DNA of 64,000 nt from Geminocystis sp. NIES-3708. Its GTDB lineage: Bacteria; Cyanobacteriota; Cyanobacteriia; Cyanobacteriales; Cyanobacteriaceae. The translations under genes and the position numbers were made by a program. Below, piece by piece: positions 1-64,000 of this stretch. The notes below the pieces were generated by a model. That model was not told where the DNA came from. It worked only from the letters and a program-made list of their open reading frames with translations, and ran no database searches. The stretch is taken from the NCBI RefSeq assembly GCF_001548095.1, contig NZ_AP014815.1, positions 2,727,656 to 2,791,655 of the forward strand, given 5' to 3'. Positions within the stretch are counted from its first letter, which is position 1; every line of letters begins with the position of its first letter.

Positions 1-797
1 CTTAAGCTGGTTAAATTTCCTTTAGAAGCTAAGAAAAAGAATAAACCATAGGCGATCGCACTGCCAAAAATTGTGGCATAAGCAATGGATAACCATGCAC
101 TAAAATCTAAATTAACCCATTGAGAAGTTTCAAACTGAAAACTGAGGAGAAATAAAACGAATCCGCCGATAACTAAATGCCAACCTGTAGCCACCACAGG
201 ATCAACATGACGAGAAATATATGGTATCATCACAGTACCGATCGCCATTGATAAAGAAGCAAGTAACATCAACCATTGTCCATTATCAAATAATCCTTGC
301 CAACTAAATTCTAAATCGATAAAATTACCTTGCCACCAATTGATAATCAACTCATCAGGTAAGCCAATTAAACTAATACCGATAATACCGATAATTAAAC
401 CTAACCATCCCCAAAAGCCGATAATTTCTTTAAATAACCAACGAGATAAAATTGCCACCGCTAAAGGCTGAGAATCAATCATTACCGAACCTAAACCAGC
501 TCCTGTGCGTAATAAACCTTCACCGAGAAATCCTTGAAACATCAACCCATCCACCAAAGAAAATAAGCCTATCCACAGCCATCCTAATGGGGTTATAGGC
601 TTATATTTACCTAATATCATCGCCACTAATAAGACTAAAATTCCAGCGGGAAATATCCTGATTCCTGCCATAAACAAAGGTGTCGTCTGATGAATAACAC
701 CTTTCATAGCTACCATAGCTGTACCCCAAAGGAAGAAAGGTGTTATCAAGATAATCGGGGTTAAAAAAAATGAATTATGATTAAATTTGAATTGCAT
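1..797 (-). CDS. EamA/DMT-family transporter, C-terminal end cut by the window edge
   Basis: An open frame runs from an ATG at 797 down to base 1 with no stop, so at least 265 residues are present and the C-terminus lies outside. The translation is a chain of hydrophobic helices separated by short loops. It has two halves of similar layout, as in 10-TM drug/metabolite transporters: the first starts near the N-terminus (FFLWGTAMVAMKG) and the second ends with AIAYGLFFFLASKGNLTSL. That last motif is typical of the second EamA repeat. The substrate cannot be told from sequence. It would sit in the inner membrane. It is transcribed in the same direction as mnmA but 322 bases downstream of it, so it is probably separate. 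The family call is firm, the function open. Confidence 0.85.
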   Translation of the reverse strand, partial: MQFKFNHNSFFLTPIILITPFFLWGTAMVAMKGVIHQTTPLFMAGIRIFPAGILVLLVAMILGKYKPITPLGWLWIGLFSLVDGLMFQGFLGEGLLRTGAGLGSVMIDSQPLAVAILSRWLFKEIIGFWGWLGLIIGIIGISLIGLPDELIINWWQGNFIDLEFSWQGLFDNGQWLMLLASLSMAIGTVMIPYISRHVDPVVATGWHLVIGGFVLFLLSFQFETSQWVNLDFSAWLSIAYATIFGSAIAYGLFFFLASKGNLTSL

Positions 798-1119
798 TAA
801 AAAAGAATATGCTTAAAGTTCTTTTATTTGTTACATTTCTTCATCTTAATTGAACTTGAGTGAAAATGATAATTTTCTTAATCATGCTACGAGAATTAAA
901 TTTAACCAGAGCAGACTAAGACAAGTGGATAAGTGAAAAATTCCCAATATTTGTAGATTATTTTTACATTTTTAAAATAATTTTATTGATTCACACAAAA
1001 TCAGGTTAAAAATGTTGAGCTTTTGAATAAAAGTAGCCAAAATCTTACTTTTTTTCATGTAGTATTTTTAACCCTTGATTTTAAAAGACTTTAGAGTTTT
1101 TTCATAACCTCTATTTGGC
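798..1119. other. Intergenic region without a gene
   Basis: This 322-base AT-rich stretch lies between the EamA gene and mnmA, both on the minus strand. It should hold the EamA promoter. I see no open frame of note and no convincing terminator. The best hairpin, close to the mnmA stop, is only a 5-bp TAGAG/CTCTA pair. Confidence 0.5.
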
Positions 1120-2172
1120 TCAGGATTTTTCGATAATTCCCCCTCCTAAAAGCATCTCACCATGATATAAAACGGCGGCTTGTCCTGGAGTAATACCAAA
1201 TTGTGGCTCATCAAATACTAACTTAACTCGTTGAGTGTCTAAAGGAATGACATTTACCAATTTTGGGGTGCTACGGTATCTAATTTTAGCCTCTGCCTTG
1301 ATGGGGTTTTCAGGCTCAGGGATAGAAACCCAATTCATACGACTAACAATACACTCAGCTTGACCACCTTCATCACGAGTTGCGACAATAACCTGATTCA
1401 TAACAGGATCTAGTTTTACTACATATAAAGGCTCTGCATAAGCGATTCCTAAGCCTTTTCTTTGACCAATAGTGTAATGATGAATCCCTTCATGTTCTCC
1501 TAAAACAGTGCCTTGTAAATCGACAATTTGCCCTTGTTTTGGTTGAATATATTTATCTAAAAAGTGTTTCATCGAACCATGACTTTCAATTAAACATAAG
1601 TCTTGACTATCAGGTTTTTCTGCGGTGGTTAGTTTAAATTTATTCGCCATCGCTCTAGTTTCTGTCTTGGTTTGATACCCTAAAGGTAAAATTAAATGGG
1701 CTAATAATTCTTGGGTAAGATCATACAAAAAATAAGATTGATCTTTAGTATCATCAATGGCTTTTAATAATTGATAGCGATCGCCCTTGGCATCATATTC
1801 GATTCTGCCATAATGTCCTGTAGCGATTTTATCAATACCTAGAGTATTTCTTGCATATTCCAACATGGGCGGAAACTTGACTACACGATTACATTGAGAA
1901 CAAGGTAAAGGAGTAATTCCAGCTTCATAACCAGAAACTAAATAATCAACAATGTAAGTCTGAAAAAGTTCTCGTGTATCTACTACATGATGAGGTATTC
2001 CTAATTGTTCACAAATAGAAGCGGCATCCACCATCCCTTCTGAGCAACATTGCCCTTTTCCTTTCATTAACCAAAGAGTTAAACCTTCTACCTCATAACC
2101 TTGAGATTGTAAACTAGCCGCCGCAACTGAACTGTCGACACCACCTGACAAACCTACCACAACTTTATTCAT
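1120..2172 (-). CDS. mnmA: tRNA-specific 2-thiouridylase MnmA
   Basis: MnmA inserts sulfur at C2 of the wobble uridine (U34) of tRNA Lys, Glu and Gln in the cytoplasm, using ATP and a persulfide sulfur relay. The 350-residue protein opens with the PP-loop ATP-binding motif SGGVDSS (residues 9-15). The catalytic cysteine lies in PCSQCN (C94) and the partner cysteine in SQDLC (C193). The conserved [12 protein letters not shown] and the C-terminal beta-barrel ending in [10 protein letters not shown] match the family, and the length is normal. It starts at ATG 2172. The neighbours are unrelated, so I infer a single-gene unit. Confidence 0.97.
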
Positions 2173-2479
2173 AACCAGAAAATATAATAACTAACAATCG
2201 TAATGAAAAAATTTTTTAGTAAGTACTCATGCAAAACTAATTGTATAGAGGCAACGGGTTGAAACCCATTGTTACCATAGCCTTGAGAAAAATAAAATGC
2301 CCAATTAATTTTACTTAGTAACTTAATAAATAACCATGAGCAATAACCCACTATTATTATTATCGTATTAAAAAAACAAAACCACCAACCCAAAAATATC
2401 TTTTACAGATAGTCAGTATTGGCGGCTTGTTTAAAGATTAAGTAATCAATCACTCAATTAATGATTTATTACAGTTACC
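2173..2479. other. Intergenic region upstream of mnmA with a GGGTT/AACCC hairpin
   Basis: 307 bases lie between mnmA and the small gene at 2480, both on the minus strand. The only structure I see is a short hairpin at 2252-2271, listed separately. A 74-codon open frame here has no coding character: it is rich in Phe, Ile and Tyr, with no motif and no ribosome binding site. Confidence 0.5.
2252..2271 (-). repeat. Short palindrome CAACGGGTT-GA-AACCCATTG
   Basis: Nine-base arms separated by two bases; read on the minus strand all positions pair if one G-T wobble is allowed. GGGTT(TC)AACCC hairpins of this kind occur as dispersed repeats in many cyanobacterial genomes (recalled, not searched). 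It could act in the mnmA leader. No function is shown. Confidence 0.45.
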
Positions 2480-2638
2480 CTACTCTTTATCATCTTCAGA
2501 TTGTTGGTTAGAACCATTAGAACCGTTATAGTCTCTTCTTTTAAATTTGGAGTTAAAAGTAGTAGTTTTTTTTCTAAACTGACGAGCGTATGCTTTGTTA
2601 CGTTCTGCTTTTTCTTTTTTAGGATTACTTTTAGCCAT
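2480..2638 (-). CDS. Small basic conserved cyanobacterial protein
   Basis: A 52-residue protein beginning MAKSNPKKEKAERNKAYA and ending in an Asn/Gly/Ser-rich acidic tail (QQSEDDKE). I chose the ATG at 2638 because GAGGA lies 5-9 bases upstream on the minus strand. A longer open frame starts 13 codons earlier but has no such signal. The first two thirds are strongly basic (Lys/Arg), suggesting RNA, ribosome or nucleic-acid contact. That is inference only. I recall similar short proteins in other cyanobacteria but know no function. Confidence 0.7.
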   Translation of the reverse strand: MAKSNPKKEKAERNKAYARQFRKKTTTFNSKFKRRDYNGSNGSNQQSEDDKE

Positions 2639-2873
2639 TATGTCCTCATAAATGAATAATTTTCTTCTAATGCTCAAAATATCTAGTGATTAGAAGAGAT
2701 AAAAACCAGCTTTTTCACGGAATAATTGAAATCAAATTACCAAGCCATGAAATAGTTTTTGTAGAGAGTTAAGATTACTGAACTGTATTGTACTAAGCAA
2801 AAAGAGTAAATACAAAAGCCAAATTTTGGTCACTAAATCTTTATTCCCAAGATGATTATAACATTAATACTGT

Positions 2874-3206
2874 TTAAGATGGTAAAAAACGATCTAAGGC
2901 AGATTTTAAGGCTTCTATTTCTCCTTCAATACTACCTTCTTTGGCTGCACGAGTTATACATTCACTCAAATGTTCATCTAAAATTAGTCTAGCGACTCTA
3001 TCTAAAGCACCACGAATGGCGGCTATTTGAATTAAGACTTCTGGACAATCTCTATCTTCATTAATCATCGTTTTAATTCCTCTAACATGACCTTCAATAC
3101 GAGATAAACGATTAATTATTTTTCGCTGAGATTCTTCACTATGAATATGACCATGAGAATGTTTTTGGGAATGTGGATGATGATGATTAGAGAACGTTTT
3201 TGTCAT
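2874..3206 (-). CDS. inrS: CsoR/RcnR-family metal-sensing repressor, InrS-like
   Basis: A DUF156-family four-helix DNA-binding repressor. From the ATG at 3206 it has 110 residues: a His-rich N-terminal tail (NHHHPHSQKHSHGHIHSEE), then NRLSRIEGHVRGIKTM, DRDCPEVL and LDEHLSEC. With this start the candidate ligands are H22, C54, H79 and C83. That is one residue off the H21/C53/H78/C82 set reported for the Synechocystis nickel sensor InrS. A GTG at 3233 would add nine residues (119 in all); neither start has a clear ribosome binding site. The match suggests nickel (or cobalt/copper) sensing and control of an efflux pump. No efflux gene is adjacent, so the target is unknown. Confidence 0.8.
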   Translation of the reverse strand: MTKTFSNHHHPHSQKHSHGHIHSEESQRKIINRLSRIEGHVRGIKTMINEDRDCPEVLIQIAAIRGALDRVARLILDEHLSECITRAAKEGSIEGEIEALKSALDRFLPS

Positions 3207-3274
3207 GGTATTAGCTAGAGTATTTTTACTCACTATTTTAACGGAATATTAAAGATCTTATTAATTTCTCCCTT

Positions 3275-3306
3275 AAAAAACGAAGATGCCCTGTAATAGA
3301 GCATCT
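3275..3306 (-). terminator. Rho-independent terminator of gap2
   Basis: On the minus strand, 30 bases beyond the gap2 stop, AGATGCTCT - ATTAC - AGGGCATCT forms a 9-bp stem with one G-T wobble. It is followed by TCG and a run of six T. The position and polarity fit termination of gap2. Confidence 0.8.
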
Positions 3307-3335
3307 ATAACTATATTTTGAAATTGAATAGAATA

Positions 3336-4349
3336 TTATTTCCAGTTAGAAGCAACTATTTCAGCTAAATCAACAACTCGTTGAGAATAACCCCATTCGT
3401 TATCATACCAAGCTACAACTTTAACCATATCTCCAGCCATCACCATAGTTAAGTTCGCATCAACGATAGAAGATACATCACTACCACGATAATCAGAAGA
3501 GACTAAAGGTAATTCGTTATAACCTAAAATCCCTTTTAATTCGCCTTCAGATGCTTCTCTGATAACATCATTAACTTGTTCAGCGATGGTATTTTTTTCA
3601 ACTTGTACAACTAAATCAACAATAGAAACATTAGGAGTAGGTACTCTTAATGCAATACCATTTAATTTTCCTTTTAATTCTGGTAAAACTAAAGCAACTG
3701 CTTGAGCCGCACCAGTGCTAGTAGGTACAATATTTACGGCGGCTGCACGGGCACGACGTAAATCACGGTGACTAGCATCTAATAAACGTTGATCTCCAGT
3801 GTAACTATGAGTAGTTGTCATTGTACCTTTGATGATACCAAAGTTTTCATGAAGTACTTTAGCAATAGGTGCTAAACAATTAGTGGTACAACTAGCATTA
3901 CTAATAACATTATATTTATCGTGAGCATATTCTTTATGGTTAACACCAACAACATAAGTTCCGACGTTAGCACCTTTACCCGGAGCAGTAATTAAAACTT
4001 TTTTTGCACCAGCTTGAATGTGTTTAGATGCGCCTTCATCAGTAACAAATACCCCGGTTGCTTCGATGATTAAATCTACACCCCAATCTGCCCAAGGTAA
4101 GTTAAGCGGATTACGATCAGATACACATTTAATAGTTTTACCATTAACAATAATTGAATTTTCGTCGGCTCGAATATCAGCATCTAATTTACCTAACATG
4201 GAGTCATATCTGAGTAAATGTGCATTCGTTTTAGGATCGGAAGTGTCGTTAATTCCTACTAATTCTAAACCACTATTCTCACGGCCTAACCAACAACGCA
4301 AAAAGTTACGTCCAATACGCCCAAATCCATTAATAGCAACTCTAACCAC
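3336..4349 (-). CDS. gap2: Glyceraldehyde-3-phosphate dehydrogenase, photosynthetic type Gap2
   Basis: It interconverts 1,3-bisphosphoglycerate and glyceraldehyde-3-phosphate; in cyanobacteria Gap2 serves the Calvin cycle with NADPH or NADH. The 337 residues start with the Rossmann motif [13 protein letters not shown]. The catalytic cysteine is C154 in [12 protein letters not shown], and the catalytic histidine lies in [10 protein letters not shown]. The two-residue insertion and the sequence [18 protein letters not shown] are typical of GapB/Gap2 enzymes rather than glycolytic Gap1. It starts at ATG 4349. It is divergent from argZ/agrE and followed by a good terminator, so it is probably monocistronic. 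Confidence 0.97.
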
Positions 4350-4698
4350 TGTTTATTTCCTCTATATTTAAACTAAATAAAGTAAATTTTTCTAATGTGC
4401 CTAATCATATCGTAAAGATTGTACAATTTCATACCCATTTTTTGATTTTTTTTGCTATGGTTTTGTATCTATCAAGTACTACTGACGGTAATAAATAAAT
4501 TTTTTAGTAAGAGTTTACAAAATCTATCAAAGTGATTGATATAAATTTTATAAGTTATCGTTTCCAGACATATAAAGTTTCGAGGTAAAAGTACCTACAG
4601 AGTCAAGTTATAATGAAATGTTGGCAAAAAAGTTATGGTTACAGATACTATCAATTAGCCAATTGCCAATCAAATTTTATAGTAAATTTTAAATTGTT
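4350..4698. other. Divergent promoter region gap2 / argZ-agrE
   Basis: 349 bases carry the promoters of both divergent genes. The part facing argZ/agrE contains a GTA-N8-TAC site (4585-4598, listed separately) and a TATAAT at 4609-4614, 85 bases before the argZ start. For gap2 I see no clear -35/-10 pair. No gene is visible. Confidence 0.55.
4585..4598 (+). promoter_or_regulatory. Candidate NtcA-binding site GTA-N8-TAC
   Basis: The sequence is GTA AAAGTACC TAC, the perfect consensus for the global nitrogen regulator NtcA, 101 bases before the argZ/agrE ATG. TATAAT follows 10 bases later. Activated NtcA promoters usually have about 22 bases between TAC and the -10 box, so this spacing does not fit classical activation. 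It could be a repressing site or chance. A six-base consensus like this is expected about once per 4 kb at random. Confidence 0.4.
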
Positions 4699-6813
4699 AT
4701 GACCCAAGATATTCGCATTCTTATGTGCGCCCCTGATCACTATGATGTTGACTATGTGATCAATCCTTGGATGGAAGGTAATATACATAAATCTAGTCGA
4801 GAACGTGCTGTAGAACAATGGCAGAAACTTTATCATATCATCAAAGAATATGCAATTGTCGATTTGGTTAAACCTGAAAAAGGTGTGCCTGATATGGTTT
4901 TTACTGCTAATGCTGGTTTAGTATTAGGGCAAAATGTAGTATTAAGTCGATTTTATCATCCTGAAAGACAAGGAGAAGAACCATTTTTTAAAGCATGGTT
5001 TGAAGAAAACGGCTTTAATGTCTATGAATTGCCTAAAGATTTACCTTTTGAAGGGGCAGGAGACGCTTTATTTGACAGAGAAGGGCGTTGGTTATGGGCT
5101 GGCTATGGTTTCCGCTCAGAGTTAGATTCTCACCCATATATCGCTAGATGGTTGGATACGGAAGTTTTATCTTTGCGTCTTATTGATAACCGTTTTTATC
5201 ATTTAGACACCTGTTTTTGTCCTTTAGCAAATGGTTACTTACTTTATTATCCTGAAGCCTTTGATAGTTATTCTAATCGTCTGATTGAAATGCGTGTACC
5301 AGAGGAAAAAAGAATTGTAGTGGAAGAACCTGATGCTGTAAACTTTGCCTGTAACACCGTTAATATTAATAATGTTGTAATCATGAACAAAATTAGTCAT
5401 GATTTAGAGCAACGCATTATAGATAAAGGTTTTAAAGTGGTGCAAACACCTTTAACAGAATTCTTAAAAGCTGGTGGTGCGGCAAAATGTCTTACATTAA
5501 GAGTCACTGAACCTATTTTAGAAGATGTTCATGCTAATGTCACTGTAACCAGTCGTATCATCAAAATGGAAGGACATCTACTAGATAGCGGTTTAATGAA
5601 TCGTGCTTTAGACGTGGTTATCAAAGAAGGTGGTAGTTTTAAAGTTCTTAACTTTGATTTAGGAGTTGAAAGACAAAGTCCTTCCACCGCAGAAGTTCGT
5701 ATTTCTGCACCTTCTGTTGATGTGATGGAAGACATTGTTAGTATTTTAATTGATTTAGGAGCTACTTCAATACCAGAAAAGGAGTCTGATGCCAACCTTC
5801 AAACCGTTGTTAAAGCTGGAGTTTCTCCCGATGATTTTTATATCACCAATATTTATCCCACGGAGGTTAGAATAAATGGCTACTGGGAAAAAGTTACTAA
5901 TCAACGGATGGATGGTGCGATCGTCATTCAAGAAACAGAAGAGGGTATCACTGCGACTTGTAAACTTTTGCGTGATTTAGAAGTAGGAGAAAAAGTGGTT
6001 GTAGGTGTAGATGGTATTCGTACAATCAGATCTCCTCAATCGAGAGAACAAAGAAACCAACCTCAAGAATTTAGCTTTATGAGTGGTGGTGTTTCTAGTG
6101 AACGTCGAGTAGAATTATTAGTTGAACAAATTGCATGGGAAATCCGCCATATCCGTGATCAAGGAGGTAAAGTTGCTGTGGTAGCTGGACCTGTAGTTAT
6201 TCATACTGGTGGTTCAGAGCATCTTTCTCGTTTAATTCGTGAAGGTTATGTTCAATGTTTATTAGGAGGAAATGCGATCGCCGTTCATGATATGGAACAA
6301 TCGATCATGGGAACTTCTTTGGGGGTGGATATGCGTAAAGGTATTCCCGTAAGAGGTGGTCATCGTCATCACCTTAATGTCATTAATGCAGTTCGTCGTG
6401 TAGGAAGTATCACCGAAGCCGTCAATCAAGGCATTGTTACCAAAGGTATTATGTATGAATGTGTGAAAAATAATGTGCCTTTTAGTCTTGCTGGTTCAAT
6501 TCGTGATGATGGTCCCCTACCTGACACTCAAATGGATTTAATTAAAGCACAAGAAGATTATTCTCGTCTTTTGAAAGGTACTGATATGATTATCATGCTT
6601 TCCACTATGCTCCATTCTATTGGTGTTGGAAACATGACACCTGCTGGGGTAAAAATGATCTGTGTGGACATAAATCCTGCGGTAGTAACAAAATTAAGCG
6701 ATCGTGGTTCGGTAGAATCTGTCGGAATTGTTACTGATGTTGGCTTATTTTTAAGTTTGTTGGTACAACAGCTAGATAAATTAACCAATCGCTATGAGTT
6801 AGTTAATAATTAG
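4699..6813 (+). CDS. agrE: Arginine dihydrolase / ornithine cyclodeaminase fusion (ArgZ/AgrE)
   Basis: The N-terminal half (about residues 1-275) has the amidinotransferase fold and converts arginine to ornithine, ammonia and CO2. The C-terminal half (about 280-704) is a LOR/SDH-type domain, reported in Anabaena AgrE to turn ornithine into proline. Key residues are in place: N71 in FTANAG, H168 in FYHLDTCF and the nucleophile C264 in GGAAKCLTLR. These match the numbering known for Synechocystis ArgZ, and the 704-residue length matches. The enzyme feeds the arginine-ornithine cycle and mobilises cyanophycin nitrogen. It starts at ATG 4699 with no upstream partner gene. A GTA-N8-TAC site lies upstream. 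Confidence 0.93.
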   Translation: MTQDIRILMCAPDHYDVDYVINPWMEGNIHKSSRERAVEQWQKLYHIIKEYAIVDLVKPEKGVPDMVFTANAGLVLGQNVVLSRFYHPERQGEEPFFKAWFEENGFNVYELPKDLPFEGAGDALFDREGRWLWAGYGFRSELDSHPYIARWLDTEVLSLRLIDNRFYHLDTCFCPLANGYLLYYPEAFDSYSNRLIEMRVPEEKRIVVEEPDAVNFACNTVNINNVVIMNKISHDLEQRIIDKGFKVVQTPLTEFLKAGGAAKCLTLRVTEPILEDVHANVTVTSRIIKMEGHLLDSGLMNRALDVVIKEGGSFKVLNFDLGVERQSPSTAEVRISAPSVDVMEDIVSILIDLGATSIPEKESDANLQTVVKAGVSPDDFYITNIYPTEVRINGYWEKVTNQRMDGAIVIQETEEGITATCKLLRDLEVGEKVVVGVDGIRTIRSPQSREQRNQPQEFSFMSGGVSSERRVELLVEQIAWEIRHIRDQGGKVAVVAGPVVIHTGGSEHLSRLIREGYVQCLLGGNAIAVHDMEQSIMGTSLGVDMRKGIPVRGGHRHHLNVINAVRRVGSITEAVNQGIVTKGIMYECVKNNVPFSLAGSIRDDGPLPDTQMDLIKAQEDYSRLLKGTDMIIMLSTMLHSIGVGNMTPAGVKMICVDINPAVVTKLSDRGSVESVGIVTDVGLFLSLLVQQLDKLTNRYELVNN

Positions 6814-6860
6814 AAATAAGGAATTAGAAATAGGGAATTAGAAATAAGAAATTAGGAATT
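6804..6860 (+). repeat. Short AT-rich tandem repeats after argZ/agrE
   Basis: Three near-copies of a roughly 14-15-base unit (GAATTAGAAATA plus AG/GG) follow the stop codon of argZ/agrE. They lie between convergent genes. They look like a short tandem repeat array without a coding role. Confidence 0.5.
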
Positions 6861-6896
6861 AATTTACTTTTTCCTGTTTTCTAATCTCTTTATTTT

Positions 6897-7238
6897 CTAT
6901 TCCTCAGAATCCTGATTATGATCTCCAGCCATTAAAGCCCTTTCAAAATCCATTCTTTGTTCGGCATTTCGGAGAAAATATCCACTCATCATCGCCGAAG
7001 CTAATAATTTACCTAAATTTTCTCTATTGGTACTAACCATCACGCCAAAATGTTCTGAAGGTAAAGTACCTAACATTCCCATAATGTTCCGTTCCATAAC
7101 CTGAAACACCTCTTGAGATTGAGGTTTAGATAGTTGATTAATAGTTTCTGGGGTGAGAGATTGAAGATAATCTAGAAAAATATTGTTTTCTTCTGGTTGA
7201 TTAAAATATTTAGGGCGACGATTTTCTTTATAATTCAC
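6897..7238 (-). CDS. DUF760 family protein
   Basis: A 113-residue soluble protein with the DUF760 pattern: FLDYLQSLTPETINQLSKP, then VFQVMERNIMGMLGTLPSEHF and NLGKLLASAMMSGYFLRNAEQR. The family is found in cyanobacteria and plastids. Its molecular role is unknown to me. The acidic tail ends DHNQDSEE. The start at ATG 7238 is followed by a basic stretch. It is on the same strand as the DUF1825 gene, 149 bases away, so co-transcription is possible. Confidence 0.85.
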   Translation of the reverse strand: MNYKENRRPKYFNQPEENNIFLDYLQSLTPETINQLSKPQSQEVFQVMERNIMGMLGTLPSEHFGVMVSTNRENLGKLLASAMMSGYFLRNAEQRMDFERALMAGDHNQDSEE

Positions 7239-7387
7239 TGTTTTTCTCCTCCAAAAATTTTTTGTGTAAGAATATTAATTTAATTATTTATAATTTATCA
7301 ATTTTATTAATGTTTGTGATTAAGTAAAACCGAACTTTGAGAATAGCATTATTTCTCCTTCATCTAAAAAGAGACGATAAACTACAC

Positions 7388-7699
7388 TTAAATTTCTTTT
7401 TTCATTCTTTCTAAGGTTAAGTGCATTTGTTGAAACATTTGTTCGGGAGTTGTGCCAAATTGATTTAACTGAGTTTTAAGTTGTTCTATGGTCATTTTTG
7501 CCATAAAATCCTCTGATAATTCAAATCTTTTCATGAAAATACGATACCGATCCATCATATCTTCCATTTTTTCAATAAAGATTTTTTTCCCTTCTCGATC
7601 AAATTTTCCAAATTCACTGCCTAGTTGAGTCAATGATTGGTAATCCTCAAATAGTTGTTTGGCTTCTTGCTGTACTACTTCTGAATCAAAAAATCCCAT
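7388..7699 (-). CDS. DUF1825 family protein
   Basis: A 103-residue protein starting MGFFDSEVVQQEAKQLFEDY, largely helical and rich in Met, Glu and Lys (EKMEDMMDRYRIFMKRFELS). This pattern is the cyanobacterial DUF1825 family. The family lacks a known function. There is no signal peptide or membrane segment, so it is cytoplasmic. It starts at ATG 7699 and lies upstream of the DUF760 gene on the same strand. Confidence 0.85.
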   Translation of the reverse strand: MGFFDSEVVQQEAKQLFEDYQSLTQLGSEFGKFDREGKKIFIEKMEDMMDRYRIFMKRFELSEDFMAKMTIEQLKTQLNQFGTTPEQMFQQMHLTLERMKKEI

Positions 7700-7823
7700 T
7701 TTAACTCCGTTTTTAGACCTTATCTTTATTATATAAAATAAATTTTTTAAATTTTATATAGCACTAATTATAAAATTATGTTTATTATCTTTAAAATGCG
7801 GATTTCCGTAACCTTAAATAATC

Positions 7824-8219
7824 ATGTTATCTAAATCTTTTACGTTTTTAAATCAACCAAAAAAAAGAATATTAAGCGTTATTCTGGCACTTATTGGCAC
7901 AGTAACGCCATGTGTTGGATTACATAAATTTTACTTATCACAACCTCTATGGGGCGTTGTTTATCTTCTTTTGAGTTGGCAAAGTCCTATAGCTCGTATT
8001 GCTTGTGCTATAGATGCAGTATTATATTTAACTCAAGATCAAAATTTTTTTAATTTTCGTTTTAATCCTAGCTCAACACTAGAAACGGAAAATATACTCA
8101 AAAATCCCCAGCACTTAACAGAAATTGCGACAGCATTAAGGGAATTAGAAAAATTACGTCAAGAGGGTTTAATTTCGGAGTATGAATTTGAACAAAAACG
8201 CCGTCAACTATTAGCTTAA
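7824..8219 (+). CDS. TM2 domain protein with C-terminal SHOCT motif
   Basis: 131 residues. After a basic N-terminus (NQPKKR) come two hydrophobic segments with the TM2-domain layout: a glycine-rich first helix ending in GLHKFYL, a short turn, then a second helix containing ARIACAIDAVLYL. The C-terminus (LRELEKLRQEGLISEYEFEQKRRQLL) matches the SHOCT motif, a short helical segment often seen at the end of bacterial proteins. It is an inner-membrane protein of unknown function. It starts at ATG 7824 and stands alone between minus-strand genes. Confidence 0.85.
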   Translation: MLSKSFTFLNQPKKRILSVILALIGTVTPCVGLHKFYLSQPLWGVVYLLLSWQSPIARIACAIDAVLYLTQDQNFFNFRFNPSSTLETENILKNPQHLTEIATALRELEKLRQEGLISEYEFEQKRRQLLA

Positions 8220-8280
8220 TTAGAGTTGTTTAATTTTGGGAATAATTTTGACACTATAAACATAATCAAAAAAAATCAGC

Positions 8281-8682
8281 TTAATAATTAATAGTTTTAA
8301 TAACTGACATTCCTAAAGTAATTAAACAACCTAATAATAAACTCATACTACTGAAAGAACTAATGCCAAAACCTAAAGCCCTTTTTTTTGCTTCTTGGTA
8401 ATAACCCCAAGCATATAAAACCCTTCCTAAAATCCAAATCCCCCCTAAAATTGCTCCCCATAATTCACTTACATAATAAGAAAAAATCCACATTAAAGGT
8501 AGGAAAAATATTAGTTGTTCTAGCATATTTTCTTGTACTCTTAATGCTCTTTCAAAATTAGGTTCTCCCGACATTGCTGGAGGCATTACATTATATTTTA
8601 CTCTAGCTCTGCCAACATTAATAATTGTAACAAAATAAACTAAAAGAGCTGAAACTGTGATGATACTTGCACCTAATAACAT
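8281..8682 (-). CDS. MAPEG family membrane protein
   Basis: 133 residues with four hydrophobic segments. The family hallmark RALRVQENMLEQL follows the first helix and loop, and RVLYAWGYYQ follows the third helix. MAPEG proteins are glutathione/eicosanoid-metabolism membrane enzymes in eukaryotes. Bacterial members are mostly uncharacterised, and a glutathione-linked role here would be inference. It starts at ATG 8682. It is followed 61 bases on by the convergent TM2 gene. Confidence 0.88.
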   Translation of the reverse strand: MLLGASIITVSALLVYFVTIINVGRARVKYNVMPPAMSGEPNFERALRVQENMLEQLIFFLPLMWIFSYYVSELWGAILGGIWILGRVLYAWGYYQEAKKRALGFGISSFSSMSLLLGCLITLGMSVIKTINY

Positions 8683-8719
8683 AAAAAATTATTCCGTTTT
8701 ATTAATCTTAAAAATTTAA

Positions 8720-9070
8720 TTATTGCCAGTTATTTTCTGCTTGTTGAAAAACATATTGTGCTACTTGATTAATTTCATTTTCTGTGAGACGATCTTTAAA
8801 TGCTGACATATTATTTTTACCATTCGCAATTATATTTGTGATCGCATCTACAGAATCATAACCATTCTTTTGCAAAGTTTTTAACCGCAAATTTTTACCT
8901 CTTCTAATAATATTACTACCATTGGGATGACATCCAGCACAATTCATTAAAAAAATTGTTTTCCCTATGGAATTATTATTAAGATTTTCTGCTTTTATAG
9001 GGGATATTAAATATAAATTGAATAGAAAAAAAACAGTGATATTTAACAATAAAAATAAAAATTTGCTCAT
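8720..9070 (-). CDS. Cytochrome c6-like secreted c-type cytochrome
   Basis: 116 residues from ATG 9070: a Sec-type signal peptide with a long Phe/Leu core ending SPIKA, then a mature domain of about 90 residues. Heme attachment is CAGCH. The sixth ligand methionine is probably in NNMSAFKDRL, as in PetJ proteins. The segment HPNGSNIIRRGKNL recalls the c6-like (c6B/c6C) relatives rather than the plastocyanin substitute c6; this subgroup call is from memory. A longer open frame starts at 9142 but would place 24 extra residues before the signal peptide. It would act in the lumen or periplasm as an electron carrier, partner unknown. Confidence 0.85.
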   Translation of the reverse strand: MSKFLFLLLNITVFFLFNLYLISPIKAENLNNNSIGKTIFLMNCAGCHPNGSNIIRRGKNLRLKTLQKNGYDSVDAITNIIANGKNNMSAFKDRLTENEINQVAQYVFQQAENNWQ

Positions 9071-9169
9071 ATATTTGTTGAAGAATTGTATCTTAAAATA
9101 AGAAAGATATCCTTCTTTACAAAGAAATGAAGGATATATCAAAAATATAGTTAATTAAGAAATAACAAA

Positions 9170-9805
9170 TTATTTTCGTAAATGAGATGGTAATTCAATA
9201 TGAGGTAATAAAAGACGCAATTCATCAAAAGCAATAAGACCAAAATTCATGATAGTAGGTAAAGGTAAACTACAATCAATCATAGTTGTTCTCATGCCAT
9301 ATTTGCATTTTCCACCATCAATAATTACTGAAACTTGATTGCCAAAAAATTCTTGGGTTGTTTTTGATGTTTTAGCCTGATATTCTCCCCCCAAACTCGC
9401 CGTGCCACAAACGATAGGAAAAGAAGACACATCTATTAAATTATAGATAAAATCATCAGGACAAGACAGAAATATTGTTTTATGTCCCCCTGTAACTTCG
9501 TCAGAAAGATTACCTTTATGGGGAATAATTAAACTAATAGGATAAGGAAACTGATTAATTAAAATTTCTGAGTCTTGACTAATAATAGCAAACTCTTCTA
9601 CCTTTCGGCGATGAGATAATAAAGTTAAAGGTTTTCGAGGATTCCATTTTTTTAATTCATGAATTTTAGTCACCGCTAAATCATTAAATCCATGGGCTAG
9701 AAAAATATAAAACATATCAGTGTGCAAAGCAACAATTTCTCCCAATTCTAAACTTTGAAGAATTTTGGGAATTACTTCTAGGGATTTTTGATAAACTTTT
9801 GTCAT
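9170..9805 (-). CDS. YrdC/Sua5-like domain protein, divergent
   Basis: 211 residues with the YrdC fold. Normal members make threonylcarbamoyl-AMP for tRNA t6A. Here the usual P-T-D-T substrate motif reads HTDMFYIF, the K-x-R motif is KKWNPRKPL, and the usual S-T-S-A-N-x-S-G is GTASLGGE. The nucleotide- and threonine-binding signatures are therefore altered. A second, more canonical YrdC protein lies 1.3 kb away (11062-11640) and is the better candidate for t6A synthesis. This one may resemble the low-carbon-responsive Slr0006 of Synechocystis (from memory, unverified). It starts at ATG 9805. Confidence 0.75.
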   Translation of the reverse strand: MTKVYQKSLEVIPKILQSLELGEIVALHTDMFYIFLAHGFNDLAVTKIHELKKWNPRKPLTLLSHRRKVEEFAIISQDSEILINQFPYPISLIIPHKGNLSDEVTGGHKTIFLSCPDDFIYNLIDVSSFPIVCGTASLGGEYQAKTSKTTQEFFGNQVSVIIDGGKCKYGMRTTMIDCSLPLPTIMNFGLIAFDELRLLLPHIELPSHLRK

Positions 9806-9923
9806 GATTAATACAATTAATGATTAGATTTTATAATATCATTTGCATTAACCGCATCATTTAATAATTGCATTTTTATGATGACTTTATTGAATAATTA
9901 ATCCTCGTTATTAGATTAAAATT

Positions 9924-10925
9924 TTAGCAAACACTTAATTTTTCCCCTAATTGTAAATGAGTGCCATTAATAAAATTCCATGCAGATTGTTGTTTTTTTC
10001 CTGCTAATTGTACTTCTAATATTAATAATAAATCTGAACCTGTTTGTACAATAAAACCAAAATTTTTAATGGTTTTTACTATTTCTCCTATTTCACCTGA
10101 GACAGTATTTATATCTTTTAATAAAGCAGGTAGTTTCATTAAATTTGGTGGTAAATTTAAAGAATTTATTTCTATTAACGGTAAACTTTGAGTAATTTTT
10201 AAAATTTGATCTCTAAATATAGTTATACAATGAGGATAAAATGCCCTAATTTGATTGTGAATTTGTAAAGCAGATTTATTCCAATTAATATGATAGTCAG
10301 CTTTATCAATTAAACGTGCATAAGTTGCTGATGATTCATCTTGAAGGATAGGCTTTATATCATTTTTCTCTAGTTTTATTAAAGTTTCTAATAATAAATC
10401 TGCCCCTTGAGAGGCTAAATTTAGAGACAAATCCTCAACATTTGAAAATAAATCGATGGGAGTATGTGCTTTAAGTAACATACCTCCTGTATCCATACCT
10501 TCATCCATTAACATCGTAGTTACACCAGTTTCAGTTTTTCCGTCATAAATACTCCATTGAATGGGAGCAGCACCTCGATATTCTGGTAAAATTGAGCCAT
10601 GAACGTTAATACAACCTAATTTAGGCATATTCAAGATTTTCTTAGATAAAATTTGTCCATAGGCAACGACTACAAATACATCAGCAGGACTTTTGTGCAA
10701 TGATTCTAATGTTTCTTTATCTTTTTTGATTCTTGTGGGTTGCCATACAGGTAAGTGATGTTTTAATGCTAATTCTTTCACGGGAGAAGGAATCATTTTA
10801 TTTCCTCTACCTCGTTTTTTGTCTGGTTGTGTGACAACAGCTATCACTTCATGGGGAGATTCATGGAGTAGTTTTTCTAAAGTAGTAACAGCAAATTCGG
10901 GTGTACCAAAAAAAACAATACGCAT
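9924..10925 (-). CDS. fmt: Methionyl-tRNA formyltransferase
   Basis: It formylates the initiator methionyl-tRNA using 10-formyl-tetrahydrofolate. The 333 residues start MRIVFFGTPEFAV. The catalytic Asn/His/Asp set is visible in CINVHGSILPEYRGAAP and MDEGMDTGGM. The C-terminal OB-like domain begins near residue 210 and ends with NGTHLQLGEKL. Length is normal. It starts at ATG 10925. It is divergent from the canonical YrdC gene with 136 bases between them. Confidence 0.97.
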   Translation of the reverse strand: MRIVFFGTPEFAVTTLEKLLHESPHEVIAVVTQPDKKRGRGNKMIPSPVKELALKHHLPVWQPTRIKKDKETLESLHKSPADVFVVVAYGQILSKKILNMPKLGCINVHGSILPEYRGAAPIQWSIYDGKTETGVTTMLMDEGMDTGGMLLKAHTPIDLFSNVEDLSLNLASQGADLLLETLIKLEKNDIKPILQDESSATYARLIDKADYHINWNKSALQIHNQIRAFYPHCITIFRDQILKITQSLPLIEINSLNLPPNLMKLPALLKDINTVSGEIGEIVKTIKNFGFIVQTGSDLLLILEVQLAGKKQQSAWNFINGTHLQLGEKLSVC

Positions 10926-11061
10926 TTTAGGTAATTAACAATTAACAGTGAATAATGAACAATTAAGACAAAAAAATTATCTGTATATCTAAGAATAATG
11001 GACAATTAACAAAAAACCATGAATAATTGATAATTGATAATCTCTTATTCCTTCTTTTTGT

Positions 11062-11640
11062 ATGGTTTCTGTTTCTGTTTTAATTGAAAAAGCGATCGCA
11101 AAACAAGTAGTTAGTTTTCCTACCGACACATTACCAGCTCTAGCGGTAAAACCAAATCACAGTGAGTTAATTTTTGAGTTAAAGCAACGTAGTTATGAAA
11201 AACCATTAATTTTAATGACAAGTAGTGTAGAAGAAATATGGCAATATGTTAAAGGTACATCAAAAGAATTAAAAATTTGGCAAAATGTAGCTAATAAATA
11301 TTTACCCGGTGGATTAACAATGGTTTTACCCGCTTCTTCTTTAATTCCAGCAACGATGAATCCTCTCAATCCTAATAGTATAGGGGTTCGTGTTCCTAAT
11401 TTTCCGATCGCCCAAGAAATTCTTAAACAAACAGGTGCATTAGCTACCACTAGTGCTAATTTATCAGGAGAAGAAGCCTTAACCAATATGTCAGAAATTG
11501 CCCAAAAATTTCCCTCTGTTTATGTTTTGGATGATAATAACATTCAGAATCAAAATTCTGGTCTTGCCTCTACTGTTATAAAATGGACAGGAGAAAATTG
11601 GCAAACTTTACGACAAGGAAAAATAAGAATTGATAATTGA
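11062..11640 (+). CDS. L-threonylcarbamoyladenylate synthase family protein (YrdC/Sua5)
   Basis: 192 residues. It is expected to make threonylcarbamoyl-AMP from threonine, bicarbonate and ATP for the t6A37 modification. The motifs are near-canonical: PTDTLPALAVKP (substrate loop), KQRSYEKPL (K-x-R region) and ATTSANLSGEE. ATG 11062 is the first start in frame. The stop is 36 bases before the glycosyltransferase start, so the two may be co-transcribed. The t6A role is established for the family and inferred here. Confidence 0.88.
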   Translation: MVSVSVLIEKAIAKQVVSFPTDTLPALAVKPNHSELIFELKQRSYEKPLILMTSSVEEIWQYVKGTSKELKIWQNVANKYLPGGLTMVLPASSLIPATMNPLNPNSIGVRVPNFPIAQEILKQTGALATTSANLSGEEALTNMSEIAQKFPSVYVLDDNNIQNQNSGLASTVIKWTGENWQTLRQGKIRIDN

Positions 11641-11676
11641 TACTTCCTATTCTCTACTTCAGAAATTTAATTAATT

Positions 11677-12624
11677 GTGAAAGAAAATCAACCAGAGTTA
11701 TCATTATTAATACCTTGTTATAATGAGGCAAAGAATTTAGATAAACTTTTTTCTAGTTTACAATCAGTTTTAAATTCTCTCAATTCAGATTATGAAATCG
11801 TTTGCATTAATGATGGTAGTAAAGACGATACTCTTCAACTTCTCATCGACTATCATTATCGAGATAATCGCATAAAAGTTATTAACTTATCTCGTAACTT
11901 TGGTAAAGAAATCGCAATGAGTGCAGGACTAGATTATACCACAGGAAAAGCTGTTATTCCCATTGATGCTGACTTACAAGATCCCCCAGAATTAATTATT
12001 GAGTTGAGGAAGAAATGGCAAGAAGGTTATGACATGGTTTATGCCGTCAGAAAATCTCGTCAAGGGGAGTCATGGTTAAAACAAAAAACGGCTGATTGTT
12101 TTTATAGTTTTATCGGCAAAATTAGTATAATTCCTATTCCTGCCAACACAGGAGATTATCGTTTATTGGATGAAAAAGTAGTCAAGGCATTAAGACAATT
12201 ACCAGAAAAAAATCGCTTTATGAAAGGTTTATTTTCATGGGTAGGTTATCGACAAACGGCTATCTATTTTGAAAGGTTGCCAAGACATGGAGGAAAAAGT
12301 AGTTTTAATTATTGGAAGTTGTGGAATTTTGCTTTAGATGGTATAACTTCTTTTAGTTCAATTCCTCTTAAAGTGTGGAGTTATTTTGGGTTATTTATTT
12401 CTTTAATTTCTTTATTTTATGGTTTATTTTTAGTACTTAAAACTATTATTTTTGGTATTGATTTGCCAGGATATGCTTCTACTATTATTGCTATTTTATT
12501 TTTAGGTGGTATTCAATTAATTACTTTAGGAATTATTGGTGAATATATTGCTAGAATTTATGAAGAAGTTAAAGGAAGACCATTATATCTTATTCGAGAA
12601 ACCTATGGTTTTAAAGATAAATAA
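11677..12624 (+). CDS. Family 2 membrane glycosyltransferase (GtrB/DPM1-like)
   Basis: 315 residues starting at GTG 11677. The N-terminal GT-A domain has LLIPCYNEAKNL, the acceptor segment NDGSKDDT and the nucleotide-sugar DxD-type motif in PIDADLQDPPE, followed by RLPRHGGKSSF. Two C-terminal transmembrane helices (about residues 230-290) precede GEYIARIYEEVKGRPLYLI. This layout is that of enzymes moving glucose or a related sugar onto polyprenyl phosphate at the cytoplasmic face. The sugar is unknown. It lies close behind the YrdC gene. Confidence 0.9.
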   Translation: MKENQPELSLLIPCYNEAKNLDKLFSSLQSVLNSLNSDYEIVCINDGSKDDTLQLLIDYHYRDNRIKVINLSRNFGKEIAMSAGLDYTTGKAVIPIDADLQDPPELIIELRKKWQEGYDMVYAVRKSRQGESWLKQKTADCFYSFIGKISIIPIPANTGDYRLLDEKVVKALRQLPEKNRFMKGLFSWVGYRQTAIYFERLPRHGGKSSFNYWKLWNFALDGITSFSSIPLKVWSYFGLFISLISLFYGLFLVLKTIIFGIDLPGYASTIIAILFLGGIQLITLGIIGEYIARIYEEVKGRPLYLIRETYGFKDK

Positions 12625-12872
12625 TAAACTAGGTCGCATCTAAGTTTACAGGTAAAGACAGGTAATAAGCAATGAATAAGAGTTTTTAAATTTTTTACTA
12701 ATTTTAAAAAATGTAAGATTTTAGCTATTTTTATAGAAAAACTTAACACTTTTAATATAATTTTGTAAATAAAATATATTTGTATTTTAAATTATCATAT
12801 AAAAGTTAATGTCCTTGTTTATAAGTATTTCTCTTATCTTTTAACTAATAGTCTCACCAAAAAACTTTCTCA

Positions 12873-13922
12873 TCACACTTTATTGAGACGAAGATATTTT
12901 ACTTCTAAATTGAGTGCATCATAACGAACTCCTGCACGATGAGCAACAATTACCCCTAATGCTTCTAAATATGATTTTACTGTGATGACTTTAATTCCTA
13001 ATAATTCTGGGTTTATATTTAATAAAGTTTGGTTATCTTCCACAGCGATTATTTGAGTATTTAAACTACTAAAACTCAGCATTGCACTACCACCACAAGC
13101 ATTCGCTGGTATGACAAGGGTATCAATATCTTTTGCCCAAAGACTATGATAATTTTTGTTAAGAGTAAATTGAGGTGCTTTGCTTAAACCCACTAATACA
13201 CATGGTAAAAATGTATGTCCTAATTCCTCAGCGGCTGAGCGAGGTGATATATTTATATCTAAAGGTAAAGGAGATAAAGCTGGAGCATGAGCACAAGGTA
13301 TCTGAAATTCTCTGACTATAAGATGGGATATTACGGCTTCAGCACCCGCTAAGGCATCTACACCGCTACCATGACGATAATCCTGTAAGGCTTGAGAGTC
13401 AGTATCGTCAGGAAATCTAGCCACTACAGCTAAAGCATTCATTCCATCGTCAATTAATTTTTGTGCCGCCCGTAATAAACTATCAGGATTGCCTATTGTA
13501 CCCCAACTAGCTCCACTTTCAGCTATTCTTAATTCTACATGTAAAGGAGCATCCGTAATAATATAATTATTAACATTAATACCTAAAGTTGTTCTAACTC
13601 CATCGGTAGCTTGTAAGTGTCTATATCTTAATTCTGTTTCTATGGCTTTATCTAAAATTAAACCAATTTTATTTTGAGTGACTGATTCTAATCCCCATTC
13701 TCCTGCTGCAAATTTGTCTAATCCATAACCTTCAACATAGTCTATATTTTGACATTGCCAATATAAACTTGCACCATTCATAACATTAGGATGAGTTACA
13801 AGGCGATCGCAAATTTGAGCCATTGCCTTTGCGACAGGTAAAGCATCTCCTGCATAACCACCAATGGATGCACCAATACCCGTAGGAATAATTAAAACAC
13901 CACAATAGGGTTTTTGTTTCAT
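12873..13922 (-). CDS. DUF3326 family protein
   Basis: 349 residues, conserved in cyanobacteria and plants as DUF3326. It begins KPYCGVLIIPTGIGASIGGYAGDA and contains ATDGVRTTLGINVNNYI, a glycine/serine loop in GSGVDALAGAEAVISH and the segment VIPANACGGSAML. I know no established reaction. The repeated glycine loops suggest a nucleotide- or substrate-binding enzyme, which is inference. It is soluble, with no signal peptide. It starts at ATG 13922. The 248 bases between it and the convergent glycosyltransferase hold nothing I can recognise. Confidence 0.85.
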   Translation of the reverse strand: MKQKPYCGVLIIPTGIGASIGGYAGDALPVAKAMAQICDRLVTHPNVMNGASLYWQCQNIDYVEGYGLDKFAAGEWGLESVTQNKIGLILDKAIETELRYRHLQATDGVRTTLGINVNNYIITDAPLHVELRIAESGASWGTIGNPDSLLRAAQKLIDDGMNALAVVARFPDDTDSQALQDYRHGSGVDALAGAEAVISHLIVREFQIPCAHAPALSPLPLDINISPRSAAEELGHTFLPCVLVGLSKAPQFTLNKNYHSLWAKDIDTLVIPANACGGSAMLSFSSLNTQIIAVEDNQTLLNINPELLGIKVITVKSYLEALGVIVAHRAGVRYDALNLEVKYLRLNKV

Positions 13923-14143
13923 GGCAGAAAATTAATAATGAATTAATTAGTTAGGGTGTGATGAAGGTATAGTCATTTTAAATAAGAATGAAACAGTTTA
14001 ATAATATTAAAAATTCTCAAAAACCTTGATTTGTGAGCATTGTTCATCCTGAATATTTTTTCTAACTGTCTCAGTGTTATTTTAATTAACTATAAGAAAT
14101 AGGAGTTAGGAGACAGGAGATAGTAGGGATAATTAACTATCAT

Positions 14144-14314
14144 TTATTTTGTCACAATTGCCTCTACTTTTAACTTTTGTTTATTATCATCAATATTTGT
14201 AATCGCCCAACGCAAAGGTTTACCTTCTTGATTCAATTTTTCCTCAATGTCTTTTTTCAATTTAAGAGGGTTTTCTTGTAAGTCAATTTCCGCAGTAATG
14301 AAGTGAGTTGTCAT
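14144..14314 (-). CDS. Small conserved cyanobacterial protein, 56 residues
   Basis: This is a short open frame with clear coding character, beginning MTTHFITAEIDLQENP and ending KLKVEAIVTK before a TAA. It contains KPLRWAITNIDDN. It reads like a small alpha/beta protein with no membrane segment. I recall similar proteins of this size in other cyanobacteria, without a known function. It lies 123 bases downstream of alr on the same strand, so it may be the end of that transcript. Confidence 0.72.
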   Translation of the reverse strand: MTTHFITAEIDLQENPLKLKKDIEEKLNQEGKPLRWAITNIDDNKQKLKVEAIVTK

Positions 14315-14437
14315 AATTTTTGATTGATAAATTTTGAATTTATTATATATTATCGTAAAAACAGTAATGGTAAAAGAATTAATATTTATTTTTCTGTTTC
14401 TTCTTCAAACTATATTTTTTATTAAAGTTTATTTTAT

Positions 14438-15580
14438 TTATCTATTATTAATTCTCGGTAAACGGTGTTTAAAACTGCATAATATTTCCCATGAAATTGT
14501 ACCAATGGTATTAGCCCAATCATCGGCAGTAATTTCTAAATTACCATCTTTTCCTAATAAAGTAACCACTTCTCCTACTTCTAAATCAGGAAAATCAGTG
14601 ACATTTAACATCATTTGATCCATTGTAATATTACCAATTTGAGCGAACAATTTTCCTTTAATTATTACCTTCATTTTATTAGATAATAAACGAGGAATTC
14701 CATCTGCATAGCCAATTCCCACTACCGCCATTTTAATAGGAAAATCAGATTTAAAAGTATGACTATAACTAACCCCAGTATTTGGTGGTAAAGTCTTAAT
14801 TTGAGTAATACGAGCTTTAACTTCTAAGACTGGTTGTAGTTTTACTTTATCTTTTAAATGAGGTGCGGGAAAAATACCATATAAAGCTAAACCAACTCTC
14901 ACCATATCATAGTGTAAATTTTGATTAGCTAAAGTACCAGCAGAATTAGCTAAATGTAGTGAAGGGATAGGAATATTTAGGGCTTCTAAAGCGGAAATAG
15001 CTTCTTGAAAACGAGAATTTTGTAGCTCCATAAATGACGTGTTAATATCATCTGCCGTAGCTAAGTGAGAATAAATACTTGAGAGATGTAATTGAGGAAA
15101 TTGTTGAATATAATGAACAAAATCTACTGTATTATGCCAATGAGTGCCAAGTCTTGACATTCCCGTATCTAATTTGAGATGTACAGATAAAGTAGTATTA
15201 AGATGTTCTAATGTTTCAGCAAAAATCAAAGCCTGAGAAGGAGTACATAAAGTAGGCTCTAAGTTATATTTAACAATATCTTTAACTTCATCTACTGTGT
15301 TAATCGCCCCTAAAATGAGGATTGGTGCAATAATACCCCCTTGTCTTAATTCAATACCTTCGGATAACGTAGCAATAGCTAAAGCATCAACTCCTGATTT
15401 TAAGAGAGTTTGAGCTACTTTTATTGCACCATGCCCGTAAGCATCAGCTTTAATAACAGCCATTAATAGAGTTCGATCAAGTAATATTTTTTTAACTTCT
15501 TGTACATTATGAGTTAAGGCTTGATGATTAATGTTAATCCATGCCCTTTGTTTTTTATGTTCAGAAGAAGAATGATTCAT
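14438..15580 (-). CDS. alr: Alanine racemase
   Basis: A PLP enzyme converting L- to D-alanine for peptidoglycan. The 380 residues have the PLP-binding lysine K44 in AVIKADAYGHG, and the catalytic tyrosine in the C-terminal barrel lies in TGVSYSHTF. MVRVGLALYG and GNITMDQMM are also typical. The length is normal. It starts at ATG 15580. PerR is upstream on the same strand, 56 bases away, so read-through is possible. The small gene at 14144 follows. Confidence 0.96.
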   Translation of the reverse strand: MNHSSSEHKKQRAWININHQALTHNVQEVKKILLDRTLLMAVIKADAYGHGAIKVAQTLLKSGVDALAIATLSEGIELRQGGIIAPILILGAINTVDEVKDIVKYNLEPTLCTPSQALIFAETLEHLNTTLSVHLKLDTGMSRLGTHWHNTVDFVHYIQQFPQLHLSSIYSHLATADDINTSFMELQNSRFQEAISALEALNIPIPSLHLANSAGTLANQNLHYDMVRVGLALYGIFPAPHLKDKVKLQPVLEVKARITQIKTLPPNTGVSYSHTFKSDFPIKMAVVGIGYADGIPRLLSNKMKVIIKGKLFAQIGNITMDQMMLNVTDFPDLEVGEVVTLLGKDGNLEITADDWANTIGTISWEILCSFKHRLPRINNR

Positions 15581-15636
15581 GTGATAATCATTATTTCAGA
15601 TAGTAAGATTGATATATTAATTTCTATTGAGAAATT

Positions 15637-16161
15637 TTAATGGTTAATTTTATGTTGTCCATCAGCAATGGCTCGACTACAACACCAATCACTCGGTAAA
15701 GTTGAAGGCCAACCCATTTCAATGGCTTCCTGACAAATAGTAGTAACCGTTAACTGACAATCTATTAATTGAAAATCCTCTTTTTGACATTGTTTGAGAC
15801 TATGCTTAAGAATAGAATCATCTTGAAACTCAATAGTTTTGTTACATTGAACACAAACAATATGATGATGATGATGGGGATAAGGATGATTTAATTCATA
15901 ATGTTTATGACCTTCCGCTAATTCTAACTCACGCAAAACTCGCATTTTTGTCATTAATTTAACACTACGATAAATAGTCGATAAACTAATATTTTCCCCT
16001 TCTTCTTCTAGTAATTTATGCAATTCTTCTGCACTCAGATGATTACCTTGAGGAAGATTGTTAAATACCTCAAGGATTTTCTCCCGTTGAGGTGTCATTC
16101 GCCAACCTCTGGAATTGAGCTTTTTTTTGATTGATGCGGTAGTATCTAAAGACATAAGCAA
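15637..16161 (-). CDS. perR: Fur-family regulator, PerR type
   Basis: 174 residues. The N-terminal winged helix (RGWRMTPQREKILEVF, NISLSTIYRSVKLM) binds DNA. The metal-binding dimerisation domain has the His-rich HPYPHHHHHIVCVQC and C-terminal cysteines (TICQEAIEMGW, WCCSR). The pattern is closest to Synechocystis Slr1738, the peroxide-responsive PerR, rather than iron-sensing Fur or Zur; this is by recalled similarity. Expected targets are peroxiredoxin genes, none of which is adjacent. An internal ATG two codons after the first is an equally possible start. Confidence 0.85.
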   Translation of the reverse strand: MLMSLDTTASIKKKLNSRGWRMTPQREKILEVFNNLPQGNHLSAEELHKLLEEEGENISLSTIYRSVKLMTKMRVLRELELAEGHKHYELNHPYPHHHHHIVCVQCNKTIEFQDDSILKHSLKQCQKEDFQLIDCQLTVTTICQEAIEMGWPSTLPSDWCCSRAIADGQHKINH

Positions 16162-16270
16162 TTTGGGAGAGACAAACTATTTCTTTACTTATGATACTTT
16201 TCTTTCACTGCTATTTGCAACTAATTAACTTTAATTGAGAATCAAATCTTAACTTTACTTTATTCTTTTT

Positions 16271-17641
16271 TCAATTATCAATAATTTTATATAAATCTGG
16301 GGCATCCCCGAAGGCAAAACGCCAAGAATTAACCATGTCTTTGTTAGAAAAACTGATAAAAATTATAAAAGCTATTATTGCCATCATCGCAGTCACGGCA
16401 AACAGGAAACGATAACCTAAGTCTAATAATAAACTACCTAACACAGGACCACCTAATGCAACCCCCACATCAAAGCCACTGACACAGATAGCAAACACTT
16501 TTCCTCTCTCTGTTGCACTACATCTGTCAGAAATTAAGGCAAGGATGATTGGCACTAACATTCCAGCTCCGGTACCTTCTAGGATGGCAGATAATAGTAA
16601 GATGTTATTACTTTGAACAAATGTCAGTAAAATCATTGATAAGACATAGCACATAATACTAATAGTAATAAAAATACCTCTACCATGTTTATCTGATGCT
16701 TGTCCTGAAATAAATCTGACCACAAAAGAAGCGATGGCGGCTGTAGTGTAAAATAATCCGACATTGAGGGTCAATCCAATATATCGTAAATATAGGGGTA
16801 AAAATGTTACTAATGCACCAAATAAGCTACCAATTAATAATAGAATCAGAGTAGGAACGAAAAAAGAAGGATTAAAAATTATTTGTTTGAAAGTGCGATC
16901 ATTTGATTTATCTCGTTTAGAAGAAATAATATGGGAGTTTTTTCCTTGTTTTGAAGAAGATTCAAATTCCCTAATTTGTATAGCTAAAAAGAAAGCTAAA
17001 AAACTAGAACCAGAGGAAAATGCAAATAATACTTGGTAGTTGGTATATTCTTGTAAGAAACCTCCTATAGCAGGTCCTACAGCCATACCAATAGGCACAG
17101 CTAGACTCATATAACCGATTAATTCTCCTCTTTGTTTCGGCGGTGATAAGTCCACCACTAATGCACTATAACCTGTGGTAAAAGCGGCGATACTTACACC
17201 ATGAAAAGCACGAATCACCATTAATTCAGGAATAGAATTTAACATTAAATATCCGATAGGAGCGATGGTTGCAACTAATGTACCAATAATTATCACTATT
17301 TTTCGGCTCGGATAATCAACTAATCTACCAATCAATTTTCGTAAAGTACGAGTTAAAAATTTACTGATAGTTGAATGGAGTTTTATTTGTTGAATTAATT
17401 GAGTTAATCCATCATCTGCTAATTTTCCTAACCAAACACGAGATAATAATAGCCCAATAGCAAAACACCCCATGACGTAACCCACTTGTTTAGCTGTAGC
17501 ACCAATATCTTGAATATAAGCAGGTAAAGTTGGCAATAAACAGGTGAGACTTATCCAAAAAAATAAGGCACATAGAAAGAGAATTAGTAAATTGATTAAT
17601 TTATTTTTCTCAATACTCTGAAAGGTTTTCAGAAAATTCAC
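16271..17641 (-). CDS. Major facilitator superfamily transporter
   Basis: 456 residues with 12 predicted helices in two halves. The half-join loop is polar and Ser/Lys-rich (about residues 232-250). The first cytoplasmic loop, where MFS motif A sits, is unusual. It reads GKLADDGLTQ, then about 25 extra polar residues, then LIGRLVDYPSRKIVIII, as if motif A were split by an insertion. The second-half equivalent, GQASDKHGRG, is normal. The layout resembles drug or sugar efflux members, but the substrate is unknown. It starts at ATG 17641. Confidence 0.88.
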   Translation of the reverse strand: MNFLKTFQSIEKNKLINLLILFLCALFFWISLTCLLPTLPAYIQDIGATAKQVGYVMGCFAIGLLLSRVWLGKLADDGLTQLIQQIKLHSTISKFLTRTLRKLIGRLVDYPSRKIVIIIGTLVATIAPIGYLMLNSIPELMVIRAFHGVSIAAFTTGYSALVVDLSPPKQRGELIGYMSLAVPIGMAVGPAIGGFLQEYTNYQVLFAFSSGSSFLAFFLAIQIREFESSSKQGKNSHIISSKRDKSNDRTFKQIIFNPSFFVPTLILLLIGSLFGALVTFLPLYLRYIGLTLNVGLFYTTAAIASFVVRFISGQASDKHGRGIFITISIMCYVLSMILLTFVQSNNILLLSAILEGTGAGMLVPIILALISDRCSATERGKVFAICVSGFDVGVALGGPVLGSLLLDLGYRFLFAVTAMMAIIAFIIFISFSNKDMVNSWRFAFGDAPDLYKIIDN

Positions 17642-17799
17642 GCTTTTGTTTAGGGAGGATTGTTACAAAACTTTATATTCTATTCTACAAATAAAATAAG
17701 AGTTTTAACAATCGCAATATTATCGCCAATATTAAAGTTAGTGGCAATTTTAGTCTAACTCCAAACTGTATTTGTGTTAATTTATTGTCATAGAATTAA

Positions 17800-18735
17800 T
17801 TAAATTATATCTAAGAAAAAACAATCCCAAACTAGACGAGGTTGTATATAACGAGATAAAAATTTTTTAACTTTTTCTAAGGCTTCAATAATATTAATTT
17901 TTCGTTCTTTATCCCAATATAAATATTGTAAATAATCAGCCAACCAAATTTGATTTTCTAACTCAATATCTTTACTAATTTGTTTTGCTAAATTTAAACC
18001 ATCTATAACATTATCAGGTAATTTAGTTAATTGTAACAGTAAATCTGAAGGAATTTCTCGTAATTTTTGCCAATCAGAGATTGCTTTTCCGGGACATCCT
18101 TGAGATAGTTTAATTAATTGTGGATAATCTAAAACTTGTGCGGCATCTTCTCGATATAAAACTAACTTTAAATGTTCTTCACTAAGACGAGAAAAAGGGA
18201 TAATTTGACATCGAGAAACTAAAGTTGACAAGATGGAATCGATGCTAGGTGCTATTAAAATAATAGTAGCTTGTCCTGGTTCTTCTAACGTTTTTAATAA
18301 CGCATTTCCTGCGGATTCTGCCATTAATTCAGCCGATTCAATTACGACTACAGAGCGATCACACTTTAACGGTGGACGAGCTAAAAATTGACTAATTTCT
18401 CTAATTTGTTCGATTCTAATTTTTGGGGATGTTTTGCGTTTAAAGCCTTTTTCTATTGCGTCTGTAGCAGTTAATAACACTCCTTTATCATTGTAAGTTG
18501 GTTCTACCCATAAAAAATCAGGGTGATTTCCTGCATATAATTTTTTACAAGCCTGAAGATAATTTTCCGTTTCATCAATCATCAACATTTCTGTAAAACA
18601 TTTCGCCGCAAATGCTTTTCCAATGCCGTCTGCCCCTACAAATAAATAAGCAGGTGCGACATGATTTTTGGCGATCGCCCGTTCTAATAATTCTATGGCA
18701 AGAGGTTGTCCGATTAACTTAGCAAGAGGCTTCAT
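17800..18735 (-). CDS. holB: DNA polymerase III delta-prime subunit
   Basis: A 311-residue clamp-loader ATPase-fold subunit of the replicative polymerase. Walker A reads GADGIGKA (residues 34-41). The segment ESAGNALLKTLEEPGQATIILIAPS and the SRC motif in TLVSRCQIIPF are diagnostic. A zinc-binding cysteine cluster between Walker A and B, as in DnaX, is absent. The start at ATG 18735 reads MKPLAKLIGQPLAIELL. The usual neighbour tmk is not here. Confidence 0.93.
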   Translation of the reverse strand: MKPLAKLIGQPLAIELLERAIAKNHVAPAYLFVGADGIGKAFAAKCFTEMLMIDETENYLQACKKLYAGNHPDFLWVEPTYNDKGVLLTATDAIEKGFKRKTSPKIRIEQIREISQFLARPPLKCDRSVVVIESAELMAESAGNALLKTLEEPGQATIILIAPSIDSILSTLVSRCQIIPFSRLSEEHLKLVLYREDAAQVLDYPQLIKLSQGCPGKAISDWQKLREIPSDLLLQLTKLPDNVIDGLNLAKQISKDIELENQIWLADYLQYLYWDKERKINIIEALEKVKKFLSRYIQPRLVWDCFFLDII

Positions 18736-18902
18736 GACAATTAATAATTAATAATTAACAATTATAAAATGCGAAAGTCATTGAAAACTTGTTCACAGAA
18801 TTAGTTAAGATTTTTAACTTATCGATATAATTATCTTGAGTTTTGTTTATTTTAGATTAAATCAGTATTATTAATTTATACGTCCTCATCCACCATTAAT
18901 CT

Positions 18903-21900
18903 ATGTCTCTTTCTTCAGAATTTATTAAACGTCCAGTATTAACAACGGTTTGCACCATCGTGATTATCCTCGTCGGGGTAATATGTATGGCACTGTTACC
19001 CTTGGATAAATTACCGCAAATTGCTCCCAAGCAGGTATCTGTTACCGCTAACTATGTGGGTGCAGATGCAAAAACTACCGTAGATAATGTTACTAGCGTT
19101 TTAGAAAGAGAAATTAACGGCACGGCTGATATTCGCTGGATTAGTTCCAATACGGCTAATACAGGACAAAGTACTATTAACGTTAGTTTTCCCGTCGAAA
19201 TTGATAGCAACACGGCACAAGTATTAGTACAAAACCGAGTTGCACAAGCCCAATCCAGCTTACCACCCATTGTTAACCAATCAGGGATTACAACGCAACA
19301 AGCTTCTCCTAGCGTTACCCTTGCTTACGCTTTTTACTCTGAAAAAGGAGAAGATGGTAAATATTTATATGATACCGTATTCTTATTTAACTACCTCGAT
19401 CGCTATCTGTGGAATGAATTAAACAGAATTGAAGGGGTAGGAAATTTAAACGCACTAGGCTCATCTACCTATGCTATGCGAATTTGGCTTGATCCCAACA
19501 AATTAGCCGCTAGAGGTTTAACCGCTACTGATGTAGTGTCTGTGATTCAAGAGCAAAACTTTGATATTGGTACTGGTGGTGTTGGTAGATTACCGAATCC
19601 CGAAGGACAACAATTTGAAATTCCCTTGAAAGTACAAGGACGTTTTGTCACTCCAGAAGAAGCTGAAAATATTGTGGTGAAGGTGGGAGATGATGGAACT
19701 TTAATTAAAATTGGTGATGTTGGCAGAGCAGAATTAGGAGTTGAAAATTATATTACTTTAATTACCCTTGATGGAGATACCCCCGCCGTTGCTTTAATTA
19801 TTTATCAGTTACCCGGTAGTAACGCCCTTGACACGGCAAACGCCATTAAGGCAAAAATGGAAGAATTAAGACAGTCCTTCCCTCCCGGATATAAAGATGT
19901 AATTGTTTTAGATAACACTCTTTTCATTGATGCGGCACTAAAAGACTTAGTGGTAACTTTATTACAGGCGATCGCACTGGTAGTATTAGTTATTTTTATC
20001 TTTTTACAAGACTGGCGAACCACCGTTATTCCTTCTGTGGCGATTCCTGTAGCCTTAATTGGTTCGATGATTGCTTTAAAAGCTTTAGGTTTTACTCTCA
20101 ATCAATTAACCTTATTCGCCTGTGTATTAGCAACAGGTTTAGTAGTGGACGACGGTATCGTAATTGTCGAATCTGTTTCCAATAAACTTGCCCAGAGAAT
20201 GCGTCCTCTACAAGCGGCTTTTGACTCTATGGATGAATTATTCGGAGCAGTCATTGCTACATCTGTAGTGTTAATGGCGGTATTTATTCCCGTATCTTTT
20301 TTCCCCGGCACAACAGGGATTGTTTATAAACAATTCGCTTTAACCATTGCCGCTGCAGTACTTTTTTCTACCTTTAATGCTTTAACCTTTTCTCCTACCA
20401 TGTCAGGGATATTGTTACAAGCCCCTAAAAAAACCAAAGGTCCTTTAGGAGTATTTTTTGAATTATTTAACCGTGTATTTGATGCTTTTAAAGAAGGATA
20501 CCGCAAGGTAATTACTTTTTTAACTAAGCTCAAAACCCTAATTATGATTATTTTCATAAGTGGTTTAATTTTGACGGGATGGATGTATCAAACTGTACCG
20601 CAGGGTTTTATTCCTGAAGAAGATCAAGGGTATTTCTTTGTTATTGCCACCGCACAACCCGGTGTATCTCTCAACTATACCCAAGATATTAACAGTAAAA
20701 TCATGGCGGAAATCATGGAATTTGAAGAAGTTGATCATGCTATGGCATTAACGGGATTTTCCTTCGATGGTATTAACAGCAATCAAGGTTTATTCTTTAT
20801 TAAATTAAAAACTTGGGCTGAAAGAGAAGGGGCAAAACATTCCGTATTTGGCGTAATTCGTCGCTTAAACCCTATTTTGAGACAAAAAATCGATAACGCC
20901 AGAGTTTTTGCCGTTAATGCTCCTCCAGTGGATGGTTTAAGTAACTTTAGTGGTTTAGAACTTTATATCCAAGATCGTCAATTAACAGGGATGGATGCCT
21001 TAATTGATAATACTCAACGGATAATTGCGGCAGCAAATGAACGTCCTGAAGTGGCGGGTGCTTTTACTACCTTTACCTTTAACTCTCCCATCTTAGAGGC
21101 AAAAATCAATCGAGAAAAAGTCAAAGCGATGAATGTGGATATTAACGTGGTTTTAGCTAACTTACAAACTTATCTCGGTGGAAACTTTGTTAACCAATTT
21201 GTCTTAGATGGGCGATTATATAGAGTTTTTGCGCAAGCTGACGGAGATTTTCGCTCCAATCCTGATGATATTGGTAAAATTTATGTGCGTAGTCGTAACG
21301 GTGCAATGGTGCAGATGAGCGATATGTTAACCCTGGAAGAAAGCACTTATCCTCCCATCGTTACTAACTATAATGTTTATCCAGCCATCAAAGTTAACGT
21401 ATCTCCAGCCCAAGGATATAGCTCAGGGCAAGTTATCCAAGTCATGGAAGAAGTTGCAAATGCCACCTTACAGCCCGGATTTGGCTTTGAATGGACAAAC
21501 ACCGCCGCCGAAGAAAAAACCGCAGGAGGTGCCGCACCTATTGTATTCGGGTTAGGTTTTGTGATGGTATTCTTAGTATTAGCCTCTCAGTATGAAAGCT
21601 ATATTGATCCGACTATCATTATGTTAACCGTACCCCTATCAATTTTAGGTGCGTTAGGGGGCATCTGGTTAAGAGTTCAATTTCAAGGCACTGATAGTAT
21701 TTGGCCCATTCTCGATAATAATATTTATGTACAAGTAGGCTTAGTAATGCTTATCGGGATGTCGAGTAAAAATGCCATTCTGATTGTGGAATTTGCTAAT
21801 CAAGCACGTACATTAGGCATGACTATTACTAATGCGGCAATCTATGCGGCAACAGAGCGTTTTCGTCCGATTTTAATGACAACCTTATCTACTCTATTCG

Positions 21901-22154
21901 GCTTTTTACCTTTATTAGTTGCCAGTGGTGCAGGTAGTGTCAGCCGTTGGTCATTAGGTACATCTGTATTTGGAGGAATGATTATTTCCACGATTTTGAG
22001 TTTATTATTTGTGCCTAATCTTTATATCGTAATTAAGAATTTTGAACAAAATATATTAAGTAACGAGAAGAAACCTCGTAAACCCTCTGATAATGATAAA
22101 AATGGTGGTAATCCTAATACTCAAGAATCTCCTATCCTGATGTCAGATAGTTAG
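18903..22154 (+). CDS. RND efflux pump, HAE1/AcrB type
   Basis: 1083 residues with the inner-membrane AcrB layout: TM1 near residues 10-30, a large periplasmic domain, a TM2-6 block near 340-500, TM7, a second periplasmic domain and TM8-12. The proton-relay aspartates are in TM4 (GLVVDDGIVIVE) and the lysine in GMSSKNAILIVEFA. It should export hydrophobic drugs or lipids with an adaptor and an outer-membrane channel. Neither partner is adjacent: 167 non-coding bases precede it and clpS follows. Starts at ATG 18903, MSLSSEFIKRPVL. Confidence 0.95.
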   Translation: MSLSSEFIKRPVLTTVCTIVIILVGVICMALLPLDKLPQIAPKQVSVTANYVGADAKTTVDNVTSVLEREINGTADIRWISSNTANTGQSTINVSFPVEIDSNTAQVLVQNRVAQAQSSLPPIVNQSGITTQQASPSVTLAYAFYSEKGEDGKYLYDTVFLFNYLDRYLWNELNRIEGVGNLNALGSSTYAMRIWLDPNKLAARGLTATDVVSVIQEQNFDIGTGGVGRLPNPEGQQFEIPLKVQGRFVTPEEAENIVVKVGDDGTLIKIGDVGRAELGVENYITLITLDGDTPAVALIIYQLPGSNALDTANAIKAKMEELRQSFPPGYKDVIVLDNTLFIDAALKDLVVTLLQAIALVVLVIFIFLQDWRTTVIPSVAIPVALIGSMIALKALGFTLNQLTLFACVLATGLVVDDGIVIVESVSNKLAQRMRPLQAAFDSMDELFGAVIATSVVLMAVFIPVSFFPGTTGIVYKQFALTIAAAVLFSTFNALTFSPTMSGILLQAPKKTKGPLGVFFELFNRVFDAFKEGYRKVITFLTKLKTLIMIIFISGLILTGWMYQTVPQGFIPEEDQGYFFVIATAQPGVSLNYTQDINSKIMAEIMEFEEVDHAMALTGFSFDGINSNQGLFFIKLKTWAEREGAKHSVFGVIRRLNPILRQKIDNARVFAVNAPPVDGLSNFSGLELYIQDRQLTGMDALIDNTQRIIAAANERPEVAGAFTTFTFNSPILEAKINREKVKAMNVDINVVLANLQTYLGGNFVNQFVLDGRLYRVFAQADGDFRSNPDDIGKIYVRSRNGAMVQMSDMLTLEESTYPPIVTNYNVYPAIKVNVSPAQGYSSGQVIQVMEEVANATLQPGFGFEWTNTAAEEKTAGGAAPIVFGLGFVMVFLVLASQYESYIDPTIIMLTVPLSILGALGGIWLRVQFQGTDSIWPILDNNIYVQVGLVMLIGMSSKNAILIVEFANQARTLGMTITNAAIYAATERFRPILMTTLSTLFGFLPLLVASGAGSVSRWSLGTSVFGGMIISTILSLLFVPNLYIVIKNFEQNILSNEKKPRKPSDNDKNGGNPNTQESPILMSDS

Positions 22155-22213
22155 AGACAAAACTTAGAGTTATAATCATTTAAAGAATTAAATTTTTCTC
22201 AACTACATATACA

Positions 22214-22222
22214 TAGGAGGTA
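22214..22222 (+). promoter_or_regulatory. Strong Shine-Dalgarno site of clpS
   Basis: An AGGAGGT core lies about 12 bases upstream of the clpS ATG at 22233. It is the best ribosome binding site I noticed in this window, where most genes lack one, and it supports this start. Confidence 0.7.
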
Positions 22223-22232
22223 ATTAATTTAT

Positions 22233-22523
22233 ATGTCAACTCAAGTAATTGATAAGCCTACAAGTAAATCTGAGACTAAACGTAAGCATGATTCAGGTTA
22301 TCGAGTCTTATTACATAATGATAGTTTTAATACTATGGAATATGTTGTACTAGTTTTAATGGAAACCGTTGGTATTAATGAGCCTCAAGCGGTTAGTGTC
22401 ATGATGGAAACTCACACAAATGGTATTGGGTTAGTCACTACTTGTGCTTTAGAACACGCAGAATTTTATTGCGAAAGTCTTAAAAGTAAAGGCTTGACTA
22501 GCACAATTGAACCAGCAGAATAA
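22233..22523 (+). CDS. clpS: ClpS adaptor, ClpS1 type
   Basis: 96 residues. ClpS delivers N-degron substrates to the Clp AAA+ unfoldase. The core begins SGYRVLLHNDSFNTMEYVV and includes the ligand histidine in METHTNGIG, then CALEHAEFYCESLKSKGL. The sequence matches ClpS1 of cyanobacteria better than the leucine-specific ClpS2 (from memory). One oddity is the motif N-D-S, where most ClpS proteins have N-D-D or N-D-Y. The N-terminal 20 residues are polar and flexible. It is preceded by an AGGAGG ribosome binding site. Confidence 0.93.
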   Translation: MSTQVIDKPTSKSETKRKHDSGYRVLLHNDSFNTMEYVVLVLMETVGINEPQAVSVMMETHTNGIGLVTTCALEHAEFYCESLKSKGLTSTIEPAE

Positions 22524-22582
22524 TTAATAATTAATAATTAACAATTAACAATTAATCTACATAAACAGTTAATTTTAAAAAA

Positions 22583-23419
22583 TTGTCTTTTGAACATATT
22601 AAAAAATATCCTTTTTTAGCAAGGTTAGGTTTATTTATTCTTGCTTTAGGAATTATTTGGCTACCTTTTGCAATTCCTATTTACTATCTTATAGGAAAAA
22701 AAGATCCTAATTTAACAACTATTATTACTATGGCAATTTTATTTGTCATTTTTTTATTTTTAGTTAAACTTTGGGGAAAATATATTTATGATAATAACAA
22801 TATTTTTTCTTATTATGGTTTAGTAAATAGTAAAAAAAATTGGCAACATTTAATTAAAGGTTTAATAATTGGTTTTGTTTCAAATTGGCTATTATTTGCC
22901 GTAGAAGCATTATTCGGTTGGTTAAGTTTTCAGCCTCCGACGATGGCTTTTCCTAAATTAGTTTTAGAAGGTTTTATTAGTGCAATTGGTATAGGATTTG
23001 CTGAAGAATTATTTTTTCGAGGATGGTTACTATCAGAGTTAGAAAAGGATTTTTCTTTGGGTGTTTCTGGTGGCTTAAATTCTTTGCTTTTTGCTGTCGC
23101 TCATTTTATCAAACCTCTGTCTGAAGTTATTAGAACTATTGTTACTTTTCCTGCATTATTATTACTAGGGTACACTTTAATCTCAGCAAAGAGATCTCAT
23201 CAAAATCTTTTAGGTATCAGTATTGGTATTCATAGTGGTTTAGTTTGGGGTTATTATGTGGTTAATGTCGGGGAAATGATAACCTATACAGAAAAAGTAC
23301 CTCAATGGATTACGGGAATAGATCAAAATCCCATTGCTGGAATTATGGGATTAGGTTTTCTTGCAATCTTATTATATTTTATTAAAACCTCAATAAATAC
23401 TAAATATGAGAAAAATTAA
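22583..23419 (+). CDS. CPBP family intramembrane metalloprotease
   Basis: 278 residues with about eight hydrophobic segments. The family motif EELFFRGWLL gives the paired glutamates and arginine, and a second metal-ligand region is in FAVAHF. CPBP proteins are related to CAAX prenyl proteases; bacterial members often act in membrane protein processing or bacteriocin immunity. The substrate here is unknown. The frame opens with TTG at 22583, and I see neither a ribosome binding site nor an earlier start, so the exact N-terminus is uncertain. It follows clpS by 59 AT-rich bases. Confidence 0.88.
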   Translation: MSFEHIKKYPFLARLGLFILALGIIWLPFAIPIYYLIGKKDPNLTTIITMAILFVIFLFLVKLWGKYIYDNNNIFSYYGLVNSKKNWQHLIKGLIIGFVSNWLLFAVEALFGWLSFQPPTMAFPKLVLEGFISAIGIGFAEELFFRGWLLSELEKDFSLGVSGGLNSLLFAVAHFIKPLSEVIRTIVTFPALLLLGYTLISAKRSHQNLLGISIGIHSGLVWGYYVVNVGEMITYTEKVPQWITGIDQNPIAGIMGLGFLAILLYFIKTSINTKYEKN

Positions 23420-23534
23420 TTTAGAATTTAGATAATTTTATAGAGGATAAAAAATCAAGATTTAAGTATTAAAATTTTTATTATTTTTAGTCTAAATAAG
23501 TATTTAAACAGTTTCCAAAAAAAATTTTATTTTA

Positions 23535-23954
23535 ATGTTATTCAAATTATTAATCGCTACTATTTTAGGAGCAATTTTAGGTTTAGAAAGAGAATTAAGA
23601 CATAAACCGGGGGGAATAAAAACTAATGCTTTAGTCTCTATGGCTTCATGTGCTTTTGTTTTAATTATTGATAATGTTGACTCTACCGAAATAGCTAGAG
23701 TTATGACAGGCATTATACAAGGTGTTGGTTTTATTGGCGGTGGGTTGATTCTTAAAGCTGGAAACAATGCTAGGAATGTTACAGGAGCTACAGAAATTTG
23801 GGTTTCTTCCGCTATCGGTTTAGCTTGTAGTGTAGGTTTATGGGATTTAGCCCTAGCCTTATTATTATTCTCTTTAATTATTTTAAGAACAATGAGGATC
23901 TATTTTTCTAACAAAAATCATCGAGAATCATCAATACCTAAAGATATAGAATAA
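23535..23954 (+). CDS. MgtC/SapB-like membrane protein
   Basis: 139 residues. The MgtC hallmark is present: ILGAILGLERELRHKPGGIKTNALV, followed by RVMTGIIQGVGFIGGGLILK and GATEIWVSSAIGLACSVG. Four hydrophobic segments fit. The C-terminal soluble ACT-like domain of full-length MgtC is missing, as in short SapB-type members. Roles reported for relatives include adaptation to low magnesium and control of the F-ATPase; none is shown here. It starts at ATG 23535. Confidence 0.88.
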   Translation: MLFKLLIATILGAILGLERELRHKPGGIKTNALVSMASCAFVLIIDNVDSTEIARVMTGIIQGVGFIGGGLILKAGNNARNVTGATEIWVSSAIGLACSVGLWDLALALLLFSLIILRTMRIYFSNKNHRESSIPKDIE

Positions 23955-24111
23955 AATTAATCGAAAAAGTAAAAGATTGATAAATTTTTCAAAAAATGAA
24001 GACTGTTTAAACAATTAAAAATTTTCTGCTGTCTTAGTTACAAAAATAAAGAAATTTAGCCAAGAAGATCTTAAAATTAAAGTAAAGAATGAGATAATGA
24101 GGTATATTTTT

Positions 24112-24330
24112 ATGAGTACAGAAGATAAAGCTAGAGAATTAATGGCAAAACAAAGAATTCAGACAAATCATGAGACTGAAATTTTGTTATCTTTGACAGA
24201 GCAAGAACTACATGAACACCATGTTACAGAGCTTGAAGAAAAGGCAAGAGAATTATTAGCTGAAAATCGTCAACATGATCAGAACTTACAGAATAACATG
24301 ACTTCTCGAACAGAGCAAGAGTTAGTTTAA
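24112..24330 (+). CDS. Small acidic protein with an internal duplication
   Basis: 72 residues from ATG 24112, which has GAGG nine bases upstream; an alternative ATG at 24097 would add five residues. Two imperfect repeats are visible. One starts EDKARELMAKQR and ends LTEQELHEHH. The other starts EEKARELLAENR and ends RTEQELV. Predicted helical, charged and soluble. I do not recognise the family. It stands alone, with 142 bases before it and 265 after. Confidence 0.65.
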   Translation: MSTEDKARELMAKQRIQTNHETEILLSLTEQELHEHHVTELEEKARELLAENRQHDQNLQNNMTSRTEQELV

Positions 24331-24415
24331 TTATTCATGATGAGGGGAAATAAAGTAGGAGATAAAGAAATACTTTTTTGTTAAGGTATTTGTTAATTTG
24401 GTATTTTTTAACTGG

Positions 24416-24499
24416 TTGATTTTTATAGCTCTCTTAATTCACTCAGCTATTCCCCCATTATAGTATTTATTTTCCCTTGTCCTTTGCTATAAAAATCAA
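24416..24499 (+). repeat. Perfect 14-bp inverted repeat, 84 bp overall
   Basis: TTGATTTTTATAGC at 24416-24429 is exactly inverted as GCTATAAAAATCAA at 24486-24499, with 56 bases between. It lies 97 bases upstream of the 94-residue protein that opens the sigma-like cassette. It could be an RNA hairpin in the leader, an attenuator, or the ends of a tiny mobile element. The arms are seen directly; function is open. Confidence 0.7.
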
Positions 24500-24595
24500 T
24501 TTTTAGAAAAATTAATAATTTTGCATATTTTAAGGATACCTTCTGGATGTACTATTAAAAGCCCTAGTGAAAATTAACTCAATTTAGTACTATAG

Positions 24596-24880
24596 ATGAA
24601 AGACAATAAAATAATCAAAATTGGTGATGTTGTTAAAGTGAAAGGTAAATTATACTTAGTATTTGATATTACAGATACTCGTATTTTTTGTCGTTTATTT
24701 AGATTCACAAAAACAGGACGTTTTCAATATTATCAAGATTATAATTTTCCTATAAATATCTGCCAATTAAGTAATATCAAAGAAAAACAAATAATTTATG
24801 AAGAAAGAAGACAAGCTAGTATTCAAAGAAAACCTTATTCAGCTATTTGTGCTAACTATATTCATCATTTAATTCGTTAG
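24596..24880 (+). CDS. Unknown 94-residue protein, first gene of a sigma-like cassette
   Basis: The N-terminus reads KIIKIGDVVKVKGKLYLVFDI and is rich in beta-strand formers; it resembles a small SH3/KOW-like barrel, which is inference. The C-terminal third is basic and aromatic (YEERRQASIQRKPYSA). I do not recognise the family. The stop is 10 bases before the next start, so it is almost surely co-transcribed with the sigma-like gene. Starts at ATG 24596. The base composition is very AT-rich. Confidence 0.65.
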   Translation: MKDNKIIKIGDVVKVKGKLYLVFDITDTRIFCRLFRFTKTGRFQYYQDYNFPINICQLSNIKEKQIIYEERRQASIQRKPYSAICANYIHHLIR

Positions 24881-24890
24881 TATAATTTTT

Positions 24891-26312
24891 ATGATAATTC
24901 GTTTAAATATTGTTGATAAATTTTCCACTTTTTTATCCATTACTGATAGTTATAAGTTTATTTTACATTGGCGTATAGACTATAAATTAAAAAAGAATAT
25001 AAAAAAAATTATTTTACAGTCATCAGTTGAAGCTGATATTTTAGCTTATCAAATGTTAAACAATTTACGAATAAATAATAACTTAATTTTACGGCATCAT
25101 CTAACATCTTATCTTCAAGAAATATCTTATTGGACAACAAAATATGTTTATTTTCATCTGAATAATATTATTACTCCTTTAACTCTTGATGAATGTTTTT
25201 TATTAGCGAGTGAAGCCATAACTCAACCAGAAAAAATATTAAGAAAATATCAATTTGATGGTGGTAGTAAAATAACTACTTATGCTTATACTCGACTAAA
25301 AACTATTGTAGCTGATAAAATATATCTTAGTAGGAATTGGAAATTATTAACTAATTGGGGATTATTAAAAAAAATTAGTAAATCTAATAGAGAAAATATT
25401 TTAAAAAATATTGGCGGTTTAACCGAAAATAAGTTAAAAGAATATTTATTAGTATGGCAATGTTTTGTTGATAATTATACGTCTTTTTCTACTACTAAAA
25501 ATAAGTCTTTATCTCCTCCTAATTTAGCACAACTAAAGCTGATGACTAGTCAGTATAATTTATTAGGGAAAAAAATCTTTGAATTTACATCAGAGTTAAC
25601 TATGGAAGAATTTAAAGAAAGAGTTGAATTTTGTGGAGAAAAAGCAAGATTATTTATTAATCCAGTGACAGTTGAATATCCAGAAGATAAAGAAATCAAT
25701 CAAGAGGAAAATTATATACATTATTTCAATGACTTGGAGGAATATCAACAAAAAGAAAAAATAAATCTAATTCTTGTCACCACTTTTAAATCTCTTAATC
25801 TTCCTTCCCAAAGTATCTTTTATCTTTCAGAAGCATTTGGTTTCACTCAACAACAAATCATAAAAACTATTCGATTAACAAACTCTAATTTTCCTAGTCA
25901 ACAATATCAACTTTCAAGAGATACCGAAAAAATTAGAAAATACTTGCTGGATGTGGTGATTAAAAACTTTAAAGGAGAAAAAGAAAAATTTAATCCAGAA
26001 AAAATTAAATCATTAATTCAACTGTTAAAACAATGGTTAACGGAATATATAGAATCGGAAATGTTATTACTATGTCAAGAATCTTTTCTTTCCATAGAAA
26101 CTTCTCAACAAAAATCACTTGAAAACAATTATTTTAACTTTTATTTAGATAAATCATCTATTCTCGAACATATTTCAGTTGAACTTATTAATATTTTTAG
26201 GCAAAAATTAAATGCTAAACTGAATTTACAGTTAGAAGAAAATACTTTGATTAATAATAATATTAAACTATGGTTAGAGAAATTTTTTCATGAATATTTT
26301 AATCAACAATAA
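24891..26312 (+). CDS. Sigma-70-like protein, cyanobacterial type paired with DUF1822
   Basis: 473 residues. Residues about 65-150 resemble sigma region 2: a helical stretch (SYLQEISYWTTKYVYFHL), then DECFLLASEAI and KYQFDGGSKITTYAYTRLKTI. That last segment mirrors the region 2.3/2.4 pattern of sigma factors (FD-x-G-S-K-F-x-T-Y-A). A helix-turn-helix-like stretch at about 305-325 (SEAFGFTQQQIIKTI) could be region 4. The remainder is Lys/Asn/Ile-rich and unrecognised. No region 1.1 is seen. I recall cyanobacterial sigma-like genes of this kind next to DUF1822 genes. Whether it binds RNA polymerase is unknown. Starts at ATG 24891. Confidence 0.6.
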   Translation: MIIRLNIVDKFSTFLSITDSYKFILHWRIDYKLKKNIKKIILQSSVEADILAYQMLNNLRINNNLILRHHLTSYLQEISYWTTKYVYFHLNNIITPLTLDECFLLASEAITQPEKILRKYQFDGGSKITTYAYTRLKTIVADKIYLSRNWKLLTNWGLLKKISKSNRENILKNIGGLTENKLKEYLLVWQCFVDNYTSFSTTKNKSLSPPNLAQLKLMTSQYNLLGKKIFEFTSELTMEEFKERVEFCGEKARLFINPVTVEYPEDKEINQEENYIHYFNDLEEYQQKEKINLILVTTFKSLNLPSQSIFYLSEAFGFTQQQIIKTIRLTNSNFPSQQYQLSRDTEKIRKYLLDVVIKNFKGEKEKFNPEKIKSLIQLLKQWLTEYIESEMLLLCQESFLSIETSQQKSLENNYFNFYLDKSSILEHISVELINIFRQKLNAKLNLQLEENTLINNNIKLWLEKFFHEYFNQQ

Positions 26313-26366
26313 AATTTTTTTTGACAATCTTAATTTTACTCTTTTTATTTAATTTTTAAAATTATT

Positions 26367-27734
26367 ATGACTAATTTAATCTTTTTTGATACTCCTATAG
26401 ACCAAATAAAAATACAATTAACTGATAAAATAAAAACTGAAACTTGGCAAAATATTAACCAGTTAAGTAATGACATTGCTCTTGTTCGAGGTTATCTTAA
26501 TTTATTAGTAAGAAAAATATTTATTTCATGGCTTAATTTAATATTAGAGAAAAATTTTAGTGATACCATGAAATTAGAAGATAATTTAAGTATTTGGGAA
26601 TTTATTAATGGTAACGCTATTGATATTGATTCTAGTCGCATTATTTTAATTCCTATAGAAACTCAAGACAAAATTGAATTTTCTATTCCTGAAGAATGGT
26701 TAAAAATTCCTCAATGGGTAGGAAACTATTATATAGCTGTAGAAGTAAATTTAGAAGAAAACTATCTGAATTTTGCTGGTTATATTTCCTATGAAGATGT
26801 AAATAATTATGGTAAATTAGATTCTTTTAATCATTGTTATGATTTACCCTATGAATGCTTAGAAACTGATTTAAATTTAATCTGTTTAGAATATGAATAT
26901 GGTTGGGATTCTATTCCACAAATTTTACCTTTACCCTTTCTTTCATCTCCTATCAAACAAAATTTATTTAAAGAAATTCAAGATAATTTATCTTCTTGTC
27001 TTTTGGTTAACTTTGGACATTGGTTAAGTTTACTTAGTGATAATAAAACTCGTTATCAATTATTTGCTAGTCGTAAATCTGTCAATTTAAGTGAATGGTT
27101 AAAAGGTAAATTCTTGACAAATTTAAGTAAAGGTTGGCAAACTTTAGATATGTTGACTCAACAATATATTAACTTTGACTTTTCTTTAAACCCTGTTTTT
27201 TCTTCTCGCTCATTTTCTTTTACTGATTCTCTTAATATTTTACAAAAAAATATTGATAAAGATCAAATAAATAAAATTCTTAATAACATCATTAATTTAG
27301 ATATTGATAATGAATTAAAAATAGACATAATTAAAATTTTACCTAATTTAATTAATGATAATGATGAAGAAATACGTTGGAATGCAGCTTTAGCTTTACA
27401 AAAATTAGACGATAATCATCCATCTTGTGCTATTTGGCAAGGAAAAATTATTAATTTAGATTCTAAACAATTAAGTTTATTAATAGGAGTTTTAGAAAAA
27501 AGTAGCACGGAAATTGATATTTTTATAAGACTTTTTAATTTGAATAAAAATTATAATTTACCAGAGGATTTACGATTGCAAATAATTGATCAAAATAATA
27601 ATATTTTTGCAAATTTAATGGCTAATGATAATGATCGTATTTTACAATATAAGTTTTGGGGTAATACCGAAGAAAAATTTATAATTAAAGTTATTTTAAA
27701 TAATAATTATTTTGAAGAAAAATTTAATATTTAA
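26367..27734 (+). CDS. DUF1822 family protein
   Basis: 455 residues. The middle part has the DUF1822 pattern: an RIILIPIE strand, then FSIPEEWLKIPQWVGNYYIAVEVN and a following FAGYISYEDV. Residues about 325-350 (INDNDEEIRWNAALALQKL) look like a single HEAT-type repeat. The tail (YKFWGNTEEKFIIKVIL) matches the usual strand-rich end of the family. It is soluble, without signal peptide. It lies 54 bases after the sigma-like gene on the same strand. No function is established to my knowledge. A role as regulator or anti-sigma partner is a guess from the pairing. Confidence 0.72.
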   Translation: MTNLIFFDTPIDQIKIQLTDKIKTETWQNINQLSNDIALVRGYLNLLVRKIFISWLNLILEKNFSDTMKLEDNLSIWEFINGNAIDIDSSRIILIPIETQDKIEFSIPEEWLKIPQWVGNYYIAVEVNLEENYLNFAGYISYEDVNNYGKLDSFNHCYDLPYECLETDLNLICLEYEYGWDSIPQILPLPFLSSPIKQNLFKEIQDNLSSCLLVNFGHWLSLLSDNKTRYQLFASRKSVNLSEWLKGKFLTNLSKGWQTLDMLTQQYINFDFSLNPVFSSRSFSFTDSLNILQKNIDKDQINKILNNIINLDIDNELKIDIIKILPNLINDNDEEIRWNAALALQKLDDNHPSCAIWQGKIINLDSKQLSLLIGVLEKSSTEIDIFIRLFNLNKNYNLPEDLRLQIIDQNNNIFANLMANDNDRILQYKFWGNTEEKFIIKVILNNNYFEEKFNI

Positions 27735-27883
27735 CTATAGCATTACCAACTTATAGCTTTTACTTTTAAAGAGAATAAAATATATCAGATAGATTTTAAA
27801 AAGATTATTAATTGTATTTACGATACCCAAAAATGATATATTAAGAAAATTCTTATTATTAATATAATCTATAATTATTCGTC

Positions 27884-29221
27884 GTGATTAATCTTATTCA
27901 AACCTCCCAAGATCATCAATTAATTATTGAAAATAAAGCATATTCTTTACAAGGAAAAATATCCATTCCGGGAGATAAATCCATCTCTCATCGTGCTTTA
28001 ATGTTAGGTGCGATCGCATCTGGAAAAACTATTATTAAAGGTTTATTACTAGGAGAAGATCCCCGTAGTACTGCACAATGTTTTCAAGCAATGGGAGCAA
28101 AAATTTCTCAATTAAATAGTGAAGAAGTAATAGTCACAGGGATAGGAGAAGAAGGGTTACAAGAACCATTAAATATTCTCGATGCGGGGAATTCAGGCAC
28201 AACCATGCGTTTAATGCTAGGTTTATTAGCATCTCAACCTAACAAATTTTTTGCCGTCACAGGAGATGATTCCCTGAGAAGTCGCCCTATGTCAAGAGTA
28301 GTTCAACCATTACAACAAATGGGTGCAATCATTTATGGTAGAAATACTAATAAAAATGCACCTTTAGCTGTTATTGGACAAAACTTAAAAGGAATTCATT
28401 ATCATTCTCCCATTGCTTCTGCACAAGTCAAATCTTGTATTCTGTTAGCAGGATTAATGACAGAAGGTAAAACTACAGTTACCGAACCAGCTTTGTCAAG
28501 AGATCATAGTGAAAGAATGTTACGAGCTTTTGGTGCAACTTTAGAAATCGATGTTGATACCCATAGTGTAACTATTGAAGGTAAAACAAAGTTATATGGA
28601 CAAACAGTCATAGTACCGGGAGATATTAGTTCGGCGGCTTTTTGGTTAGTAGCAGGAGCGATTACACCTAATTCTGAGTTAACCATTGAAAATGTAGGTA
28701 TAAATCCTACTCGTACAGGTATTTTAGAGGCTTTGATGATGATGGGTGCAGATATTACCCTTGAAAATAAAAGGGAAACAGCTGGAGAACCCGTGGCAGA
28801 TTTAAAGGTAAAATCAAGTAAACTCAAAGCCTGTACCATTGAAGGAGCAATTATTCCTCGCTTAATTGACGAAATTCCTATTCTTGCGGTGGCTGCCTGT
28901 TTTGCCGAAGGTACAACTATTATTAAAGATGCCGAAGAATTACGGGTAAAAGAAAGTGATCGATTAGCAGTGATGGCGACAGAATTAAATAAAATGGGGG
29001 CAAATATTACGGAATTACCTGACGGCTTAGAAATTATGGGCAGTGTTACTCTCAAAGGCTCAGAAATGGATAGTTATACAGATCATCGTATTGCTATGAG
29101 TTTGGCGATCGCAGGTTTAAATGCCAAAGGAAAAACAACCATTAATCGTGCACAAGCCGCTTCTATTTCTTATCCTACATTTGTGAAAACATTAAAATAC
29201 TTAACAAGCCATAGAGATTAA
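27884..29221 (+). CDS. aroA: 3-phosphoshikimate 1-carboxyvinyltransferase (EPSP synthase)
   Basis: It joins shikimate-3-phosphate and phosphoenolpyruvate in the shikimate pathway to aromatic amino acids, quinones and tocopherol. The 445 residues contain [42 protein letters not shown], the catalytic region [13 protein letters not shown] and [12 protein letters not shown], then [16 protein letters not shown]. The length is usual. It opens with GTG at 27884; I see no earlier ATG. The residue after the NSGT motif is not altered in a way I would associate with glyphosate resistance. It is convergent with pyrE. Confidence 0.97.
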
Positions 29222-29250
29222 TCAATAATAAAAGTAATTAGCATTTATTT

Positions 29251-29447
29251 TTACCTCAGTTCGATCTCAGAATAGATGATGATTGATTTTTGTTGACAGG
29301 CAGACAAGCGGACAGGTTGACAGGTAGATTGTATTTTTTATAAATGAATAAAATTTTCTCAAAACTGGATCGAATATTGTCTTCTAATCTCCTTGTCTTC
29401 TTGTCTCCTTGTCATGTTTTCATCTTTTTTTTGTCGAACTGAGGTAA
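29251..29447. mobile_element. MITE-like element with perfect 14-bp terminal inverted repeats
   Basis: TTACCTCAGTTCGA at 29251-29264 is exactly inverted as TCGAACTGAGGTAA at 29434-29447. An inner imperfect inverted repeat is made of GACAGG/GACAAG units: about 29294-29325 on the left against about 29388-29413 on the right. It contains no open frame. It fills the gap between the convergent genes aroA and pyrE, starting 30 bases after one stop and ending 3 bases before the other. A bidirectional terminator could look similar, but terminal repeats of this precision favour a miniature transposable element. Target duplication is not resolvable in the T-rich flanks. Confidence 0.6.
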
Positions 29448-29449
29448 TT

Positions 29450-30022
29450 TTAATTTTTCGTTAACTGTGCCTTTTTAATTTCTGTCAAAGTGAAAATAGC
29501 CTCAAATTCTAAGCCTTGAGACTCATAAAATTGACGACCTCCTGCTTCACGATCTACTAAAGAAATAATTTTGTTTACCTGATAACCAGCATTTTTTAAT
29601 CTTTCTACAGCCAACATAGCTGATTTCCCAGTAGTTACGACATCTTCTAACACCACAACTTCTGCATCGGCATCTAAATCAGGTCCTTCAATGTAAGCTT
29701 TTGTACCATGACCTTTAGCTTCTTTACGAATAATGAGGGCTGGAATAGGCTTATTTTCATAGGCAGACACCACACTTACAGCACTAACAATGGGATCAGC
29801 ACCTAAAGTCAAACCTGCCACAGCAGCAGTATTTTCTGACAATAAAGAAAAAATTAATTTTCCAACTAATAAAGCACCTTCAGCTCTTAAAGTGACTTGT
29901 TTACCATTGAGATAAAAATTACTTTTCTGTCCCGAAGAAAGAGTAAAATCTCCTTCTTGATAAGCATATTTGAGAAATAAATCTAGTAATTGTTGTCTTA
30001 GAAAGGCACTATTATTTTCCAT
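29450..30022 (-). CDS. pyrE: Orotate phosphoribosyltransferase
   Basis: It makes orotidine 5-phosphate from orotate and PRPP in pyrimidine synthesis. The 190 residues have FTLSSGQKSNFYLNGKQVTL (orotate site region), GLTLGADPIVSAV and the PRPP-binding motif VVVLEDVVTTGKSAM. The mobile loop lysines appear in IIRKEAKGHGTKAYIEG. The length is normal. Starts at ATG 30022. It is divergent from the small secreted protein at 30082, 59 bases away. Confidence 0.96.
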   Translation of the reverse strand: MENNSAFLRQQLLDLFLKYAYQEGDFTLSSGQKSNFYLNGKQVTLRAEGALLVGKLIFSLLSENTAAVAGLTLGADPIVSAVSVVSAYENKPIPALIIRKEAKGHGTKAYIEGPDLDADAEVVVLEDVVTTGKSAMLAVERLKNAGYQVNKIISLVDREAGGRQFYESQGLEFEAIFTLTEIKKAQLTKN

Positions 30023-30081
30023 GAATGTTTTAACGTAGATCCGTTACAATTAGAGCAACATGATCTTACCAAATATCAATT

Positions 30082-30501
30082 ATGTTATCAAAAATTTCTC
30101 GCTTTGTAGCCATTGCAACCTTAACAACTTTAACTTGTGTGATCACCCATCCTAGTGAAGCACAACCTGTTAATTCTGAACAATCATCAACGATGGATAT
30201 AGTAGAGTCTAACACTCCTATAAATATGAATCAATTAGTTAACCAAGCTTTTTCAGAACATAGTGGCAATTTTTTTGAACAAGCAAGTATTGGAGGACAA
30301 CTTAATACTATCTTCGGATGGCGTAATTTTCCTCAAGGTTCTTTTCCCGAAAATAATATTACTAGAGATGGTTTATTACTTAATGCTATACTCTCAGATT
30401 ATTTTAAACAGTTACAAGAAAAAGAACCCACTATTAGAACTAGAGACATTCCTAACCCTTTTAATAGTTCTGTGGGAGAAGATCCCAATTATATCCGTTG
30501 A
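30082..30501 (+). CDS. Secreted protein of unknown function
   Basis: 139 residues. An N-terminal signal peptide (basic start, hydrophobic core VAIATLTTLTCVITH, then SEA before QPV) points to the periplasm or thylakoid lumen. The mature part contains GGQLNTIFGWRNFPQGSFPENN and ILSDYFKQLQEKEPTIRTRD, ending NPFNSSVGEDPNYIR. I recall related cyanobacterial proteins but no function. It starts at ATG 30082. The tRNA gene follows on the opposite strand, 12 bases past the stop. Confidence 0.78.
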   Translation: MLSKISRFVAIATLTTLTCVITHPSEAQPVNSEQSSTMDIVESNTPINMNQLVNQAFSEHSGNFFEQASIGGQLNTIFGWRNFPQGSFPENNITRDGLLLNAILSDYFKQLQEKEPTIRTRDIPNPFNSSVGEDPNYIR

Positions 30502-30513
30502 TTTTATTTTTTA

Positions 30514-30586
30514 TCCAGGGTACAGGAGTTGAACCTGTCTTGGGCGAATTATGAGTTCGCTGCCTCAACCGCTCGGCCAACCCTGG
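30514..30586 (-). tRNA. tRNA with anticodon CAU, probably tRNA-Ile2(CAU)
   Basis: A complete 73-base cloverleaf on the minus strand. The acceptor is CCAGGGT/ACCCTGG (7 of 7 pairs), D stem GCC/GGC, anticodon stem GCGAA/TTCGC with loop CTCATAA, T stem ACAGG/CCTGT with loop TTCAACT, and discriminator A; no encoded CCA. Anticodon CAU can be initiator Met, elongator Met or lysidine-modified Ile. C1 pairs with G72, so it is not the initiator. The D-arm (TGGCCGAGCGGTTGAGGC) matches chloroplast trnI-CAU much better than chloroplast trnM, which favours isoleucine. tRNA identity is certain, isotype probable. Confidence 0.9.
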
Positions 30587-30664
30587 TAATGACATTCTTT
30601 TTTTTGCCACCTTCACTATTATAAAATATATTCCTAGGAATTTGTCAAATATAAATTTTTATCA

Positions 30665-30967
30665 ATGAAAATAAATACAGTAGAATTATTAAAACCTACC
30701 ACTATTGCTAGTACGATTGTCTTGTTAAGTAGTCTAGCTGTAGGAATAGCCAGTGGATTATTTTCTTTTTATTTGGGTGGCACATCTCTTGTGGGTGTTA
30801 CCTCACCCCCAGAAAATCCCACTCAAAAAATTAATAATAAAGAGAAAAATGACTTGAAAGAAAAAAAATTTCATTTGATGTCTGAAGAGAAAATACTGGT
30901 TCAAGTTTATGACTATATTCATGAAGCCAGAAAAGAAAGTAAAGTTAAAGAAAAATCTCAAAAATAA
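30665..30967 (+). CDS. Small membrane-anchored protein of unknown function
   Basis: 100 residues. One transmembrane segment lies near residues 13-40 (STIVLLSSLAVGIASGLFSFYLG), followed by a Pro/Asn-rich linker and a highly charged Lys/Glu C-terminus with coiled-coil character (KVKEKSQK at the end). I do not recognise the family. It lies 71 bases upstream of the CorC-type transporter on the same strand and may be co-transcribed. Starts at ATG 30665. Confidence 0.65.
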   Translation: MKINTVELLKPTTIASTIVLLSSLAVGIASGLFSFYLGGTSLVGVTSPPENPTQKINNKEKNDLKEKKFHLMSEEKILVQVYDYIHEARKESKVKEKSQK

Positions 30968-31038
30968 ATAATGATTGAAGATTTAGTAACTTTCAAAAAG
31001 ACAATTAACAATATAACGTTGATTTCTGGAGATATCTG

Positions 31039-32367
31039 ATGACTTGGCATCAATTATCATTGAGAGTTTTATCTATTTTTCTGTTAATTTCAATCAATGC
31101 TTTTTTTGTAACGGCAGAGTTTGCAATTGTTTCCGTGAGAAGATCTCGTATTGATCATTTAGTCATAGGAGGTGATATAGCGGCTCAAACAGTACAGTCT
31201 TTACAAAAAAGTTTGGATAGATTACTTTCCACTACTCAATTAGGTATTACTTTATCTAGTTTAGCTTTGGGTTGGATTGGGGAAGATACTCTTGCTATTT
31301 CTTTACAATATCTAATCTCCATTTTACCTTTATCTCAAGCAATAATTAATGTTTTAACTCGTTCTATTTCTATTCCTTTAGCTTTTTTTTTATTAGCTTA
31401 TTTACAAATAGTTTTAGGAGAACTTTGTCCAAAATCTTTAGCTTTATTATATCCTGAACAATTAGCTCGTTTTTTAGCACCTCCTATTACGGTTATTGGT
31501 GGCATTTTTAAACCTTTTATTGATATTCTTAATCAATCTACTCGTTACTTATTAAAATTAATAGGAGTTGAATATACAGGGCAAGGATGGTATAAACAAG
31601 TAACCCCTGAAGAATTGCAATTAATTATTAAAACTGAAAGAGATTCTTCTGGATTAGAAGCTGAAGAAAGAGAATTATTAAGTAATGTTTTTGAATTTGG
31701 AGATGTTGAAGCTTTGGAAGTCATGACTCCTAGGGTTAATATTAAAGCTCTTGAATTATGCGCTACTTATCGACATTTATGGTTAGAAGTTGCAGACACA
31801 AAACATTCCCGTTATCCAATTATTGGTGATTCTTTAGATGATATTAGGGGAATTGTGGATTTTAAAGATTGTCTCTCTCTTTTAGAAGAAAATTCTCTTA
31901 ATCTCGAAACTTCTTTAGAAGATTTTATTAAACCTGTGCGTTTTTTGCCAGAATCTACTTCTTTAAGTGAATTGTTGACTATAATGCAACAATCTCGCCT
32001 CAAAATGGTAATTATCGTTGATGAATATGGTGGTACATCAGGATTAGTCACCATGCAAGATTTAATCAACGAAATTTTAGGAGGTGATGAAAGTCAATAT
32101 AATGATGATACTTATAATATTACGGTGATTGATGAACAAAATTTTTTAGTTCCTGCACAAATTAATTTAGAAGAATTAAATGATTTATTGGATTTTAATT
32201 TACCTTTAATTGACGATTATCAAACTTTAGGAGGTTTTTTAGTTTATCATTGGCAAAAAATACCTAAACTATACGAAGTTTTTAGTTTTGATAATTATCA
32301 GTTTACCGTTATGGATATGGATAGTCCTCGAATTAATAAAATAAAAATTACTCTTCAGGATAAATAA
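31039..32367 (+). CDS. CNNM/CorC (HlyC) family transporter protein
   Basis: 442 residues. The N-terminal DUF21 membrane domain (about 1-190, three to four helices, AEFAIVSVRRSRI and GITLSSLALGWIGEDT) is followed by two CBS domains (about 210-330; EVMTPRVNIKAL, VDEYGGTSGLVTMQDLI) and a C-terminal CorC_HlyC domain (about 345-430). Relatives handle magnesium or cobalt efflux. The older name hemolysin is misleading. It sits in the inner membrane. Starts at ATG 31039 and is convergent with the oxidoreductase, with only 17 bases between their stops. Confidence 0.92.
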   Translation: MTWHQLSLRVLSIFLLISINAFFVTAEFAIVSVRRSRIDHLVIGGDIAAQTVQSLQKSLDRLLSTTQLGITLSSLALGWIGEDTLAISLQYLISILPLSQAIINVLTRSISIPLAFFLLAYLQIVLGELCPKSLALLYPEQLARFLAPPITVIGGIFKPFIDILNQSTRYLLKLIGVEYTGQGWYKQVTPEELQLIIKTERDSSGLEAEERELLSNVFEFGDVEALEVMTPRVNIKALELCATYRHLWLEVADTKHSRYPIIGDSLDDIRGIVDFKDCLSLLEENSLNLETSLEDFIKPVRFLPESTSLSELLTIMQQSRLKMVIIVDEYGGTSGLVTMQDLINEILGGDESQYNDDTYNITVIDEQNFLVPAQINLEELNDLLDFNLPLIDDYQTLGGFLVYHWQKIPKLYEVFSFDNYQFTVMDMDSPRINKIKITLQDK

Positions 32368-32384
32368 ATATTTTCAATTTTCTA

Positions 32385-33473
32385 TCATAATCTTAATTGT
32401 TTTTTTTGTTGGTGAGATTCATGGGCTAAATCCATTAACAATTGTGAATAAAATCCTTCTTTTAATGATGGTTTTAAATTAATATTTGTATCAATAGAAT
32501 TAACTAATTGATCAACTACTCGAATAAAAGGTGCTAATCTGCCATCGGTATATACTTGAGGAAAAGCTAATCTTTTTGGAATTTCTATCTCTGTTAATGG
32601 TTTATCACCATCGGAGGCGTATAATTTAAAACCGTGTACATAGTCTTTTAAGTTACTACTTCCTAATACTAAAGTGCCTTTTTCTCCATAAATTTCTAAC
32701 CAATGTCCTCTTCCTTGATAAGTCACAGAACTTAAGTTAATCTGTACAGGTGTGCCTGTTTTAAGTTCAAGGGTGATTAAACAAGTATCATCAGCAGTAA
32801 CAAGTTTTAATTCATTGTTAGATAAAGGATCAGGACGTTCGGCGATCGCACAGTTCAAATGAGCGGAAATAGTATCTACTTCACCAAATAACCAATTAAT
32901 ATAATCAAAAACGTGAGAGCCTATAGCACCTAGCGCACCGCCACCTTTTTCTTTGACAGAATACCAATTCCATGGTCTAGTAGGATTAGCACGGGAAGCC
33001 ACTAACCAATCTATTTTAATTAAGCGAATTTGACCCACATAATCTTGTTCTAAATATTCCTTTAATAGTTGCCACGCAGGAATAAAACGAAATTCAAAAT
33101 CAGCAATAGCAATCTTACCTTTTTGTTGAGCTAATTGAGCTAATTTTTTCGTTTCATTAGCATTAAGATTAAGAGGTTTTTCGAGGAGAATATGTTTATC
33201 ATTTTTAAGGGCAATTTTACCCATTTCATAGTGTAAAAAAGGAGGGGTTGAGATACTCACCACATTTACATTAGAGGAAGTACAAAGATCTTCAAAAGAG
33301 TCCGTAGCATAAGGAATCTTATACTTTTGAGCGATCAATCGAGCCTTGTTCAAATCTCGATGATAAATAGCCGTAACTTCTGTACGAGGATGAATTTGAA
33401 AAGCTGGTAAATGAATTTGCTTACCAAAACCAGTACCAGCGATGGCAACTTTAATTTTATTTCCTTCAGTCAT
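32385..33473 (-). CDS. Gfo/Idh/MocA family oxidoreductase
   Basis: 362 residues. The N-terminal Rossmann domain begins KVAIAGTGFGKQIHLPAF; the catalytic-lysine motif is HILLEKPLNLNANE. The C-terminal alpha/beta domain has GGGALGAIGSHVFDYINWLFG, including the usual conserved histidine. It is expected to oxidise or reduce a sugar or polyol derivative with NAD(P); the substrate is not predictable. Starts at ATG 33473. The neighbours give no pathway hint. Confidence 0.92.
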   Translation of the reverse strand: MTEGNKIKVAIAGTGFGKQIHLPAFQIHPRTEVTAIYHRDLNKARLIAQKYKIPYATDSFEDLCTSSNVNVVSISTPPFLHYEMGKIALKNDKHILLEKPLNLNANETKKLAQLAQQKGKIAIADFEFRFIPAWQLLKEYLEQDYVGQIRLIKIDWLVASRANPTRPWNWYSVKEKGGGALGAIGSHVFDYINWLFGEVDTISAHLNCAIAERPDPLSNNELKLVTADDTCLITLELKTGTPVQINLSSVTYQGRGHWLEIYGEKGTLVLGSSNLKDYVHGFKLYASDGDKPLTEIEIPKRLAFPQVYTDGRLAPFIRVVDQLVNSIDTNINLKPSLKEGFYSQLLMDLAHESHQQKKQLRL

Positions 33474-33512
33474 TTTGATTATAAATAATTAACAGCAATA
33501 CAACACAGCTAT

Positions 33513-34079
33513 TTACTCAATGTAATTACATGGATAAAGTAATGTTTGTAAGGGAATTGAGTGTCCACGATAAGCCAACACACTACCATCTGAATTATAC
33601 CACGTAGCACTAGGATTCCCAACATTATAAGTCATAACTTGACCATTGGGATAATACCACGTAGCACTAGAATTCCCGGTATTATAAGTCATAACTTGAC
33701 CATTGGGATAGTACCAAGTAGAACCGACACGCCCAGCACCATAAGTCATAACTTGACCATTAGGATAGTACCAAGTAGAACCGACACGCCCAGCGCCATA
33801 AGTCATAACTTGACCATTTTGATAGCGCAGAGTTTCACCATTTCCTTGTTGTGCAGAAAAGCACATTTTTTGAGCTAGAGTCAGTTTTGTTTTTTGATTA
33901 TTATCCATGACTTTTGAACAAGCCTCCCGTGCTTCTCTAGCAGGTGTACCCCTATCCACTAAAGAGTCGATACAATCATCAACATCTGCATAAACTTTAT
34001 TTGTGATACTACTATTGATAGTTAAAAAAATTAAAAAAACAATGGTTTTACTAATTCCAGATTTCATAAAATTAATCAT
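33513..34079 (-). CDS. Secreted protein with 19-residue YPNGQVMTY repeats
   Basis: 188 residues. A signal peptide (about 1-31, ending NKVYA) is followed by a Cys-containing region, DDCIDSLVDRGTPAREAREAC, similar to small cyanobacterial secreted domains. Residues 85-170 are four near-identical repeats of 19 residues (core YPNGQVMTY, then STWY or ATWY) plus a diverged fifth (SDGSVLAYRG). The aromatic/Gly pattern recalls MORN-type or beta-hairpin repeats. The likely location is periplasm or cell surface. The start could be ATG 34079 or the internal ATG at 34067. The last cysteine (YPCNYIE) may pair with an earlier one. Confidence 0.78.
   Translation of the reverse strand: MINFMKSGISKTIVFLIFLTINSSITNKVYADVDDCIDSLVDRGTPAREAREACSKVMDNNQKTKLTLAQKMCFSAQQGNGETLRYQNGQVMTYGAGRVGSTWYYPNGQVMTYGAGRVGSTWYYPNGQVMTYNTGNSSATWYYPNGQVMTYNVGNPSATWYNSDGSVLAYRGHSIPLQTLLYPCNYIE
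33574..33846. repeat. 57-bp tandem repeat array inside the secreted repeat protein
   Basis: The 16-base block GTCATAACTTGACCAT recurs at 33631, 33688, 33745 and 33802, exactly 57 bases apart. The two middle units (33688-33801) differ by few bases over their length. The outermost unit near the gene end is diverged. High DNA identity suggests recent expansion, and copy number may vary between strains. Confidence 0.88.
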
Positions 34080-34140
34080 GGCAAAATATAGGGTCTTATT
34101 AATTCAAATAACATAGTATGGCTTGACTAAAATGATGAGA

Positions 34141-35133
34141 CTAAAAAAACCATCCGTAGGAATGTAAACCTTTACCCAATAAATTCACCCCTAAATAACA
34201 AATCCACACAACTGCAAAACCACTAGCGGCTAGTATTGCTGGTTTTTTTCCTTGCCAACCTTTGGTTATTCGTGCGTGTAAATATGCCGCAAACACTAAC
34301 CATGTAATTAATGCCCATGTTTCTTTAGGATCCCAACTCCAGTATGATCCCCATGCTTCATTAGCCCACACACCACCAGAAATAATACCAATGGTGAGTA
34401 AAGGAAAACCTAAGCCGATGATACGATAGCTAATATTATCAAGAGTATCAATTAAACTCAATTTCTCAGGAGAAAGGGAAATAACTTCTGTTGTCGGCGT
34501 AGTTAAAACAGCAGTATTTCCTGAAGAATCATCTATATTCAGGTTGATGGATTCGGTTTTATAGTTTAAATTTAATTTTTTAACATTACGGTAAGCTCCT
34601 GTACCAACAGAACTACCTCTTAATTGAATTTCTTTGCCTTGGGTGAGAATTAAAAAAGCGATCGCCATTAAAGAACCTACCATCAAAGCCGAATAACTAA
34701 ACATCATAACGCTAACGTGCATCATCAACCAGTTCGATTTTAGAGCAGGTACAAGAGGTTCACTGTGTTGCATTTCTGAGGGTAAAGATAGTGCCGCAAA
34801 AGCCGTAATTCCCATCGCCACTGGAGAAGTTACTACTCCTACTAACCTACTGTTACTCATATTTTCTGCAATTAGATGTACTGCGGTAATACCCCAAGTT
34901 AAGAAAAATAACGATTCATAAAGATTACTTAAAGGAAAATATCCTGCTTCAATCCAACGGGCAATTAATAATGTAGCGATCGCCAAATTAGCAATAATCA
35001 TTCCCGTAGTGCCAATTTTAGGTAACAAGGTGAAATTAGGGAAAGCCGTACCTACCCAATAACATAACATGGTGAGAAAAAGGACAGCGAAAGAAATATT
35101 ATCTAAAGTATTTTGTAAATTAACTAAGTCCAT
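34141..35133 (-). CDS. ccsB: Cytochrome c biogenesis protein CcsB (chloroplast CcsA homologue)
   Basis: A System II heme-handling subunit of the thylakoid/inner membrane; with Ccs1 it presents heme to apocytochromes such as c6 and f. The 330 residues form about eight membrane helices. The WWD heme-handling motif is [18 protein letters not shown] near the C-terminus, with histidines in flanking helices ([26 protein letters not shown]). A polar loop near residues 165-215 is longer and Ser/Thr/Asn-rich. ATG 35133 is the first in frame. Confidence 0.95.
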
Positions 35134-35446
35134 AAGTGTTAAATGTTGAAATGATTAATATATAACTATTTTGTTTATTGTTTTAAACTTCAATTTATTA
35201 GTCCATTTTAATGGAGGTATGCTATTAGCACTGAAATTTTCTTCATATTGGGATAATTGCCAAAAAACCTTTGCTTTATTGCAGGTGTGAATGACATTAA
35301 CCTTATATCGCCAAGATTTTAACCTCAGCCCATGTTAACTATTTTATGAGAGAAGGTGGTAATTTACCTAATTGTTAAGGCTTTTGGGCAAGAAATATTA
35401 AATTAACACTATACTATGTTTTATTTTTCTATGTTTCTCTTTCATA
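35134..35446. other. Intergenic region upstream of ccsB
   Basis: 313 AT-rich bases between the ccsB start and the end of a decayed gene, both on the minus strand. It should hold the ccsB promoter. I see no clear promoter pair, gene or hairpin. Confidence 0.45.
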
Positions 35447-36435
35447 CTAAATTTTTTGTTGATAAACAACGCCTCTTTTTGTTGTTTGAGTAATAGTAAT
35501 TAAATGTTTTAACTGATAACCAGAATCAGCTTTTAACCAAAGAAATAAATCTTTTCCTCAGTTTCATGTATATTGATAATTATTAACTGTCATACTCCCT
35601 GTGGAAACTTTATCGGGTGGAAGATTAAATTCCCCAGTATCACGCTCTCGATAAATATCATCATTTTGTTTAATCAAAGTAGTAATACTAAATTTCGTAT
35701 TGGTTAATAAATCTCGAACTTTTCCGTTATCAACTAAGATTAATTGATAGGGTTTTTTATCAGTATTATTATCAATTACTTGGTAAGATTTAATTCGATT
35801 CGGTTCAAAACCTCCTGTTATAATTAAAGTCGTTATGTTATATTCGATTTTTGTTTGATATTCAATCGTACCCTCAGTGTTATTCGCTTCTAAAGACATT
35901 TTAGGGGTAGTAGCATTTAAAACTATTTCCCCTCCTAATTTCAATATTGTTAATTTCTAGTTGGGTAGGAGTTTGTTTAAAAATCCACAAAATACGATAG
36001 CTAAGGTTAGCCGTAGATAAAAGATAAGTATAATTATTATCCACACGAGAGTTAGAGTTAAGTAAAGACTGTAATCCTTGTCGATTTATCGAAGTATTCT
36101 TAGTTAAATCAACTTTTTTTGGGAATAACGTGATACTGATTGTATTCATTGATTTTCATTTCTCCGTAATAAAGGTCTAATTTTTTACCGTCTGGGCTAA
36201 TTCTATAACCAATTATTTTGTCAAAACACAATCAATATCGAGCATACTTTCTTATTTGTCCTAAATATTCTCCTTTTTCTATAATAGCCTGAGTAACTTC
36301 TTCCAAAGTTTCAATATCCTTAAAAAAATGGGCTGAAAGTTCTTTTCTTAAAAGTCATTTCATCTGGGAAGTATTTGATAGATGTTTGGCTATATGTTTT
36401 GTATCTAATTCAAGAGGATAGTTAATATTTGTCAT
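35447..36435 (-). pseudogene. Decayed gene or genes of unknown family
   Basis: Coding-like segments continue through several frames on the minus strand. From an ATG at 36435 a frame reads MTNINYPLELDTKHIAKH, meets a stop, goes on through LRKELSAHFFKDIETLEEVT, and meets a second stop. It then reads RISPDGKKLDLYYGE before a shift near 36120 into an 82-codon frame ending 35901. A second shift near 35945 leads into a 126-codon frame ending 35564. Past two TGA codons the same frame continues as DLFLWLKADSGYQLKHLI, ending at 35447. The C-terminal part is beta-rich. I do not recognise the family. It could be one broken gene or two adjacent ones. Confidence 0.5.
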
Positions 36436-36783
36436 TTATTTTTTGATTAGACAAAATAATTACTTACTAAAAAATAGAATTTAATTTTTAAAATTCTGAC
36501 GGTAATTTTAGCATTTTAGACTCCTTGAGTTAGTTATAAGCATTTTGTCTATGTTTAACTTGATAGATAACTATACTCTTAAGCTACAAAGATTTGATCA
36601 AGGAAAAAACGAACATTCATCTATAAAAAATAAAGATTCACTTCCATTGAGTAAGTTTTATAAAACGGCGAAGAAATCTTGAATAAAAGTTAAAATAGAT
36701 TGCAGGTTAACTCTACTTAACAGATTAGTTCTAACTGAGAGATTATAATAAATTATCAGTATCCAAAATTAGGATCGAATTTT
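36436..36783. other. Intergenic region upstream of the PIN/TRAM gene
   Basis: 348 AT-rich bases between a decayed minus-strand gene and the plus-strand PIN/TRAM gene. A TATAAT at 36744-36749 could be the -10 box, about 35 bases before the ATG, but I see no good -35. AGGA lies 9-12 bases before the ATG. Nothing else is visible. Confidence 0.4.
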
Positions 36784-37866
36784 ATGATTGACGTAATTAT
36801 TATTAGTATTTTCATCTTAGCCTTTGGTGGTGTAGGCTTTGATCTTATTCAAATTCTGCCCGATGAGATACAAAATCAAATTTCTAATATTCAGGCTTTA
36901 CGATGGTTAGCAGCAGGATTTGCTTCTATTATCGGTTTAGCCATGGGTTTAGTGGCACAAACTACCTACAGAAGATTAGAGCAAAAAATCCGTAAAACTC
37001 CTATCGAAGTTATCATCACACGAGCCATTGGATTAGTAATCGGCTTATTATTAGCTAATTTAATGTTAGCTCCAATTTTCCTATTACCAATTCCGGGCAA
37101 CTTTAGCTTTATAAAACCCATGATGGCAATTTTGGGAAGTATCATGTTTGCAGTTTTAGGGGTATCTTTAGCGGATACTCATGGACGCACTTTCTTACGC
37201 TTAATTAATCCTAATAGTATTGAATCCATGTTAGTGGCTGAAGGTACATTAAAACCCGTTGCTACCAAAATTCTTGATACTAGCTGTATTATTGATGGAC
37301 GTATTCAACAATTATTATCCACTGGTTTTTTAGAAGGACAAATTTTAATTCCTCAGTTTATTTTAAATGAATTACAACAGTTAGCTGACGCTACCAATGA
37401 TCAAAAAAGAGTCAGAGGTAGAAGAGGATTAGATATTTTGAATCAGATGCAAGAAACTTATCCTGACAAAATTGTGATTCATCCTGAAGAATACGAAGAA
37501 GTAACTACTGTAGATGCTAAATTATTACACTTGGCCCATGATATTAACGCTATGTTGATTACTAATGATTTTAATTTAAGTAAAGTAGCTAGTTTACAAA
37601 AAATTGAAATCCTCAATGTTAATGATTTAGCACAAGCTGTAAGACCAATTTATCTGCCCGGAGATTATATTGACTTAAAAATTCTTAAACACGGAAAAGA
37701 ACCAACTCAAGGTATCGGTTACTTAGAAGATGGTACAATGGTGGTAGTAGAAGAAGCCAATGGTCATGTAGGTGAGGAAATGAGGGTTATTGTTACTTCT
37801 GCTTTACAAACTTCCGCAGGAAGAATGATTTTTGCGAAAACCAATGCTTCGGCGATGATTTCTTAA
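36784..37866 (+). CDS. PIN/TRAM domain membrane protein (YacL-like)
   Basis: 360 residues. Four N-terminal membrane helices lie at about 1-145. A PIN-type ribonuclease-like domain follows at about 160-285, with acidic residues in ILDTSCIIDGRI and AMLITNDFNLSKVA. A TRAM RNA-binding domain follows at about 293-350 (LPGDYIDLKILKHGKEPTQGIGYLEDGTMVVVE). This architecture is conserved in cyanobacteria and Firmicutes. A role in RNA processing at the membrane is plausible but not shown. Starts at ATG 36784, with AGGA upstream. Confidence 0.92.
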   Translation: MIDVIIISIFILAFGGVGFDLIQILPDEIQNQISNIQALRWLAAGFASIIGLAMGLVAQTTYRRLEQKIRKTPIEVIITRAIGLVIGLLLANLMLAPIFLLPIPGNFSFIKPMMAILGSIMFAVLGVSLADTHGRTFLRLINPNSIESMLVAEGTLKPVATKILDTSCIIDGRIQQLLSTGFLEGQILIPQFILNELQQLADATNDQKRVRGRRGLDILNQMQETYPDKIVIHPEEYEEVTTVDAKLLHLAHDINAMLITNDFNLSKVASLQKIEILNVNDLAQAVRPIYLPGDYIDLKILKHGKEPTQGIGYLEDGTMVVVEEANGHVGEEMRVIVTSALQTSAGRMIFAKTNASAMIS

Positions 37867-38060
37867 TTTGAAAGTAAAAAAAATGGACAATGCACAATTA
37901 ATATCTTTGAAATAATTATTGATTGTTTCTTGTTCATTTATCTTTTCTCATTGTTAATTGTAAAGATTGCTTAATAATGTCAGTGTACTTGTAAATTAAG
38001 TGAACATTGAAGATTAAGATAAAATAAACATTTTTAAAACAATTAATTATAAATATAACA

Positions 38061-38366
38061 ATGGCAAATAATTATCAAGTTAGGTTAGTTAATCAAGAAA
38101 AAGGTATTGACAATGTAATTGAAGTAGGTGCAGATGAGTATATTTTAGATGCTGCAGAAAGACAAGGTTTCAATTTACCTTATTCTTGTCGAGCAGGAGT
38201 TTGCGTTAGTTGTACGGCAAGATTAACAGAAGGTACGGTTAATCATGACTATGACTTTTTGAAACAAAAGGAAATCGAAGCGGGTTTTTTCCTTACTTGC
38301 AAAGCCTTCGCTACTTCTAACTGCGTTGTGGAAACTCATCAGGAAGATGCTTTATTAGATTTATAA
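38061..38366 (+). CDS. Plant-type [2Fe-2S] ferredoxin, divergent
   Basis: 101 residues. The cluster ligands are C43, C48, C51 and C80 (YSCRAGVCVSC, then FFLTC), giving C-x4-C-x2-C-x28-C. Main photosynthetic ferredoxin PetF usually has x29 in the last gap. The loop EGTVNHDYDFLKQKEIEAG also differs from the PetF pattern, and the tail HQEDALLDL is short and acidic. It is therefore more likely one of the minor ferredoxins with a specialised partner. Starts at ATG 38061. It is monocistronic by spacing. Confidence 0.9.
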   Translation: MANNYQVRLVNQEKGIDNVIEVGADEYILDAAERQGFNLPYSCRAGVCVSCTARLTEGTVNHDYDFLKQKEIEAGFFLTCKAFATSNCVVETHQEDALLDL

Positions 38367-38869
38367 ATGTCTTTCTTCTAATAGTTTCCCCATTATCGTC
38401 TAATATGGATAGGTTTTATTGTGGGCTTTATAAGCATTAATTACTTAGGGATAAGCCCACTCAAAAATCATTTTTTCATGAATTTCTGATGATACTCTTA
38501 ATTAATCATCAAATCCTCCCTCAAGTTGTAGTTTATGCCCTTCAAATAAAATAGTAAGAAATATTTATTTCTCAATCTCAGTAAATAAAATTTTCTCCAC
38601 TCTTCTTCTATTGTATTTATCTTTAAATTCAGTAAAAAGAATAGTGCTTTTTTCTCAATACAAAAAAATAAGTTGCCTTAATTGATTTTAAATTTTTGCC
38701 CCATCTTTAGGAATTACTTTCTACAAAAATTTAATCGCTCATTTAGGCAATTTTATCCCATCTTTCATCCCCATGGATTTCTGATTTGAGTCACGATACG
38801 TCCATTTTCTTAATTCTTAATATAGCCGTAGAGTGACTAATTTGTTTCTTTTTTGTCACTTTTGGTTTT
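38367..38869. other. 503-base gene-free region downstream of the ferredoxin
   Basis: It holds a hairpin near its start (listed separately). No open frame is convincing on either strand. A few short minus-strand stretches around 38700-38800 read somewhat protein-like, but stops interrupt them within 15-20 codons. The region sits between the ends of two convergent genes, so no promoter is needed. Confidence 0.45.
38421..38460 (+). terminator. Hairpin after the ferredoxin gene
   Basis: GTGGGCTTTAT at 38421-38431 pairs with ATAAGCCCAC at 38451-38460: ten pairs with one bulged base and a loop of about 19 bases. It lies 55 bases past the ferredoxin stop. A broken T-run (CATTTTTTC) begins about 10 bases after the stem, so this is at best a weak rho-independent terminator or an RNA 3-prime stabiliser. 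Confidence 0.45.
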
Positions 38870-39481
38870 TTATGTTGTTAACATTGCGAATTCGAAAATA
38901 AAACTCACTTTATCCTCTTTTCCTAGTGCAATGCGATCACCAGACTTTAAACGGTGACGGTTACCTGTGGCTAGAGGAGTGTGATTAATATAAGTTCCGT
39001 TAGCACTACCACTATCTTCGATATAAAAATTATCATCTTCTTGGATAATATTTGCATGAATACGGGAAACTACTTGAGAATTAGGAAAACCTGATACATC
39101 TATGTCGGGAGGGCTTTTTTCATTTGGTTTCCCAATATGAATCACCGTTAATTCTAGAGGGATTTCTAAAATAATATTAGTTTGTACATGAGTAAGAGTA
39201 GCTTTGATAGTCTGAATTTGAGTTTGATTATCTCCCATGATGTCAGTTATTCTGGAAGAAGAATTATGAGAAAATATATCCATATCAAGGCTATTAATAT
39301 TTTTTAAATCTGTGATGATGTCAGTAATAACCTCTGATTCATTAACTACTGCCGTCACAACATTCGTTGTCGTTTCATTATTATTTAAGTCTAAGGAATT
39401 TTTTTCTAAAAGAAAATCACATTCAGGACATTTAGTTACTTCATCTTCGATAAACTTACCACAGTTAGAACAAATAATCAT
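38870..39481 (-). CDS. FHA domain protein with N-terminal zinc ribbon
   Basis: 203 residues. A zinc ribbon at the N-terminus has two C-x2-C pairs (CSNCGKFIEDEVTKCPEC). A Ser/Thr/Asn-rich acidic linker runs to about residue 100. The C-terminal FHA domain (about 118-200) has the phosphothreonine-binding features VVSRIHANI and DSGSANGTYIN. It would bind phosphothreonine-containing partners of a Ser/Thr kinase; none is adjacent. Starts at ATG 39481. The pgl gene lies just upstream, 19 bases away, on the same strand. Confidence 0.9.
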   Translation of the reverse strand: MIICSNCGKFIEDEVTKCPECDFLLEKNSLDLNNNETTTNVVTAVVNESEVITDIITDLKNINSLDMDIFSHNSSSRITDIMGDNQTQIQTIKATLTHVQTNIILEIPLELTVIHIGKPNEKSPPDIDVSGFPNSQVVSRIHANIIQEDDNFYIEDSGSANGTYINHTPLATGNRHRLKSGDRIALGKEDKVSFIFEFAMLTT

Positions 39482-39500
39482 AATAATTGAAAATTAATAA

Positions 39501-40196
39501 TTAAGAATTACTTATAAACCAGATTAACTCCCCTTGAGGTTTAATTAGCTTACTAGGATATTGATTAGTGTCTCCTGTCTCACTAAAAACCTGTTGTAAA
39601 GCCTCTTGTTTATTACTACCAGATACCAAGAAAATAACGCAATTTGCTTGATTAATCAATGGTACAGTAAAAGTTAATCTTAAACTATCTTCTTTATTCC
39701 CCACTGTTATTAGGCGATCACATACTTGTAAGGCTTGGGTATGAGGAAAAAGAGAAGCTGTGTGACCATCATCTCCCATACCTAATAGAATAAGATCAAA
39801 AGTAGGAAAACCCGAAGTTATCTCAAAAAAGTTTAGTAACTCTTGATTGTGTTTATCGGCATCCGCTTGAGGATTATTCGCCGTTGTAGGCATGGCATGA
39901 ATATTATTGGGGGGAATATCTACCTTATCTAACCATGCTTCTCGTGCCATTTTTTCGTTACTATCGGGATGATTCGGTAACACATAGCGCTCATCACCCC
40001 AAAATATATGAATTTTATCCCAAGGTAAATCAGTTTGTGCAATAGCTTCATAAATTGGTTTTGGTGTACTTCCACCAGCTAAGGCAATAGTACAGATATT
40101 ATTTTTGACGATCGCTTCTTTAATTTTTTGTATAATCAGAGCAGTAGCTTGAGTAATTAAAGCATTTTTATCAGAAACATTGTTAATTTGTGTCAT
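39501..40196 (-). CDS. pgl: 6-phosphogluconolactonase
   Basis: It hydrolyses 6-phosphogluconolactone in the oxidative pentose phosphate pathway. The 231 residues contain ALAGGSTPKPIYEAI, IHIFWGDERYVLPNHPDSN and LLGMGDDGHTASLFP, the three standard family motifs. Length is normal. Starts at ATG 40196. It is 45 bases downstream of map and followed by the FHA gene, all on the minus strand, so the three may share a transcript. Confidence 0.96.
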   Translation of the reverse strand: MTQINNVSDKNALITQATALIIQKIKEAIVKNNICTIALAGGSTPKPIYEAIAQTDLPWDKIHIFWGDERYVLPNHPDSNEKMAREAWLDKVDIPPNNIHAMPTTANNPQADADKHNQELLNFFEITSGFPTFDLILLGMGDDGHTASLFPHTQALQVCDRLITVGNKEDSLRLTFTVPLINQANCVIFLVSGSNKQEALQQVFSETGDTNQYPSKLIKPQGELIWFISNS

Positions 40197-40241
40197 AAAT
40201 AGTTAATGGTTGATAGTTAATAGTTTATTATTCACCGTTTA

Positions 40242-41096
40242 TTAATTTCTTAAGGTTAAAATTTCATAACCATTATCAGTAACTAAAACAGTATGTTCAA
40301 ACTGTGCTGAAAGTTGTTTGTCTAAGGTTACAACAGTCCAACGATCTTTCAAAGTACGAGTATGTTTCTTCCCGGCATTAATAATTGGTTCGATTGCTAA
40401 TGTCATTCCTGCTTTTAATTGTACATTTGGTAAGTCTTTTGTGCGAAAATTGAATACGGAAGGCTCTTCATGTAAATTTCTACCGACACCATGCCCGACA
40501 AAATTCTCTACCACACAAAAACCATTTTTCTCAACATAATCTTGAATTGCCCCGGCAATGTCCATTAAATATTTTCCTGCTTTTACTTGTTCAATGCCTT
40601 TATACATAGCAGTTTCAGCAACTTCTAATAATTTAGCAGTACTTCTTTTAACCTTTCCCACGGGAAAAGTAATACAGGAATCACCATGATAACCATTATA
40701 AAATGCACCCGTATCAATTTTGAGTATATCCCCCATTTGAATGACTTTCTTCGGGTTAGGAATACCATGGACAACTTCTTCATTAATACAAGCACAAATC
40801 GAAGCAGGAAAACCATGATAACCTTTAAAGCTAGGGGTTGCACCCATTTCTCTGATTCTTTTTTCGGCATACTCATCTAAATCCGCTGTTGTCATACCGG
40901 GTTTAGTTATTTCGCTAATTTCTTTTAAGACTGTAGCGACAATTTTTCCAGAAATACGCATAATTTCAATTTCTGCTTCATTTTTTATTTCTATCCCTTT
41001 CCCATTTTTTTTCATGGGTGGTAATCCTTTAGTTTTAGGAGGATTCTCTCGTTTATTTTTATTAATATTAGATAGTAAATCTTGTAAATTTTTCAT
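40242..41096 (-). CDS. map: Type I methionine aminopeptidase with N-terminal extension
   Basis: It removes the initiator methionine from nascent proteins. The catalytic domain starts near residue 38 ([16 protein letters not shown]). Metal ligands are visible: the two aspartates in [15 protein letters not shown], the histidine in [12 protein letters not shown], and glutamates in LAIEPI and SAQFEHT. The first about 35 residues are basic and Asn/Lys-rich ([18 protein letters not shown]), an extension absent from short bacterial enzymes and similar to ribosome-associated forms. Starts at ATG 41096. Confidence 0.96.
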
Positions 41097-41164
41097 AATT
41101 ATTGATTATAATAGTTAGTCTGAAACAATTTAGAATTAACTGAATAATCTTGAATTCTAAATTG

Positions 41165-41596
41165 TTAATTATTAATTATTAATTGTCCAGTCATACCTGC
41201 TTGTTTATGTCCAGCTATGGAACAATAAAGTTCGTAAATACCTTCTTTTTCTGGGATAAAAACCCAATCTGCGACACCTTCAGGTTTTAATTCTAATTCA
41301 TGAATTGCACCTTTTATTTCGACTTTTCCAGCTTGTACTTTTTGTGTCCAACTAGCGTCTGCAAAATCTTTAGCAGTAAAATAATGTTTTTCTGGACTAG
41401 GATTGTTAAGGATTAATTTATATTTTTGTCCTTTACGAAATTGAAATTTATTAGGTATAAACTTTAATTCTCCTTGAGCATTCCCTAGGCTAATATTTAC
41501 TGTTTCTATATCAATATTTGCTTGGGCGCTTAACATAAAATTAAAGAAACAAAAAACAAAAATAAAAATGGAAAAAAGAATATTTTTTAGTTTCAT
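41165..41596 (-). CDS. Secreted cupredoxin (plastocyanin-like)
   Basis: 143 residues. A signal peptide with a Phe-rich core ends at SAQA (about residue 26). The mature domain is a cupredoxin with type-1 copper ligands H71 (EKHYFTAKDF), C125, H130 and M135 in YCSIAGHKQAGM. The Cys-His spacing (x4) differs from the x2 of plastocyanin, so it is not PetE. Relatives are annotated only as cupredoxin-domain proteins. It should act in the periplasm or lumen as an electron carrier or copper-binding protein. Starts at ATG 41596. Confidence 0.9.
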   Translation of the reverse strand: MKLKNILFSIFIFVFCFFNFMLSAQANIDIETVNISLGNAQGELKFIPNKFQFRKGQKYKLILNNPSPEKHYFTAKDFADASWTQKVQAGKVEIKGAIHELELKPEGVADWVFIPEKEGIYELYCSIAGHKQAGMTGQLIINN

Positions 41597-41631
41597 TTTA
41601 ATACTTTATATTTATTATGATAAATTAATTA

Positions 41632-42504
41632 TTAAAGGTATTTTTGCAATAATAACGATATTTTGTGTTTAGTTTCTGTTGGTGCTGTATCTAAGGGAGT
41701 TAAAATAGCGGTTTTTAAGGCTGAGTGTGCATCACTAATAAATGGATTTTTATTAATTAATTTTACCGTTTCTCTGATTACTTTTTGAGCATTAATACCA
41801 TTTTGATGTAAATTCTGAATGACGGTTTCAACGGTAACATGATCATGTTCTGGATTCCAACAATCATAATCTGTAACTAAAGCTAGGGTAGCGTAAGCTA
41901 TTTCTGCTTCTCTTGCCAATTTGGCTTCCGTTAAGTTTGTCATGCCAATGATACTTGCACCCCAACTACGATATAAATTTGATTCGGCTATAGTAGAAAA
42001 TGCTGGACCTTCCATACATACATAAGTACCACCATGATGTAAGTCAATATCAGGAAAATCTAAATTTCTCACGGCTTGGGCGATGGTATCAGCTAGTTTG
42101 TTACACACAGGATGTCCAAACCCTATATGTGCCACAATACCTTCACCGAAAAAAGTTGATTCACGATTTTTTGTACGATCAATAAATTGATCAGGTATAA
42201 CTAAATCTAGAGGTCTAATATGTTGTTGTAGTGAACCAACTGCAGAGGCTGAGATAATATAGTCAACTCCTAACTGTTTCAATCCATAAATATTAGCTTT
42301 AAAAGGTAATTCTGTTGGTAGGAAGTGATGATTTTTGCCATGACGAGCAAGAAAAACAACTTTTGCATTGTCTAATGTTCCAATGATAAAATTATCAGAA
42401 GGTTTACCAAAGGGAGTATCTAGAGAAATTTCTTCAACATCTTGTAAGGCTTCCATTTTATATAATCCGCTACCACCAATAATACCAATTTTTGTTAATG
42501 TCAT
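41632..42504 (-). CDS. mtnP: S-methyl-5-thioadenosine phosphorylase
   Basis: It cleaves methylthioadenosine with phosphate to adenine and methylthioribose-1-phosphate for methionine salvage. The 290 residues begin [13 protein letters not shown]. They contain the phosphate-site region [22 protein letters not shown], the substrate-site segment [15 protein letters not shown] and [19 protein letters not shown], all typical of MtnP rather than purine nucleoside phosphorylase. The length is normal. Starts at ATG 42504. Confidence 0.95.
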
Positions 42505-42630
42505 TTCCTTGTTTTTACTATAAAAATACCATTAATAATTTTAACCCAAAGTAACATATGTTTGTGATTAATATTCTAATTATCATATCACTTTATAAAA
42601 AATAAAGCGGTAACGTTTAATGTTTATAAA

Positions 42631-43881
42631 TTAATTATTAATAGGAATAAATAAACTGAATTGTGTTCCTTTTTCCTGTTGATATTTTGTCCAATAATAA
42701 GGACTAATTAAACTAATTTTTACACCTATTTTATCACATAATTCTTTAACAATTGTTAAACCTAAACCAGTTCCATCAATTGCACTTTTATCTTGAGTAC
42801 CTCGATAATGTCTTTCAAAAATGTGTAGTTGGTCTTCTTGATTAATGCCATAACCTGTATCGCTAATCTCAATAATTAATTCGGTTTTATTTTGCTTAAT
42901 TTCTAATAAGACTTTGCCATTATTAGGAGTATATTTGACTGCATTTTCTAATAGATTATAAAGAATTTCTGTTAACGCTTTTTTATTACTATTTACTAAT
43001 AATAAAGAATTGTTAATTTTAGTTAACAATTGAATATTTTTTTCTTCACTAATGGCTTTAATTGTTAAAATCAAGGGCTCAATAATTTCTTGAATATTAA
43101 ATTTTTCTAATAACTCAATCTTTTCTGTTAAGAAAAAGCTGGTAGATCCTATGGAATTTAATGGTAAAATTTTATTATTATTTAATCCTTCCCATTGTTC
43201 ATTAAAATCAGCAATTAAGTCTTTCATTCGATCACTTTCTCTGATAATATTTTCTGAAACTTGATAATTAGATTCATGAGGCAATAGACGTTTTAACAAT
43301 AATTTAGCGAAAGTACGAATAGCCGTGAGGGGATTACGTAGTTGATGTAAAAAGTCGTCAATATGATTATTTTCTAATATCCTTAATTTTTCTAATTGAG
43401 TTAGTTTTAATTCTGTTAATTGCTGTTTTTGTTCGATAATACGAGCTAAAGTTATAGTTTTAACAATTTCTTTTATTTGTATAATTTCATTTTGTCGCCA
43501 AGGTAAACTTTTTCTAGTGGTAGTTAATAAACCTAAAACTAAATCTTGATAAATTAAGGGCAAAATTAACTGATAAGGAGAGTCAGAATTTGAGGTATTA
43601 CTGATTATTTTTTCAGATACAAAACAATCATTAATAACCTCATTAAAAGTTTCTTTTACGGATTTTGAAGGTAAAAAAGATAAAGTGTTCAATTGAGAAG
43701 AAACAGTGGCAGAATTTGGATAAACTAAAATAGGAATTAATTTAGGTGTCTGACTATTATTTGGTGTTGTCAAATAAATAATACTTTCTTGCACTAAAAA
43801 ATTCTGTAATAGTAGCCTTAATTGTGATTCACATAGATGAATAAATTCTTCACTTACTCTAACTTCTTCATATTCGGGCAT
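42631..43881 (-). CDS. Sensor histidine kinase with GAF-like N-terminus, next to kaiB3/kaiA3
   Basis: 416 residues. The first about 150 residues look like a GAF-type sensory domain (PYQLILPLIYQDLVLGLLTTTR). A helix follows, then a dimerisation domain with phospho-acceptor H179 in FLHQLRNPLTAIRTFAKLL. The ATPase domain has the N box in EILYNLLENAVKYT and glycine boxes DTGYGI and GTGLGLTIVKELC. No membrane segment, so it is cytoplasmic. It lies 124 bases downstream of kaiB on the same strand. A role in KaiA3/KaiB3 input or output is inferred from position only; true SasA has a KaiB-like N-terminus, which this lacks. Confidence 0.88.
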   Translation of the reverse strand: MPEYEEVRVSEEFIHLCESQLRLLLQNFLVQESIIYLTTPNNSQTPKLIPILVYPNSATVSSQLNTLSFLPSKSVKETFNEVINDCFVSEKIISNTSNSDSPYQLILPLIYQDLVLGLLTTTRKSLPWRQNEIIQIKEIVKTITLARIIEQKQQLTELKLTQLEKLRILENNHIDDFLHQLRNPLTAIRTFAKLLLKRLLPHESNYQVSENIIRESDRMKDLIADFNEQWEGLNNNKILPLNSIGSTSFFLTEKIELLEKFNIQEIIEPLILTIKAISEEKNIQLLTKINNSLLLVNSNKKALTEILYNLLENAVKYTPNNGKVLLEIKQNKTELIIEISDTGYGINQEDQLHIFERHYRGTQDKSAIDGTGLGLTIVKELCDKIGVKISLISPYYWTKYQQEKGTQFSLFIPINN

Positions 43882-44005
43882 AATCCATTAATTATATATA
43901 CAGTTTATTTTTGGTTTAGTTTTTATTAAAATAATTACAAATTTATTCGTTAAATATTAGTATTAAATATTTTTTATGCTTATTTTCCATGAGCTTTTTT
44001 TAGTA

Positions 44006-44287
44006 TTATTGATCTTTAGCAACCAAATCTAACCCATAAAGTACTTTTTCTCGATTAGATAAATCTCCAATAATTCTTTGTAATGGCGGTGGCAGTTGCT
44101 TAATTAAAGTCGGTGTTACTAAAATTTTCTCTATTTCCGCACGATGTGGTTCTTCTAATACATCAATAATTTCTACTTTGTACTGATTACTCAACTCTTC
44201 TTTACACAATCTTAACAGATTAGCGATCGCCCTTTGAGAATTAAGGGAATTACCAGTAATATATAATCGCAATAAATATTTACTCAT
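44006..44287 (-). CDS. kaiB3: KaiB clock protein, KaiB3 type
   Basis: 93 residues with the KaiB thioredoxin-like, fold-switching pattern: YLLRLYITGNSLNSQRAI, EIIDVLEEPHRAEIEKILVTPTLIKQLPPP, and RRIIGDLSN-like RIIGDLSNREKVLYGLDL. The acidic C-terminal tail of canonical KaiB (about 102 residues) is missing. The start lies 3 bases after the stop of the kaiA3-like gene. That order matches Synechocystis sll0485-sll0486 (KaiA3-KaiB3), hence the KaiB3 assignment. Its ATPase partner KaiC3 is not in the window. Confidence 0.88.
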   Translation of the reverse strand: MSKYLLRLYITGNSLNSQRAIANLLRLCKEELSNQYKVEIIDVLEEPHRAEIEKILVTPTLIKQLPPPLQRIIGDLSNREKVLYGLDLVAKDQ

Positions 44288-44290
44288 GAA

Positions 44291-45178
44291 TTAAATTTGA
44301 TCAGAATCAGAAGGAAAAAAGACATTAAGATTACTAATACCAATATAATATTTACGATAATAGGAAGTTAAATAACCCATTAACTCTAATAATCTTAACC
44401 GACCTTCATCAACATAGGCTTGAACTTTTGCTAAATTTGCGTTCTGACTTTTTATTTTAAGGGCTTTAGTATGAATATCTACTATATCTCTTGGACTAGC
44501 TTTAAAAAAACCTAATTTTGCGGCTAAAGAACGTAACTTTTCAGAAGTATCATGATTTACTTTAAAGGCTCTTTCTTCTAAGGCTAAATCTAATAATTCC
44601 CCATATCTAGTGGTTAAATCGGCAAAAACTTCAGGAATAGACTCTTTTAATGCTTCTGAAGCAAACATTCTAGCCGTGATGCTAGGTTGAATAGAATTAG
44701 CTAAATTTTCGAGACTCGTAAATTCTTTTTGTTGTTGTTGTCGTTGTTTTTGTTGGGAAAAGTTATAAATATACTGTTGTCTTTCAATAGCGATACGAAT
44801 AGCATAAATCAAAGAGTTGCTATCTAAATCTTTTTTCTGTAGATAACCATTTGCACCTAGTTGAAAAGCCCGAACGATAATAGTTTCATCCTGATAAGCT
44901 GTTTGTACAATGATAGGAATATCAGGAGCATTTTCTTTAATTTTTAATAGTGATTCAATACTTTTACTATCAGGTAATGTTAAATCAAGTAAAATAACAT
45001 CAAAATCTTTTTCCGTAAGTATATTTAAGGCTTCAGTTAAGTTTGTTACTAAAGACAAATCAAAAGATAATCCCTCTGCTAAAACAGAATCATGAGAGTT
45101 AGACAGTAAATTTTGAATTAGTTGAGCATTAATAGCATCATCCTCTACTAATAAAATTTCATATACATAATTAGACAT
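44291..45178 (-). CDS. kaiA3: KaiA3: response-regulator / KaiA-like chimera
   Basis: 295 residues. Residues 1-130 are a response-regulator receiver: acidic pocket E12-D13-D14, phospho-acceptor D65 in VILLDLTLPD, and the conserved lysine in GYLQKKDL. A Gln-rich linker (about 142-152) leads to a helical C-terminal domain (about 160-285). Its pattern FADLTTRYGELLDLAL ... SPRDIVDIHTKALK ... LRLLELMGYLTSYYRKYYIG parallels the KaiA C-terminal four-helix domain that stimulates KaiC. This chimera matches KaiA3 (Sll0485) described recently in Synechocystis. Starts at ATG 45178; kaiB3 follows after 3 bases. Confidence 0.82.
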   Translation of the reverse strand: MSNYVYEILLVEDDAINAQLIQNLLSNSHDSVLAEGLSFDLSLVTNLTEALNILTEKDFDVILLDLTLPDSKSIESLLKIKENAPDIPIIVQTAYQDETIIVRAFQLGANGYLQKKDLDSNSLIYAIRIAIERQQYIYNFSQQKQRQQQQKEFTSLENLANSIQPSITARMFASEALKESIPEVFADLTTRYGELLDLALEERAFKVNHDTSEKLRSLAAKLGFFKASPRDIVDIHTKALKIKSQNANLAKVQAYVDEGRLRLLELMGYLTSYYRKYYIGISNLNVFFPSDSDQI

Positions 45179-45307
45179 ATTTTAGAGGGGAGCAAAATTT
45201 TATCAACGGATAAAGAGTTAGTAATTTTATAGTACCAATCTTCCTAGCTTTTCGCTAGTTTGCCCCTATTCTCTTGATAACCTGAATTATTTATTAATTA
45301 TTAATTG

Positions 45308-46327
45308 TTATGCGGCGACAGAAGCATTATTAAAACTCTTAACACGACTAGGTTTTACATATACGGTTTGATTATGACGTAAACCTAATTTATCGAATTT
45401 TTCCCGATTCAAATGGGCAGTAATTTCCCAATTATCAGCAATAACTAATTCCGCCTGAATTTCCCATCCTAAATGAATAATACGTTTAACGATCGCTTTA
45501 CTACTGATACCATCATCTTCTAATAATATATCTAATTCGTGAGGTCTGATAAATATATCATCTCCTAAATTATCAAGGACATTTTCACCAAATAAAGGAG
45601 CATGACGAGGCAAGATATTTACTTCGCCAATGAATTGCATCACAAAAGATGACGCAGGATTATCATAAATTTCAGCAGGTGAGCCAATTTGCTCAATTCT
45701 TCCCTTATTCATAACGACAATTTCATCAGCTACTTCCATCGCTTCTTCTTGATCATGGGTGACAAACACGCTGGTAATATGCACTTCATCATGCAATCTT
45801 CTTAGCCATGCTCTCAACTCTTTGCGTACTTTAGCATCTAAAGCTCCAAAAGGTTCATCTAAAAGTAGTACTTGAGGTTGTACAGCTAAGGCACGAGCTA
45901 AGGCTACCCGTTGTCTTTGTCCTCCTGATAACTGACTAGGATAGCGATCGCCTAAACCCTCTAACTGTATTAAACTCAGTAATTCAGAAACTTTTTCTTT
46001 TACCTGTGCTTCAGGTGCTTTACGAATGCGTAAGCCAAAAGCAATATTTTCACGAATAGTTAAATGTTTAAATAAAGCATAATGTTGAAAAACAAAACCA
46101 ATATTTCGCTTACGAATATCAACACCTGTGGTATCTTTTCCGTTGATAATAATTTGACCAACATCGGGATTTTCTAACCCAGATATTGTGCGTAAAAGGG
46201 TTGATTTTCCTGAACCAGAAGGACCCAATAAAGCTACTAAGGTATTAGCTTTTACTTCTAAATTAATATTATCTAAGGCTAAAAAACTACCAAAATTTTT
46301 AGAAACATTATTAACAAGAATACTCAT
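45308..46327 (-). CDS. cysA: Sulfate/thiosulfate ABC transporter ATPase CysA
   Basis: 339 residues. Walker A reads GPSGSGKST, the signature [16 protein letters not shown], Walker [13 protein letters not shown], and the switch histidine is in [15 protein letters not shown]. The C-terminal TOBE-like region starts near 235 ([14 protein letters not shown]). It is the last gene of the sulfate operon, 143 bases after cysW. Starts at ATG 46327. It energises sulfate uptake at the inner membrane. Confidence 0.96.
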
Positions 46328-46470
46328 TTTTTTCTCCTATATTTATATACGAACATAACAATTAAAACGAGGCAAAATATATTGCATAATTTAGAATTTA
46401 TAAAAATTATTACAATTCCATTGTCTATTACTTACTCTTACATCTAAAGGTTAGATGGGTTTGAGTTTAG

Positions 46471-47283
46471 TTAAGTGTCAACAATTTTGGTTTTTCTTTC
46501 TAAAATTTCCTTGAAAATCAAGGTTAATGCCGCTAACAAACCCAAAACTACCGCCGCACTAAAAGCAGCTTCTGTTTGATAATTTTTATAGGCTAATTCT
46601 ACAAAAATAGGTAAAGTGGCAGTTTGTCCGATAATACTACCAGAAACCACTGCAACTGCTCCAAATTCACCCATAGCACGAGCATTTGTCAGTAAAACCC
46701 CATACATTAAACCCCAACGAATACTCGGTAAGGTAACACGCCAAAAGATTTGCCAATCTGTCGCACCTAGAGTTTGAGCTGCCTGTTCTTGTTCTGTACC
46801 AATTTCTTCTAAGACAGGTATTACTTCCCTCGCTACAAAAGGAAAAGTAACAAAAATTGTCGCTAAAATCATACCGGGTAATGCAAAAATAATTTTTACA
46901 TTCCAAGTTTCTAATAAAGGACCAAACCAACCATTACGCCCATATAATAAAACAATCATCAAACCCGCTACGACAGGAGAAATCGAGAAAGGTAAGTCAA
47001 TAAGACTCATTAAAAATGTTTTACCTTTAAATTCATTTCTAGCGATTACCCAAGCGGCACATAGTCCAAAAACAGTGTTAAGAGGTACACTAACTAAAGC
47101 AATAATTAAAGTAAGTTTGACGGCTTCCACAAATTCCCGTTGCTGTAAAGCCTCAACGAAGGGTTGAAACCCCTTATGAAAAGCCTCAAAAAATACTGAT
47201 ATTGCCGGAATAAGGAGAATTAAGGCTAAATATATTAAAGATATAATAATTAGCCCCATTTCTACAGGTTTAATCTTTTGCAT
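46471..47283 (-). CDS. cysW: Sulfate ABC transporter permease CysW
   Basis: 270 residues with six membrane helices. The ABC-permease EAA loop reads EQEQAAQTLGATDWQIFWRVTLPSI, and ARAMGEFGAVAVVSG is typical of CysW. The start at ATG 47283 overlaps the cysT stop by 14 bases, implying translational coupling. It forms the membrane channel with CysT. The operon order sbpA-NIL protein-cysT-cysW-cysA supports the name. Confidence 0.95.
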   Translation of the reverse strand: MQKIKPVEMGLIIISLIYLALILLIPAISVFFEAFHKGFQPFVEALQQREFVEAVKLTLIIALVSVPLNTVFGLCAAWVIARNEFKGKTFLMSLIDLPFSISPVVAGLMIVLLYGRNGWFGPLLETWNVKIIFALPGMILATIFVTFPFVAREVIPVLEEIGTEQEQAAQTLGATDWQIFWRVTLPSIRWGLMYGVLLTNARAMGEFGAVAVVSGSIIGQTATLPIFVELAYKNYQTEAAFSAAVVLGLLAALTLIFKEILERKTKIVDT

Positions 47284-48136
47284 AACGACGACCCCATTGT
47301 TGTAAGAAGTTGATTACGAATAAGAGAATTAAAGATATTAAAAGTAATACCGCACCAATAACCGTCGCCCCTACATAGTCATATTCTTCTAAACGTTGAA
47401 AAACTAATACGGGAGCAATTAAATCTTGAAAAGGTATATTAGATGCAATTACTACAATTGAGCCATATTCACCCACTGCCCTAGAAAAACCTAAAGCAAC
47501 ACCTGTTAGAATAGGTGGTATTAATGGGGGAAAAATAACTAAGCGAAAAGTCTGCCAATCCGTTGCACCTAAAGCCCAAGCGGCTTCTTCTATTTCCTGT
47601 TCTAGCTCTTGTAACACTGGTTGTAATGTTCTTACGATAAAGGGTAAAGAAATAAATAACATTGCCACAAATACCCCTAATTGAGAAAAGGCGATTTTAA
47701 TGCCAAAAGGTGTAAAAAATCTACCAATCCAACCACTAGGGCTGTAAACCGTTGCTAACACTAAACCTGCTACGGCGGTAGGCAACGCAAAAGGTACATC
47801 TATAATTGCGTCAAATATTTTTCTACCCGGAAATTCATAACGCACTAAAACCCATGCTAGTAAAGTTCCCATTACGCCGTTAATTGCCCCTGCGGCAAGA
47901 GCAGTAATGAAGGTAACTTGATAAGCCGAAATAGCAACGTCTGAGGTAGCAACTTCCCAAAATTTCCCGAATCCTAAAGTGGAAGATTTGAGAATTAATG
48001 CTGTCATCGGAATTAACAAAATAATAGTTAAATAGCCGATAGTAACAAACCAAGGAATTGATATATTTGAGAAAAAATTAGCGACTATTTCTCGTTTTTT
48101 TATTATGGGAGGAAAATCATCAAGGGAAGCAACCAT
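47270..48136 (-). CDS. cysT: Sulfate ABC transporter permease CysT
   Basis: 288 residues with six membrane helices. The EAA loop reads ELEQEIEEAAWALGATDWQTF, and LGFSRAVGEYGSIVVIASN and PFALPTAVAGLVLA are typical of CysT/CysU. The first about 28 residues are a cytoplasmic polar segment. Starts at ATG 48136, 50 bases after the NIL-domain gene. The stop overlaps cysW. Confidence 0.95.
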   Translation of the reverse strand: MVASLDDFPPIIKKREIVANFFSNISIPWFVTIGYLTIILLIPMTALILKSSTLGFGKFWEVATSDVAISAYQVTFITALAAGAINGVMGTLLAWVLVRYEFPGRKIFDAIIDVPFALPTAVAGLVLATVYSPSGWIGRFFTPFGIKIAFSQLGVFVAMLFISLPFIVRTLQPVLQELEQEIEEAAWALGATDWQTFRLVIFPPLIPPILTGVALGFSRAVGEYGSIVVIASNIPFQDLIAPVLVFQRLEEYDYVGATVIGAVLLLISLILLFVINFLQQWGRRYAKD

Positions 48137-48186
48137 TTTTTTAAATTATGTTTAATTAATAGTGTGTACATAAAAAAATTAAGGAT

Positions 48187-48489
48187 TTAATCTTCTAATA
48201 ACCATCCTTCAAAATTCCAATCTTTTGTGAAGGCTTGATCTTCTTTACTGTGATTCCAAATTTCTATATTAGAATCAGCTAAGTATTTTAAACCATCACT
48301 TATGGCTTCTTTTGTTCCTTTTAATAAAAGGTTAAACCACCCGTCACCACCAGCAGATTCCCCTAAAAGAGCGGAAGTAATATTAACTTCTAAATTATAA
48401 TCAGATGCTAACCTAAAAATGATAGGTTGCTGATGATATTCAGGGGGAATTCGTAAAGATATTTTCAGAGATTTTAGTTTATCATTCAT
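48187..48489 (-). CDS. Small NIL-domain protein in the sulfate operon
   Basis: 100 residues starting LKSLKISLRIPPEYHQQPIIF, then LASDYNLEVNITSALLGESAGGDGWFNLLLKG, the beta-alpha-beta pattern of the NIL domain (found at the end of methionine transporter ATPases, where it binds the amino acid). The tail is acidic and Trp-rich. A gene of this kind sits between sbpA and cysT in Synechocystis too (ssr2439, from memory). It may sense a sulfur amino acid and gate the transporter; that is inference. Starts at ATG 48489. Confidence 0.85.
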   Translation of the reverse strand: MNDKLKSLKISLRIPPEYHQQPIIFRLASDYNLEVNITSALLGESAGGDGWFNLLLKGTKEAISDGLKYLADSNIEIWNHSKEDQAFTKDWNFEGWLLED

Positions 48490-48580
48490 CTTTTTATCTG
48501 AGTTGATTGAGAATGTTAATATTGAGAGTCGATAGGTTAAGAATCTAATATTTAAATGAACAGTAATTGTTAATTATTAA

Positions 48581-49645
48581 TTACTTTTTGAGATTGGCAA
48601 AAATTTGGTCAAAAATAGTACCATCATCAAAGAAATCTTTTTGAACTTGATCCCAACCACCAAAAGCTTCTACGGTGAATAAGTTATCAACTTTAGGAAA
48701 CTGATCTTTGAATTCTTCAAATATAGCTTCATCCACAGGACGAAAACCTACTTCAGCAAAAGCTTTTTGAGCTTCAGGTGTAAATAAAAATTGTACAAAG
48801 GCTTCAGCTACTTCCCTTGTACCTCGTTTGTCAACATACTTGTCAACTACGGCGATCGGTCCATCGATAGATATATTTTTATCGGTAGGTATAATATAGG
48901 GTTGATTTTCTCCTTTCAATTTAGCTAATAAAATTTCATTTTCATAGTTCATCAAAATGTCTCCTTGTCCTTGTTTATAAAAAACGTCTGTAGCTTCTCT
49001 TGCATCTTTTGGCAATACGGGAACATTTTTATAGACATTGGTAACAAAATCTTGAGCTTCTTGAGCATTACCACCACCTTGAGTAATTGCTCCCCATAAT
49101 ACTAAAAAGTTCCATCTTGCACCCCCTGAAGTTTTGGGATTAGCGGTAATTACTTTAATATCAGGATTTGCTAAATCTGCCCAAGTCTTTGCAGTTTTGC
49201 CTCCTTCTCTGCCCACTAAAGCCACTACGGAGCGAGTTACAATACCATTATTTGGTGCTTCTTTTTCCCATCCCGGTTCAATTAATCCTGCTTGTTGAAT
49301 TTTCAAAGTATCTGCTGATAAAGCTAAACCCACAACATCGGCTTCTAATCCATCAATAACTGCTCTCGTTTGTGAGCCAGAACCACCATAACTTTGTTCA
49401 ACGATAACTTTTTGACCTGTTTTTTGTTCCCATTGTTCAGCAAATTTCGGGATGATTTTTTCGTAAGCACTTTGAGTTACAGCATAACTGACTAAGGTGA
49501 GTTTTACTTCCTGATTAGGGCTATTTTGATTACTGGTATTATTTTCTGTCTGATTTGTGTTGTTAGGATTAGAACAGGCGGCAACCACACCACTAATAGC
49601 TAAACCAATGATAAACCCGCTTATTAATCTTGTTTGCTTTTTCAT
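48581..49645 (-). CDS. sbpA: Sulfate-binding lipoprotein SbpA
   Basis: 354 residues. A lipoprotein signal peptide ends in VVAAC with C24 as lipid site, then an Asn/Gln/Thr-rich linker. The binding domain contains TLVSYAVTQSAYEKIIPKF, EQSYGGSGSQTRAVIDGL, NPKTSGGARWNFL and ADVVGLALSADT, the pattern of sulfate-binding proteins of the Sbp type. It delivers sulfate to CysT-CysW in the periplasm. It is the first gene of the operon, starting at ATG 49645. Its promoter must lie in the 90 bases between this start and the ndhM terminator. Confidence 0.96.
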   Translation of the reverse strand: MKKQTRLISGFIIGLAISGVVAACSNPNNTNQTENNTSNQNSPNQEVKLTLVSYAVTQSAYEKIIPKFAEQWEQKTGQKVIVEQSYGGSGSQTRAVIDGLEADVVGLALSADTLKIQQAGLIEPGWEKEAPNNGIVTRSVVALVGREGGKTAKTWADLANPDIKVITANPKTSGGARWNFLVLWGAITQGGGNAQEAQDFVTNVYKNVPVLPKDAREATDVFYKQGQGDILMNYENEILLAKLKGENQPYIIPTDKNISIDGPIAVVDKYVDKRGTREVAEAFVQFLFTPEAQKAFAEVGFRPVDEAIFEEFKDQFPKVDNLFTVEAFGGWDQVQKDFFDDGTIFDQIFANLKK

Positions 49646-49732
49646 CCTTTTTGTTTTTCAATCTTGACTGCATACCATCTTAAATGATAATTAAAATATT
49701 TTCAATACATTTTTGATGCGATATTGATTTTG

Positions 49733-49776
49733 TCAAAAAAAACTGCTCCATGAGCTAAAACTCATTCAGAACAGTT
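49733..49776 (-). terminator. Rho-independent terminator of ndhM
   Basis: On the minus strand AACTGTTCTGAATGAG and CTCATGGAGCAGTT form a stem of about 14 pairs with two wobbles and a small bulge, closed by TTTTAG and followed by eight T. It lies 110 bases beyond the ndhM stop and insulates the sulfate operon. Confidence 0.85.
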
Positions 49777-49886
49777 GTGATATTTTTTTAATTTTTGATG
49801 ATAAACAATCTAATAGACTTTTGTGCAAATGAGGGTAGGGACGTAAAATTTTACATCTATACAAAAATTAACTGAAAAAAGTGCAA

Positions 49887-50252
49887 TTAATTGTTAAGTT
49901 GATATTTACCTTCAGATTCGGGCACATCAACACGAGGTAAACCCATACTATAATTAATGACTCTAGCGTCAAGATTGTAGCTAATTTCTCCTTTACTCAA
50001 AAGATTGCGGATTAAATGTTCTAAATCTGAACCGATACGACGCAAATTATAATCCGTTAAATCTTCACCACTATAACTTTCTACTAACTGATCAAACTTA
50101 CTATAAACTTTTTGTAATGCTACTTCATCCCAATTAAATTCATTGTCGGGATCAACATCAAGGGTTAAAACTTGATTCGAGGGTATTAACTCATTTTTCT
50201 GAATTTCTGCGGTATAGATTCTAATATGACGAGTTGTAGATTTAATTAACAT
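49887..50252 (-). CDS. ndhM: NDH-1 complex subunit NdhM
   Basis: 121 residues. The family-defining start MLIKSTTRHIRIYTAEI, then LDVDPDNEFNWDE and SGEDLTDYNLRRIGSDLEH and ending with YSMGLPRVDVPES, match cyanobacterial and plastid NdhM. It is a peripheral oxygenic-photosynthesis-specific subunit of the thylakoid NAD(P)H/ferredoxin-plastoquinone oxidoreductase, used in respiration and cyclic electron flow. Monocistronic with a strong terminator downstream. Starts at ATG 50252. Confidence 0.96.
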   Translation of the reverse strand: MLIKSTTRHIRIYTAEIQKNELIPSNQVLTLDVDPDNEFNWDEVALQKVYSKFDQLVESYSGEDLTDYNLRRIGSDLEHLIRNLLSKGEISYNLDARVINYSMGLPRVDVPESEGKYQLNN

Positions 50253-50410
50253 AATACTAAATATTCAAAATTTGCTGATATTGATAGATTATTAAGAATT
50301 ATAAATAGCTTGTGGAACTTTTCTTAACACTTAAATTCTATTATCTACTTTTGACTATACCATTGTCCATTTTTGTTTTTGATTTCTTTCTTTCACGAAA
50401 ATAAAGAAGT

Positions 50411-50429
50411 CTTCACAAGATCTTCACAA
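50411..50429 (+). promoter_or_regulatory. Tandem direct repeat CTTCACAA-N3-CTTCACAA, candidate OmpR/PhoB-type operator
   Basis: Two identical 8-base repeats are spaced 11 bases centre to centre, 56 bases before the pentapeptide-repeat gene ATG. The 8-3-8 geometry is that of PhoB/SphR pho boxes. The sequence CTTCACAA differs from the pho consensus (C/T)TTAA(C/T)(C/T)(T/A) at several positions and from the HLR1 element of RpaB. The repeat is seen; the binding protein is inference. Confidence 0.4.
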
Positions 50430-50484
50430 TCATAAGTCCTAATGGAAATAGGCAATTAAAAACTCTTAAAAAACAAATTTCATC

Positions 50485-51330
50485 ATGGCTAATCAACAAC
50501 ATCTCCAACTTATCATTTCTCTTTCCTCTGATGAATGGAATAATTGGAGAAAGGAAAACCCTCACATTGTTCCTGATTTGAGAGAAGCTAATCTTAGTGG
50601 TGTTAATTTAAGTAAATTTAATTTGAGAGGAGCAAATTTAATTGAGGCAAATTTAAGTCAAAGTAATCTTACAGAAACTAATTTATCGAAAGCTGATTTA
50701 TTTAAGGCTGATTTTAGCAGAGCTTATGGTAGAGACGCAAATTTAAGTGTATCTAATTTACAAGATGCAAATTTTTTCGGAGCTTATTTTTCAGGTAGCG
50801 ATTTTAGTAGATCTAACTTATTAAATGCTAATTTTCAAGAGGCAAATTGTTCTGAATCATTTTTTATTACTGCTAATTTAAACTACGCTAAATTATCCCG
50901 TGGTATTTTTCAAGGAGTTAGTTTCATGGAAGCAAATTTAAGCGAAGCTGACTGTGGAGAGACGATTTTAAATCAATCAGATTTTACTTTAGTTAAAGCT
51001 AATAATACTAATTTTGATCAAGCCACTTTAACGGGAGTGATTATAGAAGACTGGGAAATCAATAATCAAACGAAGTTCGATAAAGTATTTGCTAGTTATG
51101 TTTTCATTACTCGTCAAGAAAAATTAACGACAGATATTCAAGTTTTTGAAAATACTACTATTTTTTTAAATTTTATCATGAAAAATAAAACAAAATCGGA
51201 TAAATCTCAAAACAGTGAAAAAAAAATTATTGATATTCTTCAAGTGAAAAAAGTTGCCATTGAAGAACAAATACAAGAATTAATTAAAGTCAATAATAAT
51301 CAATTTTTAAAATATACTATTAATTGCTAA
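50485..51330 (+). CDS. Pentapeptide-repeat protein
   Basis: 281 residues. After a short start (SSDEWNNWRKENPHIVPDL) residues about 33-190 are A(N/D)LSx-type pentapeptides, for example EANLSGVNLSKFNLRGANLI, that form a right-handed four-sided beta helix. The last about 75 residues lack repeats and are Lys/Ile/Gln-rich, possibly a coiled coil (KKVAIEEQIQELIKV). No signal peptide. Function unknown. A direct repeat operator candidate lies upstream. Starts at ATG 50485. Confidence 0.9.
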   Translation: MANQQHLQLIISLSSDEWNNWRKENPHIVPDLREANLSGVNLSKFNLRGANLIEANLSQSNLTETNLSKADLFKADFSRAYGRDANLSVSNLQDANFFGAYFSGSDFSRSNLLNANFQEANCSESFFITANLNYAKLSRGIFQGVSFMEANLSEADCGETILNQSDFTLVKANNTNFDQATLTGVIIEDWEINNQTKFDKVFASYVFITRQEKLTTDIQVFENTTIFLNFIMKNKTKSDKSQNSEKKIIDILQVKKVAIEEQIQELIKVNNNQFLKYTINC

Positions 51331-51414
51331 TAATAATGAATTATTGGGAAAAATGATGATTATGGTTAAGATATAGAAACTATAACCAAAAATTATGTTC
51401 CTATTTCATTGATT

Positions 51415-52185
51415 ATGACTCTTAAAGCCTTAATATTTGATGTTGATGGTACTTTAGCCGAAACAGAAAAAAATGGTCATCGTATCGCCTTTAATTTAGC
51501 CTTTGAAGAGAATAATTTACCTTGGCGTTGGGACGTTGATACCTACGGTGATTTATTAGAAATTGGAGGTGGAAAAGAGCGTTTAAGACATTATTTAGAA
51601 TATTATCAACCAGAATTTAATACCCAAGAACCTTTAGATAAATTTATTCGCCATTTACATCACAAAAAAAGTTATTATTATCACGAATTATTGAGTAATA
51701 ATGCCATTCCCTTAAGAATTGGCGTTGAAAGGTTAATTATTGAAGCCCATCGAAAAGGTATCATCCTCGCCATTGCCTCCACCGCTTCGGAGGAAAACGT
51801 TAAGGTACTTTTACATACCAGTTTGGGTAAAGAAATGAGTCAATATTTTGCCGTCATTGCCGCAGGAGATATGGTAAAAAATAAAAAACCCGCTTCAGAT
51901 ATATATTTATTAGCTTTAGAAAAACTTAATATTTCTCCTGAAAATTGTTTAGCTATAGAAGACACTAATCAAGGATTGATAGCGGCGACAAATGCAGGTA
52001 TAAAGACTATAATAACTGTTAATGACTATAGCAAAAATCAAAATTTTGATGAAGCTATTTTAGTATTAAATTCTTTAGGTGAAACTAATTTACCTTTTTT
52101 AGTAATAAAAGGAAATAGTTATAATCATTCTTATTTTAATATAGATTTAGCTCAAAAAATATGTGATGAAACTATAAATTATTAG
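51415..52185 (+). CDS. CbbY-like HAD phosphatase
   Basis: 256 residues from ATG 51415; an upstream TTG would add two. HAD motif I reads IFDVDGTLAETEKNGHRIAF, motif II is the serine/threonine region in ILAIASTAS, motif III the lysine in VKNKKPASDIYLLAL, and motif IV AIEDTNQGLIAATNAG. The insertion with DTYGDLLEIGGGKERL is typical of CbbY proteins, which remove the misfire product xylulose-1,5-bisphosphate of Rubisco. The specific substrate is inferred from family. cinA follows 26 bases on, probably co-transcribed. Confidence 0.88.
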   Translation: MTLKALIFDVDGTLAETEKNGHRIAFNLAFEENNLPWRWDVDTYGDLLEIGGGKERLRHYLEYYQPEFNTQEPLDKFIRHLHHKKSYYYHELLSNNAIPLRIGVERLIIEAHRKGIILAIASTASEENVKVLLHTSLGKEMSQYFAVIAAGDMVKNKKPASDIYLLALEKLNISPENCLAIEDTNQGLIAATNAGIKTIITVNDYSKNQNFDEAILVLNSLGETNLPFLVIKGNSYNHSYFNIDLAQKICDETINY

Positions 52186-52211
52186 CTTTAATTTTATTAT
52201 AAATTATCAAA

Positions 52212-53462
52212 ATGACAGCAGAAATTATTTGTATAGGCACAGAATTATTATTAGGTGATATTCTTAATAGTAATGCTAAATTTTTAGCTCAAGAATTAGC
52301 TAATTTGGGGATTCCTCACTATTATCAAACCGTTGTTGGAGATAATTTATCTCGTATAAATGAGATTATTGAAATTGCCTCTAAACGTTCTCAAATTCTT
52401 ATTTTTACTGGTGGTTTAGGACCAACTGCTGACGATTTAACCACAGAAGCTATAGCGACTTTTTTTAATACTCCTTTAATAGAAAAACAGGAAATAATTG
52501 AGGATATAACCAAAAAATTTGCCCAAAGAGGGAGAGAAATGACTCCTAGTAACCTTAAACAAGCATTAATTCCTGAATCTGCTGATATTTTACCTAATGT
52601 AACAGGTACTGCTCCCGGAATAATTTGGCAACCAATACCTAATTTAACCATTCTTACCTTCCCGGGTGTGCCTTCAGAAATGAAACAAATGTGGAATGAT
52701 ACTGCTGTTCCATTTCTCAAAAATCAGGGATGGGGAAAAGAAATTATTTATAGTCGCATGATGCGTTTTCGAGGTATCGGCGAATCAGCCTTAGCAGAAA
52801 AGGTATATCATTTATTCTCTTCAAGTAATCCTACCGTTGCACCTTATGCTTCTATGGGAGAAGTTAAACTCCGAGTGTCTGTCAAAGCTCAAGATGCAGA
52901 ATCAGCAGAAAAACTCATTCACCCTGTTGCTAAAGAAATTGAGACGATCGCCGGAGAGGATTATTTTGGTTATGATGATGATACCCTTGCTTCTGTGGTA
53001 GGAAAAATGTTGCTAGAAAGAGGACAGACTCTTAGTGTCGCAGAATCTTGTACTGGTGGTGGTTTAGGTTCAATGTTAACGGAAGTGAGCGGAAGTTCTA
53101 GTTATTTTATGGGAGGAGTCATCGCCTATAGCAATCAAGTAAAAATTGAACAATTAGGAGTTTCAGAAGAATTTTTAACAGAATATGGTGCCGTATCAGC
53201 TATCGTTGCACGACAAATGGCAAAAGGTGTGCAATCTCGTTTTAGCACTGATTGGAGTATATCAGTTACAGGTATAGCTGGTCCTAAAGGAGGCACAGAA
53301 GCTAAACCTGTTGGCTTAGTTTATTTAGCCATCGCAAATCCCGAAAAACAAGTAGAAAGCTATGAATTAAGACTAGGGGAAAAACGAGGTAGAGAGGCGA
53401 TAAGATATCTTACCAGTTGTTATGCTTTAGATAAGTTACGCCGTGAATTAATAAGTAACTGA
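52212..53462 (+). CDS. cinA: CinA-family protein (competence/damage-inducible)
   Basis: 416 residues. The N-terminal MoCF-like domain has GTELLLGDILNSNAKFLA and FTGGLGPTADDLTTEA, matching ADP-ribose pyrophosphatase activity in the family. The C-terminal nicotinamide-mononucleotide deamidase-like domain has SVAESCTGGGLGSML and SVTGIAGPKGGTEAKPVGLVY. The full-length two-domain form is usual in cyanobacteria. Together these would recycle pyridine nucleotides. Starts at ATG 52212. Confidence 0.94.
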   Translation: MTAEIICIGTELLLGDILNSNAKFLAQELANLGIPHYYQTVVGDNLSRINEIIEIASKRSQILIFTGGLGPTADDLTTEAIATFFNTPLIEKQEIIEDITKKFAQRGREMTPSNLKQALIPESADILPNVTGTAPGIIWQPIPNLTILTFPGVPSEMKQMWNDTAVPFLKNQGWGKEIIYSRMMRFRGIGESALAEKVYHLFSSSNPTVAPYASMGEVKLRVSVKAQDAESAEKLIHPVAKEIETIAGEDYFGYDDDTLASVVGKMLLERGQTLSVAESCTGGGLGSMLTEVSGSSSYFMGGVIAYSNQVKIEQLGVSEEFLTEYGAVSAIVARQMAKGVQSRFSTDWSISVTGIAGPKGGTEAKPVGLVYLAIANPEKQVESYELRLGEKRGREAIRYLTSCYALDKLRRELISN

Positions 53463-53466
53463 GAGA

Positions 53467-53663
53467 ATCTGAGTTCGATATAAATTTGTTGACCAAGATG
53501 AGATTAGAAAACTAGAATAGATTTGACTTAAAAATTTTAAAATTATTAAAATTGATTTTCGACAATTATTTATTAAATTTAATTTTTTTCCTTGGGTAAC
53601 ATTTGGTATGTCATAAGTCTTAAACCTTTACTAATCAGAAGGTTTTTTACGTTGAACTCAGGT
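53467..53663. repeat. Diverged inverted repeat resembling the 29.2-kb element
   Basis: CTGAGTTCGA at 53469-53478 is inverted as TTGAACTCAG at 53652-53661 (9 of 10 matches). It spans the convergent gap between cinA and the HEAT-repeat gene. Arm sequence and total size are like the MITE-like element at 29251-29447, but the interior is unlike it. It may be an old relative or coincidence. Confidence 0.3.
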
Positions 53664-53698
53664 GATAGAAATTGATGATTAATTTTATTACTTTTAAA

Positions 53699-54370
53699 TT
53701 ATGAGTTAAATAATATTTTGTCCAAGGAATAATTAGCTGCTTGGGATACCTGAGAATTAGCATCTTTAGCCAAAAATTTTAAGGCGGAAATACATTTTTC
53801 AGTATTAAAATTACCTAGAGATTGTGCTAATCTTTGACGAATCAACCAATCATCAGATTGTGCGAAAACTAATATTTCTTCGATACAATCTTCTGCTTTT
53901 ATTTCTCCTAGAGCAGAAATTGCCGCTTGTTGCAAAACTGTTTCACAACTATGTAAAGCTTCTAATAATACTTGTTTTGCTCGAATATCTCCTAAATTAC
54001 CTAAAGAAACCGCCGCACTAAATCTTACTAACCATTCTGTATCTTCATAAAAAGCCCTTACTAAAGCCTCAAAAGCACGAATATCTCGTAAATAACCTAA
54101 CGCACCAGCCGCATCTGCACGAATACCATAATCAGGATCTGTTTCTAACAATTTGACTAAAATAGGCATACATTCATCAGTTTTTTTGACACCTAAAGCA
54201 AATACTGCCATTGAACGCACAGGTAACATTTCATCGTTCAGAACTTTCTTAATCAAGGGTACAGCATCTTGGGCTTCGACTTCTCTCAAAGACACAAGAG
54301 CTAATAATCTATCTTTAGAATTGCTACTTTCCAACTTGCTAGAAATTTCTGCTAAGTTAATGGTACTCAT
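53699..54370 (-). CDS. HEAT-repeat protein, CpcE/NblB-like
   Basis: 223 residues made of about six HEAT/Armadillo-type repeats with the D-x-x-x-x-R-x-x-A-A-x-x-L-G pattern (IRADAAGALGYL, VRFSAAVSLGNLGD, IRQRLAQSLGNF). This repeat type is found in phycobilin lyase subunits (CpcE) and in the bleaching factor NblB. Full-length NblB is of similar size, so a phycobilisome-related role is possible, but I cannot separate it from general HEAT adaptors. Soluble. Starts at ATG 54370. Confidence 0.82.
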   Translation of the reverse strand: MSTINLAEISSKLESSNSKDRLLALVSLREVEAQDAVPLIKKVLNDEMLPVRSMAVFALGVKKTDECMPILVKLLETDPDYGIRADAAGALGYLRDIRAFEALVRAFYEDTEWLVRFSAAVSLGNLGDIRAKQVLLEALHSCETVLQQAAISALGEIKAEDCIEEILVFAQSDDWLIRQRLAQSLGNFNTEKCISALKFLAKDANSQVSQAANYSLDKILFNS

Positions 54371-54543
54371 ATTTTTCTCAACATTTCTTTACAATTATTA
54401 TTATAGATGATGAATTTATAGCTTTACGTATTGTTTTCCGAAACTTAAGATAAAATTTGTTATTCTCTCTTTTTATTGTGTATTAGTAGCAAAAAAAAGA
54501 ATAATCAATTATCATTTATTTCTGGTAAGTAATTTTAAGACTG

Positions 54544-54852
54544 ATGAATAGTAGTATTAACAACAGTGCCATCGAAAATAAACTTAAAAATTTAGTTAGT
54601 GAAATTTGGAATTTAGCAGAAAAATCCCAAGATGATATTTTTGACTTGCTTTTGATTCTCCGAGAATTAGAATTACTTCATCGCAACATCCGACAAGAAA
54701 TGTTTGAGCCTGTATTGCCTGATACTCGTCATCGACTTTATCTGTTATTAAAACATATTGAAGAAGTTGGAGGTTGGCCTTATATAGAAAGAATGAGAGT
54801 AAAAGATATTTGTCAAAAACTACTTTCGGAAGAAGAATCGTCATCCCTGTAA
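54544..54852 (+). CDS. Small conserved cyanobacterial protein of unknown function
   Basis: 102 residues, predicted all-helical and soluble. It contains EIWNLAEKSQDDIFDLLLILRELELLHRNIR and PVLPDTRHRLYLLLKHIEEVGGWPYIERMR. I do not recall any assigned function. It lies 97 bases upstream of pnp on the same strand and could be expressed with it. The start is ATG 54544. The coding pattern is good, with hydrophobic residues every three to four positions. Confidence 0.75.
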   Translation: MNSSINNSAIENKLKNLVSEIWNLAEKSQDDIFDLLLILRELELLHRNIRQEMFEPVLPDTRHRLYLLLKHIEEVGGWPYIERMRVKDICQKLLSEEESSSL

Positions 54853-54949
54853 ATCGATAGTCCCTAAATAGTTCGTTGATTGTTAATTACTGAAAAATGT
54901 TACGATTACAGAGTGTATAGAGATAAAGTGAGAATAAGGAAAAAGTTGA

Positions 54950-57103
54950 ATGGAAGAATATAATAAGTCAATTTCTTTTTTTGAAGGAAGAGATATAAAG
55001 ATTAAGGTAGGATTATTAGCACCTCAAGCTGGTGGAACGGTTTTAATTCAAGCAGGTGAAACCGCAGTTTTAGTAACAGCAACTCGTACAAAAGGAAGAG
55101 AAGGCATTGATTTTTTACCTTTAACCGTAGATTATGAAGAAAGATTATATGCGGCTGGACGTATTCCGGGTGGATTTTTACGTCGTGAAGGCAGACCTCC
55201 AGAACGAGCAACCCTTACCAGTCGGTTAATAGATCGTCCTTTACGTCCTCTTTTTCCTTCTTGGTTAAGAGATGACTTACAAATTGTAGCTACTACCTTA
55301 TCTATGGATGAAGAAGTACCACCTGATGTTTTAGCAGTTACGGGTGCATCCATCGCTACTTTAGTCGCTCAAATTCCTTTTTACGGACCAATGGCGGCGG
55401 TAAGAGTAGGATTAGTCAATGATGAATTCATTATCAATCCTACTTTTCGAGAGATCGAAAACGGTGATCTTGATTTAGTAGTAGCTGGTACTCCTGATGG
55501 TATCGTAATGGTAGAAGCAGGAGCAAATCAGTTACCAGAGCAAGATATTATTGAGGCGATCGAATTTGGCTATGAAGCAATTTTAGAATTAATTCAAGCT
55601 CAAAAAGATCTTATTCAAGAGTTAGGTATTGAAATTAAAGTCGAAACTAAAGAAGAAGATAATCCTGCGGTAGTTAATTTTATTAATGAAAAAGCGAGTG
55701 AAGAAATTAAACAAGTTCTTTCTCACTTCGACTACGATAAAAAAGCACGTGATGAAGCCTTAGATGCTATTCAAGCTACTGTACAAGAAGCCATTAATGC
55801 TTTAGGGGATGATAATGAAATTAAAATTGCAGTAGCAGACAACTCGAAACTTTTACCAAATCTATTCAAATATTTGACCAAAAAACTTATGCGTCGTCAA
55901 ATTATTGAAGATGGTGTAAGGGTAGATGGAAGAAAATTAGATCAAGTTCGTCCTATTTCTTCTCGTGTGGGTTTATTACCTGCTAGAGTTCATGGTAGTG
56001 GTTTATTCCAAAGAGGTTTAACTCAGGTACTTTCGATCGCAACTTTAGGCACATCAGGAGATGCTCAAGATTTAGCTGATGACTTACACCCCGACTTTGA
56101 AAAACGTTACCTCCATCACTATAATTTTCCACCTTATTCCGTCGGCGAAACTAAACCTTTACGCCCCCCCGGAAGAAGAGAAATCGGTCATGGTGCTTTA
56201 GCAGAAAGAGCTATTACCCCTGTTTTACCACCTCAAGAAGACTTTCCTTACGTAATCCGTGTGGTATCTGAAGTATTATCTTCCAATGGTTCAACTTCTA
56301 TGGGTTCAGTATGCGGTTCAACTTTAGCTTTAATGGACGCTGGAGTACCTATTACTAAGCCTGTAAGTGGTGCAGCGATGGGATTAATCAAAGAAGGAGA
56401 TGAAGTGCGTATCTTAACGGATATTCAAGGCATTGAAGATTTTTTAGGAGATATGGATTTTAAGGTAGCTGGTACTGATAGCGGTATTACAGCTTTACAA
56501 ATGGATATGAAAATTAGTGGTTTGAAAATGGAAACTATCGCCGAAGCGGTGAAACAAGCCAGAGAAGCACGTTTACATATCTTAGGAGAAATGATGAAAA
56601 CCATTAACACTCCTCGTCAAGAATTATCACCCTATGCACCTCGTTTGATGACGATGAAAATCGATCCTGACATGATTGGTTTAGTTATTGGACCAGGTGG
56701 TAAAACAATCAAAGGTATCACTGAACAAACTGGTTCAAAAATCGACATCGCAGATGATGGAACAGTAACTATTTGTGCAGTACAGGCGGAACGAGCACAA
56801 CAAGCTAAACGTATCATTCAAACCATGACTCGTAAACTCAACGAGGGTGATGTGTATTTAGGGCGTGTGAGTCGTATTATCGATATTGGTGCTTTTGTAG
56901 AAGTTTTACCTGGTAAAGAAGGCATGATCCATATTTCCCAATTAGCTGAACATCGTGTGGGAAAAGTGGAAGATGAAGTCACTATTGGTGATGAAATTGT
57001 GGTTAAAATTCGTGGCTTTGATAATAAAGGACGTTTAAACTTAACCCGTTTAGGTATTCATCCCGAACAAGCGGAAGTTGCTCGTCAGGAATCACAAATT
57101 TAA
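54950..57103 (+). CDS. pnp: Polyribonucleotide nucleotidyltransferase
   Basis: 717 residues: a 3-to-5 phosphorolytic exoribonuclease and, in cyanobacteria, also a poly(A)-forming enzyme. Two RNase PH domains (about 10-230 and 310-545) flank a helical linker. The KH domain begins near 555 ([24 protein letters not shown]), and an S1 domain ends the protein (about 622-695, [20 protein letters not shown]). The motifs [12 protein letters not shown] and the phosphate-site segment [21 protein letters not shown] are canonical. Starts at ATG 54950. Confidence 0.97.
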
Positions 57104-58099
57104 GTGATCAATAAATAATAAGTAATAAGTAATATCACATTTAATCATAAAATTAACTAATGAGTATAGGAGTTATGAAAATAGGAGATGATAAGATAAG
57201 TCAACTTAAACTATTTGCAAATTTAAAAGTTACGATCAAATTAAAATTGCACCGAAAATGAACTAATAACACTAAAAGATTGACTAGGGTCGATTCCTAT
57301 TTGATTTCCCATTATTCATTGAATATAATCAGCATTAGAAATATTTTTGAAGTTGAGAGCAAAACGGTAGTTATCACGGCGATAAAAAATAGTTGCGTTA
57401 TCTATTAAATAATCTCTAATTTAGAATAAGTAGCGACTTTAATTTCATTATTATTTGTGAATTTATTTGTATTTGTATTTTATATAATATCAATTGTTAA
57501 TTATTAAAATATTGAAAATCTAATATACTAAAAATATTATTTGTATTTGTGTTATCTTGTGGTTAGTGATAGGCAATAGTTACACTAACTTGATGGTTTT
57601 TTTTGATCATTAATTCTCGACAAATTGGCGTGACACTTAGAAATTAAGTCAAGTTATGTGGCTTTTTTCTTTTAATAAAAAAACAATCAACAGTATTCTA
57701 ATTCAAATAAAATTTCTTGATTCATAGCACAACCTACTAAACTCTACACCCAACCGACAATGATGTCGAAGATGAGCATTCTTACTTTGTATAAGTTATA
57801 AAGAAAATCAAAAATTGCTAGAGAAATTTAGATGTCGCCTCCTGCTTCTAAAAATTTAATCATTAACGTTCATTTGCCAAAAATAGTTGCAAATAGTTTG
57901 TAATTAATTAAGAGTATTGACATACCAGTTTTTAAATATTAAAGCAAATAAATTTTAATAAAGTTGTCAATATTAGTTACAAAAAGAGTTAAAAAGTCAA
58001 TTGATATAGTGAATTAACAATATAATTCTGAGATTGTTACTTTAAGGCAAAATATAGTTGAATCCTTTTTATGGAAAAATTTTTACGTCAAATTAGCTT
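57104..58099. other. About 1 kb without an intact gene, between pnp and the iron region
   Basis: The left part holds a TonB-receptor remnant on the minus strand (57241-57461, separate entry). A hairpin on the plus strand pairs GTTAGTG (57562-57568) with CACTAAC (57583-57589), followed after a few bases by eight T; its origin is unclear. The rest (about 57600-58099) is AT-rich with stops in all frames. Confidence 0.5.
57241..57461 (-). pseudogene. Remnant of a TonB-dependent siderophore receptor (C-terminal end)
   Basis: A frame ending at the TAA at 57241 reads IDNATIFYRRDNYRFALNFK, then NISNADYIQ, a TGA, and GNQIGIDPSQSFSVISSFSVQF. The closing strands with alternating hydrophobics and terminal Phe are those of outer-membrane receptors. 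The Y-R-R-D-N-Y-R-x-A-L-N pattern is typical of cyanobacterial siderophore receptors. Just upstream another frame reads EIKVATYSKLE, implying a frameshift near 57405. Some 90 percent of such a protein (about 800 residues) is absent. It lies downstream of the FecE-like gene, on its strand. Confidence 0.65.
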
Positions 58100-58900
58100 T
58101 TATTCCAAAATATGAATTCTTTTTTTACTATGAGGAATACAAAGGGGAGTATGACTAATAGGATCAATAATAATCTGACAGGATAAATCAAATACCTCCC
58201 TAATAATTGTGGAAGTCATTACCTCTTCTGGTTTTCCTTGTGCATAGATATAACCCTGTTTCATTGCCACTAAATAGTCTGCATATCGAGCCGCTAAATT
58301 CAACTCATGTAAAACAATAATAATAGTGCGTTGCAGTTGATGATTTAACTCTGTAAGTAAATCTAACACCTCAATTTGATGAGCTAAGTCTAAAAAAGTT
58401 GTCGGCTCATCTAGTAGTAGTATTTCCGTATTTTGAGCTAGTGCCATAGCAATCCATGCCCGTTGTCTTTGCCCTCCTGATAAAGTATCTAAATCTCTAT
58501 CGCTCATTGATGTTAAGCAAGTAATTTCAAGAGCTTGATTTACTTGTTTTTCATCTTCTACAGTCCATTCTTGCCACCATGTCTGATGAGGATAACGCCC
58601 TTGTGCAACTAAGTCTTTCACTGTTAAACCTTCAGGGGCGTTAGGATTTTGAGGAAGAAGACCGAGGGTTTGTGCGACTTTGCGACTAGGCAATTGATGA
58701 ATTTCTTTTCCATCTAAATATACCATTCCTTGTTGGGGATGAAGAATCCGCCCTAATTCTTTTAGTAAAGTTGATTTACCGCAACCATTCCCACCAATAA
58801 GAATAGTAATTTTACCTTGAGGAATTTCTAAATTCAGGTTTTCGATAATAGTAGTTTTTTGATAAGCAAGGGTTAATTGTCGGGCGGAGAGTTGTTTCAT
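58100..58900 (-). CDS. Iron-siderophore ABC importer ATPase (FecE/FhuC-like)
   Basis: 266 residues. Walker [11 protein letters not shown]-loop in [28 protein letters not shown], signature [17 protein letters not shown], Walker [12 protein letters not shown] and H-loop in [13 protein letters not shown]. The motif GRYPHQ after the Q-loop is characteristic of siderophore, vitamin B12 and heme importers. No permease gene is adjacent in the window, and the AraC regulator is divergent, so its membrane partners must be elsewhere. Starts at ATG 58900. Confidence 0.92.
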
Positions 58901-59165
58901 AAGATTATTTTCAATTGATTACAAAATGTTAAGAAGTAGTAACATCATCTCAAGGAAATCCAATAATAATTTTTATTTGTTTTAGAAATAAACTAATCTC
59001 AAAAAATAATCACACTCTGAAGATATGATTCAATTAAAGTTTATTTTTTCAGTCAACCATTAATTTAAAAAAGATTTTTAACTTTTTATCAAAAAATTTC
59101 TCAACATCTATTTATTTATTAGTTTATAATAAATAGGAAAGATTATCAATAATTGACAGCTTTCG

Positions 59166-60197
59166 ATGGATGCTCCAGTAATATTTGATCCTAATATCAT
59201 TATCCTTTTACCAAATCATCGCCACAAGAGTGAAAGAATTGTCGATTGGAGTGAGTTAACTTTTGAAACTAATAATGAAGAAACAATTATTCATTTTTCC
59301 CCAAAATTAGGGAAAGGATACAATCGTCAAATTAGTTTGAGGGGAAGATTAACAATTGAGATTATCGAAGCACAACTGAAAGAAACAATGTATCTGCAAA
59401 GAAAGCATGAAAGTAATTTTCCTTTCACATCACATTTTTACCTTTCTGGGATGTCCACAGTAGAAACTTTCAATACATCTGAAATTAAACCAAGTTATAT
59501 CGAATCAACTGGGAAAAATTATCTTTATCATTTACCTGATTTAAGAGAAGTGGAAAAATGGTCTTGTAACACAAAAATTAGAGTTATAAGTATTTACGCA
59601 CCTGTAGATTATTTTCAAGGTTTTTGCATAGGAGAAAAAATTAATTATAATCCCATTTTAAACTTAATTAATGGCGATCGAACCTCGAAATTTCATTTAC
59701 CATTGGGGGAAAATAATCCTCAAATATTAAAGGCATTATCTCAAATTTATCAATGTCCTTATCATGGTTTAACGAAGCAATTATATTTAGAAAGTAAAGC
59801 CTTAGAACTATTTGCTTTGCAGTTTAATAGTTGCGATTCATCGATATTTATCCCTCAAAAATTAAGTCTCAAAAAAGATGATCTCGATCGAGTAGAATAT
59901 GCCAAAGATATTTTAATTAAGTCTTCTCTTAATCCTCCTTCCTTAACAGAATTAGCCAGAAAAGTAGGATTGAACGATCATAAATTAAAACAAGGATTTA
60001 AGCAATTATTTAGCACAACCGTATTCGGTTATTTATATAACTATCGCATGGAACAAGCCCAACAACTACTCAGAGACTCTAACTTAAGTATCGCTCAAAT
60101 TGCCACTAGGGTAGGCTATTCCAACCCAGAAGCCTTTAGCACTGCCTTTAGACGCAAATTTGACCAAAGTCCAAAAAATTATCAATTAAAAAACTAA
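59166..60197 (+). CDS. AraC-family transcriptional regulator, PchR-like
   Basis: 343 residues. The C-terminal two-HTH AraC domain (about 245-340) has LTELARKVGLNDHKLKQGFKQLF and LSIAQIATRVGYSNPEAFSTAFRRKFDQSP. The N-terminal sensing domain (about 1-230) resembles siderophore-responsive regulators such as PchR. It is divergent from the FecE-like gene (265 bases) and followed by an alpha/beta hydrolase after 10 bases, fitting control of iron uptake. Ligand binding is inference. Starts at ATG 59166. Confidence 0.9.
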   Translation: MDAPVIFDPNIIILLPNHRHKSERIVDWSELTFETNNEETIIHFSPKLGKGYNRQISLRGRLTIEIIEAQLKETMYLQRKHESNFPFTSHFYLSGMSTVETFNTSEIKPSYIESTGKNYLYHLPDLREVEKWSCNTKIRVISIYAPVDYFQGFCIGEKINYNPILNLINGDRTSKFHLPLGENNPQILKALSQIYQCPYHGLTKQLYLESKALELFALQFNSCDSSIFIPQKLSLKKDDLDRVEYAKDILIKSSLNPPSLTELARKVGLNDHKLKQGFKQLFSTTVFGYLYNYRMEQAQQLLRDSNLSIAQIATRVGYSNPEAFSTAFRRKFDQSPKNYQLKN

Positions 60198-60207
60198 TAG
60201 TTACCCC

Positions 60208-61095
60208 ATGAATAACATTACAGTAAGTCAAAACATTAACCCCATCGTTAAACAATATTCTTGGCAATGGAAAAACTCAGCCTATAGTATCACCTTTGAA
60301 ACCCAAGGAGAAGGAAAACCCATACTATTACTTCCTGCTTTTAGCACCGTTTCTTCTCGTACAGAAATGAGAGGTATTGCTCAATTATTAAGCTCTCAAC
60401 ATCAGACAAATTCTCTTGACTGGCTTGGTTTTGGAGCATCTGATCGTCCTCCTCTTGACTATAACCCAGAAATTTATGAGCAATTATTGGTGGATTTTAT
60501 CACAAATAACTTTAGTGAACCTGTAGTTATAATAACTGCTGGTCATAGTGCGGGATACGCCCTTAAATTTACTCAGTGTTATCCTAATTTAGTAGATAAA
60601 ATAATTTTAATTGCACCGACAGGAAAAGGCCCTTTAAAAGTTATGGGTTTTCCCGATAATGTCCGCAAAATAGTTAAAAACCTAGTCTATACTCCCATAA
60701 TTGGACAATTTCTTTATTATCTTAATACCACTCCTGCTTTTTTACGTTTCATGTATCGCCGTCATGTTTTTGTAGATGAAAGTAAATTAACTCCCAGTTT
60801 TATTAAAGAGAAACAAACTATTACGCAACAAAAAGGAGCTAGATTTGCCCCCTCAGCTTTCGTAACAGGAAATCTTGATCCGATAAACAATTCCCAAGAG
60901 TTTTTAAACCTAATTTCTCAAATTCAAAAACCAATTTTAAATATCATTGGTAACGATTCTCCTCCTTATTCCCTCTCACAAATGAAGGCAATCTCTCAAC
61001 TAGATAACGTAAAAACAGTTACCTTGGAAGGCACATTAGGAATGGCAGAAGAATTTGCTAATTTAATTGTGCCTAGCATCAGAGAATTTATTTAA
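60208..61095 (+). CDS. Alpha/beta hydrolase in the siderophore region
   Basis: 295 residues. The fold begins GEGKPILLLPAFSTVSSRTEM (oxyanion region), with the nucleophile serine in ITAGHSAGYALKF and the strand SLDWLGFGASDRPPLDY. Aspartate and histidine candidates for the triad are less clear: the usual late histidine is not obvious near the C-terminus (TLEGTLGMAEEFANLI). The start at ATG 60208 is 10 bases after the AraC stop, so both are one transcript. A siderophore-esterase role is possible from context, not from sequence. Confidence 0.85.
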   Translation: MNNITVSQNINPIVKQYSWQWKNSAYSITFETQGEGKPILLLPAFSTVSSRTEMRGIAQLLSSQHQTNSLDWLGFGASDRPPLDYNPEIYEQLLVDFITNNFSEPVVIITAGHSAGYALKFTQCYPNLVDKIILIAPTGKGPLKVMGFPDNVRKIVKNLVYTPIIGQFLYYLNTTPAFLRFMYRRHVFVDESKLTPSFIKEKQTITQQKGARFAPSAFVTGNLDPINNSQEFLNLISQIQKPILNIIGNDSPPYSLSQMKAISQLDNVKTVTLEGTLGMAEEFANLIVPSIREFI

Positions 61096-61106
61096 TCTAT
61101 CTCTCG

Positions 61107-62870
61107 TTAACTTATTCCTGACTGCACTGCCCAAAGGCTATGATAAATCCCCTCTAATGCTAATAATTCTTCATGTTTCCCTTGTTCGACTATTTGCCCT
61201 TTATCCATCATATAAATTCGATCGCAATTTCGTATAGTTGAGAGACGATGGGCGATGGCAATAGTTGTTCTGTCTTTCGTAATCACCTGTAAGGATTTTT
61301 GGATAGCGGCTTCGGTTTCGTTATCCACTGCGGAGGTAGCTTCATCTAAAATTAAAATAGGGGGGTTTTTCAGGATAGCACGAGCGATGGCAATGCGTTG
61401 TCGTTGTCCTCCTGAAAGTTTTTGCCCTCTTTCCCCCACGATGGTATCGTATCCTTGGGGTAATTGTTGAATAAAGTCATCACATTCTGCTAATTTAGCC
61501 GCTTGGATAATTTCTGGTAAAGTAGCGTCAAAGTTGCCATAAGCGATGTTTTCCGCAACCGTGCCATGAAATAAAAACACATCCTGACTTACCCATGCGA
61601 TCGCCCTTCTGAGATCATGTAAATATAATTCTTGGATATTAACACCATCAATGGTAATTTCTCCGTGATCAATTTCGTAAAATCTCAGTAATAATTTAAC
61701 TAAAGTGCTTTTTCCTGAACCCGTTGCCCCGACAATACCAATATTACTTTTCGCTTGAATGTGCATTGATAAATCATTAATAATATTAGTTCGATCTCGA
61801 TAAGCAAAACGCAAATGAGAGAGGTTAATTTCTCCAGAAATTTGTTGAATAGGAAAAGAGAGATTTCCTGAATGAATGACAATAGGGCTATTTAATAAAC
61901 CCATCACTCGGCGAATAGATGCCATAGCTCGTTGATATTCGTCAATTAACTGACTTAATTCTGTAAAAGGCCATAATAAATCTTGAACGATAAACACCAT
62001 AAAACCATATAAACCGACATTAAGACGATCGTTTAGCACTTCTAAGCCACCCAGATAAAGAACTGTGACAAATCCGAGTAAAATCATAAAACGGATTAAA
62101 GGTTGAAAAGCAACACTTAGTGCAATAGCACGCTGATTACTACGGCGATAGGCTTCGCTTTCTTGATAAACTCGATCGGACTCATATACTTCTGCCGTAA
62201 AACTTTTGATAGTAGCGATACCTGAAATATTATTAGAAAGTCGATTACTTATCGATCCTGCTTTCTCACGAACTTGATCATAGCGATCTCCTAAACGTTT
62301 TTGAAAGCTCATTGTACCCCATAGTATAGGGAAAATAGGCAACATAGCTAACCAAGAAATTTGAGGGGCAAGAAGAATAAAGCTCAATCCCACCGCCGTT
62401 ACCCGAGTGAAAAAGCTAATCAACTCCTGTGCACCACGATTCAGAAAACGCTCTAATTGATTGATGTCATCATTAAGGATAGAAAGAAGTGTACCAGTGC
62501 TTTTATCTTCAAAATAAGCTAATTCTAATTGTTGTAAGTGATTGTAGGTGTCAACTCTTAATTCATGTTGTAAAGATTGAGCTAAATTATACCAGAGGTG
62601 ATCGGCACCATATTGACTTAAAGACTCCATCCCCCAAGTAATAATAGTAATTATAGACAAAAGTAGTAATTGATTAGCAGGATTGATAATACCTAAACTG
62701 GCAAAAAAAGACTTTTCTCCCTCTACTACAATGTCCACGGCAACCCCGATAAGATAAGGAGGCGCGAGATCAAAAAGAGTACGAAAAATAGAACAGACAA
62801 TAGCAATTATAAATGGCGATCGATAATGCTTGGCACGAAATAAACTAATAAAGGAATAAGATTTACTCAT
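61107..62870 (-). CDS. ABC exporter, fused membrane-ATPase half transporter
   Basis: 587 residues. Six membrane helices (about 20-310) precede the ATPase domain. Walker A is GATGSGKST, the signature [16 protein letters not shown], Walker B ILILDEATSAVDNETE, and the H-loop is in IAIAHRLSTIRNCD. It is an MsbA/HlyB-type exporter, active as a dimer. Placed with siderophore genes it may export a siderophore or export/import iron chelates, by analogy only. It follows the DUF1636 gene by 55 bases on the same strand; convergent with the hydrolase. Starts at ATG 62870. Confidence 0.93.
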   Translation of the reverse strand: MSKSYSFISLFRAKHYRSPFIIAIVCSIFRTLFDLAPPYLIGVAVDIVVEGEKSFFASLGIINPANQLLLLSIITIITWGMESLSQYGADHLWYNLAQSLQHELRVDTYNHLQQLELAYFEDKSTGTLLSILNDDINQLERFLNRGAQELISFFTRVTAVGLSFILLAPQISWLAMLPIFPILWGTMSFQKRLGDRYDQVREKAGSISNRLSNNISGIATIKSFTAEVYESDRVYQESEAYRRSNQRAIALSVAFQPLIRFMILLGFVTVLYLGGLEVLNDRLNVGLYGFMVFIVQDLLWPFTELSQLIDEYQRAMASIRRVMGLLNSPIVIHSGNLSFPIQQISGEINLSHLRFAYRDRTNIINDLSMHIQAKSNIGIVGATGSGKSTLVKLLLRFYEIDHGEITIDGVNIQELYLHDLRRAIAWVSQDVFLFHGTVAENIAYGNFDATLPEIIQAAKLAECDDFIQQLPQGYDTIVGERGQKLSGGQRQRIAIARAILKNPPILILDEATSAVDNETEAAIQKSLQVITKDRTTIAIAHRLSTIRNCDRIYMMDKGQIVEQGKHEELLALEGIYHSLWAVQSGIS

Positions 62871-62925
62871 AAAGAATGATTAATATAACGTTATGGATTT
62901 AATTGCTTTTAGCAACGAATCACCA

Positions 62926-63342
62926 TCACCCCTCGCTTTCGGCCTCTTCCTCATTAACAGAGCTTGAGAGGCTTTGTGGGGGAATTTGGGCAAAAATCGC
63001 AGACTGTAAATGTTCAGGTAGTTTTTTCCAAGGGATATTACCTTTTTTACTATCGAGATATAATTGCAGAAATTCTATCAAGGGGAGACTGCTTTCTTCT
63101 GGGGTAAGATTGATAAATAAATAAGTAGGTTTATCTGCACTAGCAACGGAGACAACGCAACCATGATCGCACGCCCATAAACAGCCCACCGATCGAATTT
63201 CTATCTCATCATCGAGGAATTGTTCATCGCATAAAGCGTTTAATTTATCAAGAAAAATGTCACCATCAAAAGGGGGATTTTTGGGGCGCTCTTGGGATGC
63301 ACGATGACAGGATTTACAGACAAATAAAGTATGTTTAGCCAT
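62926..63342 (-). CDS. DUF1636 protein, metal-cofactor ferredoxin-like fold
   Basis: 138 residues. Cysteines in LFVCKSCHRAS (C9, C12), IRSVGCLWACDHGC and nearby form a thioredoxin-like [2Fe-2S]-type pattern typical of DUF1636. The C-terminal third is acidic and Ser-rich (SSSVNEEEAESEG). The family often lies next to cobalamin or iron-siderophore transport genes. A redox or metal-handling role is plausible. Starts at ATG 63342, 4 bases after the upstream binding-protein stop, so it is in one operon with it and likely with the exporter. Confidence 0.85.
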   Translation of the reverse strand: MAKHTLFVCKSCHRASQERPKNPPFDGDIFLDKLNALCDEQFLDDEIEIRSVGCLWACDHGCVVSVASADKPTYLFINLTPEESSLPLIEFLQLYLDSKKGNIPWKKLPEHLQSAIFAQIPPQSLSSSVNEEEAESEG

Positions 63343-63346
63343 AATT

Positions 63347-64000
63347 TTAAGGAGTATTTACAAGATATTTTTCAAGATCATTAAGCACTTCATGGGCGCC
63401 AAAAATATTAAGCCCACGCCACACGGAAAAATCCACGACATATACTTGATTATTTTGTACTGCTTTGACTTTTGACCATAAAGGCTTTTGTTGTAGTTTT
63501 TCAATCACCGATCGATCATCTTTTTTCAATGGTGCGACAAAGAGAATATCACTATCAATGGTAGGTAATATTTCCTCAGAAATGGGCAAGTCAATATTCC
63601 CAGAGTCGGTAAACAGAGGATTTAAAAAGCCCAACTCATGTAAGATACCACCAGCAAAGGATTTTTGACGAGTAATGACGATTTGGCCGTCAGCGACATA
63701 CATAAATGAAATTTTCGGAGGGCGATCGCCCATTAAACCTTTCAATTCTCGAATGCGATGATCATAATCATCTATTAATTGATTAGCCTTTTCTGTGTGA
63801 TCAAAAACCCTTCCGGCATCGTGAATATGTTGTTTCCAGTTGCCTCTCGTTTCTTGCCAAGGCAAAATTACAGTGGGTGCAATTTGTGATAGATTGTCAT
63901 AGATTGGCTCAAACCATGAATGAGAAATAACGAGAATTAAATCGGGTTTAAGAGATAATAGTTTTTCGAGATTAGGTTGACCTGATGAATTACGCAAAAC
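63347..64000 (-). CDS. Iron-siderophore ABC substrate-binding protein (FecB/FhuD-like), N-terminus outside the window
   Basis: 218 codons are inside the window; the frame is open at base 64000 and no start is visible, so the signal peptide is missing here. Visible motifs are NLEKLLSLKPDLILVISHSWFEPIYDNL, APTVILPW and the helix-rich second lobe ending DFSVWRGLNIFGAHEVLNDLEKYL, all typical of class III periplasmic binding proteins. It would deliver a ferric chelate to an importer in the inner membrane. The permeases may lie beyond the window. It heads the DUF1636-exporter operon. Confidence 0.9.
   Translation of the reverse strand, partial: VLRNSSGQPNLEKLLSLKPDLILVISHSWFEPIYDNLSQIAPTVILPWQETRGNWKQHIHDAGRVFDHTEKANQLIDDYDHRIRELKGLMGDRPPKISFMYVADGQIVITRQKSFAGGILHELGFLNPLFTDSGNIDLPISEEILPTIDSDILFVAPLKKDDRSVIEKLQQKPLWSKVKAVQNNQVYVVDFSVWRGLNIFGAHEVLNDLEKYLVNTP

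Follow-up and report, generated by a model that had tools for sequence, protein, structure and literature searches.

The clock genes kaiA3 and kaiB3 lie directly upstream of the gene for Hik2, the cyanobacterial Chloroplast Sensor Kinase, in one genus of cyanobacteria

Hik2 is a conserved kinase that senses the redox state of photosynthesis and that cyanobacteria share with chloroplasts; it is reported to seem indispensable. The protein (slr1147) is described as present in all cyanobacteria (PMC4751278, PMC5904244), has a redox-active [3Fe-4S] cluster (PMC6949291), and has been shown to transfer phosphate to Rre1 and RppA (PMC4751278). Work with Synechocystis sp. PCC 6803 has described an oscillator in which a chimeric KaiA3 (sll0485) is encoded directly upstream of kaiB3, with kaiC3 elsewhere in the genome (PMC11372060). 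According to that 2024 paper, the cognate histidine kinase of KaiA3 had not yet been identified, and a 2026 review still gives the KaiA3 signal as unidentified (PMC13421787). The locus analyzed here shares its chimeric KaiA3, the kaiA3-kaiB3 order and a distant kaiC3 with the PCC 6803 system, and it encodes a Hik2/CSK orthologue in which the conserved Cys and His residues and the glycines of the ATP boxes are present (PMC4751278, PMC6949291, PMC5904244). It differs from both precedents in its gene neighborhood. The text of PMC11372060 has kaiA3B3 usually extended by kaiC3 and names no kinase partner, whereas here hik2 follows kaiB3; and the Hik2 targets given in the Hik2 papers are Rre1 and RppA rather than the KaiA3 whose gene stands beside this hik2.

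The window, a stretch of 64,000 nucleotides from Geminocystis sp. NIES-3708, has kaiA3, kaiB3 and a histidine kinase gene in that order on the minus strand, separated by 3 and 124 bases in the list of open reading frames. These coordinates bear out a sequence-only reading of the same DNA, which had described a receiver/KaiA-like frame, a KaiB-like frame 3 bases on and a kinase after a further 124 bases, all on one strand. The features are as follows.

44291..45178, minus strand: kaiA3, a receiver domain fused to a KaiA-like C-terminal domain, 295 aa
44801..45157, minus strand: KaiA3 receiver domain, residues 8-126 (Pfam Response_reg, 2e-19)
44984..44986, minus strand: codon for Asp65, the presumed KaiA3 phosphoacceptor (from alignments; D65 numbering as in PMC11372060)
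44333..44650, minus strand: predicted KaiA-like helical C-terminal domain, residues ~177-282 (sub-cut-off Pfam KaiA at 0.042, helices of the structure model, PDB profile)
44006..44287, minus strand: kaiB3, 93 aa (Pfam KaiB, 6.2e-29; PDB KaiB chains down to 4.8e-27)
43882..44005, no strand assigned: kaiB3-hik2 intergenic stretch of 124 bases, without a terminator-like site
42631..43881, minus strand: hik2, Hik2/CSK orthologue, 416 aa (Pfam HisKA, 2.9e-11, and HATPase_c, 1.6e-23)
43831..43833, minus strand: codon for Cys17, counterpart of the Hik2 Fe-S ligand Cys19 (alignment; PMC6949291)
43345..43347, minus strand: codon for His179, which corresponds to His185, the residue phosphorylated in Hik2 (alignment; PMC4751278)
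42640..42984, minus strand: Hik2 HATPase_c domain, residues 300-414 (Pfam, 1.6e-23)

We are almost certain that this locus comprises kaiA3 and kaiB3 of a KaiA3-KaiB3-KaiC3 clock followed by the genome's Hik2/CSK orthologue, and that the trio stays together within the genus while its surroundings change.

Sequence comparison identifies the window kinase as the Hik2 orthologue, Hik2 being the Chloroplast Sensor Kinase of cyanobacteria; the assignment draws on slr1147 positions matched by orthologues, a reverse search and a tree. Residues C19, C35 and C153 of slr1147 are given in PMC6949291, and H185, G359, G361, G386, G388 and G390 in PMC4751278. Two orthologues from the related genus g12 (L155 and L157) have Cys at 19, 35 and 153, His at 185 and Gly at 359, 361, 386, 388 and 390, all as published, in a numbering that starts from the peptide encoded by a published cloning primer. 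L156 agrees with slr1147 numbering through H185 and has an extra Cys at 350 followed by a shift of 3; within g12, the numbering is only partly matched in G019 (Cys19, Cys167 and His at 199), and L158 has a Lys inside the H-box motif. Our label "Synechocystis-like" for g12 refers solely to this numbering match. Five primer-derived DNA stretches were sought as well: the H-box stretch is found in L157, the G1-box stretch in L156 and L157, and the other three were absent throughout, which means that PCC 6803 itself need not be among these genomes. When L155 was searched against the window genome, the window kinase matched at 1.5e-63 and the next protein at 1.4e-16, and in a tree of 20 kinase cores the window kinase grouped with L155 at 100/98 (long-branch warnings fell on other rows). 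Each of 20 genomes, the window's included, gave one clear best match to the kinase (that of G017 being one frame in two pieces), and all 15 family genomes had exactly one match at E <= 1e-60.

Cys17 in the window numbering is invariant in 15/15 aligned orthologues. The GAF-like N-terminus that had been proposed for the kinase gains support from its relatives: with a limit of E <= 0.1, Pfam GAF matches 14 of the 15 aligned orthologues, the best at 7.3e-8, and the sole exception is the window protein itself. In agreement with the sequence-only reading, SasA identity was rejected because the kinase has no KaiB match, and a 392-aa KaiB-domain frame elsewhere in the genome (G000:C1:792745) is SasA-like by its make-up. 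A PnpS/PhoR-type kinase was also rejected, the best NCBIfam match reaching 138 bits against a cut-off of 400. A Hik2 structure model computed from two sequences reached a mean pLDDT of 34.5 and could not be used. The sequence-only reading had missed the Hik2/CSK identity.

The naming of the first two genes as kaiA3 and kaiB3 is supported by orthologues at 46-85% identity, by KaiA as the commonest sub-threshold C-terminal match and by co-occurrence with a distinct KaiC clade. The KaiA3 gene lies directly 5' of kaiB3 in a genome that has KaiC3, and its N-terminal receiver has Asp65 together with E12, D13, T93 and K115; both are marks of KaiA3 membership. Its C-terminal half has no Pfam match above the cut-off. 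Among 22 relatives, Pfam KaiA is the commonest C-terminal family (14/22, best E 0.00086) and RsbU_N the second (10/22), the latter in agreement with the structural comparison of KaiA3 with RsbU in PMC11372060. Three of four PDB profile matches to the C-terminal part are KaiA chains, at weak E values of 0.22-0.43. A structure model (mean pLDDT 83.2, pTM 0.50) has a receiver and a long helix, and its C-terminal part is helical; the best 50 of its 1758 Foldseek matches are mainly receiver-containing and uninformative for the C-terminal domain. Full-length orthology to known KaiA3 supports the predicted KaiA-like C-terminal domain. Absence of a KaiA-like fold would have spoken against the sequence-only reading; the C-terminal half looks KaiA-like, weakly so by sequence.

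KaiA3 matches were found in 8/15 family genomes and, within a sample of 388 genomes of the order, in 65. The latter count is close to the kaiA3 frequency of 16.5% given in PMC11372060. KaiB3 lies directly after KaiA3 at 36/36 named KaiA3 loci; the 37th fetched locus, L124, which matched through the receiver part only and had no match in the KaiB3 search, was left out of the KaiA3 counts. The window genome has five KaiB-domain sites, namely one by a KaiC gene, that of the trio, two together by another KaiC gene, and the 392-aa frame. In a KaiC tree (27 proteins, 13 genomes), a clade supported at 99/96 has one member per kaiA3-bearing genome (10/10) and is absent from all three genomes without kaiA3 (G003, G005 and G006, G005 being only 67% complete). 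The window genome's kaiC3, at C1:3684055, lies outside the trio, which is some 0.9 Mb away at C1:2770289-2772833; in G018, a KaiC3-clade gene adjoins kaiA3B3.

The kaiA3-kaiB3-hik2 order is found in the window genome (G000) and in G001, G002 and G004, which are all the kaiA3-bearing members of the genus. A kinase that was nowhere conserved beside kaiB3 would have spoken against a module; the kinase adjoins kaiB3 in these three relatives. The fifth genome of the genus, G003 (~330 contigs, 99% completeness), has hik2 at 75% identity and neither kaiA3 nor kaiC3. In the kinase-core tree, the kinase of G003 forms a group with its counterparts in G000 and G001 (95/92), so loss of the clock genes in G003 is the plainest account.

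We compared 19.9 kb around the trio. The kaiB3-hik2 junction is kept in 3/3 kaiA3-bearing congeners, which counts in favor of Hik2 as an input kinase of the clock. The junction on the far side of hik2 is lost in 4/4 congeners and that on the far side of kaiA3 in 2/2 scorable ones, and in the protein clustering applied, no family is common to the immediate neighbors of the trio across the four genomes. The kept junction, like the 36/36 adjacency of KaiA3 and KaiB3, points to an arrangement beyond chance. We take neighboring genes to be mtnP and cysA, and the name PedR is likewise our assumption. Some other pairs are likewise kept, most of them in co-directional sets (for example, the ABC transporter genes at 45308-49645), and of the scored junctions that fall outside tightly packed sets of this kind, most are broken in G002 and G004. 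This turnover bears on the idea that a rearrangement in the ancestor of the genus simply put kaiA3B3 upstream of hik2, the pair having stayed unseparated since with no functional link. The restriction of the adjacency to one genus fits such inherited proximity, as do the presence of hik2 without kaiA3 in G003 and the separation of hik2 from kaiA3 in the four other kaiA3-bearing family genomes, but the survival of this junction among differing neighbors and broken junctions argues against it, and we consider it unlikely. The same gene lies downstream of hik2 in G000, G005, G007 and G010, so the neighborhood of hik2 and this gene is probably older.

Beyond the genus, a kinase match was found in 61 of the 65 kaiA3-bearing genomes of the order sample. 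Only 4/61 have kaiA3B3 beside hik2, all in one genus, which counts against Hik2 as an input kinase, and an order-wide kaiB3-kinase operon was rejected on this count. Both genes lie on one contig in 22/61 genomes, at 412-624 bases in the four members of the genus (kaiB3 included) and at 94 kb in the next nearest; in the other 39/61 they lie on different contigs, where contig ends could hide adjacency. One of 33 named cyanobacterial KaiA3 loci (L088) has a Hik2-type kinase, and as this is the contig of G001 it is no independent case. The other 32 gave no Hik2-type kinase at E <= 1e-4 with an HMM made from Hik2 orthologues, which could miss divergent kinases, and several of these loci end soon past kaiB3. 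Also counting against an input role, hik2 is present in 7/7 family genomes that lack kaiA3. Together, these results show that the kaiA3B3-hik2 linkage is real and kept, but is a local arrangement. Of the kaiA3-kaiB3-kinase module proposed by the sequence-only reading, the adjacency stands, but it belongs to a single genus and kaiC3 lies outside the cluster.

Asp65 is present in 28 of 43 KaiA3 proteins, these rows being related sequences, and in 7/7 of those encoded beside a kinase gene (four from the genus and three from Chloroflexota) versus 21/36 others. PMC11372060 names Pleurocapsa and Microcystis as the exceptions to conservation of the phosphoacceptor Asp; its loss is wider among the 43 proteins here. 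The exact set E12, D13, D65, T93 and K115 is found in 4/4 proteins from the genus, which counts for Hik2 as an input kinase, versus 7/36 kinase-unlinked ones. The Chloroflexota proteins depart from the exact set, two with Asn and one with Gln, the last also having Gln for Lys. Two unlinked family members, G008 and G011, have the full set as well; it is therefore not explained by linkage, and this counts against an input role.

Partner specificity was also considered. The KaiA3 receiver has 26% identity to the presumed Rre1 (chosen because its receiver contains the peptide that a primer published for Rre1 specifies) and 23-30% to three other receivers of the window genome, and an Rre1-like KaiA3 receiver that Hik2 could recognize was rejected because the former value is no higher than the latter. 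Inspection of the alignments found no change marking the trio-bearing genomes in the Hik2 dimerization helix or in KaiA3 helix 1, and a trio-specific specificity signature in either protein was rejected. Both results count against Hik2 as an input kinase.

The kaiB3-hik2 gap measures 124 bases in G000, 121 in G001, 224 in G002 and 184 in G004, with no conserved element found across the four. Two terminator-like sites were found in 42500-45400, within kaiA3 and kaiB3, and none in the window's kaiB3-hik2 gap, which counts for the input reading. A promoter scan of the same interval gave 15 sites versus 18.3 in shuffled sequences. Read-through from kaiB3 into hik2 is plausible on these sequence features. 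Counting against the input reading, the gaps share no conserved element and, at 121-224 bases, are long enough for hik2 to have a promoter of its own. Transcription by itself may be what links the genes: hik2 would ride on the kaiA3B3 transcript, making the redox kinase and the Rre1 regulon dependent on time of day or keeping both at matched amounts, while Hik2 signals only to Rre1 and RppA. Such co-expression without phosphotransfer is consistent with co-directional genes that have no terminator-like site between them, with the kept junction and with the lack of any sequence sign of a new kinase-receiver pairing, but the gaps are longer than that between kaiA3 and kaiB3 and leave space for a promoter. 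We regard it as possible but doubtful. Co-expression of this kind and inherited proximity are both serious rivals to Hik2 as an input kinase.

KaiA3 genes have kinase neighbors in another phylum as well. All 3/3 fetched Chloroflexota loci (L116, L119 and L122) have a histidine kinase gene immediately upstream of kaiA3 and in the same direction, which ends 35, 21 and 3 bases, respectively, before the kaiA3 frame. These loci resemble the window in having a co-directional kinase gene beside kaiA3; they differ in that the kinases lie upstream, are REC-PAS-HK (two) or GAF-HK (one) proteins and fall outside the Hik2 clade in the tree. Since a different kinase is involved, kinase linkage arose more than once. 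Given the linkage within the genus, the intact receiver and the occurrence of kinase linkage in a second phylum, Hik2 is the best candidate for the KaiA3 kinase in the genus.

The signal could also run the other way. SasA docks to the clock by its KaiB-like domain and CikA by its pseudoreceiver. Hik2 has no KaiB-like domain, and its orthologues have GAF rather than a pseudoreceiver, so both docking modes are absent. These absences argue against an output role, in which KaiB3 or KaiC3 would act on Hik2 and the second clock would be read out through Hik2 and Rre1. In its favor, KaiB3-KaiC3 does not use the SasA-RpaA route according to PMC11372060, which leaves an output missing. We consider an output kinase very improbable.

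We tentatively prefer the reading in which the trio forms one expression unit and Hik2 is the input kinase of the second clock, phosphorylating KaiA3 and feeding in the redox state of plastoquinone, although we place it short of even chances. Canonical KaiA has been reported to bind quinones on its pseudoreceiver. Under the preferred reading, kaiA3, kaiB3 and hik2 would be transcribed together; the iron-sulfur cluster in the Hik2 GAF domain would sense the plastoquinone pool, and Hik2 would autophosphorylate on His179 and hand the phosphate on both to Rre1 and to Asp65 of KaiA3. Phosphorylation of KaiA3 would then alter the stimulation of KaiC3 by the KaiA-like domain, so that the quinone signal of canonical KaiA would enter KaiA3 through phosphorylation instead. 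One finding within the genus runs counter to it: kaiB3 is interrupted in G004, yet the three loci are still together. A more general version, in which Hik2/CSK is the cognate KaiA3 input kinase, plastoquinone redox written onto Asp65 resets the KaiC3 clock, and the genes form one unit in this genus while the pairing elsewhere would be unlinked, or lost along with decay of receiver residues, seems to us rather unlikely.

Both systems are already known. Only PMC13421787 was found to treat both Hik2 and KaiA3, and 12 of its 17 passages on them draw no connection between the two; the kaiA3B3-hik2 neighborhood was not found in the text of the literature searched, and among the 12 papers listed for Geminocystis with kai genes none named the genus. 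The interest of the locus comes from making an explicitly open question, that of the KaiA3 kinase, testable. Natural controls exist in a congener that has Hik2 without kaiA3 or kaiC3 and in relatives that have both genes unlinked. The kept kaiA3B3-hik2 neighborhood names one concrete candidate kinase, and one concrete assay, for KaiA3.

Judging from an alignment of 43 KaiA3 sequences, receiver residues are decayed in many of these proteins. Asp65, the presumed phosphoacceptor, is missing from 15 of the 43, and further members, including that of the Synechocystis-like genome G019, carry a substitution of the conserved receiver lysine. Elsewhere in the Geminocystis sp. NIES-3708 genome, a LuxR-type DNA-binding ORF lacks a receiver domain (L125, G000:C1 near 1099326); we take this ORF to resemble PedR.

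Three loci from Chloroflexota have a histidine kinase gene immediately preceding kaiA3:

L116:8269-10709, histidine kinase gene and kaiA3
L119:6174-8603, histidine kinase gene and kaiA3
L122:7268-10462, histidine kinase gene and kaiA3

The KaiA3-like ORF of L122 has an extra PAS domain, which is placed between the receiver and the KaiA-like part.

Within the genus, the congener G003 has hik2 (L040, G003:C54) and lacks both kaiA3 and a member of the KaiC3 clade, the KaiC group that co-occurs with kaiA3; the entire second clock has apparently been lost from this genome. In another congener, G004, kaiB3 (L041:8425-8850) is interrupted by an insertion of approximately 120 bases that introduces stop codons, and the flanking kaiA3 and hik2 reading frames are both open.

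The other side of hik2 was also compared:

window 41632-43881, hik2 (minus strand) and its downstream gene

The downstream gene is an MTA-phosphorylase-like ORF. Because the same gene also follows hik2 in three genomes outside the genus (G005, G007 and G010), the downstream side of hik2 in the window looks like the ancestral arrangement.
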